Assembly (NCBI GenBank): GCA_002104905.1
Contig: MCFE01000157.1
Coordinates: forward strand, 87,422 to 151,421
Length of the DNA stretch: 64,000 bases
Reading direction: 5' to 3'
Origin: Basidiobolus meristosporus CBS 931.73
Lineage: Eukaryota > Basidiobolomycota > Basidiobolomycetes > Basidiobolales > Basidiobolaceae
In this document: one piece after another, positions 1-64,000 of the stretch
Layout of the letters: each line of letters begins with the position of its first letter
How positions within the stretch are numbered: the first letter of the stretch is position 1
The notes under the pieces: generated by a model
The model's input: the letters and a program-made list of their open reading frames with translations, nothing else
What the model was told of the DNA's origin: nothing
The model's database searches: none
Program-made: the position numbers and the translations under genes

Positions 1-1640
1 TCTCAATGCACTTTCACTTATTTGTGCAGATCTATCTGGCCAATACTTCCAATTGCCTTATATGGCAAGAAACTTGATGGTCCTCTGCTGGCCTCATTGC
101 TAACCTCTGCTGGCATTATCACAGCAGTACAGTGCCCTACCAATAGCTCTGTATAATGCTGCTGTACTAGTTTACCAAATGGTATTTTCCATTTCTACCT
201 TGCCTTGCACCATTTATATATTCCACTGTAGAATTACCACTTCTTATTTGCTTACTCACTACTTCCTTGGGTATTTTACCTACAGTTTGAATCAGAAAAA
301 AACTATTGCCTCCTGCTTACTGACCTCTACATGCATGCATGCCTGCTGAAATTGACACAATCTATAACCTCAACTTTACAACTCTTTAGTGTGATATTTA
401 CAGAGTTGCCATATATCTTGTATTACTGCTAGCATATACATCTTACAAACATATGCTTGGTTGCTGCCACTTTTGCAATAAATACCACCTGAATATTTGC
501 AAAAAGCCTTATGGTATTTTGCCAATATGTTCCTTCTCCCTGATAAGGTCTAGTCCCCCTAGTAGGTGCATACTGGCTCATGTTTGTGGGGATGCTCTAT
601 TGAATAGCACAGAAATTAGCTTGTGATCAGGAGAAGCCTGGCATACTTTGGTGGAGCTGTGTTGATGAAAATTAGTTTCTTGTTGCACTAAACCTAACTC
701 TGCATTACCTCACTGATTACTGATGCATTGGGTCTGCTTAGATTCATATTGGCAAGGACATAAGTGTCTTCATATGCACATCTGTCCTCAGTATTTCTCA
801 ACTCTTGCTGGCTGTCTTCCATGTCCCAATTCATTAAATCCCTGATAGACTTGAAGGTAATACTCTTAATGAGATTAGGATATGGCAGTGTCCTGCAACT
901 TGACTTGTACTCCTATCTCCTCACACATCTGCTCCATAGGAAACTTCCATAAGGTGAGGCAAGGCTTAGCACACCAACACCACACCAAGCAAGATGGGGT
1001 ATAGAATGGAAACAGTAGCTGCAGCAATCTGTGAACTCAGCTTTATGCTTGTTGTATGGCTGCTCAAGTCCTGTTACAAAGCCCTTGCATAAAAGCTGTA
1101 GATGTGTCAAGTTACCATTAGTGATCTACTTCTAGTAAAATATTTCTACAACATCAACATATGACTCTCAATGCTTCCAGTATACTCTTGGTAAATATGG
1201 CATCAGAAGGCCACTTGAATAAACACACATCCATCTCAACCAGCCCTTGCATATGGGTGTCAATTTAGATTGGAGCTTGTGACAAGTACTTTAGGTAGCA
1301 GATACTGTGAAATATCTTGTCAATTCTTACAGATTTCTCCAGTATCTCAATGGGCTCATACTAATTGAAGTGGCCCATGCACACCTTGATCATTAGTATA
1401 GGGATATTGTGGAAAAGTAAATGAATTGCTTTCAGTGGAAAGCATTTGCTCTGACTTCTGAAGATTCCCTCTGCAGGAAGAAGATGCTCATAATGTTGGT
1501 ATTTGGATAATCATATTGTGTGAGAGCGATGGAGTAAATATCCTGTGTCTCACAAATTCAACAGCAATACCATCCATTGTGCCCAGAAAAGCCAGCTATC
1601 TTGCTGATGGCTGTGGTATCACTAATGCTCATAGTAACTG
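1..1640 (-). mobile_element. C-terminal remnant of a Tnp2/Plavaka-type DNA transposon
   Basis: Read on the minus strand, this stretch is a decayed copy of the 3' part of the Tnp2-type transposon at 13.4-15.1 kb. Matching blocks are 220-360 with 14940-15110, 760-1110 with 14200-14615, and 1240-1400 with 13430-13600. The frame 913-1110 gives a peptide clearly related to the one at 14226-14615 (both carry a KHKAE...CYC.HS..HLAWC pattern). No long open frame survives. The copy abuts a plus-strand R-gene copy at about 1640, the same head-to-head order seen at 10-15 kb, so I read the two as halves of one internally deleted element. Boundaries are approximate and the left end runs out of the window. 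Confidence 0.6.
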
Positions 1641-3930
1641 GTAAGTCTCTGCAGATCTGCAAGCTGACCACAATGCCCTGGCAGATGGGAATGTAGCAAA
1701 TGCAGTACCCTCAATTGTAGACCAGCAAGTGGCCATCCTACCTCTACCACCACCTGTATTGGCAAGTATTTGGTCAGCTCATACCAAGGCATTAATGATG
1801 CAATTAGGTTCAGTGGCTAATAAAATAGATTCAATGGACCAGAGAAATCAGGAAACAGTCCAGAAACTGGATGAGCAGATAATATGTAAAGAGCAGGCAA
1901 TATTCCAGGTAGAGAACTCAGTTTCCTTACTACACAAAAAGGAACACAAGTAGCTCAATGTAACAGCCAAGAATTGATCCATTACACAATATAAGAGTAC
2001 AGGAACACTGTACAGTTTTTGAAGCACAACTACTGTGCCCAAAGATAAAGCCCACAGAAAAACCTATCAGAGCATGGGTGGGAGACAATATGGTGTTTAT
2101 ACCATAGTTTCAAAATCAAAAGACATTGAAGATCCATGAAGCTGTTGAGTGCAATAATGAAGAGTGGGCTAATATACAAGAGGCCTTAAGAAGTCTAGCA
2201 TGCCATCACCTGAAGGTTGGCATACCATGTAACCATCAGGAACTGAGGGCCAAACAAAATGCACTTGACTTGTTCCATGAGCATTATTCTGGATTCAAAC
2301 AGGCAAACTGATTTTGGGCCAGCATTGGTATGCTAAGAAAGTATTGTAAGAATAGTAGAGATTATCAAAGGCAGAAGCACAAGGGTGCCATGGCTGAAAA
2401 CCAGCGGCTTCCTCAAGAGCCCTTTATAAGCAGGGCCAAAAGCTTCAGACAAGTGTTGAAGAGACATCAGGTAGCTGGAAGAGTGCCAATAAGGAAGAGG
2501 CAGGCAGACACAGATGCCCCAACACAACATTTATCAAAGAGAAAGTGTAGCTCCACTAAAGAATCACTCAGTCAAATTAGCACAATAACAGTGAAGGACT
2601 TGACAGTGATATAAACCCACAGCTTTCTCAGGAGCCTGTCACAAGTAGGGCCAGAAGCTCCAAGCAAGTGGTAAAGAAACATTAGGTTGGCAAGAGATTA
2701 CTAGCAAGGAGCAAGCAGGCAAAAACAGATGTACCAGTTCAGCATTCATTAAAGAGAAAACAAAGTACAATACAAGAAGCACTTGGGCATTAGTATGCTA
2801 GGAAAGTATCCCAAGAATAGCAGAAACTATCAAAGGCAGAAGAACAAAGGCATCAAAGCTAAAAACAAGTGGCCTGATCAGGTGCTTGTCACCAGCACAG
2901 CTAAAAGCTCCAAACAAGCAGCAAAGAGATGTCAGGTAGCCTGATGGGTGCCAGTTAGAGACCAGCAGGTAGAAACAGAGACATGTGCGGAGAATTTATC
3001 TCAAAGAGAATGTAATTAAATACAAGAGGCACTCAGTCACAGTACCAATGAAGGACTTAGCAGTGATAAAAGCCTGTGGCTTTGTCAGGATGCTGTCACA
3101 AACAGGGCTGATAATTCCTAGCAAGTGGCTAAGAACTGTCAGGTTGCTGGGAGAGTACTAACTAGCATCAAGCAGGCACAAACAGAATTGCCAGTGCATC
3201 ATTCATCATGGAAAAAAACAGAGTACAATACAAGAAGCACTCAGTCAAAGTAGCAGCAAAGGGCTTGGCATTGATAAAGGTAAAGGTGAGAGAAAAAGGT
3301 CTACCCAGCCAGACACCAGGAAGGGTGAGAAAAGTGCTGTAGTTCTCACCAATTAATGCCATCAGCCCAGAACATGCTGAATTCCATCACAGCCAAGAAC
3401 AGTTACCAACAAGATATCAGCCAGTTGAGTTACACTCCAGTGAGGTAGATGAGTTTACCAATAAAAGCAATTTGTCTACTACTTCCTCTATGTCCTCCAT
3501 TGTAGGCACAGTGAAGATTCAATTGACAGACAAAGTGACATCATCAAGAACTCAAGTGACTATCATTGTACCTAGAGTGGAATTTTGGAACATTAATAGG
3601 CACACCAAGAGGTTGCAGCACTTCTTTAAGTGCATTGCTCAAGAAAATGCACTTGAATATTACAAGAATTTATTGCAAAAGCTGGCAGTTGAAGTGCTAT
3701 ATCTTGCAGTGTCAACTGAAAACCAGGATGTACGGGAACTAGTGAATGAACAATTGCAGAAAGCTGCAGGGCTACTGCCAAAGCTATGGAAAAAAGTTAT
3801 TACAGCAGAAATACTAGTTGAGTGGTGGATTTTAATGGAGTTACTTGTGGAGTGTGCAGCTGGGATTAATATTAGTGTAGAGTATAGGGAATTTTTAGGT
3901 CAATACAATCGACAATTGAGGTACAACTGA
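1640..3930 (+). mobile_element. R-family gene, degenerate copy 1
   Basis: An unrecognised gene family found four times in the first 19 kb; this is the only plus-strand copy. Open pieces are 1729-1953 (a Gln/Glu-rich helical segment that looks like a coiled coil), 2126-2311 (with a conserved W.NIQEALRSLACHHL motif), 2330-2614 (basic, Ser/Gln/Lys-rich repeats around H-Q-V-A-G-R-V-P) and 3472-3930 (152 aa helical C-terminal domain with VEFWNINRHTKRLQHFF). Between them the basic repeat is iterated but broken by stops at 2640-3360. The matching pieces occur in the same order in the other copies, so they were once one long protein of perhaps 700 aa or more. No known domain is recognised. The copy lacks the N-terminal part present at 7671 and 11675. 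Confidence 0.5.
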
Positions 3931-5330
3931 AGCTTAATAGAAATAAATTAATTTGTATGGATGAAAAGTAAGAAAAACAGTTGAGTCAGGAAGTAAGGGG
4001 TATGAAAAAGCAGCAAAAGCCAATTGATGTACACAAATGTAGAAGGTGATTGACTGTCTATGGTCTCAAAGTGAGAGAACTAGCAGAGGACCAACCAAAA
4101 GCCACTTGTGTGTTGTTGTGATGAAAATTTTTTACAAACTTTTCTGATAAATATGGGGTGCATTAGTTTTCCACCATTTCTAACAGTGTCCTGATGGTAT
4201 CAATACCTCTTAGTCTCAGGACTTTATCTTTGTGATGGCCTTTGGATGAAACTATCACAAATATTTTTCATAGGGCTCTACCATCTTGCTTTGTGTCTAT
4301 TTATCACAATTTATCAGACTGCTCTTAACTGACCTATGGATCTCTGCCTTCTACCCAAAACTTGTGAGTAAGCTTATAAAGGAGTACCAACCATCTGTGT
4401 TACCCTGAGGCTTTCCCTGTCTTGTCCTCCCAAGCTGAAGATGCTTCATTGTTGTAAAGTTTTTGGCCAAAGCTGTATACACTGTATTATTCTTCCGGTG
4501 TAGTTTACAGCTGTACAGTATTGGGTCTTCAGCTCAATACTCTATCAAAGGACATCAAAGCCAGTACCCTTTGAAGTAATTCTAACTTATTTAAAGTTGA
4601 GGATTGTGGTTGAAAACTGTCTTATTGACAAATCCATGTCTTTAATACCCACACATTAGCTATTAGTATCTGTGGTAATGGAAAGTATTCCATTACTACA
4701 ATATCTCAAAACCACTATTGGACTCATTTCTTTATTTTACTTTTTACTATTGTAACACACAAGTGAAAGATCAAGAAATTCCATCTTTGAAGGACAAATA
4801 GTCCATACCCTGACAAGCAATCCACCCAAGAATATTATGTCATACAGAAAATGCAGTAGCCAACATATGTTTCAAATTACAGCTCATTTGAAGCAGTACT
4901 TAAGGAGTTATAACCAAAAGAGTCCAATTATTATATATACTATGCCTCTATTGCTAGGATTACTATGGTGACTTTGATTGTGTGTAACTTTTGAACCAGC
5001 AAGTGCAATCATGTGAAATTTCTACAGGTGCTGCACCCATGTTCAATCTGCACTACTGCAAAATTTAGCTTTAAATCACATGTATTGCTTGCGCAATTGC
5101 CAAAAACTTTGATCCTTCAGAGATTTCATATATATGACTTCCCCAGCTGAAAAATAAAGGAGAGCCTCTCTTTCCAGAACCTCCACACTATGATTACAAG
5201 TTTAAAGGTTATAAGACTTCCCCTGCATCACTTGAACTGTTGAGTATTCTGACTTAATTGGTACTACATCAGTGAAGAGACTACAAAGCTCATAAGAATC
5301 CAATCTAAGTTCTAAAAGAAAAGTACTACT
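3931..5330. other. Non-coding AT-rich stretch with no recognised gene
   Basis: No open frame of note on either strand and no recognisable repeat ends. Composition is AT-rich and almost free of CpG, like the transposon remnants on both sides, so it is probably old decayed repeat sequence. Confidence 0.5.
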
Positions 5331-5339
5331 TTTCTGTTG

Positions 5340-5670
5340 GAAAAGTCCCCTCTAAGAAGCTGCTTTACTCTAAAGACACCCCTTTAGAGACCTCTTTAAG
5401 AAACCCCTTTACTCTAAAGAAGCCCTTTTAGGCACCCCCTTTTATAAAGTCCACCTTAGAGACCACTACAAGAAGCCACTTTACTCTAAAGACACCCCTT
5501 TAGAGACCCCCTTAAGAATCCCCTTTACTCTAAAAAAGCCCCTTTAGGCACCCCTTTAGTGTTAAGTCCACTTTAGAGACCATTACAAGAAGCCCTTTTA
5601 CTCCAAAGACACCCCTTTAGGTGTCAAGACCCCTTTAGGGACTTATACACCACACCCCTTTAGCTCAAAG
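5340..5670. repeat. Minisatellite, about 116-base period, rich in CCCCTTTAG
   Basis: About 2.8 tandem units of 116-117 bases. The phrase CTTTACTCTAAAGACACCCC recurs near 5361, 5477 and, with one change, 5594. Inside each unit the short word CCCCTTTAG recurs several times, so the array has a second, shorter internal period. Units differ by scattered substitutions and small indels. It does not encode protein. Confidence 0.8.
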
Positions 5671-5690
5671 GGGAGTTTAAATTTCCATAT

Positions 5691-6017
5691 TTGAAGATAT
5701 TATCTCAGAAAGATAAGAGTGAATATGCTCAATAGTCAACAGAAGGTCAGAACACTGCTGCAGTAGTGAGAATCATGGCCTATAGTATATTTTGAGCCAT
5801 TGATTGAGGATATTAGTGAAAGTTGTATCTTCTATTGGTATATCAAACACCCAATTAACTATTTCAGTATTAGCATACTGGAAGTTGTTGTATATTGTTG
5901 ATTAGCCTCTAATTGCAGAACAAGCCCCAAACTAATCATAATACAACACAACATATTCAGTATTCCTGAGTCTGCCCAAGCAACCTCTCCACCTCCTGCT
6001 ACCTTGTCATGTCCAGC
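5691..6017. other. Gap without a recognised feature
   Basis: AT-rich sequence between the minisatellite and the end of R copy 2. Nothing recognised on either strand. Confidence 0.4.
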
Positions 6018-7671
6018 CTAGTGTACAACTTTGCAAGTCTCATGGCTGCCTATGCCCAGCTGCATCAGGACAATGAATACCTCAGGACACCTTGCAATAC
6101 TCAAGTGCATTTTCTTGAGCTCAGCTCTTGAAGACATGCTGTAACCTCTTGGTGTGCTTATCAATATTCCAAAATCCCACTGAAGACATTGTGATAGCCT
6201 TTTGAGTTCTTGAATTGTTGCTTTGTCTGTGAGTGAGATCTCCACTCTGTCAATAATGGAGAATGTGGAGGCTGTGGTAGACAAATTGCCTTTCTCTGCA
6301 ACCTCATTTACCTCACTCAAGTGTGGCTCAACTGACCATGCTTCCAACTTTGTTTAAGTGCTTCTTGTAATGAACTACATTTTCTTCTTGATAAATGCTG
6401 CTCTAATGCATCTTTATTGGCCTGCTTGTCCCTTACTGGAACTCTGCAGGCAACCCAATGCTTCTTTCCTGCTTGTTTTGAGCTCTAAGCCCATGCTGTG
6501 ATGGGCTCCTGAGGTAGCTGCAGGTATTTATCACTGCCAGGTCCCAGGAGTGCTTCTTAAGTGGAACTATACTTTTCCTTGAGAAATATTTTGCTGGTGT
6601 GTCTGTGTCTGCTTGCTTGTCCCAATTGGCACTCTTCCAATTGCCTTATGTCTCTTTGCTGCTTATTTAGAGCTTTTGGCCCTGCTTGTGACTGGCTCTG
6701 GAGGAAGCTGCTGGTTTTTAGTCATTGCACCCTTGCTCTTCTGCCTTTGATAGTTTCTGCTATTATTGAGATACTTACTTAGTAAACCAATGCTGGCCCA
6801 AAGTCTGTTTTCTTGTTTGAGTCCAGGATAATGGTAATGCAACAAGTCAAGCACATTCTGCATGACCTAGAGTTCCTGATGGTTCTATTGAATGCCAGCC
6901 TTGAGGTGTTGGCATGCTACACTTCTAAAGGCCTCTTGTTTATTAGTCCACTTTTCATCATTGCACTCAATGTCTTCACAGATCTTCAATGTTTTTTGAT
7001 TTTAGAGCTTGGTATAAACACTACATTTTCCCCCTCAAATGCTGTAATAGGTTTTTCTCTAGGCTTATCTTTGAGCACTGCTGATGTGCTTCAAGGACTG
7101 TACAGTGTTCCTCTGCTGTTACATCGAGAGATGGCTCAATTCTTGGCTGTGGCATTAAGCAACTTGAGTTCCTTCTTTGCAGCAAAAATACTGCTTTCTC
7201 TACCCAGGATATTGATTGGTCAACACATATTATTTGCTCATTATGTTTCTGGGCTATTTCCTGAATAATCTGGGCCTTTTCATCTCTCCTATCAGCCACT
7301 GCACCTGATTGTCTCATTAATGCTCTGGTATGAGCTGACAGCATACTTGCTAATACAGGTGGTGATGATGCTATGACAGCCAATTGCTGGTCTTCAACTG
7401 TAGGTACTGCTTTTGCTACATTCTCATCTGCCTCAGCATTATGATCAGCTTGCAGCTCTGCAAAGATTTCCAGTGACCTACTTAACTGAGAGCCTGAGGA
7501 GTTCCCATTATTACCTTCAGTGGACATACTGTTCACAGGGCCTTTTTTGATTGTAGCCCCACTTGTTGCACTGAATGTCAATGCATGCTGTTGTCCAAGC
7601 ATTCTTTGGCTGCAGTCAGTGATGGGGTTTGGTTGGGAACCAGACACCTTTGCCTCATTTTTTGGCAGCAT
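6018..7671 (-). mobile_element. R-family gene, degenerate copy 2
   Basis: Minus-strand copy with the best-preserved N-terminus: the open frame 7021-7671 encodes 216 aa beginning MLPKNEAKVSGSQPN, low-complexity at first, then a segment V.ASMLSAHTRALMRQSGAV and a likely coiled coil near residues 125-170. Downstream, 6663-6863 carries the ALDLLHYHYPG...KYLNNSRNYQRQK block and 6018-6347 a rearranged C-terminal part. Frameshifts and stops separate the pieces. The order matches the other three copies. Function unknown. Its upstream side carries no Tnp2 gene; a piggyBac remnant lies there instead. Confidence 0.5.
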
Positions 7672-7857
7672 ATTTATGGAAGTGAGTCAAGCCAAAGGGG
7701 AAACAGTGTTACATATATGTGTATCTGTGGTGCCACAAATTTATTTGTAATGCTTACTATGGCAGGTCATTATTGAGCCTTACATTTATTTAGGTTCAAT
7801 GTCTCAAATACAAGATTATCTTAAATTCACCTGATTATTAACAGGTAGAGATTAGCT

Positions 7858-8062
7858 CAATTGGACCAAATGGTCCAATTGTATTTGATTTAATTTGACC
7901 TCATAGCAAGGATATATGAAGTCTAAATGAAGTTTGTGAAATCTCTCTGGTATGCACTTTGTGCTGGTACTTAGATTTTTCACAATGGTTGCAAATACTT
8001 TGGCTTATATTGCCTTTACTGGAGCAACCTTTGGCAAATTTTAATTGGACCAAATGGTCCAA
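7858..8062. repeat. Two copies of a GGACCAAATGGTCC palindrome
   Basis: A 24-base near-perfect palindrome at 7858-7881 (11-base arms around AA) contains the core TTGGACCAAATGGTCCAA. The same 18-base core recurs at 8045-8062. Related but looser GGACCAAAT...GGTCC arrangements occur at about 13721-13748 and 15207-15231. They may be terminal or subterminal repeats of one of the local DNA transposons. The pair lies at the downstream side of the piggyBac remnant. Confidence 0.6.
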
Positions 8063-9557
8063 CACTTCATTGATGAATAATGGGTATGGCTTTAAGCAAT
8101 TATATTTCAAACATTTAATAGCCAATCCTACTAACTGCTAAGAATTATTGAGCATCATTTGTTTTTTCATATACCACCTTCAAGTGCCTAGTATAGCAGT
8201 CCTTACACCTTGGGTGGCCAGGGTTGCAACTGCATAAAAACTCAACCCTAGTGCCTGTAACATGAGTGGTAGACAAGTTTTGCAAGCTAATCTATGGTAC
8301 TTTGAGCCATAAGCTTTACTCATTGACAGGTAAGTGTGATTTTCATCACATCTGAGTTGCCTCTGACTACCCAATGGCCCCTTGATGTCTGAACCAGCCA
8401 ACCTCTTACAATATTGCAAGAAATTGTATGCTAAAATATCCTAAATAATCGTATGGCCAGTACCAAACCAAGGCTTGACTAATTGCTTGCAGTGGAAGTC
8501 AACTTGGACATACCAGGATCATTGTCATATTCCTTCTGTAACTAATCACTCACTGCATCTATTCTCAGGAAACAAGCAGTATTATGGTATGCTAAAGTCT
8601 TGAACTCCTGTTTGATGGGAAGTGGCTTTCACAAGACTTTCTTAACTTTGGGAAAACCAGCTGCTAACCATTGATTCATTGATTCATCAATGACTAAATA
8701 CTTGCAGGGCTCTGAACAAGTTGTCATGTGCTCATTAAAGGCATCAGTATTTGATCTAATTTGATAAAGAACATCAATTTCTTGATGTTCATGGGAAGGG
8801 ATTCCAAGAATGTGCACTTTTAGAATCTGTTTAAATCTTCTATATGACATATATTCTGTAAAGTCAATGCTCAGTAAGAAATGAGAAGAAGCCTGCTTCC
8901 AGTAAGCTTTTTTGTTGGAATGATTGATTAATGCAATCCACTTCATGTACTTGGCAAATGCAATGTCAGTCCAGGGGCCAATGCTAGTTGCATAAGTATT
9001 AATCGTACAAATGATAGTGCAAAAGTGATGTAAAGGGAGGAAGAACAAGAATTAATCCAGTGGTGAGGCATTTCTAGCATTTTTCATATTTAACCAAGCT
9101 TTACAGAGGTAAAACCATGAGCTGGCCCACTTGTATGGGAATCAATATATACTTCCTTAGTTATCCAGGTGTCTGCTGCAGTAAGGTCACTTTCATCTTC
9201 CTCCTGCTCCTCTTCTTGGATTGCATCCTCCAATAGGTCTTCAGTAACAATACTCTTGGTAGTATTAGCAGTTGCATGTTCAATGTTTCCCAAGGTATCA
9301 TTACTGTTGGCCTTGATATACTTTAAAAAGTTTTGTAAAAGAGTTAATGTACTCCCTGGTACCAGATTCAAAATTACATCATTTTTCACATTGCTGTTAA
9401 CTGTTGAGTGTGGAGTGGTAACCCACTTGAAGCTCAAACTAAGTGTATTCCAGTCAAAATGCAGAGATAAAAGTTGTTTAACTTCCTTATGTTTGATAAA
9501 TTGCTTGGATACTGATACATGCACATTAACATCAAGATGTTTACTGGCAGGAGGCAT
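7901..9557 (-). mobile_element. piggyBac-type transposon remnant with broken transposase gene
   Basis: Minus-strand transposase of the piggyBac family (DDE_Tnp_1_7). Open pieces in order are 9090-9557 (N-terminus with an acidic Glu/Asp stretch), 8629-9048 (the family's F..F.PLHHF, TNxYA-like, YMSYRRFKQIL and KYLVIDESM motifs, the last containing a catalytic Asp) and 8180-8419 (C-terminal part). Between them, the minus-strand translation of 8420-8630 still shows a KPWFGTG.TI.-like block typical of the family but with several stops. The gene is therefore dead. Element ends were not defined: piggyBac elements insert at TTAA, and no convincing TTAA-bounded pair was found. Confidence 0.75.
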
Positions 9558-9729
9558 GGTTTAAGTCTTAAGTAAAGATAAAACAAATTTGACAAATTAT
9601 CAAAGCAACTCCAAAAAATAAATATCAGATTCTTGTTCATCAGAATATGATATGAAACAAACAAAACAAGACACCCATCCAGAAAAAATATTGTACTAAT
9701 TAGATCAAATGATCCGGCCAATTCTCTAC

Positions 9730-10011
9730 TTGTTAACAAAAAGTGATATAAAAGCGTTATGTTATTGAGTGTCAAATGATTGCCCATTGACCAGACTACT
9801 TTGGCCCAACACCATATGAGAAGCAAAAAAAAGGCTATGTTGCTCTTGTTGCAAGTCTCTCAGCCAAGAAGCATGCAGACAGAAGTAAAAAGTGGTACAA
9901 AGCTCATGGCCAGTGTTTTGCCACACAAGTTACATTTGACCATTGCCTAGTCACTACTTTACCTACAAAATCTTGTCAGCCACTTGATACTTCTATAAGT
10001 TTTGAGCTCCT
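9730..10011 (+). mobile_element. 5' fragment of a second Tnp2/Plavaka copy
   Basis: This stretch matches the start of the Tnp2 ORF at 11840-12110, including the upstream AAAAAGTGATATAA block and the words for CQPLDTSIS. It breaks off at about 10011, where R copy 3 begins abruptly. The frame carries several changes and is not open. Confidence 0.6.
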
Positions 10012-11675
10012 AACACTATAGCCTTGTCTGTCAGTGGGATCTTCCCTCTGTTAACAATGGAGGATGTGGAGGCTGTGGTAGAAGAATTGCCTTTTTCAGC
10101 AAACTCATCTACCTTATTGGAGTGTAGCTCAACTTGCTACGCTTCCAACTCCTGAGAAAACAGCTGCTTTCTTGCTGGTAATTCTTCTTAGCTATGATGG
10201 GACTCAGTCTGGTTCTGGCTTATGGCATTAATTGGCAAGAGCTACAGTTTTTTAGCATGCCTCCCTGTCTCAGGCTTGGGTAAACATTTTTCCCATTGCC
10301 TTTTCCTTTATCACTGCCAGGTATTTCAATGCTACTTTGTCTGAGTGCTTCTTTTAAAGAACTATGTTTTCTCCTGAATAAATTCAGCTCTGAAGCATCT
10401 GTTTTGGCCTGCTTATCCCTTCCTGGCACTCTTCTGGCAGCCTGAAGTTTCTTTTCTGCTTATTTTGAGCTCTCACCATAGTTGTGACAGGCTCCTGTAA
10501 AAGGGGCTGCTTTTATCACAGCCAGGTCCTTCACTGCTACTTTGACTGGGTGCTTCTTGAGTGGTACTATGCTTTTTCCTTAATAAACATTGTGCTGCTG
10601 CATCCATGTCTGCCTGCTTGTCCCTAATTGGCACTCTTCCAGCTACCTGATGTCTCTTTGATGCTTGTCTGGAGCTTTTGGCCCTGCTTGTAATGGGCAC
10701 TTGAGGAAGCCGCTGGTTTTTAGCCATGGCACCCTTGTTCTTCTGCCTTTGATAGTCTCTGCTATTTTTAAGATACTGTCTTAGCATACCAATGCTGGCC
10801 CAAAATCAGTTTGCCCATTTGAATCCAGGATAATACTCATGGAACAAGTCAAGTGCATTTGGTTTGGCCTTGAGTTTCTGATAGTTACATGCTATGCTGG
10901 CCTTCAGGTGATGGCATGCTAGACTTCTTAAGGCCTCTTGTATATTAGCCCACTCTTTATAATTGCACTCAATGGCTCCACGGATCTTCAATGTCTTTGA
11001 TTTTGAAACTTTGGTATAAACACCATATTGTCTCCCTCCCAGGCTGTGATAGGTTTTTCTGTGGGCTTTATCAATGGGCACTGTTGTTGTGCTTCAAAGA
11101 CTGTACAGTGTTTCTCTGCTGTTACATTGGGAAATGGCTCAACTCTTGGCTGTGACATTGAGCTACTTGAGTTCCTTCTTTGCAGCAAAGATACTGCTTT
11201 CTCTATCTGGGATATTGATTGCTCTACATATATTATTGGCTCATCCTGTTTCTGGACTATTTCCTGATTACTCTGGGCCATTGCATCTATCCCACCAGCC
11301 ACTGCACCTAATTGCTTTATTAATGCTTTGGTATGAGCTGATAACATACTTGCTAATATAGGTGGTGGTGATGTTATCATGGCCACTTGCGATCTTCAAC
11401 AGAGGGTACTGCATTTGCTACATGCTCCTCTGCCTGAGCATAATGGTCAGCTTGTGGCTCTGCAGAGGTTCTTAATTGCCTACTTGACTGAGAGCCTGAG
11501 GAGTCTGCATTATTACCTTCAATGGGCACACTGTCCACAGGACCCTTTTTGGAATATAGTCCTGCTTGTTGCTCTTGAATGTCAAAGCAAGCTGTTGTCC
11601 AACCATTCTTCTGTTACCATCAGCAGTGGGGTTTGGTTGAGAACCAGAAAACTTTGCTTTAACTTTTGGCGGCAT
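10012..11675 (-). mobile_element. R-family gene, degenerate copy 3, head-to-head with Tnp2
   Basis: Minus-strand copy. Pieces in order are 11472-11675 (N-terminus MPPKVKAKFSGSQPNPTADG), 10988-11386 (coiled-coil region; QKQDEPIIYVEQSISQIEKA), 10806-11081 (KEWANIQEALRSLACHHLK), 10473-10787 and 10220-10429 (basic Ser/Gln/Lys repeats with RVP.RD.QA.....). It starts 223 bases from the Tnp2 ORF at 11898 on the opposite strand, so the two could share a divergent promoter. The gene is broken by frameshifts. En/Spm-type elements are known to encode two proteins, a transposase and a DNA-binding partner. Whether R is such a partner is inference. Confidence 0.55.
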
Positions 11676-11897
11676 ATATATGGAAGTGAGTCAAACCAAA
11701 GTGAAAATAGTGTTACATATACATGTTTATGCGGTGCCAAAACTTTATTTATAATGCTTACTATGGTGGGTCATCATTAAATCTTACATTTATGTAGGTA
11801 AAATGTCTGAAATACATGACTGTCTTAAGTTCACATGAGTATTGACCAAAAAGTGATATAATAGCAATATATTGTTGAAGGTCAAACTGTTTGCCCC

Positions 11898-13745
11898 ATG
11901 GACAAGACTACTTTGACTCAATGCTATAAGAGAAGTGAAAAAAGGCCATGTGGCTATTGTGGCAAGCCTCTCAGCCATGAAGCACACCAATCACATAGGA
12001 AGTATTACAAGGATCACAGCCAGTGTTTTGCCACCCAAGTCATAATTGACCATTCATTGGTCACAACTGTACCAACATTATCTTGCCAGCCAGTTGATAC
12101 TTCTATATCAGCACCTGGCCATCTCTGTCACCTTGCGCAAACTGAGTCAGGTGAGTTTGTTATGCCTTTAGGCTCACCTCAGCCTTCTGAGTATGGTACA
12201 CATAGTGATAGCTGTGACAAAGAAGGGTCACTTATGGATTTTGACCCTATCTCCCCTAACAACAGTACCATGTATGAGCCCAGTCAAATCCCTGTATTCA
12301 ATGAGACAACACCTGTTGAAACAAATGACAAGGATTCTTTATGGAGCCAAGTGAGCCCAGTAACTCATCTACTGGTGAATGATGTAATGTTGTGGCTAGA
12401 GAAGTGACATGTTTCCACTAATATCAGTAATGGGGGCTTTGAGGATTTATTACTTCTTCTTGCCAAAATTATACCAGATGCAACTTACCATGTACATGGT
12501 ACAAGTGGACAGCCATCATGCAGCTGGCAATGTATGATCCAGAGACTGTCCTGATTCCAGCATGTGTTAATAGTTTCATGGCATTCACATCCAAAAATGC
12601 TACCATTGCAATTTGTCCAGATTGTCAGGTATCCACCACCATTGAGGGAAAACATTGTTCACACTCCAGATATATTCAGGTCATATCCCATCTGATGAAG
12701 CTGATGCCTTCCAACAAATATTGCAAAGCTATACAGTACAACACTCAGTATCATTCAAGTGCAAACATATTTGATATATTTGATGACAAACATTACGAAC
12801 AGCTAAGAAGCAAGGGCTACTCTGAAGGTATGTATGACCATGCCTTTGCTTTAGCACTTGATGAATTCTCATTAAGCAAGTACTCTACCAGCAAATCCTG
12901 CTGGCCACTGATTCTCATCAATCTGAATCTGCTGCCCATCTTACAGTATCAGAGTAATAATCTGATGGTAGTCTCACTGGTATCTGGGCATAAATCACTG
13001 TCCAACCTGGATAGCTACCTGTATCCATTGCTGGATGAACTTTGCATGCTTTCCAGCAGGATAACAGTAAATGACCATCATGTAAATGAGCATATGTTTA
13101 TCTGCATTGGAGATACCCCAGCCATCAGCAAGATAGCAGGTTTTTCCAGGCTCAATGGATAGTATTGCTGTCAACTGTGTGAAATCCAGGGGATTTACTC
13201 CATAACTCACACACATTACTATTACCCAAACACCAGCACTAAGAATATCATCTTTCCACTGAGGGAACATACATAAGTCAGCATGCAATTGCAGCAAAGT
13301 TGGCAAGCTATAAGCCATCAGTCAGAATATGGAATATAGAATCAATCAAAAACCAAAGATACTTCAGATAGAGGGTATCTGTTGGAGCAAAAGCTCTCCA
13401 CTGGGAGCAACGCATTTGCTTTTCAACAATATCCATATATTGATGACCAAGTTGTACATGGGGCATTTCAAGCTAATTGAGCCCTTTGAGAAACCAGAGA
13501 AATTTGAAAGCATTGGCAAGATATTATAGAGTATCTGCTACCCTAGGTACTTCTCACTGTCTCCAATTAATATTCATACGCATATGCAACAATACAAATG
13601 CAAAGACTGGATGAACTGGATATGTATTTATTCAAGTGGTGTTCTGAAGCCATTCCTACCAAGAGTACATTGGGAGCATTGGGAGTCATATGTGGACATT
13701 CTAGGAACATATATCCACCCGCAGGACCAAATTATTTTTCATAGG
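11898..13745 (+). mobile_element. Tnp2-family (Plavaka/CMC) transposase, broken
   Basis: The first piece (11898-12407) starts with a Cys-Cys-His-His finger (CGYCGKPLSHEAHQSH), as is usual at the N-terminus of fungal Plavaka transposases. The second (12518-13162) carries the Tnp2 core: a YQ..FDDKHYEQL-like block, LDEFSLSK...SCWPLILINLNLLP, an SLVSGHKS..NLDSYLYPLLDEL block, and CIGDTPAISKIAGFSRLNG. Further pieces at 13329-13529 and 13584-13745 match the later part (WMNWICIYS.GVLKPFLP). Frames are separated by stops, so this copy is inactive. Tnp2/Plavaka belongs to the CACTA-Mirage-Chapaev superfamily. Ends and target duplications were not identified. Confidence 0.75.
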
Positions 13746-15110
13746 GTCCAGATATATTTGGTCAATATGCTGTCTAAAGAAGCTCATGAAGTCCAACAAA
13801 TATTGTGAAGCCCTAAAGTACCGCACTTGGTATCAGTTAAGTGCAAGCATATCTGCTATGTATGATGGCAAACATTAAAAACATCTAAGAAGCCAGGGCT
13901 ACTTTGAAGGCATGTATGACCAAGCCTTTGTTGTGACACTTGATGGATTCTCATTAAGCAAGTGCTCTACCAGCAAGTCCTGTTGGCCACTCATTCTCAT
14001 CAACTTGAACCAGCCACATATCTTACAGTACTAGAGCCAAAATCTGATGGTAGTCTCACCAGTATCTTGGCCTAAATCACTATCCAACTGGATAGCTACT
14101 TGTATCCATTGCTGGATGAGTTTTGTATGCTTTCCAATGGGTTAACTGTAAATGGCCATCATGTCAAAGCACATATTATTATCTATATTGGAGATATATA
14201 CTGGACACATCTACAGCTTTAGTGCATGGAGTTTATGATGGTATTTAAGCAGCTATACTACAAGCATAAAGCTGAATGTGTAGATCTCTGCTGCTACTGT
14301 ATCCATTCTCTACTCCATCTTGCTTGGTGTGTTGAGAATATTGGACCTTGCCTAACCTTTTTGGAGTTTCCTATGGAGCAGATGTGTAGGGAGATAGGAA
14401 GACTAGTCAAGTCACAGGTATTACCATGTCCTAATCTCATCAAAAATATTACCTTCAAGTCTGTCATGAATGTGATGAGTTGGCACATGGAGGACAGCCA
14501 ACAAGGGTTGGAAAATACTGAGGACAGATGTGCACATGGACGCACCTATGCCTATGGCATCAAGAAGCTAAGCAGCCCCAAAGTGTGGGTGATCAGTCAA
14601 GTAATGCAAAGGTGATCTGAGTGCAACAAGCAACTAATTATTATTAGGAGAACTCTACCAAGGTATGCTGGATATTTCTTGGTTACAAGCCAAGTTCTAC
14701 ACCATTCAATACAGAATAGACGCAAACAAAAGCCAAAGAACGCCTATAAGAGGGTCTAGAATCCAGCAGGGAGAAGGAATATATTGGCTAAATACCAAAA
14801 TGTTCATTGCAGATATTCAGGAGGTATTGATGGCAGAAGTGGCAGTAACCAAGCGTATACTTGCTAGATGTATAGGCTACCAGCAATACAAGGTATATGA
14901 CAACTTTGCAAGTATCACACTAGAAAGCTAAAAAGTTGAGGTGATAGAAGTATGTCAATTGCTACAGGTGTGCATGTTTGTAGAAGTTAGTAAGCAGGAG
15001 TCCATAGTATTTTTTGATTCAAACTATTTGTAGAATACCCAAGGCAGTAGTGGGTAGGCAAACAATGAGGGGTGATTCTACAGTGGAATATGCTGTTGTG
15101 ATCCTGTCAT
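13746..15110 (+). mobile_element. Second partial Tnp2 copy, tandem to the first
   Basis: From 13746 the sequence restarts the Tnp2 gene at a point equivalent to about 12666. 13746-14190 repeats 12666-13110 with many substitutions and several stops. It then jumps at about 14200 to a C-terminal segment (14226-14615, 129 aa open; 14665-14931, 88 aa open) that also exists at 1-1110 in inverted orientation. The element end on this side is probably near 15110, where the match with the left-hand copy fades. Confidence 0.6.
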
Positions 15111-15283
15111 AAAATTGTGTAGATGGTCATTAATTCCAAGCTGCTGGTATTATAAATGTCTACTGACTGGATCTGACAGCTGATCTGGATTAGATCCACC
15201 TGTGGGACCAAATTACATTTCATAGGGTCCAGCTGTTCTGCTCATGTTGCCCTGAGACACTAGCTTTCAACATCCTCAACTCT

Positions 15284-17275
15284 CCCCACCATTTGATAGT
15301 CCTTGGAAGCTCATGGCTTAGTCACTATTACCCTGCTATCAGTGGGTAGACCCAAACCCTGATATTCCCCAGAATCCACCATGTCAACTCCATGAAACCC
15401 CATCTTTTGGTCCTATCTACAACCTCTTGCAGCTTGAGTTGAAAGAGTTCCATAGCTGTATCAAAGAAAACCTCCAGAAAGTACTATTCTGCACTTTAAT
15501 AAGTCCCCCACTGGTGCACCAATTCTCATTATCTAAAAAAAGAATGGTACCCTCAGAATGTGTGTAGACTACCATACACTGAATAAGATTATAATCAAAA
15601 ACCAGTACCCTTTGCCCCTTACCAACACCCTGTTGGATCAGCCATAGTTGACCTCAGATGAGCTTATAATCTTGTCATGATCAAGCCTGGCAATGAATGG
15701 AAAACTGCCTTCAGAACAAGATATGATCACTTTGAGTATAAAGCTATCCCATTTGGTTTCACCAATGCCCCAACTGTCTCTCAACACCTGATAAATGACA
15801 TATTCCAACAATACCTTGACCAATTTGTGGTTATCAACCTTGATGATATCTTGATCTACTCCAAAACTCAAGAGGAGCATAACTCCTATATGAAGAAAGT
15901 CCTGACCAAGCTTGATACTGCTGGCCTCTATGCCAAACTGGAGAAATGTGAGTCTGAGCAGAAAGAGGTTAATTTTCAAGGTCATCTTATATGCTCAAAT
16001 GAAAAGAGAACTAACGCCAGGAATGTAGAAGCCATCCAGTCCTGGAAAACTCCAGGATATGTAAAAGAAATGCAGTCCTTCCTTGGATTTGCCATCTTCT
16101 ATCATAGATTCATTACCAACTACTCCAAGATAGTCACTGCTTTGACAAAGCTCACCCAAAACAGTCCACCCTTGGCCTGGAATGAGGAACAGTCTGAGTC
16201 CTTTAAATCCATCAAGGAATCATTCTTGTGTGCCTCCCTGCTTGCCCACTCTGACCTTGAGAAGCCTTTCATCATAGAAACTGATGCCTCTGACTTTGCC
16301 CTTCAATCTATCTTTTCCTAGTATACCAACTAGAACCTATAATACCCTATTGCACTCTAATCTTAGATATTTACTCTAGCAGAAACAAATTATGATATCC
16401 ATGACAAGGGACTATTTGCAACTACTGTTGCCTTTGGACAATGGAGATACTGCCCTGATGGTGTAGCTCAAACAATAAAGATCTTCAGCAACCACAAGAG
16501 CCTGGAGTTCTTTACTGCTGCATAAGTACTCAACCAAAGGCAAGCCAGATGATCCCTCTTCCTGGCCAGCTTTCCCTTTGTTATCACCTGTGGACTAGGT
16601 ATAAAACAAGGAAAACCATGTACCCTGTCCAGAAAGGTGGAATATTCCCTTGAAGAAGGGGATGATGCCTATTGGCAAATGAAAAGCCCTGTACTCAGCA
16701 AAAGACACTTTGAACTCCTTGCAATGCAGTCCTCCAGTATCATTACTCCCTTGCTCCTTGAGAATGTCAAGACCAGCCAAGCTGCCAATTCTACAGCTGC
16801 AAAATCAAGAAATATCTCAAGTCTTCCATTGACTAGCCACCCAAGTTCCCAAATCTCCAGTACCTGCATCTGTTCAATCACATCATCTACCACAAGCCTT
16901 AACCGCTTGCCCCAGTCCTTGATATGCAGTTGGATATCATCCATTCTTGCCATGATTCAACAGCTGCAGGACATTTTGCTGCTACCAAAACCCCCTATGA
17001 GAAGTTATTGTGATGAACCCATCAGAAGGCCATCACAAACTCTAAGTCCTGTAACTAAGAGGTATTACTCCCATCAGGTCACTGTGCAAAGACTGTCAAA
17101 AAATATGCACCCCAGATTTCATAAACAACTTAGTAAATATTTTTTTGCCACAACAATACAAAAGTGGACTTTGATTGGTTCTCTGCCAATTTTCTCACTT
17201 TCCAATCCTAGACACTCTATCACCTCCTATGTTTGTGTGCATCAATTGGCTATTGCCTCTTTTTCACACTCATGA
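15284..17275 (+). mobile_element. Ty3-type LTR retrotransposon pol remnant
   Basis: Reverse transcriptase is recognisable from about 15400 (GPIYNLLQLELKEF) through the open frame 15677-16321. Motifs in order are AIPFGFTNAPTVSQHLIND, VVINLDDILIYSKT (the catalytic box is NLDD instead of YLDD), HLICSNE, and a ....GFAIFYHRFI..YS connection segment. The start of RNase H (IIETDASDFAL) ends in a stop at 16319. Broken RNase H and integrase follow; HDSTAAGHFAATKTP near 16953-16995 looks like the integrase zinc-binding region. No LTRs were identified with confidence. The RT box change and multiple stops mean it is inactive. Confidence 0.8.
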
Positions 17276-17322
17276 CTTCCTGACTCAACTGCTTCTTGTA
17301 CTTTTCATGCGTACAAATTGAT

Positions 17323-18960
17323 TTATTTCCGCTGAAACTTCAGTTGTACTTCAATTGCCAACTGTATCAACTTATAGAAGTCCCTATACCTTACAATAAC
17401 ATTAAGCCCAACCCCACACTCAACAAGTAACTCCATTAAAATCCACCACTCAATAAGTATCTCTGCTGTAACACTCTGTTTCCATGACTTTGGCAGGAAC
17501 CCTATGGCTTTATGCCACAGTTCATTCACTGGTTCCCATACATCCTGGTGTTCAGTTAGCACTGCAAGGACTAGCACCTCATCTGCCAGTCTTTGCAATA
17601 AGTCCTTGCAATATTCAAGTGCATTTTCTTGAGCACTGCTCTTGAAGAAGTGCTGCAACCTAGTAGTGTGCCTATTAATGTTCCAAAATTCCACTGAAGG
17701 CATTGTGATAATCTTTTGAGTTCTTAACACTGTTATTTTGTCTGTCAGTGGGATCTCCACTCTGTCAACAATGGGGGTGTGGAGGCTGTGGTAGCCACAT
17801 TGCCTTTCTCTGCAAACTCATCTACCTCACTGGAGTGTAGCTCAACTGGCTGCACTTCCAACTCTTGTGAGAATAGCTGTTTTCTTGTTGGTAATTCTTC
17901 TTAGCTATGATGGGATTCAGTCTGTTCCAGGCTTACAGCATTGATTTCTCTTGCAGCTTTTTTCTTACACTTCCCTGAGTCTGGCTTGGGTAGACTTTTT
18001 TCCCTTACCTTTTCCTTTATCACTGACTGGTCTCTCACTGCTACTTTGTCTGAGTTCCTCTTGTATTGAACCACATTTTCTCCTTAATGCATGCTGTTCT
18101 GATGCATCTGTTCTGACCTGCTTGTCCCATGCTGGCACTCTGTGAGCAACCTGTTGCTTCTTTTCTTCTTGTTTCAAGCTCTCAGCCCATGCTGTGAAAG
18201 GCTCCTAAGATAACCACCTGTTTTTATCACTGTCAGGTCCTTCACTGCTACTTTGACTGAGTGCTTCTTCAATAGAACTACACTTTTTCCTTGGAAAATG
18301 TTGTGCTGGTGAGTCTGTCTGCCTGCTTCTCCTGTATTGGTACTCTTCCAGTTACCTGATGTCACTTTGGTGCTTGTTTGGAGCTTTTGGCCCTACATGT
18401 AACAGGCTCTTGAGGAAGCTGCTGGTTTTTAGCCATTGCACCCTTGTTCTTCTGCCTTTGATAGTTACTGCTATTCTTGAGATACTTTCTTAGCATACCA
18501 ATGTGGGCCCAAAATCTGTTTGCATGTTAGAATCCAGGATAATGCTCATGGAGCAAGTCAGGTGCATTCTGCTTGGCCTTGAGTTCCTGATGGCCCCATG
18601 GTATGCCAGCCTTAAGGTGTTTGCATGCTAGGCTTCAAGCAGCCTCTTGAGTATTAGCCCACTCTTCAACATTGCACTCAACAGCTTGACAGATCTTCAA
18701 TGTCTTCCAATTTTTTGGCTTTGGTATAAGCACTTCATTTTCTCCCTCCAATGCTGTGATAAGTTTTTCTGTGGGCTTTATCTTTGGGCACTAATGTTGT
18801 GCTTCCAAGGCTGTATGGTGTTCCTCTGCAGTTACATTGGGAAATGGCTCAATTCTTGGCTGTGATATTGAGCTACTTGAGTTCCTTCTGTGCAGCAAAG
18901 ATACCACTTTCTCAACCTGGGATATTTACTAATCTACATATATTATCTGCTCATCCTGTT
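17323..18960 (-). mobile_element. R-family gene, degenerate copy 4
   Basis: Minus-strand copy. The C-terminal domain 17323-17760 (145 aa) aligns closely with the plus-strand copy at 3472-3930: both have VEFWNINRHT.RLQHFFK, AQENALEY, and TAEIL.EWWILMELLVEC. Basic repeat pieces lie at 17965-18177 and 18174-18365. The KYL.NS..YQRQK and ALD-type blocks follow on the minus strand up to 18700. The N-terminal part is cut off near 18960 by an LTR-like sequence. Conservation of the C-terminal domain between copies 1 and 4 suggests it was under selection before decay. Confidence 0.5.
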
Positions 18961-18984
18961 TCTGGACTATTTCCTGAAGTTTAT

Positions 18985-19136
18985 CATCTGGGTTCCTGGT
19001 GTTTTGCTGGAAATATTCAAGGTGAATCTCAACAAGAAGTTTGGCCAGAATTCATTAAGACTTGTAGACTATGATAAGGTGAATATAAGTGCAATTACTG
19101 AATACACAAAAAACCCATAATCTACTTGTCCTCCCA
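18985..19136 (-). mobile_element. Possible solo LTR of a Ty1/copia-type element
   Basis: The stretch 19005-19110 resembles 57055-57165, which lies just downstream of a recognisable Ty1/copia C-terminus and its purine-rich tract at 57170-57190. Shared words include AATCT.ACAAGAAG, AGGCCA and CTTGTAGA/TTTGTAGA. This may be an old LTR of the same family. Alignment by eye only. Confidence 0.35.
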
Positions 19137-19742
19137 ATCACTTGCAATATCTCCAGAACTCTTACAACACAGACCACCATCAAAATATCATCACATGAAT
19201 AGCAAGAAGAACAGGAACACCTACTTGCAGCTATTGTGGCAGTGTCTTGATTGTATCTTAGCATCTAATATGGATTGGACCAACCCATGGGGCCAGATTA
19301 TGTCTCACAAGGAAATGGTAAATTGATGATATACCTAATTAGGCAAGAGGCAGGGGTCAGTTACTATAAAGTATAAGGGCTTGTCAAAGTTGGTGCAGTA
19401 ATACATAGATTTATGTCCAAGATTTCAATGGGAATCAGCCACTTAGGGTACAATATATGTACATTGACCAAGGGAGCCAGTTGGTGAGGAGTGTGAAACA
19501 TGTGCAACAGCCAATCATTATGTTAGTACATAAGGGTATATAGGCTTCCAGGATTGGGAAGTGAGAAAAATGTCATGAGCCAATCCACAGAAGTTTAGGA
19601 GATACTGAGCTCCACAATTTTGACTGAGTTGTTTTGAATGCCCAAGGTACAACTTTTTTGGGTGGGTATTTGCATGTTCTCCTGATGACTACTATGTCTC
19701 TCTATCACAGGATCTCAACTTGATGGTAGTCTTTTGAGGGGA
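19137..19742. other. Gap without a recognised gene
   Basis: AT-rich sequence marking the transition from the repeat-rich left part to the gene island. CpG becomes frequent only after about 20000. No gene recognised. Confidence 0.4.
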
Positions 19743-20400
19743 CTATAAGAAATATCTTTCAAAGAGAGATTTGTGATTTGCTGGAAAATAGGTATATAGG
19801 ATGTGCACCAGTTTTGGAAGAAGATCTTCAAGTGACTGCGATTCCACCACCACCACCGTCTCCCAGTGTGATGACTGCACAAATCTAAGATGGAAATGAC
19901 CATGCTCAGGTAAATATTCAGGCGGAAATAAGATACTTCCATCATGATGATGCAGCATAAAGGCTCGAGTAAAGACATTGGGTATGACCCTGAATCCATC
20001 CAAGAATTGTTACACACACCAATGCCTATTCGCGGATATTCCTGGAAGTCCCATATGCAAAGAATATACCTTGCTGTATTGCAAGTATACTCCAGACATT
20101 TGGGTGTCGTTATGGCCTCACTTGGAGCGCCAGATTATGCAACCAGTAGTCTCGTAGTGTGAATGAGAATTCCATAGAGACAAAGGGATTGTAAATGCCT
20201 AACCAGAAGGATGTATTCCACCGATCGATAGAGCATTCGCGAACGCCATCATCTAAGAGTTGCGGAGCGTGAGACACTTCCAAGGCAACAACAATTGTGG
20301 CGCGTGAGGAATTGAGCGATATCTCAGGGATGATCAAGATTCCCCCTTCCGAAACCTAAACGGGACTCAATCTAAATGGCATTCCGGTGATTTTGAGGCA
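19743..20400 (-). pseudogene. Unrecognised gene or gene remnant
   Basis: Two minus-strand frames have protein-like composition: 20110-20337 (about 75 aa, starting without an ATG) and 19743-20003 (86 aa). They could be joined through a GT-AG intron with donor GTTGCATA just after the codon start for Trp in RDYW. The first frame continues upstream past a single in-frame TAG near 20363 into further protein-like sequence (CCLKITGMPFRLSPV). This fits either an intron-containing gene whose 5' exons I cannot place, or a recently broken gene. No family recognised. Confidence 0.3.
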
Positions 20401-20526
20401 GCAGTTGGTGGGTAATGAAAGAGGGTTCGGGATCCCTTCCGATTTATTACTAGGAAATGGGTGTGAATTACTTTTTTATGTTAAGCCCTAACTTCTAAGG
20501 ATTATCAAATGGTCAACCAGCGGGAA

Positions 20527-21333
20527 TTAATCCACAATGGGTGTGGCAAGGTTGTAGGTCTTTCCACCTTGTGAGTAGTCGATGCCCTGCTCGCGCTCGT
20601 AGGCTGGTGGGAACAGACGTCTCTTCTCATCGTAGTACGTGTTACGGAGGTCTCCTTCCCGGGCTGCGTTGTAGGTGAGATACACTGCTGTCCGGTTCTT
20701 CTCAGTGTTGTTGGGCCCTGACCTGTGTGGCAAGTAGGCTCCGAAAATCAGCACATCCCGTGGTCCACAGGTGAGGGGAACCCATTCCTCCTTCTCACAC
20801 CACTCCACAGAGATGGACCCATCCTTTTCCTCTTGTGGTAGCACCCCAAGCTTGTGCTTCTTGGGGACAGCCCACAGACATCCATTCTCGATGGTGAACG
20901 GGTCCACCCCAAACATCACTGTGACATGAGAAGATTGCCCGAACTGGGTGAATGCTGGAGCATCCTGGTGGGCTGGGAACCCACCTCCGCCTGGCATCTT
21001 GAAGTTGATCTTCTCTTTGAACAGCACCGCTGGCTCTCCTGTCAACACCTCCAGCGCGGTCATCACCTTCTCACCAAGAATGATGTTGCGAAGCGCCTCG
21101 TGGAACGGGGTGAAGTTCTCGATGCGGCACAGCTGACGCTCCCCGGTCTTCACGTTGTTCTCATAGTAGCGCATCCACTTCCCCTTTGTCTCGGGCCATT
21201 CCCTGATCTCCTGGATGGCACTGGCCACCAGGACAGTCTCTTCAGGAGTGAGGTAGTCCTTGAGGATGATGTAGCCTTCGTTGTCGTAGAAGGATTTCTG
21301 CTCGGCACTGATGAATTCGGAAGTGGTGGCCAT
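20527..21333 (-). CDS. PhnY/TmpA-type Fe(II)/2-oxoglutarate dioxygenase, copy A
   Basis: A 268 aa intronless protein of the phytanoyl-CoA dioxygenase (PhyH) family. Iron ligands read as H122-x-D124 (PAHQDAP) and H203 (LPHRSGP), with R214 as the likely 2-oxoglutarate contact. In characterised bacterial pathways, PhnY and TmpA of this family hydroxylate the carbon next to phosphorus in 2-aminoethylphosphonate or its trimethyl derivative, and a PhnZ/TmpB HD oxygenase then cleaves the C-P bond. A PhnZ-type gene lies about 5 kb away, which is the main support for this role. I chose the ATG at 21333 rather than the in-frame one at 21372 because copy B starts there and a TATAAAA box (21394-21400, minus strand) sits close to the upstream one. 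The protein matches copy B apart from a few N-terminal residues. A different PhyH substrate cannot be excluded. Confidence 0.75.
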   Translation of the reverse strand: MATTSEFISAEQKSFYDNEGYIILKDYLTPEETVLVASAIQEIREWPETKGKWMRYYENNVKTGERQLCRIENFTPFHEALRNIILGEKVMTALEVLTGEPAVLFKEKINFKMPGGGGFPAHQDAPAFTQFGQSSHVTVMFGVDPFTIENGCLWAVPKKHKLGVLPQEEKDGSISVEWCEKEEWVPLTCGPRDVLIFGAYLPHRSGPNNTEKNRTAVYLTYNAAREGDLRNTYYDEKRRLFPPAYEREQGIDYSQGGKTYNLATPIVD

Positions 21334-21393
21334 GTTCTGGTTTTTGGAAGGGGAGAACTTGTTGATATGCATCCATACATAAATCCAGGGGAA

Positions 21394-21400
21394 TTTTATA
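21394..21400 (-). promoter_or_regulatory. TATA box of dioxygenase copy A
   Basis: Reads TATAAAA on the minus strand, within a GTGCAGTATAAAA word that is shared exactly with the promoter of copy B at about 25138-25150. The coding start is about 60 bases downstream. Confidence 0.6.
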
Positions 21401-22174
21401 CTGCACCTTCACCAAGTCACTGGGAACTCCTCACACAAACCATTTGGAGATTTATGGACTGGTGCGACTGCTGTGATGACTTGACGCCACCAATTACCTT
21501 CCGTGAAAATCCCACCTTCTCTGGAACCCGATCAGATTGGTATGTCGATGCGCTCTGGCTCGTATCAACCGTCCATGCGGTATAATCGTGACTAACCCGA
21601 TCTCCGAGATGAGTTGGGGTTTCAAGGATGACGTGCGTAACATTTCATAACAGACCATTCATCCTCCACCAAAAAGTTCCTACTTCCGGTAAGACAAAGG
21701 TTCATTACGCGCCCCGTCAACGGAATCGGAGTTCAACCTGGCAGGACTAACATCTTATCATGATAACGACCCCCTCCCCTTTGTGCACACGTACAAACGG
21801 CTCAATTATCTCTATTATGATTAAGGCTTTTCGGCAGCATCATCCGCACTCATGGCCATTCTGCGTTTCTCAGTATCGCGCCTTTCTGGTATATTTCTCG
21901 ATTCAAGGAGCACAGAACAGAGATGCTTCATGTAGAGATAGAATGGATCTCGCTGAGCCCTTGAAACCCAGTGGACGATGAAGTAATGGATTTTCAAGCC
22001 CAGCCAATCACAACGTGGAGTGTGGAATTCCCAGCCCTCCCTTTAATATTTGCCTAATGATAATCATGCGGATATTTCCTATTGTTTAAGAGGTCATTGT
22101 ATCCGGCTCTCGTATTTATTACACCATTAAGGAAACTTTGGAGCCTAGATCTTTGCTGACTTCTTCCCTTCCCA
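21401..22174. other. Divergent intergenic region between dioxygenase A and PAP2 copy 1
   Basis: No gene recognised. It must contain the promoters of both flanking divergent genes. A 243 aa frame entering from the left is the antisense shadow of the dioxygenase. Confidence 0.5.
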
Positions 22175-23173
22175 ATGCCCCGCCTAAGTCGTGAACAACC
22201 TCTGGGTACACCGGTTGGAGAATTAAGTTTTCGTGAGTATCGCCGAAGGTACTGGAAAGATTGGGTGTTGCTGATCTGTACGGCGATCTTGGGCTTCGGC
22301 CTTTATGTGGCCAAACCTGCATCTACTAGGGTATTTTCAATCTATGATAACGCTGTGTCTACCTCCTCCCCATCAGCCCCCCTCACGAGGCATTTGACCA
22401 ATGTGGATAACTCGTATCCAATCAAACCCGAGATCATTCCCATGTGGCTGAGCGGCTTCCTCTCCTTCATCCTGTGCTTCCTCACCTTTGCCATCGCTCA
22501 GTATTGGAAGCGCTCTTGGACCGACTTTCATACCGCTATGATGGGAATGTTCTACTCTATGGGTGGCTCGGGCTTGTTCCAGGTGTTCTGCAAATGGCTA
22601 ATTGGTGGATTCAGGCCCCACTTTCTTGAAGTGTGCAAACCGGATCTGAGCAAGTTGGCGGGGTCTGGTGCTGGTGAGGGATTCGGTCAGATATACTACG
22701 ATAGAACCATTTGTACCGGCGATCCTACAGAGATCAATGATGCATTGCAGAGCTTCCCAAGTGGTCACTCGAATGCCGCTTGGGCAGGTCTCTTGTTCCT
22801 GTTCTACTATCTGAATGCCAACCTCAAGCTTTATTCCAACCGGCGAACGCCCTACTGGAAGTTGCTGGTGGTCACGCTTCCGGTGTTGGTAGCCCTTCTG
22901 CTATCACTGAGCCGACTGGTGGACTACACGCATCATTGGTATGACATATTTGTAGGGGGGATCATTGGGTGTGTTTATGCCACGCTAAGTTGGAGAATGC
23001 AATATGCATCTATCTGGGATTGGAGAACGAATCATCTTCCACTGGACAATCTTGATGAGCAAAACATATCAACAAATATGCTGCCTCTCAACAACCCTCC
23101 TCATTTGCCAGAAAACTCCCTTGAGCAAGAGACGAGCGACAGCGTGATAGAAGTAAATGGGAAAGTGAACTAA
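22175..23173 (+). CDS. PAP2-family lipid phosphatase, copy 1 (DPP1/LPP-like)
   Basis: A 332 aa intronless membrane protein of the type 2 phosphatidic acid phosphatase family. The three catalytic motifs are intact: KWLIGGFRP (K-x6-RP), FPSGHSNAAW (PSGH) and SRLVDYTHHWYD (SR-x5-H with downstream Asp). About six membrane helices alternate with these, as in yeast Dpp1/Lpp1, which dephosphorylate diacylglycerol pyrophosphate, phosphatidate and related lipids in the vacuolar or Golgi membrane. It is tandem to copy 2, with 716 bases (22310-23025) nearly identical, while both ends of the protein differ. It lies between the inverted dioxygenase genes. A role in releasing phosphorus head groups for the neighbouring pathway is speculation. 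Confidence 0.85.
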   Translation: MPRLSREQPLGTPVGELSFREYRRRYWKDWVLLICTAILGFGLYVAKPASTRVFSIYDNAVSTSSPSAPLTRHLTNVDNSYPIKPEIIPMWLSGFLSFILCFLTFAIAQYWKRSWTDFHTAMMGMFYSMGGSGLFQVFCKWLIGGFRPHFLEVCKPDLSKLAGSGAGEGFGQIYYDRTICTGDPTEINDALQSFPSGHSNAAWAGLLFLFYYLNANLKLYSNRRTPYWKLLVVTLPVLVALLLSLSRLVDYTHHWYDIFVGGIIGCVYATLSWRMQYASIWDWRTNHLPLDNLDEQNISTNMLPLNNPPHLPENSLEQETSDSVIEVNGKVN

Positions 23174-23666
23174 GCAGTAGACAACCATCATCAAATGGTG
23201 CAGCTTATTGATGATTGGTAGAGCCCAAGAGGGAATATTCAAAGTAGAGTCATGTACCAAAACGTACAACAGTAGATTGTTATACATTATATGTCAAGCA
23301 TCCAGATTGCATGATCAACATCTGTATTTCAAGGTATTAAAATGCAATGCTGAAGCACGTGCTCGGCGATCGATCATTTCTCAGGACCCAACAACTCGGT
23401 TAAGCATATTTAGTAATTGGACTACCCCAAAGTGTTTCGACATCCCAGGGGAATTATTGGCCATGGATGTGGGATTGTTTGCATTGATCAGAAAACTACA
23501 TGAAATCACGGTTTCCTTTGTTGAAGGCAGATGGCCAACTCTGAGCACTTGATTTGCTGAAAGATTTATTTAAAGTTCCGTGATCCTGCGAACGTTTGGC
23601 CTGTGGTAACTCGAACTGGAGGCTGTTACATTCGCAGCCCGTCCTTCAACCATAGGTGTGTTAGAT
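23174..23666. other. Intergenic region between PAP2 copies
   Basis: No gene recognised. Unlike the cores of the flanking genes, it is not similar to the sequence upstream of copy 1, so the duplication is old or the cores have been homogenised. Confidence 0.5.
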
Positions 23667-24662
23667 ATGCCATATGTACGTGCGACAGCGCCACAATATA
23701 ATTCCATAGGTAACCTTTCCTTCCACGAATACCGTAAGCGATACTGGAAGGATTGGGTATTGTTGGTGTGTACGGCCATTTTAGGCTTCGGTCTTTATGT
23801 AGCCAAACCTGCATCTACTAGGGTATTTTCAATCTATGATAACGCTGTGTCTACCTCCTCCCCATCAGCCCCCCTCACGAGGCATTTGACCAATGTGGAT
23901 AACTCGTATCCAATCAAACCCGAGATCATTCCCATGTGGCTGAGCGGCTTCCTCTCCTTCATCCTGTGCTTCCTCACCTTTGCCATCGCTCAGTATTGGA
24001 AGCGCTCTTGGACCGACTTTCATACCGCTATGATGGGAATGTTCTACTCTATGGGTGGCTCGGGCTTGTTCCAGGTGTTCTGCAAATGGCTAATTGGTGG
24101 ATTCAGGCCCCACTTTCTTGAAGTGTGCAAACCGGATCTGAGCAAGTTGGCGGGGTCTGGTGCTGGTGAGGGATTCGGTCAGATATACTACGATAGAACC
24201 ATTTGTACCGGCGATCCTACAGAGATCAATGATGCATTGCAGAGCTTCCCAAGTGGCCACTCGAATGCCGCTTGGGCAGGCCTCTTGTTCCTGTTCTACT
24301 ATCTGAATGCCAACCTCAAGCTTTATTCCAACCGGCGAACGCCCTACTGGAAGTTGCTGGTGGTCACGCTTCCGGTGTTGGTAGCCCTTCTGCTATCACT
24401 GAGCCGACTGGTGGACTACACGCATCATTGGTATGACATATTTGTAGGGGGGATCATTGGGTGTGTTTATGCCACGCTAAGTTGGAGAATGCAATATGCA
24501 TCTATCTGGGATTGGAGGAACAACGATCTACCACTAGATTTTCTGGAGGAGGAAGGAGATTTGAGAGTCTCATCCTCATCCAAGGCTAACCATTCAGATT
24601 ACAACAGTAAGATCAACGCAGTGGAATCCACCTCCAAATCCCACGAGCAGGTGGATCCATGA
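23667..24662 (+). CDS. PAP2-family lipid phosphatase, copy 2
   Basis: A 331 aa intronless paralogue of the gene at 22175. All three PAP2 motifs are identical. The stretch 23802-24517 matches 22310-23025 at nucleotide level except for two silent changes seen by eye (both GGT to GGC). The first 45 residues and the C-terminal tail after SIWDWR are different: here an acidic/Ser-rich tail with SSSSKANHSD, in copy 1 a Leu/Pro/Asn-rich tail. The ATG at 23667 is preferred; a frame opens nine bases earlier without an ATG. The sharp change from near-identity to divergence at both ends points to gene conversion of the catalytic core. Confidence 0.85.
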   Translation: MPYVRATAPQYNSIGNLSFHEYRKRYWKDWVLLVCTAILGFGLYVAKPASTRVFSIYDNAVSTSSPSAPLTRHLTNVDNSYPIKPEIIPMWLSGFLSFILCFLTFAIAQYWKRSWTDFHTAMMGMFYSMGGSGLFQVFCKWLIGGFRPHFLEVCKPDLSKLAGSGAGEGFGQIYYDRTICTGDPTEINDALQSFPSGHSNAAWAGLLFLFYYLNANLKLYSNRRTPYWKLLVVTLPVLVALLLSLSRLVDYTHHWYDIFVGGIIGCVYATLSWRMQYASIWDWRNNDLPLDFLEEEGDLRVSSSSKANHSDYNSKINAVESTSKSHEQVDP

Positions 24663-25209
24663 CCTATCCCATACTGAAATTTATCTAGTTTGAGTCATCG
24701 AACCCTAACGCAACTAACAGCAAATAAATCTTCCAATTACTTGTGCACATTCGGGATTGCATCATCCATCGAAACCATTTCCATCCGTATAGAGCCTGAT
24801 AATGGCATGTCGGTGTCCAGACACGTAGAGGTTTGAAATTGAGTAATACAGCGAAGTGGGCCTCACCTGACCCACGATTTCCACCGCTCCTGATCGTAAT
24901 TTACTCTACATGGAGTAGAACGTTTGACCACATGCTGTTATTATCGTGACTTAAAATGGTAAATTAAGAGCGAGATATAGATTCCCCATGGCCCACGGGT
25001 TGACGATATTCGTGGAACCAGATGAGCCATTTCCCAGCAATCATTGGCTTGCTGGGTATATTCACATCCCTCTTGTGACAAACACCAGTTTACATTAACC
25101 AAGATTTCGGTTCAACCTTGAAAGGCACAGGGCTAGTCGTGCAGTATAAAAGCGTTCATACGATGACTACAGAATCACTGAAAACGCGGAATAATCCTGG
25201 TTAATCAAG
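24663..25209. other. Intergenic region with promoter of dioxygenase copy B
   Basis: No gene recognised. The right end holds a TATAAAA box at about 25144, within the word GTGCAGTATAAAA that also precedes copy A. Confidence 0.5.
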
Positions 25210-26016
25210 ATGGCTACCACTACCGAATTCGTCAGTGCCGAGCAGAAATCCTTCTACGACAACGAAGGCTACATCATCCTCAAGGACTACCTCACTCCTG
25301 AAGAGACTGTCCTGGTGGCCAGTGCCATCCAGGAGATCAGGGAATGGCCCGAGACAAAGGGGAAGTGGATGCGCTACTATGAGAACAACGTGAAGACCGG
25401 GGAGCGTCAGCTGTGCCGCATCGAGAACTTCACCCCGTTCCACGAGGCGCTTCGCAACATCATTCTTGGTGAGAAGGTGATGACCGCGCTGGAGGTGTTG
25501 ACAGGAGAGCCAGCGGTGCTGTTCAAAGAGAAGATCAACTTCAAGATGCCAGGCGGAGGTGGGTTCCCAGCCCACCAGGATGCTCCAGCATTCACCCAGT
25601 TCGGGCAATCTTCCCATGTCACAGTGATGTTTGGGGTGGACCCGTTCACCATCGAGAATGGATGTCTGTGGGCTGTCCCCAAGAAGCACAAGCTTGGGGT
25701 GCTACCACAAGAGGAAAAGGATGGGTCCATCTCTGTGGAGTGGTGTGAGAAGGAGGAATGGGTTCCCCTCACCTGTGGACCACGGGATGTGCTGATTTTC
25801 GGAGCCTACCTGCCACACAGGTCAGGGCCCAACAACACTGAGAAGAACCGGACAGCAGTGTATCTCACCTACAACGCAGCCCGGGAAGGAGACCTCCGTA
25901 ACACGTACTACGATGAGAAGAGACGTCTGTTCCCACCAGCCTACGAGCGCGAGCAGGGCATCGACTACTCACAAGGTGGAAAGACATACAACCTTGCCAC
26001 ACCAATTGTGGACTGA
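25210..26016 (+). CDS. PhnY/TmpA-type Fe(II)/2-oxoglutarate dioxygenase, copy B
   Basis: A 268 aa intronless protein, identical to copy A (20527-21333) except near the N-terminus (ATTTEFV versus ATTSEFI). Iron ligands H122, D124, H203 and the 2-oxoglutarate contact R214 are present. It lies in inverted orientation to copy A, with the two PAP2 genes between them. Silent differences cluster at the two ends of the gene, as expected if the middle is homogenised by conversion. Its 3' end faces the 3' end of the PhnZ-type gene, 312 bases away, the strongest neighbourhood evidence for a phosphonate hydroxylase role. Confidence 0.78.
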   Translation: MATTTEFVSAEQKSFYDNEGYIILKDYLTPEETVLVASAIQEIREWPETKGKWMRYYENNVKTGERQLCRIENFTPFHEALRNIILGEKVMTALEVLTGEPAVLFKEKINFKMPGGGGFPAHQDAPAFTQFGQSSHVTVMFGVDPFTIENGCLWAVPKKHKLGVLPQEEKDGSISVEWCEKEEWVPLTCGPRDVLIFGAYLPHRSGPNNTEKNRTAVYLTYNAAREGDLRNTYYDEKRRLFPPAYEREQGIDYSQGGKTYNLATPIVD

Positions 26017-26328
26017 TTAAAATTGTTGATTAATATCAATGAGTACTCATTATCATTAGAAATAAAGAGAAACTATCCCACGACCCTCAATAATGAAAAC
26101 GATTTAAATAGTGTAAAGGTGAGAACGATGCCAGTACTAAAAAAGAGAATTTATGAGGAATGGCATTTTCCAAACTGAACGTCATGGAGAATCGGGCGCA
26201 TCTATTTCTTTTGGTAATCATCGCACGAGGATCCGGTTGACTTTTCTCACTATTACATATAAGATTACAGCACGCAATATTTGGAGGAATGGTTTTTATT
26301 CAAATGTAGGTTATCTAATTAGGGGTTG
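26017..26328. other. Convergent 3' spacer
   Basis: AT-rich spacer between two convergent genes. Nothing else recognised. Confidence 0.5.
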
Positions 26329-26952
26329 TCATACGTTCAGTGCTGCTTGCTGTCTGAGATGGTTAATGGCTATTTGTCGGTAGCTTTCCAACCCTGGGAC
26401 CTTCAAATCAACCACCTTAGCTCCATCATCCCACCTTCTAATCTCGACTTTCTCTTGGTAATAGGGTAGCTTCTCGAACTCAGCCACTTCCTCAGCGGTA
26501 TATGGACCTCCTTGATACTTCAATGACAGCTTACTAGCATCACTGAGTGTGTCATAATAGTCTGGGTACTTCCCGGTTAAGTAGCGCTTGACTGGTACAT
26601 GGGCCTCCACTAAAGCGGTCACCTTGTCGGAAAAACCTAGCCGCTTCAAGTATTCTGCGCCAATACGTTCATGGCCATGAACTCCCACGCTGAATGGCTC
26701 TTCGCCCTGATTTAAATCTGCGGCCTCTACCAGCATAGCTTTGGAGGCTGGAGAGCTTACGAACTGACCGATATCATGCAGCAACGCGGCTAAGATGGTC
26801 TCATCGTCGGCTCCGCTCTGCTGAGCAGACGCAGCAGCTTGCAGGGCATGATCCAGTTGAGAGATCGCTTCACCAATGTATCCACGCTCACTCCCGTCCT
26901 GTAGGCACTGAAAGATACTGTCGATCACCTTAACGTATTTTTCTTCGGTCAT
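26329..26952 (-). CDS. phnZ: PhnZ/TmpB-type HD-domain diiron oxygenase
   Basis: A 207 aa intronless HD-domain protein that matches bacterial PhnZ along its length. PhnZ is a mixed-valent diiron oxygenase that cleaves 1-hydroxy-2-aminoethylphosphonate to glycine and phosphate. Metal ligands expected from PhnZ are visible: H35 (SQLDHAL), H59-D60 (ALLHDIGQF), H94 (HGHERIGAEYL), H118 (VEAHVPVKRYL) and D175 (RRWDDGAK). The PhnZ substrate-sensing pair Tyr-x-x-Glu is present as Y25-I-G-E28, and the LSDAS...L.YQGGP block is conserved. It is slightly longer than PhnZ (about 190 aa) because of an insertion near residues 65-90. myo-Inositol oxygenase is excluded by length and motif pattern. Whether the substrate is the amino or the trimethylammonio compound (TmpB) cannot be decided here. 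Confidence 0.85.
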   Translation of the reverse strand: MTEEKYVKVIDSIFQCLQDGSERGYIGEAISQLDHALQAAASAQQSGADDETILAALLHDIGQFVSSPASKAMLVEAADLNQGEEPFSVGVHGHERIGAEYLKRLGFSDKVTALVEAHVPVKRYLTGKYPDYYDTLSDASKLSLKYQGGPYTAEEVAEFEKLPYYQEKVEIRRWDDGAKVVDLKVPGLESYRQIAINHLRQQAALNV

Positions 26953-27884
26953 TCTCTAGAGCTGTAAATCGTATGGTGGATTTGAATGAAATATTATGAA
27001 GGAACCCAACACTTATATATGCCACATCACCATTCCCCTGTACTACGTGCTAAACTGGTTTCGGAAATCTCGTACGTCCAGAGATTGCCATGTAATTGAT
27101 GGATTCTTTTCAATTTACTTGGCAGATGAATTCCACCCCCAGCCTACAATAGCTGCCCTCACATCCACGTGTAGAGAGCGTTCATTTCTTTCGCTTGTGC
27201 GTTCATTCGAGATGTATGTACAGACGTATTCTGCAACATCGCTCAAGCTGTATTACAATGAGTAATGCTAATTTCGGTCGGAAAATAGAGCCCAACAAGG
27301 TCGAGTCCCAGAAATGGTAACCAACCATCATGATCACGATGCAGTTATTAACGTAAGTTATGCGGGTGTGGTCAATTGAGATTCATGGCCTGAGCTCTTG
27401 ACTAGGGTTCATCAGCATAGTTTGATAGCACGAAACCTCATTGCAGATTGGCATCCAAATACCGTTCGAAACTCTACCACCGATTGCCATCAAGCGAAAC
27501 TCCACCACCGAGATAAACAAACAGTGTTGCGAATTCATGTGAGCATCGACAACGTCACTTCCATTGGCCATGGAGAATAAAAAGGGGGTCATCACCGCGT
27601 CATCTTGAGAAAAAATCTAGGATTCGCCTATCGAAGCAGGACCTATTTTAAAATTTATCACCATGCATCACGCACCACATCACACCACCACACCACACCA
27701 CGCCCACCACCCCTTTTCAAGAATTGCACCCGATTTTTGATTCTTGCTAATTAAAGTCCATAGAGAAAAAGCCAAGGTATCCTACTATCGACGTACCGTT
27801 TGTTGTTTCAAAACCCTTACTGAGCCGAGACTTCCTTTCAACCCAGCACGAGTGAGTCCCATAGGAAAAGTTTTCATATCCACC
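26953..27884. other. Divergent promoter region with CAC-rich microsatellite
   Basis: It separates the PhnZ-type gene (minus) from the insulysin gene (plus). A TATATAAG word on the minus strand near 27012-27020 fits a TATA box for the PhnZ-type gene. A CAC/CCA-rich tract lies at about 27668-27713. Small frames here look like chance. Confidence 0.5.
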
Positions 27885-30800
27885 ATGTCGGAACAGCGTA
27901 ATATCTCCCCCGCGGAGGCGATTTCTTCTCCAGATAGAGGGGTGAGTTCTGCAGAGATAGCCCCTTCAAAGGAAGTTGCCAGTGACACGGTTAGAGGATA
28001 CAAACTTCTTGCCAACAAAATAGAAAAAAGCGACACGGACGATCGTTCTTACCGCATGATCCAGTTGGACAACGGCCTGCAGGCCATGCTCATCCACGAT
28101 CCGGAAACGGATCACGGGAGTGCCGCCTTGGACGTCCACGTTGGACATCTCTCGGACCCCGAGAACCTGCAGGGCTTGGCGCATTTTTGCGAGCATCTGT
28201 TATTCATGGTACATACTTTCGAGACTTCTCACTGCCACCCTTTGGTCACCCTCTAACCGTCCGGAACTTTTCTAGGGCACGAAGAAAGTATGTTGCGTTT
28301 TGTGGCCTCGTAGGAAAGACCAGGATTTGGTATAACCTTTGTGTGTGTTCTTTAGTATCCAGTCGAAAACGACTACAACCAGTATCTGTCGGAGCACGGT
28401 GGAGATTCCAACGCTTTCACTTCCCTCGATAACACCAACTACTTCTTCGAGGTCAGGCACGAGCACTTGGAAGGTGCCTTAGATAGGTAGCTATCTAGCA
28501 TGATGTCGACAGCAACCCGATTTCCCAACTTAGTTAATTCCCTATGCGCAGGTTCGCCCAGTTCTTCATTTCCCCTCTGTTCAGCCCTAGCTGTACTGAG
28601 CGAGAGATCAAGGCGGTGGACTCTGGTGAGTGGGCCCCAAGCTTTAACGCGAACCACCCCGCACCCGTCTAACCTTCGCGCCCCATCCAGAGAACAAGAA
28701 GAACCTCCAATCGGACAATTGGCGTATCTTCCAACTGGAGAAGAGTCTCTCCAGCCCTCAGCATCCTTACTGTCATTTCGGAACCGGTAGAAAGATTTAT
28801 TGGCTGGTTTTCGAAGGAGACCCACTCACATCGCTCCACTTTCGCAGGAAACCTTCAAACTCTGTGGGACGGGCCCATCGAGCAAGGGCTGGACGTCAGA
28901 GACGAGCTACTTAAATTCCATGATAGATATTATTCCTCCAACATAATGAAGCTCGTGGTACTTGGAAGAGGTAAACCGCAGTTCGCCGCCCGCCAGGACC
29001 ACCATTCCACTAACTCCCATCCCATTCAGAGTCCCTGGACAAACTCACTGACTGGGTCGTCACCAAATTTTCCCCGATCGAGAACAAAAACATAGAAGCC
29101 CCGGTCTTTCCAGGAAACCCATTAACTCCCCGTGAACTCCAGGTTTCTGGCCAGTAGTAGTTGTAGTCCAGCCCAGGGCCCCACGCTAACCCGAACTCTC
29201 CTCCAGAAACAAGTCAAAATTAGACCCGTGAAAGACCTCCGTACCTTGGAGCTCGCATTTCCTTTCCCGGACCAGTATCCGTTGTACAAAGTGCAGGTAG
29301 GTAGCGTTCTTCTGGCTTGTCGTGCTGAAGGCTGAACTAACAGCCGGTACAGCCGGGTAGGTATTTGTCCCACTTGATTGGCCACGAGGGCACCGGCTCG
29401 ATCCTCTCGTTGCTCAAGAAGAAAGGTAAAGGAGATCTGCATGAATCCTCTGTGATGGGATGATCTGACTGATCTGCGTTAAGGTTGGGCGAACTATTTG
29501 TCCGCCGGCGCTTCGCACGGTGGTATTGGGTTCGAGTTTTTCAAAATCAGCGTGGACCTCACCGAGGAAGGCTTAAGTAAGTGAGAGCCTGGCAGCTGGC
29601 AAGAGCGCAGTTTGACTAACAAGTCTCCACTCCACCAGACCACACGGACGAGATCGTTCGCATTATATTCCAATACATCGAGATGATGAAGAGAGTCGGT
29701 GTGCAGGAATGGATCTTCCGCGAGGTTGAGAACCTTGCCTCGATGTCGTTTAGATTCAAGGAGAAAACCCCACCTTCAAGCTATACCTCGCGGGTGGCTA
29801 CCCTGATGCAACGCCCATACCCTCCAGAATGGGTGCTCTCCGGACCGTATCTTATTCGCGAATATAACCCCCAATGCATCGAAGAATGCCTTGAATGGCT
29901 CCGCCCAGACAACTTCAGGTAACGTCTCTCCACAAGCCCCGCCGAACCAACCCTACGAGCTCTAACCCCGAGTCCCTTGATCAGAACCTTCTTGATTAGC
30001 CAGAGCTTCGACCCCAAGGGAATGGAGGTTGAGAAATGGTATGGAACCAATTACCAGGTGGCCGACTTTTCCGAGGAATTCAAAGAGGTAACTAAACAGA
30101 GTTAAGCCATGCCTACGGCCACTCATCCCTTTCCCTCCACGCAGGACCTTCGCAAGCTTACCCTGAATGCGGAACTCAAATTCCCAAAGCCAAATCCATT
30201 CATCCCGACCAACTTCGACACCAATAAGGTCCCCACCAAAGAGCCGATCAAACGCCCCGCACTCATCTGCAACAACGGCATCTCCCGGGTGTGGCACAAG
30301 AAGGATGATACGTTCTGGGTACCCAAATTGAATATGTGGTTCTTCTTCAAGACCCCGCTGGCGTACGATACGCCATCGAGCTGCGTCAAGACCAGAATGT
30401 TCACCGAGCTCCTGAGGGATTCCCTCACCGAGTACTCGTACGACGCCGAAGTGGCGGGCATCAACTACTCCTTGGAGAACGAGACCGAGGGAATCTCCCT
30501 GGAAATCGACGGGTACAACGACAAGATCGGCATCCTGCTTGACACGATTGTCCAGCGCATGAAGGCGTTCGAGGTCAAGCCCGAAAGGTTCGAGATCGTC
30601 CGGGAAGAGGTTCGCCGCGGCTTCAAGAACTTCCAGCTCGAGGCCCCCCATCAACACTCCATGTATTATCTGTCGTATGTTATCCAAGACCGACTTTGGA
30701 CCCATGACGAGAAGCTGGCCGAGTTGGACGGGCTTACCCTGGCCGATGTGGAGGCATTCGTGCCTCAACTGCTCAGCCATCTTCACATCGAATCCCTGAT

Positions 30801-31783
30801 CCACGGAAACATCACCCAGGAGAAGGCCAAGGAAATGGCCCAACGGGTGGAATCCATGCTCCAACCCAAGCCTTTGCTTCAATCGCAGCTCATCTCGTCC
30901 CGCGAGTCGGTCATGATGAGCGGCGCCAACTACGTACACCAGCGGGATGTCCCCAACGTGGCCAACGTAAACTCCGCCATCGAGTATTACTGTCAGGTTT
31001 GTGAAAGAGATGAATGAATGTTTGCCGAGAGAACCCCCGAGCTCATGCCCCCCATTTAGGTCGGAAGCACCAAGGATGTCGTACTCCGCGCTCGCCTCAA
31101 CCTCTTGGCGAAGATCACCCAAGAACCTTGTTTCGATCAGCTTCGTACCAAGGAGCAGCTGGGCTATTTGGTGTTCAGTGGAATGAGGAACCACACCACC
31201 ACCATGGGGATGCGGATCATCCTGCAGAGTGAGAAAGAGCCGATCTACCTGGAAAACCGTATCGAGATCTTCCTCGAGAAACTTCAGGGGATTCTTGAGA
31301 ACATGTCGGATCAAGAGTACCAGAAGCATGTGGACTCGCTGATCGCCAAGAAACTGGCGAAGAACAAGAACCTGTGGCAGGAGAGCCACCGCTACTGGGC
31401 CCACATTCACTCCGGGTTCTACGAGTTTGACCAAAGTAAGTCCCCTTCGCATTAACCCACCCAGACCCCCGTGCTCATCGCTTCCCGCTCATCTAGTTGA
31501 CACCGATGTCCAAAACCTTCGTAAAGTTCAGAAGGCCGAGCTCTTGGAGTTCTTCAATCAATATGTGCATCCCGCCTCCACTCATCGTAAGAAGTTGTCC
31601 ATTCACTTGAAGGCGCAGAAGGCCCCTACCGGCGCCGCGGCCGTCGACCTGAATCAAGATGGACGGGATCACTCCAAGCTGACGGATAACAACGAGGTAG
31701 TCAGCAACCTTGTGCTGTTCAAGTCCTCCCTGCCCCTGTCCAAAGCAGCCATCCCTATGTGTGAATTACCAGTTCTTGAGTAA
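27885..31783 (+). CDS. IDE: Insulysin (insulin-degrading enzyme), M16A zinc metalloprotease, 15 exons
   Basis: Joining 15 exons by GT-AG introns keeps phase throughout and gives 1008 aa, the usual length for the family. Exons are 27885-28208, 28276-28287, 28356-28486, 28552-28625, 28691-28786, 28848-28970, 29030-29142, 29207-29296, 29353-29425, 29484-29576, 29639-29918, 29985-30087, 30145-30996, 31060-31435 and 31497-31783. The inverted zinc motif HFCEH lies in [12 protein letters not shown], followed by [18 protein letters not shown] and NYFFEV as in human IDE. The C-terminal half has EQPHQH-like [10 protein letters not shown] and [16 protein letters not shown]-type enzymes degrade short amyloid-like peptides in a closed chamber; fungal relatives (Ste23, Axl1) also mature a-factor. 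No C-terminal SKL-type peroxisomal signal is present. Exon 2 is only 12 bases and encodes GTKK. Confidence 0.95.
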
Positions 31784-32407
31784 GGGGATCCCACCCGACC
31801 TGGGTAAGGAAATGCCTCGATTTATCCCTTCCCTCCCCTCCCCTCCCCCTTGTTTCGTTGCAACCACTTTATCTCTTAGTTCGCCCAATAAATATTTATG
31901 TGAATTCAATCCGGTGTGCGCTAGGTTTGGGAGAATTGGCATGGAATGAAGGGGTTGGGTTATCTTCCCATGGCGGTTTGGCGGGGATGCACAGAATGGC
32001 TGCGATAACACGGATCAGCACCCGCGCACTCACATATGGGAAGCTCACATCCCCCGGTCCGTAACGCCGGCAATCATCCTTGGCCAGATCTGAGATAGGC
32101 AGCGATTCTGCCACCCAAACGTCACCCGAACGCTGAGATGACATAGCAATTCAACCGAGACATGGAAGAATTTTCATGTGCAGGGCAGCGGATCAGTCAC
32201 GAAAATGCCTTAGCTTTCACATCGGCGTGTAACATTGTGTCTTCAATGGTCGTGGGAAATTCGAGCGTCGAAAGATAACTGAGTCTATTCTTAATTGAGC
32301 AATCGCCGAGACCATTGGGTGCTCGAAGAGCTATAAAATACCAAGTGGGCAATCGTCACTCCATTAGTCTCTATCAGTCCCCATTAGCCATTCCCTCTCC
32401 TCTAATC
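31784..32407. other. Intergenic region; TATA box before carbonic anhydrase 1
   Basis: No supported gene. A TATAAAA box occurs at about 32332-32338 on the plus strand, followed by a pyrimidine-rich leader and an ATG at 32408. A minus-strand frame at 31896-32144 is protein-like but unsupported. Confidence 0.4.
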
Positions 32408-32650
32408 ATGTTCAAGCTTCGACCAGGCATTGGGTAGGTGCTTCGTTTCGATGGTGATCCTGGCCAACTACTGATGTTTCTTCACAAGCGCCTTATTGGC
32501 AAAGACATCCCCGGCACGCATGTCTCCCCTCAGAGCCATCGCCACCTCGGCCGTCTCGTACGGCCACCAGACCCCAGTGTTATTCCACCCCAAGAAAGGC
32601 AGGTAGCGGTTCGTGGCCAGGTCCATTACGAAACTAACCTCTTGATTCAG

Positions 32651-33599
32651 GTCAAGACCCACACGGGTATTCCGCGGAGAAGAGTCCGTTAAGCGGGCTG
32701 TTGAAGAGGAATGCTTCCTGGTCGGAGAATGTGCACCACTCCGACCCCACCTTCTTCACACGTTCGGCGGAAAAGCAAACGCCCAACATCCTCTGGTTAG
32801 GTACGGGGCTTCGCTTCGCAACGGAATTCATGATCTTTGGATTGACCCTTGTTTGGCCATGTAGGTTGCTCCGACTCCAGAGTCACAGCAGAGCAAATTG
32901 TGGGAGCAGGTAAGCCAATCAGTATGGAATACCGGGGGACCCACAGATTGACACCTAATCTTAGGCCCGGGTGAACTGTTCGTCCATCGCAACATCGCCA
33001 ACCTGTGCGTCCACACCGATCTCAACTGCTTGTCGGTGATCCAGTACGCAGTGGATGTGCTCAAGGTGGAGCATATCATTGTATGTGGTATGAATCTTTC
33101 TTGGTCATTGTTTGGTCACGCGACTAACCTGGGACTTACAAATCAGGACATTATGGTTGTGGAGGAATAGCCGCTGCCATTCAACCAGAGCCATTAGGCC
33201 TCATCGATCATTGGCTGGTCAACATCAAGGATGTCTATGCCGCCAACAAGGAAAAATTCGAGAGTAAGCAGGGTTCCTGATAAACCATGATGGTCTCCAT
33301 GTTCTAACCACCTGAACCAATCAGATATCCACGATCAAAAGGAAAAAGAGAATCTGTTGTCCGAATTGAACGTTGGAGAGACTGTGCGATCCATTTGCCA
33401 CACTGCGATTGTGCAGAGAGCCTGGAAGCGCGGGCAGAAACTAAGCGTACATGGGTGGATGTATGGCCTGGATGATGGGCTCATTAGCGAGCTGGGCTGG
33501 TGTGTTAGTGGCTCCTCGCAGCTGGAATCAGTCTATGTCTATGAAAATGCCAAACGTGTAAAGCATCCACAGCAGCTAGTTGGATCCGAGGGAATATAG
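32651..33599 (+). CDS. Beta-carbonic anhydrase 1 (first exon unresolved)
   Basis: Beta-class carbonic anhydrase, which interconverts CO2 and bicarbonate at a Cys-His-Cys zinc site. Supported exons in consistent phase are 32651-32800, 32865-32909, 32965-33087, 33147-33263 and 33325-33599. They encode [36 protein letters not shown], and [10 protein letters not shown]. The zinc ligands (Cys of CSDSR, His and Cys of HYGCGG) and the Asp-Arg dyad are intact. An intron splits the protein immediately before CSDSR; the neighbouring paralogue lacks it. The start is uncertain: an ATG at 32408 behind a good TATA box would give MFKLRPGIG, but I could not find a splice from there in the right phase. It is in tandem with the gene at 34193. 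Confidence 0.85.
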
Positions 33600-34192
33600 A
33601 CTTCAGCATCCCTCTTGTGTACCATCTCTGTTCATAACCAAACTTGCATTCAATGTCATCATCGTTGTCTGAAATAAACCATTACTGCCGTCGGTATCCG
33701 TAGCATCCACCAGGTTTGGTTAACACAACCAATCGTCCACAAGACCAACACAACCAATCGTCCACAAGGCCAACACTAAATTCATCCAAGGGAGGTGATA
33801 GATGGGTGATAGGTTGAACCAAATATTGGACTGGCTGATTGGATGGTTAGACGCACTACGTGTCAATTGTGAGCGTATGAGTGTGTATGGAAGTGTGTAT
33901 GGTTATGTACGATCATTCGATAGTCGTTCTTATCTATTTCCTTCTCCACACGTAATTAAATGCTGTGTTCAGCCAATCGCCCATTTTGGTAACAGTGTAC
34001 AGAGATTAACCTAAACCAATCCTTGCCTGACAATTTGGAGTAAATTGGTGGAGCCATCAGACATGTACTTTATATGACCACATTTACACTTGACGTGCTT
34101 CCGATTGGGCCATTGGGCTATTGGGCCATTCTGACCGACTTTTAAATAAACCTGTCATCTCCATGGCATGAAGCGATTCACGAATACCGACA
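33600..34192. other. Intergenic region with short repeats before carbonic anhydrase 2
   Basis: It holds a 25-base tandem duplication at about 33724-33773 (CACAACCAATCGTCCACAAG plus five bases, twice) and a triple CCAAT-type repeat (listed separately). No gene recognised. Confidence 0.6.
34104..34128 (-). promoter_or_regulatory. Triple inverted CCAAT boxes with 8-base period
   Basis: ATTGGGCC, ATTGGGCT and ATTGGGCC follow each other without a gap, giving three CCAAT cores on the minus strand exactly 8 bases apart, some 65-90 bases before the carbonic anhydrase 2 start. CCAAT is bound by the fungal Hap2/3/5 (CBC) complex. Steric limits make it unlikely that all three are bound at once. Confidence 0.5.
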
Positions 34193-35120
34193 ATGACCCA
34201 CGACAACTCCCTTCAAGGTACGTTGGTGGGAGCTTCTCCCCTGAGAACCATGGCTAACCTCTTCTCCAGACGACAGACTTGCCGGCATGCTCCAAAGAAA
34301 CAAGGAGTGGGCAGCCAAGGTTCAGAACGAGCAACCGGAGTTCTTCGCCAATTCTGCCAAGGGACAAAGCCCCAAGATTCTTTGGATCGGCTGTTCCGAC
34401 TCTAGAGTCCCCGCCGAGCATATCGTTCAATGTGGTACGTACTGTTAATGCTGTACCGAGTATCATGCCAGACACTTACGAGCCCCGCAGCACCCGGTGA
34501 TCTCTTTGTCCACCGAAATGTCGCCAACCTGTGTCTCCATACCGACATGAACTGTCTCTCTGTGCTTCAGTATGCTGTCGACGTGCTTAAAGTGGAGCAC
34601 ATCATTGTCTGTGGTGCGTAGCGCATTTGAAAAAATTGTCAGGAAAGCCTCGATGGTGGTTAACGCTCTATTCGACAGGTCACTATGGGTGTGGAGGTGT
34701 GAAGGCGGCCACTGCCAATCAGTTCAACGGTTTAATCGACTCCTGGTTATGCAACATCAAGGATGTCTACAGAGGTACGTATCTCACAAGCAGCCCACGC
34801 ATTCGCAGCGCCATTAATAAATTCCCCCAACAGCTAATCAAATGCACCTCGATGCGGTTAAGGATGCCAATGCCAGACAAGATCTCCTTGTGGAGCTTAA
34901 CGTAGGCAATACTGTTCACAACGTCTGCCATAGTCCCATAGTGCAAGCCGCTTGGGAACGCCAACAGCCACTCGCGGTGCATGCTTGGTGTTACGGATTG
35001 GAAGATGGCCTAATCCGTGAGCTTGGCCTGGTCATCTCCAAGAAGGACCAAGTTGAAGCCGTGTACAAGATGGAGGTTCTTGACAAAACCGCCAGCACCA
35101 AAGCTAGCGAGGCCAAGTGA
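34193..35120 (+). CDS. Beta-carbonic anhydrase 2
   Basis: A 231 aa enzyme from five exons in consistent phase: 34193-34217, 34270-34434, 34491-34613, 34679-34774 and 34834-35120. Motifs include [41 protein letters not shown] and [15 protein letters not shown]. Zinc ligands and the Asp-Arg dyad are intact. No signal peptide or transit peptide is evident, so a cytosolic location is likely. It shares the intron after VCG and the one after the IV.. block with its neighbour, showing tandem duplication, but lacks the intron in front of CSDSR. Confidence 0.92.
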
Positions 35121-35496
35121 TGCTTCCAACCAACATCAAGCACATTTGTAATTGTATTTCACATTATTCCACATTATTCCATGCACTCTTTCATCGCATT
35201 CCCACCATATCTAATCAGATGCTAATAAAAGTCGGCATTCACCATATCAACCCTCTTGAATCCCTCCTTCGTATCGTTATCAGATTTTTTGAGTAGTGAC
35301 ATTCTTATTACTAATCGTGGCATCCGCAATCGCTCGATTTTTTTCTTTTTTTTCGTCGCATCGTAGAGTGAATATGCATGTGGTACAGGGTGTCGGCGGT
35401 GTGTGATGATTAAAATAGCATTTCGAATCAAGGGTATCCCGCCAAAACCAGTATTCCCTCAACATCGTACTTATTTTTGAAGTTTTGATATTGGCT
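35121..35496. other. Intergenic spacer
   Basis: 3' region of carbonic anhydrase 2 and promoter of SUA5. Nothing else recognised. Confidence 0.5.
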
Positions 35497-36660
35497 ATGG
35501 AAAGCGAACACCCAGCCAAGATGGAGACCAAGTGGGTCCAAGTAAATCCTGAAGCATACACTTTCGCCGCCGACTTGGAGAAGCCCCAGTATGTGGACCC
35601 TCCCAAAGAGGACCCTTTGATAGAAGCGGCCAAGCTTTTGGCTGACAAGGAGGTGGTCGCAGTGCCAACCGAGACGGTCTACGGTCTGGCCGGAAATGCA
35701 TTCTGCGAAACTAGCGTACGAAAGATATTCGAAGTGAAGAACCGCCCAGCAGACAACCCCCTGATCGTTCACGTCTCCTCGTTGGAGATGTTGAGGTCTT
35801 TACTTCCCGAAGGGAAGATCCCTGAAGTATATACCGAGGTCATCCGAAAGTTCTGGCCAGGTCCGCTAACCATCCTCCTCCCTTGCTCGGAATTGATCCC
35901 TTCAGTAGTCACTTGCAACCAGCCCACCGTTGCTATTCGCTTTCCTTCCCACCCGGTGGCTCGTGCCTTGATCGACTTGTGCGGCTTCCCACTTGCTGCA
36001 CCCTCGGCTAATTCCTCAGGAAAGCCCTCACCGACCTTGGCCAAACACGTATACAAAGATCTGAATGGGAAGATCCCATTCATCATAGACGGCGGTCAAT
36101 GTGACGTGGGACTGGAATCCACCGTGTTGGATGCTCTTAGAAATCCACCAGTCATTCTACGACCAGGCGGGGTCACTTATGAGGAGCTGGTGAAAATCCC
36201 TGGATATTCTGATCTGAAGGTATACAAAAAGGATTTCGTCGACAAAGCACTGGAAATGGTACCCACCACACCTGGTATGAAGTACCGCCACTACTCCCCC
36301 GAGGCGGAGGTGGTTCTGTTCGAGAGCGAGACGGATGCCATGGAGCATAACACCAAGTTGGCCGCCATGCAGGAAGAGATCAAGGCGTTGGAGAAACTTG
36401 GAAAAAGCAAATTTGGCATTCTAAGAACCACCCCTATCGGCGCTCAACCCACACATTACGGTGACATGGAGTATGTGGAGTTGCCCATGGGTGACGCTCG
36501 CCAGCCAGACCTGGTTGCCAAGGAATTGTTCAAAGCTTTTAGATATTTGGATGAGATGAATGTGGATTCCATCCTTGTGGAGGGAATCGCCGAGTCCGAC
36601 GAAGGCCTCGCCGTGATGAATCGCTTGAGAAAAGCCGCCTCACGGATCATCAAATGCTAG
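35497..36660 (+). CDS. SUA5: Threonylcarbamoyl-AMP synthase (Sua5/YrdC)
   Basis: A 387 aa single-exon protein. The N-terminal YrdC-type domain (about residues 45-250) has VPTETVYGLAGNA, VKNRPADNPLIVH and APSANSSGKPSPT, the nucleotide and threonine binding motifs, and LESTVLD. A linker with TPGMKYRHYSPEAEVVLF leads into the C-terminal Sua5 domain, ending NRLRKAASRI, which is typical of the family. Sua5 makes the L-threonylcarbamoyl-adenylate used for t6A37 on ANN-decoding tRNAs. The ATG at 35497 was chosen; the frame opens 12 bases earlier without an ATG. Confidence 0.95.
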   Translation: MESEHPAKMETKWVQVNPEAYTFAADLEKPQYVDPPKEDPLIEAAKLLADKEVVAVPTETVYGLAGNAFCETSVRKIFEVKNRPADNPLIVHVSSLEMLRSLLPEGKIPEVYTEVIRKFWPGPLTILLPCSELIPSVVTCNQPTVAIRFPSHPVARALIDLCGFPLAAPSANSSGKPSPTLAKHVYKDLNGKIPFIIDGGQCDVGLESTVLDALRNPPVILRPGGVTYEELVKIPGYSDLKVYKKDFVDKALEMVPTTPGMKYRHYSPEAEVVLFESETDAMEHNTKLAAMQEEIKALEKLGKSKFGILRTTPIGAQPTHYGDMEYVELPMGDARQPDLVAKELFKAFRYLDEMNVDSILVEGIAESDEGLAVMNRLRKAASRIIKC

Positions 36661-36880
36661 AGTCTCTCATTTAATCCCCTTCATGTCCCCCCCACAACCT
36701 ATTAATGTACCATAAGCTTCATCATGTAAGAACTCTCGTTGATTTTGGACTCCTGGTGGTGATGGCTCCTTTACTACTCATAATCTTCTTTCGTGTCACT
36801 GATAAAAATACACTTGATCACAACAATACTGCGTCTCCGATGGTTTATTGATATTATATGCGAAGGTGGCTGAGGGTTGT

Positions 36881-37486
36881 TCATTTCTTGGGGAACTTCT
36901 CTCCCTGAAGAGTAACCACCAATCTTCTGGAGCCGCCGTGGTCGCGGTGTTCACAGAGCCAGATCCTAGGTGAAATAAACTGTTGTGAATACTAGCCAAG
37001 GAAGCAGGCTTAATCTTTTAATTACCCTTGCCATGTACCGAGGGCTAGACGGCCATTGCAGATGGGAATGTTCAGCGACACGCCAAATAGGGAGCTCTTT
37101 ACGTGACCGGGCTGGGAAACGGAGTTAGTCGCTATTCGAGAAGGTGTACTTCAAGTTCAATGTACCATATCATCGGCGCCCTCCATAGTGTGTATGTAAG
37201 GCGCATTTTCTGGCGCCAAGCGGTTCAGCATCATCTCCATATCAACTCTCACATCTGGATCACAGTTCTCGTTGATGGTGAGCGAGGCGCTACTATGTTG
37301 CACTTGAAAATCAACCGGTCAGGAAAGCGCACTTCATAAACCACCCCTGAAGAACTTACGGAAGAAATTCGCCATGCCGACTTTGTACTCTTTCAGCTGT
37401 GGAACTTGGGCCAGGATTTCATCTGTGACCAGGTGGCAGCCTCGTCTCTTCGCGGAAAATCGTACATTCGCTTGTGCCCAAGACAT
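36881..37486 (-). CDS. YjbQ/UPF0047 family protein, four short exons
   Basis: Assembled by hand from exons 37360-37486, 37166-37302, 37026-37111 and 36881-36965 (minus strand, GT-AG introns, phases 1, 0 and 2), giving 144 aa, the normal family length. Diagnostic blocks are [55 protein letters not shown] and [21 protein letters not shown], conserved from bacterial YjbQ. Some bacterial members have weak thiamine-phosphate synthase activity; the main role in eukaryotes is unknown. None of the exons is long enough to stand out as an open frame, so it is easily missed. It is divergent from MED17. Confidence 0.93.
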
Positions 37487-37768
37487 ATCTTTTCGGCTTC
37501 TTCGTTGACTAGGTTTGGTTTGGCTGGTTATGTTATGGTCAAGAACTCGAAGGCTCAGTAACGGACAACAACCTGCTATTGGAGTGCAAATGATGACATA
37601 TTTGCGTTCATCCGATCGAAAATGATGATGATGAGACTTGCTGATCAGGAATTTTTCGCCTCCTACACAGCTCTCGTTTAATCATGTTGATGGGTCTCGA
37701 CCAATCACGTGGAGAGGATGCTATGTAAGTATATTCACCTTTCCAAGTCCTTTGTAGTTTAGGGCAAA
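37487..37768. promoter_or_regulatory. Bidirectional promoter region, YjbQ-like gene / MED17
   Basis: 282 bases between two divergent starts. No clear TATA box was seen on either strand. Confidence 0.5.
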
Positions 37769-40344
37769 ATGGGAGAGAACGAAGTGGAGGAATCGGCCGC
37801 CAAGCGCCTAAAGCTTTCAGTCGAAAGACTCGAAGATCCGGTGCCTCTAGATATCACTGAGCGTGGCGAACACATCCCGCAACCGTTAGTCCCCTTTACC
37901 TTCCTAGCCTATCGAAAGCTTTCCTAACACATTCACCCGCATTCCATTTCATACTTTTGGTACTTTTTCTCTCCGAACTCCAGGGAAAATTCTTTGCAAG
38001 AACGTCTGACTCAACAGATCCATAGAGTTTGGGAGGAGCGTAGGGATTTTGCTCAGCTAGACGAGGAGGACTTGGTGAATGGTAAGAACGAAGAGGATTC
38101 ACCCAAAGAGGAGTCCACCGAGCTGAACGAGCAGAGAGGTGATAAAAATGTTGCGCCTGGACAAAATTTCTGGGAGATGCGTAACGCGCTTCACAGCCGT
38201 TTATGGTTGGTTTTAGCTAGAATTGGTCTGTGGTTTGAGCAGGAATAGACCTTTTTATTTTCTAGGCATGCACAGTCAGAAATTGCTGTCGCACTCGACG
38301 TAGTTCACGTGCTTCTCTCTGCGACACGACCAGCCGCTTCCTTGACTCCTAATCCCCTTCCATTACAACCAAACACCTTATCCTACACTTACATTAATAA
38401 GCCCCGTCCTACGGTTAGAACCCAGCTAGAAAATGCGAAACTGCATATGGGTGCCAAGCAGAAGGTTTGTACCCCGGGAACAGCCAGTACACGCAGCCCC
38501 TACTGACCTCGCTTCTCCGCCGGAAACAGCAACTGAAAAACGCCAGCTCAATTCTGCTTCGAGGGGCGACCACTTTGGAAAACGTCTTGAAGGAGGAGCA
38601 CAAATTCTGGGACGAAGCGTTGTCGTTACGTCAACGAAACTGGATCATCCAAACTCAAGGCAACAGTAAAATGGGAACCGCGGGGAAAACGTTTTACATC
38701 AAATATGGGTTTGACGACGGTACGATGACCTAACGTCTCGTCTTGCTCTTCACTGGGATTAATGTTCTGTTTGAAGCTGGATCACAATTTCATGAGCCGG
38801 GCGTTGCAGAGATTGTTCGCGACTTTTCCACCGGAGATATCACGAATACGCGCACCAAGATTGCCCTCCCTCACAAGGTGAAGCGGGACCTTCGAGTTCG
38901 GTTTGTCAATAAAGCGGTCAACGGCTCTCATGAGGGGGATGGTGATGACATATGGAGTATTACTCCTACGCGTACGTAGACAGATATGCACGTATTTTGC
39001 GCTGAATGAATGCGTACTAACCGAACCAACAGTGACCCCCGACACAGAGGACGCATTGAGTGACATCTACAATGAGCTGACCTTAGCCCAGTCCACCATA
39101 TTTGATTCTGAATTGTACCAGCAGGTTAGAGGTTTCATTCTAAACGCGGATTCCCGACCAGTCGGAGTGTTCATCGTTTCAACACACAGATCAGTAAGGA
39201 GGCGCGTACGATATTGACGGGCGTGCGCATGATGGAAAACGAGATATCGGTGTCCGTTAGCGATTCCCACAGCCTTATCTTTAATTGGAGTCCATTGGAG
39301 GTGAGCCCTGCTTGGGAGATTCTCCACCTGCAGTACTGACACTACCGTTAGAAGCAAGCACCCCCAGAAGAGGCCAAGAGGCAGGAAGAGGTCTGTAGCC
39401 GCGAAAGGACCCTGTCACAAATCCTGAAGCTGATCATGCAGCTCCAACTGCGAAAGAAGCACCGAAACAACCTTGCCAGCAAAGGATCGGCCTTCTCGAG
39501 AAGATCCCTGTCTGCCACGGAGGACAGGTGCACCCAATCACCGTCGAATCTCACCCTTGACTTGTGCTAACGTCTTTACTTAGGAGCACTTCCGCACCAC
39601 CGCAGGAGCACATCCTTACTGAGATCCTGAAGATCCTGCGATACTATTGCTTCTGTGAAGAGATACGTCGGATAGTGGACTCTTCGGTCAAGATGATTTC
39701 CAAACTAGGCATCACCACCAAAGTGCACTTTAGCGCATTGACCGACGGCTTCAACCAAAAGGGACGGTTCAGCTTTGTTGACTCACTGGTGTTGACAGTT
39801 CGGGATGAGTATGACGTCATCGATCGGTTGTGTACAAATCCTGTGTATTCATGTTTGCATGTGTTCTAGGCATGTGTTCCACTTCACTCTAAGAGCCCCT
39901 ACCTCCATCCAAGCGCACCTACAAAGGGGGAACTTCAGCCTTGGAAGCCTGGGTGAGTTCAAATCACTCCTTAACCGTGAGTTGACAGGGGTTTGCCTGC
40001 AAATCATCTGCCAGATGGGAGGCACGTTTGGGTTCATTGAGCGAAACAATTGGGAGCTGGACCTCATGGAAACCAAAGCCAGCTGCAACTACATCGACGA
40101 GGCAGGAGGACTCCATCCCATGTAAGCGACCAATCCTCTCCTGGACTGCCACTTGCCTCGCTAACCCATCTTCCTTAGGATCGTATCGATAACTCGCAAA
40201 CAGAGCGGCGGAGAGGAGCAGCTTCAGTGCAACTTCAATTTCACCGATCTTCGACTGGCCAGCTTCCATCTGAGCTCGAGTGAGGCTAGCATTTCCTTTG
40301 AATCCCGACTACGTACACTGTTTAATCAGAACCGTGTCTCATAA
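37769..40344 (+). CDS. MED17: Mediator complex subunit 17 (Srb4), about 11 exons
   Basis: Joined from about 11 exons by short GT-AG introns. The N-terminus MGENEVEESAAKRLKLSVE leads to QQIHRVWEERRDFAQLDEEDL, the W.ER..F..L.E..L signature of MED17. Then come VLLSATRP, LRGATTLENVLKEEHKFWDEALSLRQRNW and the YIKYGFDD..GS segment, all family features, and finally a C-terminal region with SITRKQSG.EEQLQCNFNF. MED17 is a scaffold of the Mediator head module and essential for RNA polymerase II transcription, acting in the nucleus. Exon edges near 38720-38770 and 38970-39030 are the least certain. Confidence 0.85.
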
Positions 40345-40707
40345 ATAAACAATAGATAGTGATGCTCGATTTTTTGCTGAAGCAGTCCAACCATTGGATC
40401 GGCTTGTTCAGCCAAATTGGGAAGGCCCAAGGACTTGCCTATGTGCTTTCATGTGATGAATTCTTCCGAGAAGATCTTGTCAATGGTGCGATGATGATGG
40501 GAAACACTCCGAAGATTTTCCATGTTGCTTGAGCCTCCATCGCGATCATGACCGTCAAATCGGGTCTTGCAATCTCTTTATAGATTCTAGCCTGGAAATA
40601 TTGATGTCAGCACCACTTATGGAAGCCGCCTATTTGCTCCGTTTTTCCAATATTTAATCCCCCAGAGTACCATTCTGAGTTGCAGTATTGTTCGGTGTTT
40701 CTTCAAT
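40345..40707. other. Intergenic spacer
   Basis: 3' region of MED17 and promoter of the lipase gene. Nothing else recognised. Confidence 0.5.
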
Positions 40708-42404
40708 ATGGATTCAATACCAGTACTTGGGCGCATGAAGCCTTGCGATTACTTCCGCATAGTCTTGACCTTTCTTTTCTTTATTTCCGAGTCAGTTCTT
40801 CGCTTGTTCTTCCGCATTTATTCCCTGGTGTCTTATTCGGAGAAAAGGTTCGCGTGAGAACGGGTTCGTCCCTATTCTCTTAACACCAACTCACCTCGTT
40901 CACTTGGCCCACCTAGTTACGATGACTTTCAGTACAATAAGAAGGCCGATCTGAAAATGCTCGAGAGTTTTGCTTCCATTGCTTCCTACTGGTATACGAC
41001 ACGCACCTCGATCTATGGTGCTTTCGAAAACGCTAACTCAGACTCACTAGGGGTTACCCATACGAAGAGCACATCGTGAAGACGCAGGATGGTTATCTTT
41101 TAGGAACTCACAGGCTTGATGCCCCCAGAGGCCACCCAGCACACGACAAGCAAAACAAGCCTGTTGTTTTGCTGTGGCATGGGTTTATGATGAACTCTGA
41201 GGGCTGGATCTGTAACCCGAAGAGAGAGCGAAATCTTGGTTTCATGCTTGCCGAGGCAGGGTAAGAGAGCCTGGCCACCCGGACCGGCGAACAGCTATTC
41301 ACCCGCTCTTCTGTTAGGTACGATGTCTGGTTCGGAAACACACGCGGCAACAAGTATTCCTACAAGCATCTGTACTTGAAACCCAACCAGAACAAATTTT
41401 GGGATTTCTCCATCGACGAGTATGCTCTCTATGACCTTCCCAACACAGTCGACGTGAGTACTTTAGAGTCCAGCGTATCCACCCGAACCACCTTCTCACC
41501 ACGAAGCCCAAGTTTATTTTGGAAACCACAGGCGCTTCATCATTGGTTTATATCGGGTTTTCGCAGGGAACGGCTCAAGCATTTGCTTCGTTGTCGATTC
41601 ACCCGGAATTGAATAGAAAGATCTCATTGTTCGTTGCCCTGGCGCCAGCCATCACTCCAGGAGGTAACCACACACTAGCACCTATGCACTTCTTCATGGC
41701 CACTGATCATGTATGCCGTGTTGCAGGACTGTACAGCTCGGTTGTCGACACCTTCCTTAAAGCCACGCCAAACATCGCGTACCTTCTGTTAGGAAAGAAA
41801 CGCGCGCTGTCATCAGCAGTGTTTTGGAACGACATCCTTCCAAGACCCATCTTCGTCAAGACGATCGACGCTTCGGTGAAGTTCTTGTTCGGCTGGCAAT
41901 GCAAGAACATAGACCGGGAGGTGAAGGAGATCGTGTACGGCCATCTGTACTCCTATGCGAGTGTGAAAGGAGTTGTGGTAAGTGGAGAGTGAGGCCCAAC
42001 AGAAATCTCGCCGCTCACTAACTCGACCTCTGTGTAGCATTGGTTCCAAATCATCAACTCTGGATCATTCACCCTTTTCGATGAATACTCCACTATTCTC
42101 CCATCCGCGATGCCTCGAAGTGGACACGTGTGCCATCCATTTGCAACCAACCAAATCACCACACCAATCGCGATGTTCTACGGGGGAAGTGACTCGCTAT
42201 GCAACATAGACACGCTCAAGTCACAACTGCCGGAGCTTCAGGAATGCCATGAAGTCAAGCACTTTGAGCACCTGGGTAAGCATCTTTCTCTTCCAGAAAC
42301 GACTCGCAAACTAACCAAGCAATGTAGATTTTCTATGGGCAAGAGATGCCAAAGAACTGGTTTATTCCAAAGTCCTTCGGATTCTAGAGCAACATGCCAG
42401 TTAG
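40708..42404 (+). CDS. Membrane-anchored acid-lipase/steryl ester hydrolase-type enzyme (Tgl1/Yeh-like), about 8 exons
   Basis: Exon 1 encodes one hydrophobic helix (IVLTFLFFISESVLRLFF) as in Tgl1/Yeh1 anchors. The next exons encode the alpha/beta-hydrolase: YEEHIVKTQDGYLLGTHRL, VVLLWHGFMMNSEGW, DVWFGNTRGNKYS and YIGFSQGTAQ (nucleophile Ser in G-x-S-x-G). The last two carry FYGGSDSLC (likely acid Asp) and HFEHLDFLWARDA (His). This is the order of the lysosomal acid lipase/steryl ester hydrolase family, which hydrolyses steryl esters and triacylglycerols at lipid droplets or the plasma membrane. Introns follow EKR, SYW, AEAG, TVD, PGG, GVV and EHL. One intron ends in AAG rather than CAG/TAG. 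Confidence 0.88.
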
Positions 42405-42943
42405 CTTCATACCCAATCAGCCCTTACTAATATATATGCTACTTGATCTCTTTACTTTTACTACCTAATCGAGTTGGAAGCTTTGTGTTACTTCAATGTG
42501 AATTCTTATAAACGTGGGATTGCTCAAGCCCGCAGATCCGCAGCTGCCGCAAGCGGGGGAGGGGCGATCGACTCAATAAATGCTGAAGCGTCTCAAGATG
42601 ACTTGATTTGGATAGATGGGTGAGGCTGGGTAGGGGAGAATATAACTGGATGTGAAGATGTGCGGGTTATAGCAACTGGTGGATATTTTGGTGTCCACTG
42701 TAACTCTGACTAACTGAAATCGAAGTACAAATTGAACGCCTTTGTTGTATCCTATTCCGCAATAGAGGGACGGATTTGGTTTTTTTTGGCATGTATATTC
42801 CATTGGTGACATAATACATGATTATCCACATATCTTAATGTTACACTTTCCTGACAAAAAATGCGACCCCCGCCCATTTCCCATTGAGATAAAACTCACC
42901 TTCCCCCCACCGCTCTTACGTCTGCTAACTACTCCAGTATCCA
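42405..42943. other. Intergenic spacer
   Basis: No gene recognised. The ABC transporter promoter lies at the right end. Confidence 0.5.
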
Positions 42944-48132
<5,189 letters not shown>

Positions 48133-48318
48133 CGACCTTGCGTAGACGCCAATGTACAAGCCCTAACTTGCCAACGCTTTTCAAACCCCAACAATAATCA
48201 CTTCCCGTGTTACTTGATCTAGAGCATGTACCTGATTACCCACCTATATAAATGTTTATTGATGAATGTCGGTGTTGCTCACTTGGATGAATGTCTGTGG
48301 ATTGTGGTTGAGAGGTGA

Positions 48319-48669
48319 TCAAACGATAGTGAAGTAGTGGCTGTAGCGATCAACCCCCTTGTCGGTGATGATTCGAACCGAGTACTTATCCCCGGGGATC
48401 AGGTTCTCGGGAACAAACCAGCTGTGGGACTCTTCATTGGCATCGACCTCGGTGGCTATCTCGTAGGATAGGGCCAGGTTAACCTTCGGTCCAATACGAA
48501 GCTCGATGGTGACCAACTCGGCAAGGTCGATAGCGTCGATGTTCCACTTCACGATCGCATTTTCTCCTCGCTGCCACCTGGTTATCTCTACTGGTTCGGT
48601 GATCATGATCTCGGCTGTGGCGCACCCGATGGCAAGTCCCAAAATACTGTAGTAGTTGGTGAAAATCAT
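48319..48669 (-). CDS. Small secreted Ser/Thr-rich-GPI/Kre9-like protein
   Basis: 116 aa with a hydrophobic N-terminus (YYSILGLAIGCATAEIM) consistent with a signal peptide. The rest is a single beta-sandwich-like domain with ITEPVEITRWQRGENAIVKW near the start and ....SWFVPENLIPGDKYSVRI near the end, the pattern of the fungal Ser-Thr-rich GPI-anchored family (PF10342, Kre9/KNH-related). There is no Ser/Thr-rich tail or GPI site, so it is probably secreted. A TATAAAGG word on the minus strand near 48700 would serve as TATA box. No introns. Confidence 0.75.
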   Translation of the reverse strand: MIFTNYYSILGLAIGCATAEIMITEPVEITRWQRGENAIVKWNIDAIDLAELVTIELRIGPKVNLALSYEIATEVDANEESHSWFVPENLIPGDKYSVRIITDKGVDRYSHYFTIV

Positions 48670-48924
48670 TTGGAAGGGAGTCGCCGTTCTAGCCTACCCT
48701 TTATATCACTCTCATAGTCAGACAACTGGTGAATGTGTGCATGCGTGCATGTACTTGGCATGCTATGAGGAATCCCCAGGTTGCTACCACGTTGCATAGG
48801 CTACAGAATGAGAGTGGGTGGCATCCATCCTGACCACTAGATCTATCGCACATTGCATTGCATACCATATTTTTCTACGTGTGGAATGGGGCTAGTATGG
48901 CATTTTTATTCGAAGAGAGTATTG

Positions 48925-50240
48925 CTAGCAACAGCTCTTGGTCACGACTGGCTCACAGGATTCAAACTTTACATCTATGTGCTTCGAATCCTTCTCAACC
49001 TTGAAATACTTGGCCAACCAAGTCTTTGTCAGCATCTCGGCAGAATTCCCGCTAACCGGGGTTGGCTGATTCACCGGCAGACGAGTGCACCCATCGAGGT
49101 TGTAGTGATCTGGTTGACCTGGGATTGTGCCCAGGTAGGTCGCCACATGGCCGTCGTTCTTTCGAACCGTCTCAAGAGTGGAGAGTTTAAATAATCGATA
49201 GGTGATCGAGTAGAATTGGATATCTCCAACCAAGGAAATCAGGGAGGGATCCTTCACATCAATTGGGGACTTCGAGAGCATGCGTACGTCGAGAAATCCT
49301 ACTTCATTGCAGATTCGCTTGAATTCCTGGAGGGGAACTTAGCAAGTGGATTCACGATGGTCTTCGGAGGGTGCGGCTTACCTTGATTTCAAGTGCTCCA
49401 CCTAGGCACTCACCAACCAGTACTGGATGTTGACGAACGCTCTCGGGAACCGGTCTATCCGCGTAAACATCTGAAAAATAGAATTCCCCTGCAACCCTGT
49501 TAGTCCTTATGGTGAGGGCTTTGTCTGGCGTTAGTAATAATCAATACCTCCTTCCTTCAGAGCCTTATACACTCCTGCTATGACCAACTCCTTGTTTGGT
49601 GACAGATTAACCACGCAGTTCGATATGCACAGGTCTATGCTATTGTTCTCAATACCAGCGACTGCGGAAGGTTTTAGAAAAGGAGGCGTAAATAATCAAC
49701 GATGCGTTTACCTTCTAAAAACTCGATGAACCCTTTAATGAATCGTAAATTGGGGCTGTATCCAAGCTTTGAGGCGTATTCACCAATATTGCGGCGTGCA
49801 ACTTCTAGTTGTTCATCAGTCATATCAATTCCTAGTGATGTATTAGTGGAAGGCAGTCATCGGGCTCAAGTAGCCTTACTAACCTGTTACAGACCCAGTG
49901 GGACCCACCAGCTGCGAAGCCACATAACAGTCACGTCCTGAACCAGAGCCAAGATCTAATACATCGAGACCGTCGATTCCCAAGGGCAAAGGGGTTCCAC
50001 ATCCGTAATATTTTGCTTTCACCTCTTCCGGAACCAATTTCAAGATATCCAATATGTGTTTGGGTGGTGAATGGCATGTGGTGCAGGCTAGATTTACGAA
50101 TCGATAAGGATGCGAGCCGAGTAATGAACAGGAAACAACTACTGACCGTCAGTTTTCAGATCGTCAGAGGAGCTTAGCACCCTCCCATAGTACTCTTCAA
50201 CAGCATTGTAGATTTCAGTAGGATTGGTTAATTGGTCCAT
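48925..50240 (-). CDS. AS3MT: Arsenite methyltransferase (AS3MT type), 6 exons
   Basis: Six minus-strand exons from the ATG at 50240 to the stop at 48925-48927. The protein starts MDQLTNPTEIYNAVEEYYG, then ACTTCHSPPKHI and KYYGCG. The SAM site is DLGSGSGRDCYVASQLVG, followed by GIDMT, ISNCVVNLSPNKE, FYFSDVYADRPVPE and GECLGGAL. The four cysteines that bind and reduce arsenic in human AS3MT (C32, C61, C156, C206) are all at equivalent places (C33 here for the first). It ends VTKSCC, resembling the Cys-rich tail of animal enzymes. Arsenite methyltransferase makes methyl- and dimethyl-arsenicals with SAM and thiols. The ABCC pump nearby may export the products (inference). Confidence 0.92.
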
Positions 50241-51995
50241 TTGTATGATAATTGCACCGGACCGGCGAGGGGAAGGGTATATATATATACAGAAATTCGC
50301 ACGTGACCTAACCAATGATTACTTTTATATTTGAAATTCTACTGTTGCTGCCACCTCCCCAGCGTAACTGTGTTATTATTATTTAGTTAGATAATTATGC
50401 TAAATCAGTTTAGGAGATAGGCGTGGATTAGTGTACTTTGCTTCGTCCACTATATATATAGGCCGATATTTCTTTACGTCCAGAATAAGAAGGTGGCTTG
50501 GATATTGCCAAGGGCTAGGCTTTGGTATTTGTATTTATAATTGTGCTACTGTTGCATCTTACACTGTTTACTTGGACAACATTTAATCTCCACCTCACTG
50601 ATTCTCATGTTGAGGATGTTGTAGTGATTCACAGCCGAAGTTGATCATAGAGCGTTCGGTTACCATCAATAAATGGAATTTTGTTTGTTGCGGCAGGTTC
50701 TTGTAAAGATAAACAGCCTACACCAGCAAACCCACAAAACCAGTTAGATCAGAAATACCAAGCATAGTCAACTCAAACTTGCTATAAAAGCTAAGCTATC
50801 GCTTAGTATCTATGACTCGGTATCTCCTCCATAGCGTGACCGTTATTCGTTGTAGCATGCAGATCACACCTGCCATCAACAATATACCAAGGAAGTTTTA
50901 GTATGTGCTTACTTCGTTTATGGTTGAGAAATCAGGGTGCTTTCAATTGGCTTATTTGATTCTCAAATGCAGCCAATTTATTCAATATTGAAGGTGTGCC
51001 AAACTCTAAACACTGTTGTACTATAGTATTTGTGAGTATGCCCGTATACTATATTTAACCAAATTGATTTTACACAGAAACGCAGTGTTTATTATGTGTA
51101 TCCATGTAAGGGTGTTGTGATCCTACACACAATTTCATCGTTCACGTTACAGGCTCTGTTTCCAACATGAACTGTCTCTGCCATGAGTCGCGATGATTCT
51201 CCTATCTATGAAATAGCCGACTTTAGGAATCATCTGATGATTACCTCACTTAAGGTAATCATCCGATAATTGCTTAAAGTGAGGTAATGATGAATGCAGA
51301 AATAGTCGAAAATTAGAAACAGCGAATCGATCATCGATTAATGTTGATCAGATTGGCGAGTCCATTAATCGTGATGATAAGCAACAGATGCCACTGGTGA
51401 TAAGCACTTAGGGTTAGCTAGATAAGATAATTGCAAGGAAGTCAGTTAAAATCAGCAATAAAAAGAAAGTCTAATATAATCAGGAATAATATCCATCTTC
51501 GAACGCAAGTTGATTCCCACCACAGTCACCATCTAGCCGTCACAAGCACCAATTTCATAATCTACTGATCTGAATTATTCTATCGAATGGGAAGAAATGG
51601 TATTATTGCTGAGCATGTCGACAGGTACCCCACCAGAATCGAACCTGATTTTGTGCCGAATACACCAGTACATCCCGCCAGACAACTAGTAAATCCCATC
51701 GATTTCCCAAGTCAATCCCGCTTATTGCTTTACAAGTCAATCCCGCCTCCAGCAATTCCAACTTGATCAAGAAAACTCGTTGAGTAATATGGGGTTGCAA
51801 ATTAGAGAGTAGCACAGCGAGTGAATCTAATCGTCTTTCCTAAATGGAAGACTCAGCACTTCACCGAAATGGTTATATTTGCATTGTACCCGTGATGGTA
51901 TTTGGATTGTACCACTAACGTTTGTGCTAACTCCGCCGAGTATAAATCTTCCCAGCTGTTCACCAAGGCTGGACATCTCAAAACAACTTCATACA
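50241..51995. other. Long intergenic region between AS3MT and the UNC93-like gene
   Basis: 1.75 kb of AT-rich sequence without a supported gene. It includes an inverted repeat (listed separately) and a TATA-like TATAAAT at about 51941-51947 before the UNC93-like gene. Confidence 0.5.
51234..51293. repeat. Inverted repeat with GATTACCTCACTT arms
   Basis: The left arm TGATGATTACCTCACTTAAG pairs with CTTAAAGTGAGGTAATGATGA on the right, with one unpaired base and about 20 bases between. A second overlapping pairing, GGTAATCATC with GATGATTACC, uses the same left arm, so two alternative hairpins are possible. It could be a terminator-like structure or a small mobile-element remnant. Confidence 0.6.
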
Positions 51996-53297
51996 ATGAG
52001 GCTCAACTCTCCGATGATGCAAGTCATATTGGTTGGCTTTGCATGTTTCTGTTGCCCAGGCATGTACAATGTAATCAACAGTCTAGGCGCTGGAGGCCAG
52101 ATGGACGATAACACCACCAAGAATGGTAACGTGGCTCTTTATGCCTGCTTCTCAGTTTTCGGCGTGTTCGGTGGCGCCATCCACAACGTCCTTGGTGGGC
52201 GTTGGACCATGGTCTGCGGTGGTCTTACCTACGCTCTGTACTCCGGTTCTCTCGTGTACTATAGCAATACCAAAGAGCCCGCCTTTGTTATTGCCGCCAG
52301 CGCAATCCTAGGTATTGGCGCTGGTATGTTCTGGACTGCCCAAGGTACTATCATGATGTCCTATCCTTCCGAAAATCAGAAAGGTCGCGCAGTCGGAATC
52401 TTCTGGATTATTTTCAACATGGGCGCCGTACTCGGTTCGTTCATTCCCTTTGGCCTCAACTTCCATTCCTCTGCTGGCCAGGTGAGCACCGCTACCTACT
52501 ATGTATTGATGGCTCTTATGGTCATTGGTGCTCTGCTTGGCTTGGGTTTAATCCCCCCTGAGAAGGTGGTACGTGAGGATGGTTCCCGCGTGCAAGTCTC
52601 CAAATTCGAGAATGTAGGTGGTGAGATTATTGAGATCCTGAAGCTCTTCAAGAACAAGAACATGCTCTTGCTCTTACCCTTGTGCGTGACTTCCAACTGG
52701 TTCTACTCTTATCAGTTCGGTGCTGTCAATGGTGTTCTTTTTAATGTCCGTACCCGCTCTTTCAATAGTGCCTTCTACTGGGGTGCTCAAATGATTGGCG
52801 CCTATGGTGTCGGTCTATTGCTTGATAATCCTAAACTTCACCGTCGCACCCGTGCCTTGTACGGACTAGCACTGGTGACCATCCTAACAATGATCATCTG
52901 GGGTGGCGGTCTTGGTCTTCAGGTGCAATACACTCGGGAAGATCATCCCAAAGATATCGATTTCATCAATGGCCCCGGATGGGGTAGCAAGTTTGTCTTG
53001 TATCTGTTCTACGGTTTTCTGGATGCTGTTCTGCAAACCTATGCTTATTGGTTGATGGGTGCCCTCTCTAATGATAGTCACGTCCTTGCTCGTTATGCTG
53101 GATACTACAAAGGACTCCAATCTGCCGGTGCGGCTATTGCCTGGGATATTGATGCCAAGAACACTCCTTTCTTGACTCAGCTAATCATCAACTGGGTGCT
53201 ATGCTCAGCCTCTCTTCCTTTCGCTTACCTTGTAGCCAGGGGTGTCAAGGATACTTCGGAAGAGGATGGTGAGAAGGTCGAGATGGAAAAATCCTAA
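51996..53297 (+). CDS. UNC93-like (DUF895) major-facilitator membrane protein
   Basis: A 433 aa intronless protein with about 11-12 membrane helices and features of the fungal UNC93-like group: PGMYNVINSLGAGGQ, LYACFSVFGVFGGAIHNVLGGR, GIGAGMFWTAQGTIMMSYP, GRAVGIFWIIFNMGAVLGS, and LGLGLIPPEKVV before the central loop. The second half has SNWFYSYQFGAVNGVLFNVRTRS. Substrate unknown for the fungal family. I chose the ATG at 51996, 39 codons inside the open frame, because it immediately precedes the first helix and lies about 50 bases after a TATAAAT box. Confidence 0.88.
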   Translation: MRLNSPMMQVILVGFACFCCPGMYNVINSLGAGGQMDDNTTKNGNVALYACFSVFGVFGGAIHNVLGGRWTMVCGGLTYALYSGSLVYYSNTKEPAFVIAASAILGIGAGMFWTAQGTIMMSYPSENQKGRAVGIFWIIFNMGAVLGSFIPFGLNFHSSAGQVSTATYYVLMALMVIGALLGLGLIPPEKVVREDGSRVQVSKFENVGGEIIEILKLFKNKNMLLLLPLCVTSNWFYSYQFGAVNGVLFNVRTRSFNSAFYWGAQMIGAYGVGLLLDNPKLHRRTRALYGLALVTILTMIIWGGGLGLQVQYTREDHPKDIDFINGPGWGSKFVLYLFYGFLDAVLQTYAYWLMGALSNDSHVLARYAGYYKGLQSAGAAIAWDIDAKNTPFLTQLIINWVLCSASLPFAYLVARGVKDTSEEDGEKVEMEKS

Positions 53298-53639
53298 TCA
53301 GGTATATGTTACCGCGTGAATAACATGGCAATTTTATTTAATTCAGTTTAATAAATCCAAGCTACTTAAGTCCCAATGAGTTTTCTTCTAAACACTATGA
53401 TATATGTTTATTTTGCTTGCAGCTCAAAATTTCTATTCCTATCGTGACAAACCTACTTAGGTAATATCACCATAAAATCATATCCAAAATATATCATTAC
53501 ACAGGTAAACTATCTACAAACTTTTGAATATGTCGAACTATATATCCTATGGGGTAGGAGTTATATCATTCAGTGCAAGCCTAGTTACGAGCTATCACTA
53601 TACACCATTCTATGAACATTATTTACGATTTGTTTAGTG

Positions 53640-54705
53640 GCGGGGCTTTGAGCATTCGCCATACTGTGGAGGCCAGTTGACATCCACTCACAATCCTGGA
53701 GTGTTCAAGTCGGATTCCAAAGGAACTCTCTGCCAAGGAGCACCAAGTCTACTTGCTCCCTTTATGCGATCAAGTTGGCCGGAGTCCCCTCTATTTTCAA
53801 GCTCACCGCACCTGTTAGTATTCCAGAGGCTTCATGTGTAACCTTTCAGCATACGGAGCTTGAAGTTCGGGCTTGGCTTCGATTTTCTCTGCTGCGCTGT
53901 TACCTCCTGTCGAGCAGGCTAGAAGATCAGCGCCAAGAGGATAGATCTTTCTTGCAAAAGCCACAGTGTCTTCTGCTGAGCAACCTCCTTCAACCTATTC
54001 ATTCGAGGAGATACGGAAGAACAAGGGCTTCTCAGCTGGCCAAACTTGTTGAACCGCCTCAACGATCTCAACGACAAGACGTATACGGTTTTCAAAGCTA
54101 CCCCATACTGGTTGGTACGGCGATTGCTTAGTGGAGATAAAAACTCGTTAATTAGAACTCAAGTAGCCGATCATATCCGTGCGAATAGCCGCATCAGCCA
54201 ATGCTTGCTTCACGAAAGCAATATCTTTTAATGTGATCTCGTGAAGAAGCCCAACCATTATCCCAGCCAATACGGGAGGACGTCCAAAGATCATTTCAAC
54301 CGCCTTTGGCTTCTGTGAGCATCACTCTATCAGGTTTGTTGACTACAAATGGTGATGGAGTGGATGCTTCTCAGCCTGCACGTCCAATATGGATACCAAC
54401 TATTGAGCCTGCTGCGTGAATGTAATCTACAATCCTTCTCATCTTTCCACAGAACAGCACAATTATCCATGATTCTTTCATTGGGAAGAACAGCTGTTGC
54501 TTCCATCATAATCAACCGTAAGTGGCATACTGCCTTAGGTGTACTAGATAAAGCCGTCTTCGGCACTGTATGTGCACATAGGCACCACTAAGATGCGGTT
54601 CTTCGATGAGACATTACGAATTTGTGTGGGCATTACTGTACCTGGAGTAGGATTACCCAGCTGAATATACCAGGTGCCGCTTTGTTCAGGTACGGTCATC
54701 ATTGC
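53640..54705 (-). pseudogene. Old Yellow Enzyme-type flavin oxidoreductase, broken (copy 1)
   Basis: Minus-strand remnants follow the order of the YqjM-class Old Yellow Enzyme family: QIRNV...NRI.VVPMCTYSAEDGF near the start (FMN-binding region), IMMEATAVLPNERIMDNCAVLWKDE, a segment reading IHIGRAGREAS after a frameshift, and a C-terminal ADLVLLGREF.W-like block near 53640-53760. Frameshifts and stops occur in every third of the gene, including right after AEDGF. These enzymes reduce activated C=C bonds with NAD(P)H. Confidence 0.75.
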
Positions 54706-55058
54706 TTAATGCTTATGAAAGATTGAGGATCCACCAGGGTTATATTTACGCACTTGCAATTGCTAATCAATTGGTGAATTTCGTAATTGTCGAGGTTACA
54801 AAAGCGTAAATGAATAGAGTATATGATGGAGATTGAAGGGCAGTTGTTGGTGAATTGCGTGACCTGCAGGAGGTTACATTGTATAGAGATATATATCTCG
54901 AATCCCATCAATCCGCCTAAACAAATTTGCATATTTGAGTCGATACAATATAAGGGAAGCGCATTTAGTGAGTACCTGCCTCTATAGCAGGGCTAGCAAC
55001 TCGCATTTAGTGTTACCAGCGAATGAAATGCTAGGTTTACTGCACTGCTTATCAAAGG

Positions 55059-55066
55059 TATAAATA
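55059..55066 (+). promoter_or_regulatory. TATA box of small secreted protein gene, copy 1
   Basis: TATAAATA, 81 bases before the chosen ATG at 55140 and only 24 before the upstream in-frame ATG at 55083. Transcription normally starts about 30 bases after the TATA box, so the later ATG is favoured. Confidence 0.6.
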
Positions 55067-55139
55067 CAAAGGTCTGACTCTAATGGTATTTACATTTCAA
55101 ATCATTGCATTCTCCACCACTCGATTGGATCAAGTAGAC

Positions 55140-55514
55140 ATGCTATTCAAACTAGCGGCTTTTCTGGTGTGTCTTGCTGTATCCTCCAACGCTTGGGATA
55201 TTGACAAGGAGTTTACCCCGTGTCTGAAGGATGGTGGCCCCGGATTCAGCTATCCTGGCATTATGACCCTGACACCAGGCAAAAGCGGCGCACTAACGGT
55301 CTTTGGAAGGTCCAAAAGCAAATGTCCTGCCATCTATTGCAAATGCAGAGTTACAGCTTCAGGCAGCATTTTGCCCCCAAAGCTGAGTTCTTTCAGCTGC
55401 ATTGATGACAAAGGGTGCCGATATACTGGTGCAAATATGTTTGGTCTCCCTATGAGAAGGTTAGCAAACAAGGCGGGATGTGTTGCCGCAAACATTAATG
55501 AGTCCGATTGCTAG
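55140..55514 (+). CDS. Small secreted cysteine-rich protein, copy 1
   Basis: 124 aa starting MLFKLAAFLVCLAVSSNAWD, a clear signal peptide with likely cleavage after SNA. The mature part of about 106 aa has eight cysteines (TPC, SKC, IYC, KC, FSC, KGC, AGC, SDC), enough for four disulfides, with the last at the C-terminus. No known family recognised; size, signal and cysteine content resemble candidate effectors or small cell-wall proteins. The frame opens 57 bases earlier at 55083, but TATA spacing and the signal peptide favour 55140. Its twin at 59018 is identical in protein sequence, although the adjacent oxidoreductase is dead in both copies, which suggests selection on this gene. Confidence 0.75.
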   Translation: MLFKLAAFLVCLAVSSNAWDIDKEFTPCLKDGGPGFSYPGIMTLTPGKSGALTVFGRSKSKCPAIYCKCRVTASGSILPPKLSSFSCIDDKGCRYTGANMFGLPMRRLANKAGCVAANINESDC

Positions 55515-57230
55515 AATATTTGCCTTATCTTTGTTACGAAATAAATGATACCTTAGCTTATTAACTGTGCTATATTGAATGCCTAGTACATATGCACTGG
55601 CAGTTGCCTTGGATTCAATTCAAAACAAGCCCGGCTGCAGAGCTCTGAGAGGGTCACCGGTTGCCATCAAGCAATGGGATAATAGCCATAATGAATGGCA
55701 AAAGCTATAACCTGCTAAATTTGCACTCTCAGTATCTCATCAAAGCTACTCATACAAACTCGCAACAAGCTTGCACTCATAAGTAAGAAGTAAATATACA
55801 GTAATTAAGGTTCTGACTCATATGTCATATGAGGGCACAATTAAAAAGACCACCACTACCATTCACGGCCCTTGGATTGGCAAGATACTATTGGCAACAA
55901 GAGTAACATATTCACTCAATAGAAAGTCCTAAGTGCATATGCACATTTTTTATATAGTGGACATCACTACTTTTAATGACTCCACTATTATACTGAATAA
56001 GCCTGACCAAGCTATACTTACTGGCCCTACAGTATTTATATTACTCATTGCTGAAATATACCATGGAAATTCTGAATTTTGTAAGATCATTACGGCTATT
56101 ACGTGATGATAGAAATCAATACAAGTATTGATACCTCTGGAGCCAGTGTGCAGGTTAACTGCTAGCTGGAAAAGTGTTTTACTCTGACTCAAACCTTTGA
56201 GGAGGTACCATATACAAGTTGAATTTTGCAATCACACTTTAATACTCCATCTGCTTTGTCTCTTAGATCATGGTCTATTAGTCTTGCTGTATATTATTCA
56301 GGTTCCTTGTTAAGACTTGGCATAATTTACCAAAATATCAGGTACCTGTGATGTGAAAATCCAAGAGCCATCTAAAGGTCTCCAAACTTTGTGTACCTGC
56401 TTTCAGAATGTTGCTAAGCATATTCCACATGTTGTGTTATTCATAATATGAAAGAGTACATATATCACTAGACGCTTAATGTATCACCAAGTGAAAACCA
56501 CAGGATCAGCTAGTGCTCACATTTGCTTTCAATACCTCTGAAACCTGTAGAACTTGGGGTTTATGGTGTATGAACAGTAGCAAAGACTAGAGAAGATTAG
56601 CAAAAGGCTTAAATTGTGGAAAAGTTTCTACTGGGTATTCATGATTTAAGGTATGAGTGTTGGATCAGAGGGAAATTGAAAAGACCTTCGCACTAAGTTG
56701 ATCTCTGGTATAGACAAGTGAAATGCAGAGTGACAGTGCTAATACAGTTGTGAACACAATACAATCAGAGCACTTAATGATTAATATCAAGCATGAGCAT
56801 GGCAAGAGTTTGTTACTAATATGAAGTGGCAGTTGCAAGAGTTCTAGAGATATTGGAAGTGATTGGGAGAACGGATAGATATATGCTGCTTTCACTTAAT
56901 GATTTATTGAATGTAAAAGCAGTTTTATACTGTACATGGTGTTGGTGACAACATGCATGTAAAATACAGTTAGGAAGGTTCCAAGAACATGTGAGCAGAG
57001 TTTGCAGCTGTATGGAGAACTGTGATATTTCTATATTGTTGGTATCTGATGATTGAGTGAAAATATCTCAAGAAGAATCTGACAAGAAGGTTTAGGCCAA
57101 GATACTCTAAGATTTGTAGATAATGATGTACATGACTATGTTCAGAGAGTATATAGGTGTGTTAAAAAGTCTACAATGCTCCCACTCCACTGAATATTCA
57201 CACAAACCAGGCCTAATTATGATCCAAGAT
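55515..57230. other. Subtelomeric sequence without a supported gene
   Basis: 55515-56630 is the diverged end of duplication copy 1. 56631-57170 is AT-rich and probably includes the LTR of the copia remnant that follows on the minus strand. No gene recognised. Confidence 0.4.
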
Positions 57231-57384
57231 ATTAATACTTGTTTCTGGCTAGTGGTTTTGTAAATATGTCTGCAATCATTTTATCTGTAGAACAATAAAC
57301 TAAGTCCACTAAGTTGTACTCTATAGCCTCCCACGGGAGGTGATGCTTTATGTCTATGTGCTCAGTTCTAGCATGAAAAGTAAG
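57170..57384 (-). mobile_element. Ty1/copia RNase H C-terminus and polypurine tract
   Basis: On the minus strand 57384-57231 reads ARTEHIDIKHHLPWEAIE, then DKMIADIFTKPL and a stop. This is the typical end of a Ty1/copia pol (the .RTKHID...H and ADI.TK.L motifs). A purine-rich tract and a TGTAGA start of a possible LTR follow at about 57190-57165. Only this 3' end is present, and duplication copy 2 starts immediately next to it at about 57376. Confidence 0.75.
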
Positions 57385-57514
57385 CTATCTGTAAACTTTT
57401 GAATATGTCAAACTATATATCCTATGGGGTAGAGGCTATATCATACAGTGAAAACCCAGTTACGAGCTATCACTATACATCATTCTATGAACATTATTTA
57501 CGATTTGTTTAGTG

Positions 57515-58579
57515 GCGGGGCTTTGAGCCTTAGCCATACTGTGGAGGCCAGTTGACATCCACTCACAATCCTGGAGTGTTCAAGTCGGATTCCAAAGGAA
57601 CTCTCTGCCAAGGAGCACCAAGTCTACTTGCTCCCTTTATGCGATCAAGTTGGCCGGAGTCTCCTCTATTTTCAAGCTCACCGCACCTGTTAGTATTCCA
57701 GGGGCTTCATGTGTAACCTTTCAGCATACGGAGCTTGAAGTTCGGGCTTGGCTTCGATTTTCTCTGCTGCGCTGTTACCTCCTGTCGAGCAGGCTAGAAG
57801 ATCAGCGCCAAGAGGATAGATCTTTCTTGCAAAAGCCACAGTGTCTTCTGCTGAGCAACCTCCTTCAACCTATTCATTCGAGGAGATACGGAAGAACAAG
57901 GGCTTCTCAACTGGCCAAACTTGTTGAACTGCCTCAACGATCTCAACGACAAGACGTATACGGTTTTCAAAGCTACCACCATACTGGTTGGTACGGCGAT
58001 TGCTTAGTGGAGATAAAAACTCGTTAATTAGAACTCAAGTAGCCGATCATGTCCGCGCGAATAGCCGCATCAGCCAATGCTTGCTTCACGAAAGCAATAA
58101 CTTTTAATGTGATCTCGTGAAGAAGCCCAACCATTATCCCAGCCAATACGGGAGGACGTCCAAAGATCATTTCAACCGCCTTTGGCTTCTGTGAGCATCA
58201 CTCTATCAGGTTTGTTGACTACAAATGGTGATGGAGTGGATGCTTCTCAGCCTGCACGTCCAATATGGATACCAGCTATTGAGCCTGCTGCGTGAATGTA
58301 ATCTACAATCCTTCTCATCTTTCCACAGAACAGCACAATTATCCATGATTCTTTCATTGGGAAGAACAGCTGTTGCTTCCATCATAATCAACCGTAAGTG
58401 GCATACTGCCTTAGGTGTACTAGATAAAAGCCGTCTTCGGCACTGTATGTGCACATAGGCACCACTGAGATACGGTTATTCAATGTGACATTACGAATTT
58501 GTGTGGGCATTACTGTACCTGGAGTAGGATTACCCAGCTGAATATACCAGGTGCCGCTTTGTTCAGGTACGGTCATCAT
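57515..58579 (-). pseudogene. Old Yellow Enzyme-type flavin oxidoreductase, broken (copy 2)
   Basis: Same decayed gene as at 53640-54705. The first 63 codons are open from 58579 (MTVPEQSGTWYIQLGNP ... VVPMCTYSAEDGFYLVHL), slightly better preserved than in copy 1, and then broken. The two copies differ by a few bases, mostly in the 58470-58490 region. The shared frameshifts show the gene was already dead before duplication or that the copies have been homogenised. Confidence 0.75.
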
Positions 58580-58936
58580 TGCTTAATGCTTATGAAAGAT
58601 TGAGGATCCACCAGGGTTATATTTACGCACTTGCAATTGCTAATCAATTGGTGAATTTCGTAATTGTCGAGGTTACAAAAGCGTAAATGAATAGAGTATA
58701 TGATGGAGATTGAAGGGCAGTTGTTGGCGAATTGCGTGACCTGCAGGAGGTTACATTGTATAGAGATATATATCTCAAATCCCATCAATCCGCCTAAACA
58801 AATTTGCATATTTGAGTCAATACAATATAAGGAGAAGCGCATTTAGTGAGTACCTGCCTCTATAGCAGGGCTAGCAACTCGCATTTAGTGTTACCAGCGA
58901 ATGAAATGCTAGGTTTACTGCACTGCTTATCAAAGG

Positions 58937-58944
58937 TATAAATA
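58937..58944 (+). promoter_or_regulatory. TATA box of small secreted protein gene, copy 2
   Basis: TATAAATA at the same distance (81 bases) from the start codon as in copy 1. Confidence 0.6.
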
Positions 58945-59017
58945 CAAAGGTCTGGCTCTAATGGTATTTACATTTCAAATCATTGCATTCTCCACCACTC
59001 GATTGGATCAAGTAGAC

Positions 59018-59392
59018 ATGCTATTCAAACTAGCGGCTTTTCTGGTGTGTCTTGCTGTATCCTCCAACGCTTGGGATATTGACAAGGAGTTTACCCCGTG
59101 TCTGAAGGATGGTGGCCCCGGATTCAGCTATCCTGGCATTATGACCCTGACACCAGGCAAAAGCGGCGCACTAACGGTCTTTGGAAGGTCCAAAAGCAAA
59201 TGTCCTGCCATCTATTGCAAATGCAGAGTCACAGCTTCAGGCAGCATTTTGCCCCCAAAGCTGAGTTCTTTCAGCTGCATTGATGACAAAGGGTGCCGAT
59301 ATACTGGTGCAAATATGTTTGGTCTCCCTATGAGAAGGTTAGCAAATAAGGCGGGATGTGTTGCCGCAAACATTAATGAGTCCGATTGCTAG
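59018..59392 (+). CDS. Small secreted cysteine-rich protein, copy 2
   Basis: Protein identical to the 124 aa product at 55140-55514. Only silent changes were seen by eye (GTT to GTC in the VTASG segment and AAC to AAT in LANKAG). The signal peptide, eight mature cysteines and promoter are all retained. It is the last intact non-transposon gene before the telomere, about 4.4 kb from the repeat array. Confidence 0.75.
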   Translation: MLFKLAAFLVCLAVSSNAWDIDKEFTPCLKDGGPGFSYPGIMTLTPGKSGALTVFGRSKSKCPAIYCKCRVTASGSILPPKLSSFSCIDDKGCRYTGANMFGLPMRRLANKAGCVAANINESDC

Positions 59393-60534
59393 AATATGTG
59401 CCTCATCTTTGTTACGAAATAAATGATACCTTAGCTTATAAACTGTGCTATACTGAATGCCTAGTACATATGCACTAGCGGTTGCCTTGGATTCAATTCA
59501 AAACAAGCCCGGCTGCAGAGCTCTGAGTGGGTCGCCTATTGCCATCAAGCAATGGGATAATAGCCATAATGGATGGCAAAAGCTATAGCCTGCTAAATTT
59601 GTACCCTTGGTATCTCATCAAAGCAACTCTTACAAACTCGGAACAAGCTTGCACTCAGAAGTAAGAGGTAAATATACAGTAATTAAGGTTCTGATATATA
59701 TGTCATATGAGGGTACAGCTAAAAGGGCCATCACTACCATTCCCAGATCTTGGATTGCCAAAATATTATTGACAACAAGGGTAACATATACCACTCAATA
59801 GAATATCCAAAGTGCATATGAATACTTTTTTGTATAGTGGAGATCACTACTTTTAGAGACTTCACCATTGCACAGAATAATACTGGTCAAGCTATATTTA
59901 CTGGCCCTACAATATTTATATTACTTATTGCTAAAATGCACCATGAAAATTCTTATTTTTGTAAAATCATCATGGCTGTTACATGATGATAAGCAATCAA
60001 TAGGAGTGTTAATACCTCTGGAACCAGTGAGCCAGTAAACTGCTAGCTGGGAAAGAGTCTCACTCTTACTCAAATCCTTTAAAGAGGTACTATAAGCCTG
60101 TTGAACTTTGTGATCATAACTGGATATTTATCAGCTCTATCATTTGGATCATTGTCTATTAGTCTTATTGTATATTGCTTAAGTTCCTTGTAAAGATTTA
60201 GTATTCTTCACCGGAATGTCAGGCACTTGTTATATAAGAATTTAAGAGCCACCTAAACATCCCCAAACTTTTCACACATGCTTTTAGAACATTGCTAAGC
60301 ATATTTGCATGTTGTGTTGTCCACCATACCTGAGAGTATATATATCACTACACATTTGAGGTAACATTTAGTGAGAGCAACAGGACCAAACAGATTTCCC
60401 ATCAAGTTTTAATACTTCTGGAGCCTTTACCACTTAAGGCCTTTGAGCAGTGATAAAGACTAGAATAGATTAGAAAAGGCTTTAAGGTGTAAGTGTTATA
60501 GCAAGGGCTAAGATAAAGTTGCAAGAGCAAAGTG

Positions 60535-60731
60535 TTAGGGGAGGGAAAGTCAGCAAGATAGGTGAAGTCTTGAATTGAGCTCAGATAAGCTTAATTATAA
60601 ATAAAGAAGCCAGCTGGGAATGCAAGGTTCCCACAGGAATCACTAAGAAAAATATGAATGAATCTAAGCTAGAGTTTAGGCAGTATCCCCAAAAACACTA
60701 GAGCTCACATTCATGGGAGAGTGAAGCAGAT
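60535..60731 (-). mobile_element. Short 5'-truncated telomere-seeded retroelement tail
   Basis: It starts at TTAGGGGAGGGAAAGTCAGC on the plus strand and contains AAATAAAGAAGCCAGC. It is a diverged version of the 3' tail of the units at 60732, 62727 and 63247. Only about 200 bases long, it reads as a heavily 5'-truncated insertion on the minus strand. The stem in the terminal hairpin is imperfect here. Confidence 0.55.
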
Positions 60732-62726
60732 TTAGGGGGGAGACAGTCACCAACAGGTGAATTCTTTATTTCAGTTGAAACAAAGAAGCCAGTGCTACTG
60801 TTGTAGCTTTGATAGAAGAGTGTGTAGCTGAGGGGAATTTGTAGGTAAGTTAATAAGAAGTAATGATAGTTCTTCAGTGCTCAAGACACTGTTCAGTGGG
60901 AAGGGGGTAGCAAGAGAGGTAAGAATGACTTGTGAACAACATTAATGAGGGGAATGTGATAAGGATTGATATTCATCATAAAGGGAGTGTGCTGCTGCAG
61001 ATATTGCTGCCAAAGGTCTGTCAAGTACTTCAGGTAGGCCAGCTTGGGTTTTTCTGACTGAAGAATATAGTGAGCAAACTTCTTGACTTCAGGATCTCTA
61101 AGTATAGTTCTCCAGCAGGAGTCAGGTGTAGTGTGGTGTGTTCTCTTCCAGGCCTTAATCAGTGGGTTGTTGCAGTGGTGAAGTCTGAGATATAATCTGG
61201 TTCTGAGGTAGAGAAGTCTGATCTTATAGGGCATAAACCCAAAAGCACCAAGAATAGCATGTCTGTAGGGGCATTCAGGCAAATGAGGCACCAAGGAGGT
61301 AATGCACCATACTGCAAACTTGTCAAGCTTAGTGCAGTCTCTAGAAGTAAGAGAGAGAAGTGGTAAGCCAAATTCCAGGACAGGGAAGACAAACTGCTTG
61401 AGTAGAAGGAGGCAGCTGGGAGCTGAAGTTGTAGGAGGAGTAACAGCCAGTAGCTTGTGGAGTGCCTGTCTTGCCAGGATAATTCTCTTCTTCAGGTGTG
61501 CTCCAGAGTCTAGTCCAGTAGGAAGGAAAGGAAAGCCAAGATATGTAGCAGAAACCTGAGCAGGTAGAGTGGAGTTCTCCAAGTTGATGGGAGAGCCCAA
61601 AGGTACTGTCTTTGCAATGGAAAGCTGGAGATTATTCTTCTGCAGATACTGGTGGATGGTCTGGGAGTCTTGTTGCACATTGGAGGAGGATATTCTGATG
61701 TCATCAGCAAAGAGAGTAACCAGGCAGTCAGCTGAGAGTCTTGGGAAATCATTCAGGAAGATGGCAAACAGTATAGGACCAAGCACAGAGCCTTGAACCA
61801 CTCCATTAGGAACTGAGAACACAGCTGATTGCTCACTTGGGTGCAGAATTCTTGCTTGTGGATCCAGAAACAGAGACCTGACAAGGAGGGTGAGAGAGGT
61901 ACTGGAGAAGCATTGCAACTTGGACCAAAGCAGATTTCTGTCAACTGAATCAAAGGCCTTAGTAATATCAAACAGAACAGAAGGATACTTGCACTGGAGA
62001 GAGTGATCTTGGCTAAGTATGACTGCGTATTCCAAGGAGAGGCCAGGAACAAAGCCAAACTGTGCAGGATGAAACTTGAGGGAGTCAGAATAGAGCTCCT
62101 GAGCAAGCAGAAGCTCAAACACCTTTCTGCAGGTGGGCAGCAGAGATATTGGCCTGTAGGAGCTAGGATCCAGGTGCTTTCCTTTACCCTTGTACAGTGG
62201 CAGAACATTTGCAAAGGACCATTCCTCAGGAGTAGAAAGCTGGGCTGAGCATTGCTGAAATAGTGGAAGCAGAAGTGCAGACATGGCCTTGGTACTAGTC
62301 TTCAGAAGCTCATAGGAGATTGTGTCCACACCTGGAGCAGTAGAGTTGGGAAGTCTCTTGAGCACATTATGGATTCTCCCTTGATCAAGTGCAAGTGGGA
62401 TGGGCAGGGTCTTGAAGTCAGGATGAAAGCCAGGAGTTGAGTACTGCTTTGTAGAGAAGAAGATGTTAGCCAGCTGTTCTGTTGAAGGTAACCTCCTGGA
62501 AGAGGGCCTCATTGCCCTGTAGAGTCTTGATACTGTTCTTGTTATAGAGTTGGAAGATTGCAGAGGCAAAGAACTCATAATATGATCCCAGAGCTGAGTA
62601 TGCAGAGTGTGGTGAATTGCCTTGGAATGGTGTATTGCTGTCAGGAGGAGTTTCTCTGTTTTTGGGTTAGGGAAACTCAGGTAGCTTTGTTGCAGGGCTG
62701 AAACAATGGATTCCCATTTTTTTGAG
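60732..62726 (-). mobile_element. Non-LTR retrotransposon (LINE), 5'-truncated, telomere-proximal
   Basis: The sense strand is minus. The 3' end at 60732 reads TTAGGGGGGAGACAGTCACC on the plus strand, that is, the element RNA ends ...CUCCCCCCUAA next to a telomere-like seed. A 3' hairpin (stem TCACC/GGTGA) sits at 60747-60760. The reverse transcriptase frame is open from the 5' truncation at about 62726 to the stop at 60893. The 5' end abuts the tail of the next unit. Element 5' regions such as an endonuclease are missing. Confidence 0.8.
60893..62578 (-). CDS. Non-LTR retrotransposon reverse transcriptase (5'-truncated)
   Basis: 561 aa from an internal ATG; the same frame stays open upstream to about 62726, so this is the C-terminal part of a longer protein. 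RT motifs in order are APGVDTISYELLK (about 81-93), LPLYKGKGKHLDPSSYRPIS (126-145), FGFVPG (174-179), VLFDITKAFDSVD (201-213), GVVQGSVLGPILF (259-271) and the catalytic LFADD (289-293). A thumb and a C-terminal region without a recognised zinc knuckle follow. The family is R1/jockey/I-like in general form; the exact clade is not assignable by eye. No frame damage was seen in this part. Confidence 0.88.
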   Translation of the reverse strand: MSSLPLQSSNSITRTVSRLYRAMRPSSRRLPSTEQLANIFFSTKQYSTPGFHPDFKTLPIPLALDQGRIHNVLKRLPNSTAPGVDTISYELLKTSTKAMSALLLPLFQQCSAQLSTPEEWSFANVLPLYKGKGKHLDPSSYRPISLLPTCRKVFELLLAQELYSDSLKFHPAQFGFVPGLSLEYAVILSQDHSLQCKYPSVLFDITKAFDSVDRNLLWSKLQCFSSTSLTLLVRSLFLDPQARILHPSEQSAVFSVPNGVVQGSVLGPILFAIFLNDFPRLSADCLVTLFADDIRISSSNVQQDSQTIHQYLQKNNLQLSIAKTVPLGSPINLENSTLPAQVSATYLGFPFLPTGLDSGAHLKKRIILARQALHKLLAVTPPTTSAPSCLLLLKQFVFPVLEFGLPLLSLTSRDCTKLDKFAVWCITSLVPHLPECPYRHAILGAFGFMPYKIRLLYLRTRLYLRLHHCNNPLIKAWKRTHHTTPDSCWRTILRDPEVKKFAHYILQSEKPKLAYLKYLTDLWQQYLQQHTPFMMNINPYHIPLINVVHKSFLPLLLPPSH

Positions 62727-63246
62727 GTTAGGGGGGAGGAAAGTCACCAAGTGGTGAAATCTTTATTTACTTATGACAAGTATCTAAAGAAGCCAAGTTA
62801 ATCTGAAGTAATTCCTAGAAAGCTAGGTCTGAGAGGTATCTTCCTGGTAAGCCAGGTCTGAGAGTTGAGAAGCTGAGTGGTACTGTATTTCCTAGTAAGC
62901 TAGGTCTGAGAGAGGTTTCCTGGAAAGCCAGGCCTGAGAATTGAGAATCTGAGTATATCTGAGGTGAAGTGTACTGATTTGCGGTAGCTGATTTGTGGCC
63001 GGAATGGCCAGTAGACTGGGGGAACTGAGGGAAATATCTGGGCAATCACTGGCCAAATTTACTAGGCAAATCTGACCAATTAGCATTTCAAGGATTTCAG
63101 CCAATCAGAGCCTTTACTTTGCCCGATGGTTGATCAAGCCATCTCCCAATGAGCACACATCAATTTATTGATCAAATTTTGTTGGATCCAGGATTTGAAC
63201 CCACAACCATGGGTATGGAAGGGTTAGGGATAACCACAAGGCTAAG
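62727..63246 (-). mobile_element. tRNA-derived SINE-like unit 1, telomere-proximal
   Basis: A 520-base unit, sense minus. The 5' head has a pol III A box (TAGCCTTGTGGTTA, minus strand of 63231-63244) and B box (GGTTCAAATCC, minus strand of 63191-63201) about 30 bases apart, as in tRNA-derived SINEs. The body has four hairpins at 62814-62932. The 3' tail (TGGCTTCTTT ... AAATAAAGA, hairpin at 62744-62757, then CTCCCCCCTAA) is shared with the LINE at 60732. It encodes no protein. Confidence 0.7.
62814..62932. repeat. Four phased hairpins with alternating stems
   Basis: Stems CCTAG/CTAGG at 62814-62827 and 62891-62904, and CCTGG/CCAGG at 62843-62856 and 62919-62932, each with a 4-base loop and followed by TCTGAGA or CCTGAGA. 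The stem sequence alternates A-T and G-C at the same position while pairing is kept. The same four hairpins recur in SINE unit 2. Confidence 0.75.
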
Positions 63247-63767
63247 GGTTAGGGGGGAGGAAAGTCACCAAGTGGTGAAATCTTTATTTACTTATGACAA
63301 GTATCTAAAGAAGCCAAGTTAACCTGAAGTAATTCCTAGAAAGCTAGGTCTGAGATATATCTTCCTGGTAAGCCAGGTCTGAGAGTTGAGAAGCTGAGTG
63401 GTACTATATTTCCTAGTTAGCTAGGTCTGAGAGTGGTTTCCTGGAAAGCCAGGCCTGAGAAGTGAGAATCTGAATATATCTGAGCTAAGTTATACTGGTT
63501 TGCGGTAGCTGAATTGTGGCCGGAATGGCCAGTAGACTGGGGGAACTGAGATGTATTTCTGGGCGATCACTGGCCAAATTTACTAGGCAAATCTGGCCAA
63601 TTAACATTTCAAGGATTTCAGCCAATCAGAGCCTTTACTTTGCCCGATGGTTGATCAAGCCATCTCCCAATGAGCACACATCAATTTATTAATCAAATTT
63701 TGCTGGATCCAGGATTTGAACCCACAACCATGGGTATGGAAGGGTTAGGGATAACCACAAGGCTAAG
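63247..63767 (-). mobile_element. tRNA-derived SINE-like unit 2, last unit before the telomere
   Basis: A 521-base near-copy of the previous unit with the same two ends, so neither is 5'-truncated. A box at 63752-63765 and B box at 63712-63722 (minus strand). 3' hairpin at 63265-63278. The third body hairpin keeps the CCTAG/CTAGG stem but has loop TTAG instead of TAAG. The unit is followed by a few bases and then by the TTAGGG array. Confidence 0.7.
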
Positions 63768-63774
63768 TGTTCTT

Positions 63775-64000
63775 GGTTAGGGTTAGGGTTAGGGTTAGGG
63801 TTAGGGTTAGGGTTAGGGTTAGGGTTAGGGTTAGGGTTAGGGTTAGGGTTAGGGTTAGGGTTAGGGTTAGGGTTAGGGTTAGGGTTAGGGTTAGGGTTAG
63901 GGTTAGGGTTAGGGTTAGGGTTAGGGTTAGGGTTAGGGTTAGGGTTAGGGTTAGGGTTAGGGTTAGGGTTAGGGTTAGGGTTAGGGTTAGGGTTAGGGTT
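63775..64000 (+). repeat. Telomere, (TTAGGG)n
   Basis: About 37 perfect TTAGGG units without variants, running to the end of the window on the G-rich strand 5' to 3'. The orientation shows that the right end is a chromosome terminus. Confidence 0.98.

Follow-up and report, generated by a model that had tools for sequence, protein, structure and literature searches.

Stacked retroelements under the telomeres of Basidiobolus meristosporus suggest that mobile elements extend or repair chromosome tips alongside telomerase

Chromosome ends of Basidiobolus meristosporus carry stacks of non-LTR retroelement units, almost all in one orientation and linked to each other by just one or two telomere repeats. 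This arrangement suggests that mobile elements, besides telomerase, extend or repair the tips. Besides a LINE and a SINE, two families with an ORF1-like gene only (U and V) share in the building of these stacks. According to the preferred reading, to which we assign a probability of about 0.65, a community of non-LTR elements dedicated to telomeres is added to short or eroded TTAGGG ends and is then re-capped by telomerase. For its more specific version the odds are about even: the LINE, the two ORF1-only elements and the SINE would all join such ends by terminal target-primed reverse transcription, the LINE reverse transcriptase taking turns with telomerase at one and the same 3' end, an arrangement of the HeT-A/TART type evolved independently in a telomerase-positive fungus.

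The window, i.e. the whole analysed stretch of 64,000 nucleotides, ends where its contig ends (C377, position 151421). Inspection of its last ~3.5 kb revealed TTAGGG-like seeds at positions 60535, 60732, 62729 and 63249 and the following features:

60535 to 60731, minus strand: unit 1, the 3' end (197 bp) of ORF1-only element U, matching U tails of other stacks at 82%
60732 to 62728, minus strand: unit 2, a 5'-truncated LINE, 1993 of about 4560 bp, matching the LINE of locus L069 at 98.6%
60893 to 62743, minus strand: C-terminal part of LINE ORF2, 616 codons, reverse transcriptase (RVT_1 residues 193-405, 90.7 bits, E 1.4e-25)
62729 to 63248, minus strand: unit 3, a SINE whose 5' end falls about 9 nt short of the usual one, matching unit 4 at 95%
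63249 to 63774, minus strand: unit 4, a full-length SINE (526 bp by this count) directly beneath the telomere
63249 to 63312, minus strand: SINE 3' tail, two hairpins and then a C-run adjoining the TTAGGG seed
63712 to 63722, minus strand: GGTTCAAATCC, box B in the head of the SINE, an exact match to GGTTCRANNCC
63741 to 63750, minus strand: telomere-complementary CCCTAACCCT between the boxes of the SINE head, noticed by sequence inspection
63755 to 63765, minus strand: TAGCCTTGTGG, box A in the head of the SINE, differing from TRGYNNANNNG at one position
63775 to 64000, plus strand: terminal telomere array (TTAGGG)n reaching the contig end, 37.7 copies, 100% match

All four units have their sense on the minus strand and their tail on the proximal side, and the last one passes into the telomere, exactly as the earlier note described; the same type of stack recurs genome-wide. 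The composition proposed there, a LINE with tRNA-derived SINEs, holds for units 2-4, while unit 1 belongs to a third family with ORF1-like coding. Truncation of the LINE and the full length of unit 4 were also correctly recognized, but full length does not extend to every SINE: unit 3 is incomplete, and among 50 proximal SINEs 35 reach position 526 and 13 end before 510. Unit 1 looks the oldest of the four and meets ordinary chromosomal DNA where GTG is followed by TTAGGG, at a junction lying outside the set of 144 described below. The proximal SINE, unit 3, terminates in AAGGCTAAG, and the first codons of the ORF2 frame extend into the junction with it.

Whole-genome pattern searches with up to three mismatches allowed registered 837 tails of the LINE (763 forward, 74 reverse), 461 of the SINE (427 and 34), 226 of U (199 and 27) and 61 of V (54 and 7); control patterns, the same tails of all four families read backwards, gave 0/0 matches in the whole genome. 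Altogether 1443 of 1585 tails lie on the forward strand, which is also the strand of telomere repeats (8002 of 8105), and the reverse ones, among those listed, are mostly found at left contig ends, in agreement with the single orientation predicted by the earlier note. In this assembly of 1311 contigs telomeres are almost confined to right-hand ends, which is an assembly quirk. Its prediction of copies near the ends was borne out as well: 113 of 114 listed places (at most about 100 per search, on contigs of known size, several of them short, with some places repeating one stack) are within 20 kb of the contig end faced by the 5' side of the element, and on contigs of at least 60 kb this is true for 53 of 54 listed places. 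The opposite picture, many distant copies in both orientations flanked by ordinary target-site duplications, did not appear; the exceptions are two interior stacks with LINE copies 98-99% identical, one lying 98.7 kb inside the 218-kb contig C558 and one on C726, the latter coming from the LINE locus search and not from the 114 places.

Since contigs break at repeats, repeats at contig ends might be a product of assembly, and the large number of contigs with telomeres nearly all on one side (8002:103) gives this explanation some ground. However, such breaks would yield both orientations, whereas 68 of 71 scored reverse transcriptase matches are on the minus strand and 86 of 89 SINE matches on the plus strand. 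Copies of the Ty3 reverse transcriptase, used as a control, are balanced (76 plus, 74 minus; 150 scored), and all six on known contigs of at least 60 kb are located 19.5-73 kb from an end. Moreover, at about 18 contig ends the units pass straight into perfect telomere arrays. On the grounds of orientation and the Ty3 control assembly breaks were rejected, and they are hardly credible as the origin of the stacks.

The LINE encodes a reverse transcriptase matching RVT_1 at 90.7 and 89.8 bits (cut-off 29.6), with L1 ORF2p among its solved relatives (E 5e-13). Relatives with 48-80% identity were found on short contigs. The LINE also has a putative APE-like endonuclease domain, for which both Pfam scores are below cut-off (PF14529, 21.1 bits; PF03372, 16.1 bits); the motifs GDLN and SDH are kept, and in an alignment made by eye the usual Glu is aligned with Asp. 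Loss of activity due to this Asp was considered, but is spoken against by a pN/pS of 0.11 in the domain; for the whole ORF2 the ratio is 0.15 and for the reverse transcriptase 0.06 (17 copies, picked for open frames). RVT_1 and weak APE-type families are the only Pfam matches of ORF2, and ORF1 is separate, which differs from the single ORF with a C-terminal restriction-like endonuclease of MoTeR, FoTeR and CNL1. SART1 and TRAS1, with which the LINE is compared below, are APE-type LINEs. U encodes, in other copies, an ORF1-like protein of 242 aa with a pN/pS of 0.34 (5 complete copies, picked for open frames), and the ORF of V, open in 4 copies, is 43-45% identical to it over about 277 aa; an ORF1-like protein is all that either family can encode. 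In the SINE box A is found at +10 and box B at +53 from the 5' end. In shuffled sequence an exact B box turns up by chance 0.75 times per 64 kb, and for box A a stricter consensus gave no match until it was loosened to TRGYNNANNNG. An ARAGORN scan of the window was negative for tRNAs, and Rfam gave no match at positions 59000-64000 with E up to 1. The SINE head is either too diverged or not a tRNA, and its designation as tRNA-type rests on the boxes.

A tail of two hairpins with a terminal C-run has the same layout in one representative of each of the four families (z values across the four of -2.5, -3.9, -4.7 and -3.2), and the SINE has its 3' tail in common with its partner LINE. One can assume that the community comprises the LINE (ORF1 plus an ORF2 that carries the reverse transcriptase and the putative APE-like endonuclease), U, V and the tRNA-type SINE, and that the reverse transcriptase of the LINE serves all of them via this common 3' RNA tail. 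The RNA would end with the C-run behind the two hairpins, and the GGG-3' of a free TTAGGG-bearing end, rather than of a nick, would pair with this run and prime reverse transcription. Such priming would direct the RNA 3' end toward the centromere and make the 5' end the new tip. The accepting end would usually carry fewer than two telomere repeats, left over or newly added; the new tip, full length or truncated, would then obtain TTAGGG from telomerase, and the cycle could be repeated.

Junctions were collected with a pattern demanding the hairpin motif, so that V tails and odd tails are absent from the set; its stricter version found only 17, the looser one 144, identical 210-bp junctions having been collapsed before counting. 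In 136 of the 142 parsed junctions (two of the 144 were unparsed) TAGGG touches the 3' end of the element, as the earlier note predicted. Its idea that units were added one after another, at the end or into TTAGGG arrays, is supported by these junctions and by the orientation, with the amendment that U and V also take part. The length of the G-run varies (3-10 for the SINE, 4-10 for the LINE, 3-6 for U), as expected if GGG pairs at different registers of the C-run. The tract has a median of 10 bp and in none of the 142 cases exceeds 35 bp, while terminal arrays span 119-238 bp and may be cut short by contig ends. Random insertion along arrays of ~200 bp would leave long tracts and was rejected, the observed ones being far too short.

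Insertion anywhere in the arrays might nevertheless be followed by breakage and re-capping of long inner tracts, with survival of the short ones. Inner TTAGGG tracts of more than three units do break readily in Magnaporthe, as described in the cited part of PMC7367193. However, proximal tracts are short even in the outermost recognised units of telomere-bearing loci, which are the youngest: over 19 rows, two of which (L024 and L031) do not strictly show the outermost unit, the median is 10 bp and the maximum 23 bp. This scenario is therefore improbable.

The main rival is endonuclease-mediated insertion in the manner of TRAS/SART or MoTeR, confined to the one or two innermost repeats of the array, so that the distal array stays in place and the inner tract is short. 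Telomere repeats on both sides, typical of TRAS/SART, are seen at terminal units, but the proximal tract has a median of only 10 bp. This mode would account for the retained GDLN and SDH and for purifying selection on the endonuclease domain, which a pure free-end mechanism would not need, and the portion of PMC7367193 used here describes a de novo truncated MoTeR1 with a single TTAGGG unit between it and the array base. Short tracts could arise in this way, or by loss of ends with long inner tracts, and the 6 of 142 junctions without TAGGG, as well as the interior stacks on C558 and C726, also speak against terminal addition. On the other hand, the sequence beneath the seed varies at almost every junction (the SINE 5' end, any position of the LINE, U, V or unique DNA), and recognition of the array base would have to depend on a feature unrelated to sequence. 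This rival is considered unlikely; the short tracts tip the balance toward terminal addition, which is nevertheless unproven against it.

The loci used were the best-scoring matches, 30 SINE loci from 40 scored out of 443 candidates and 30 LINE loci from 71 scored out of 1413, with L069 added. Among 38 proximal LINEs five have the full-length 5' end at 4559-4562, and the 33 truncated ones, five of which end before position 526, have 33 different breakpoints in the range 62-4527, which implies many independent events. Evenly spaced tails (C324 at 150706, 150989 and 151272; C2 at 260106 and 260226) look tandemly duplicated and might indicate that stacks were built mainly by recombination, i.e. 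break-induced replication or unequal exchange, instead of transposition. But the different LINE breakpoints and mixed order of units need many independent additions, and identical junctions had been collapsed before the count; recombination as the main source was rejected on the 33 breakpoints and is very improbable. At truncated ends microhomology of at least 3 bases was found in 12 of 41 cases versus 6.1% in the null, the two counts being not quite equivalent. Some truncated units are capped directly by the telomere: a LINE of ~277 bp (L013), a SINE of 100 bp (L024) and a LINE tail of ~40 nt (L044).

Telomere-targeted LINEs are known from a handful of lineages; Zepp of Chlorella is a LINE with copies gathered beside telomeres. 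With more than 1500 tails and four cooperating families in one genome, array insertion and end addition can be compared on many junctions. Zepp is named in PMC10088271. MoTeR1 and MoTeR2 of Magnaporthe oryzae are, as described in part in PMC7367193, telomere-only elements in head-to-tail arrays with the 5' end to the chromosome tip, with inner TTAGGG tracts, 5'-truncated copies and telomerase; there the non-autonomous partner has both ends in common with MoTeR1 and no ORF1-type gene is mentioned for it, unlike the ORF1-only partners here. MoTeR1 has a restriction-like endonuclease according to the relevant part of PMC12857005, in contrast to the putative APE-like domain here, and by description Basidiobolus is also set apart by a separate ORF1, a tRNA-type SINE and more than 1000 tails. 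The same source presents FoTeR of Fusarium oxysporum as telomere-only, with the 5' end to the tip and truncated copies outnumbering full ones; but its endonuclease is of the REL type, its 3' tracts comprise 3-7 repeats, a genome carries 4-55 copies, and that account has neither partner families nor a SINE, both present here (PMC12857005). CNL1 of Cryptococcus neoformans forms subtelomeric arrays with telomere repeats outside, truncation and occasional insertions elsewhere; it is R2/MoTeR-related with a single ORF, and the portion consulted describes no SINE or ORF1-only partner (PMC12810828). SART1 and TRAS1 of Bombyx use telomere repeats as a target, but SART1 needs at least 3 repeats and a poly(A) tail, whereas here tracts are mostly below 2 repeats and the tail is C-ended; no partner SINE is named in the part cited (PMC7265360). 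Among the matches listed in the literature searched, we found no description of a SINE living on chromosome ends.

In composition there is a likeness, by description, to HeT-A, TART and TAHRE of Drosophila, which form head-to-tail arrays at the ends by terminal target-primed reverse transcription, with gag-only HeT-A beside reverse transcriptase-bearing elements and the gag gene under selection (PMC5537684, in the part cited). Basidiobolus likewise has gag-only-type elements alongside a reverse transcriptase-bearing one with tails alike, and its ORF1-only partners, whose frames stayed open while their identity fell to ~44%, look as if the HeT-A arrangement had arisen a second time, with telomerase working alongside. 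In contrast to Drosophila, which according to the same source lacks telomerase and telomere repeats, it has TTAGGG arrays, a SINE and TERT: two stretches on C880, one with an internal TAG, match the TERT RNA-binding domain PF12009 above cut-off, at 40.5 and 34.7 bits.

A stack of units that all have their sense on the minus strand closes contig C377 (151421 bases), one of the 1311 contigs of this 89.0-Mb genome; the window covers 87422-151421 of that contig, and its position 64000 is the contig end.

Stack at the end of contig C377 (window positions)
proximal to 60535: ordinary sequence
60535-60731, minus: 3' end of U, 82% to its relatives
60732-62728, minus: LINE of 1993 bp with open reverse transcriptase (RT) frame
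62729-63248, minus: proximal of two SINEs, 95% to the other window SINE
63249-63774, minus: distal of two SINEs, 95% to the other window SINE
63775-64000: perfect TTAGGG array

BLAST across the whole window found none of the four families (the LINE, the SINE and the ORF1-only elements U and V) outside 60535-63774. Remains of a Ty3-like element are present at 15662-17272 (plus strand), and related RT matches are abundant and without strand bias.

Tails counted in the whole genome with at most three mismatches were strongly asymmetric in all families: 763 forward and 74 reverse for the LINE, 427 and 34 for the SINE, 199 and 27 for U, 54 and 7 for V; the SINE head gave 242 and 12, and reversed-pattern controls for all five 0/0. 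Since the three-unit telomere pattern is skewed in the same direction (8002 forward, 103 reverse; control 3/15), the asymmetry is common to elements and telomere repeats: telomeres happen to sit at the right end of contigs, almost exclusively, probably through a quirk of the assembler. With about 31 matches for each 200-bp array, the count corresponds to roughly 260 telomeric ends. Reverse tails, among matches listed, lie mostly near left contig ends. Scored SINE matches are on the plus strand in 86 of 89 cases, and the remaining three lie where contigs C595 and C424 have their left ends. Of 71 scored RT matches, 68 are on the minus strand, the rest falling at the left end of C1257, on the 13.8-kb contig C217 and, as an exception, on C726. 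The Ty3 RT of the window, used as a control, was distributed 76:74 between strands (150 of 2138 candidates scored), and its six copies on contigs of known length of at least 60 kb are 19.5-73 kb from an end. Among element places listed on contigs of known length, 113/114 are less than 20 kb from the end faced by the 5' side; on contigs of at least 60 kb these are 53/54, with a median of 3.9 kb.

Some copies are exceptions to this pattern. On C558 (218243 bases), 95-99 kb from the left end, U (97.8%), a 1998-bp LINE (99%) and an eroded fragment of a SINE adjoin a Ty3-like frame, and (TTAGGG)2 is absent at the distal side. C726 (69561 bases) carries a LINE (98.9%) and a SINE, both inverted, at 56-60 kb. 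Either stack may stem from a fusion or an assembly join, or be a relic. One SINE is 18 kb from the left end of C80.

Loci and window provided 144 distinct tail junctions (three from the window), of which 142 were parsed. TAGGG immediately precedes the element in 136 of them, and the telomere tract between element and proximal DNA has a median of 10 bp (<6 bp in 7, 6-11 bp in 82, 12-17 bp in 31, 18-23 bp in 9, 24-29 bp in 8 and 30-35 bp in 5). The number of G after TTA is 3-10 in SINE and 4-10 in LINE, with mode 6 in both, and 3-6 in U (mode 4). On the proximal side lies a SINE at 50 junctions, a LINE at 38 and U at 18; the remaining 36 have other DNA, V and unique sequence among it. In 19 rows for telomere-reaching loci, where L030 and L031 share one contig and L024 and L031 are not truly outermost, the tract under the outermost recognised unit is 5-23 bp (median 10) and the array distal to it 119-238 bp (median 199). 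The minus-sense stacking, TTAGGG seeds and telomere-ward 5' ends described in the earlier note were confirmed, and its interpretation, addition at the end or into TTAGGG arrays, is supported.

By orientation alone, priming at a free end is indistinguishable from priming at a G-strand nick. Tract length can discriminate between them: against arrays of about 200 bp, tracts do not exceed 35 bp, and the fresh outermost units behave alike. Short tracts imply that either the acceptor end was nearly bare or the base of the array is the target. Almost any sequence underlies the seed, which favours broken or truncated ends as acceptors. The endonuclease under selection speaks against terminal addition and would be in line with insertion at the array base, which we consider unlikely. 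Terminal addition is given a probability of 0.65. A chromosome end would break or become truncated, telomerase would supply one or two repeats, and the LINE enzyme would then take over the repeat-bearing end.

Telomeres directly follow truncated LINEs (about 277 bp in L013, about 40 nt of tail in L044), a SINE of 100 bp (L024) and a U of 183 bp (L036). Truncated ends (n=41) overlap the telomere tract by 1.6 bases on average versus 0.76 in random joins, and by at least 3 bases in 12/41 cases versus 6.1%; this excess was given little weight, since parsing produced one spurious value of 10, a single U endpoint accounts for three cases (9/38 without them) and the null was counted slightly differently. 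Proximal LINEs (n=38) end at 33 different points in the range 62-4527, and five at 4559-4562, taken as the full 5' end. Seven of 18 proximal U copies end at 981-1022. Of the proximal SINEs, 35/50 reach 526. Early stops, before position about 520, occur in 5/38 LINEs and 13/50 SINEs, and the suggested contrast of truncated LINEs with full-length SINEs is therefore mostly an effect of length. LINE 3' fragments of about 13-40 nt, each with its own TTAGGG seed (L019, 1416-1500; L027, 2026-2052), look like aborted additions. Identical tails are evenly spaced in C324 (150706-151323, 283 bp), C2 (260106-260277, 120 bp) and C96 (10651-12815, about 530 bp), probably because a local segment was duplicated in tandem or because SINEs were added there repeatedly.

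The LINE of locus L069 is about 4.56 kb long; it contains an ORF2 of 922 codons and an ORF1 that this copy splits over two overlapping frames. Among named proteins, the closest to the LINE come from Basidiobolus meristosporus CBS 931.73, namely P0005 (97% identity over 26% of the query) and P0006 (64% over 44%). ORF2 matches RVT_1 and, weakly and below cut-offs, an APE-type endonuclease, keeping the GDLN, Tyr, Asp and SDH positions, with Glu aligned to Asp. The full ORF2 frame occurs in 17 loci with mutual identity of 98.8-100%; its pN/pS is 0.15 as a whole, 0.11 for the endonuclease part and 0.06 for RT, and 70/71 RT matches have no stop. In L069 (3647-7345, minus) and other copies ORF1 and ORF2 share one frame, separated by TGA CTA. 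TGA was present at all 24 boundaries found with a pattern that itself fixed the following C, and ORF2 has no ATG upstream of the endonuclease part. UGA CUA is a context of stop-codon readthrough, and by its sequence the boundary looks like a readthrough site. A relative, P0001, has a Met start at the matching point.

The fungal elements MoTeR, FoTeR and CNL1 are oriented and stacked in the same way but are members of the group with a restriction-like endonuclease, and MoTeR2 exemplifies partner elements beside telomere retrotransposons. HeT-A/TART combine gag-only partners with terminal priming, as proposed here, but in a system without telomerase, while SART1 differs in requiring three repeats and poly(A). 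Among the openly accessible papers listed, none describes a SINE at telomeres or, in Basidiobolus, any telomere elements; this kind of stack is known, and the retinue of ORF1-only elements and SINE looks new.

U (about 1.0 kb) encodes 242 aa with 34% identity to LINE ORF1 over 101 aa (E 2e-11, one-protein comparison) and pN/pS of 0.34 in five complete copies. V (about 970 bp) is open in four copies; over about 277 aa its protein is 43-45% identical to that of U, and identity to LINE ORF1 is about 30%. The SINE head contains CCCTAACCCT and both boxes, of which B matches exactly and A has one mismatch; neither ARAGORN nor Rfam recognised a tRNA in the SINE. Tails consist of TGGCTTCTTT, a hairpin, AAAGA, a CACC/GGTG hairpin with differing loops, pyrimidines and a C-run. 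One tail per family gave the same fold in all four (z from -2.5 to -4.7), and the first hairpin retains pairing with different sequences between families. Stem-loops in LINE tails are recognised by ORF2, according to PMC4176376. The U copy in L069 has a broken frame, and its 5' part (8994-9324, minus) contains about 100-bp tandem units (CCATCCATCT..., TAATTTTCCTAACCC) resembling 5' monomers.
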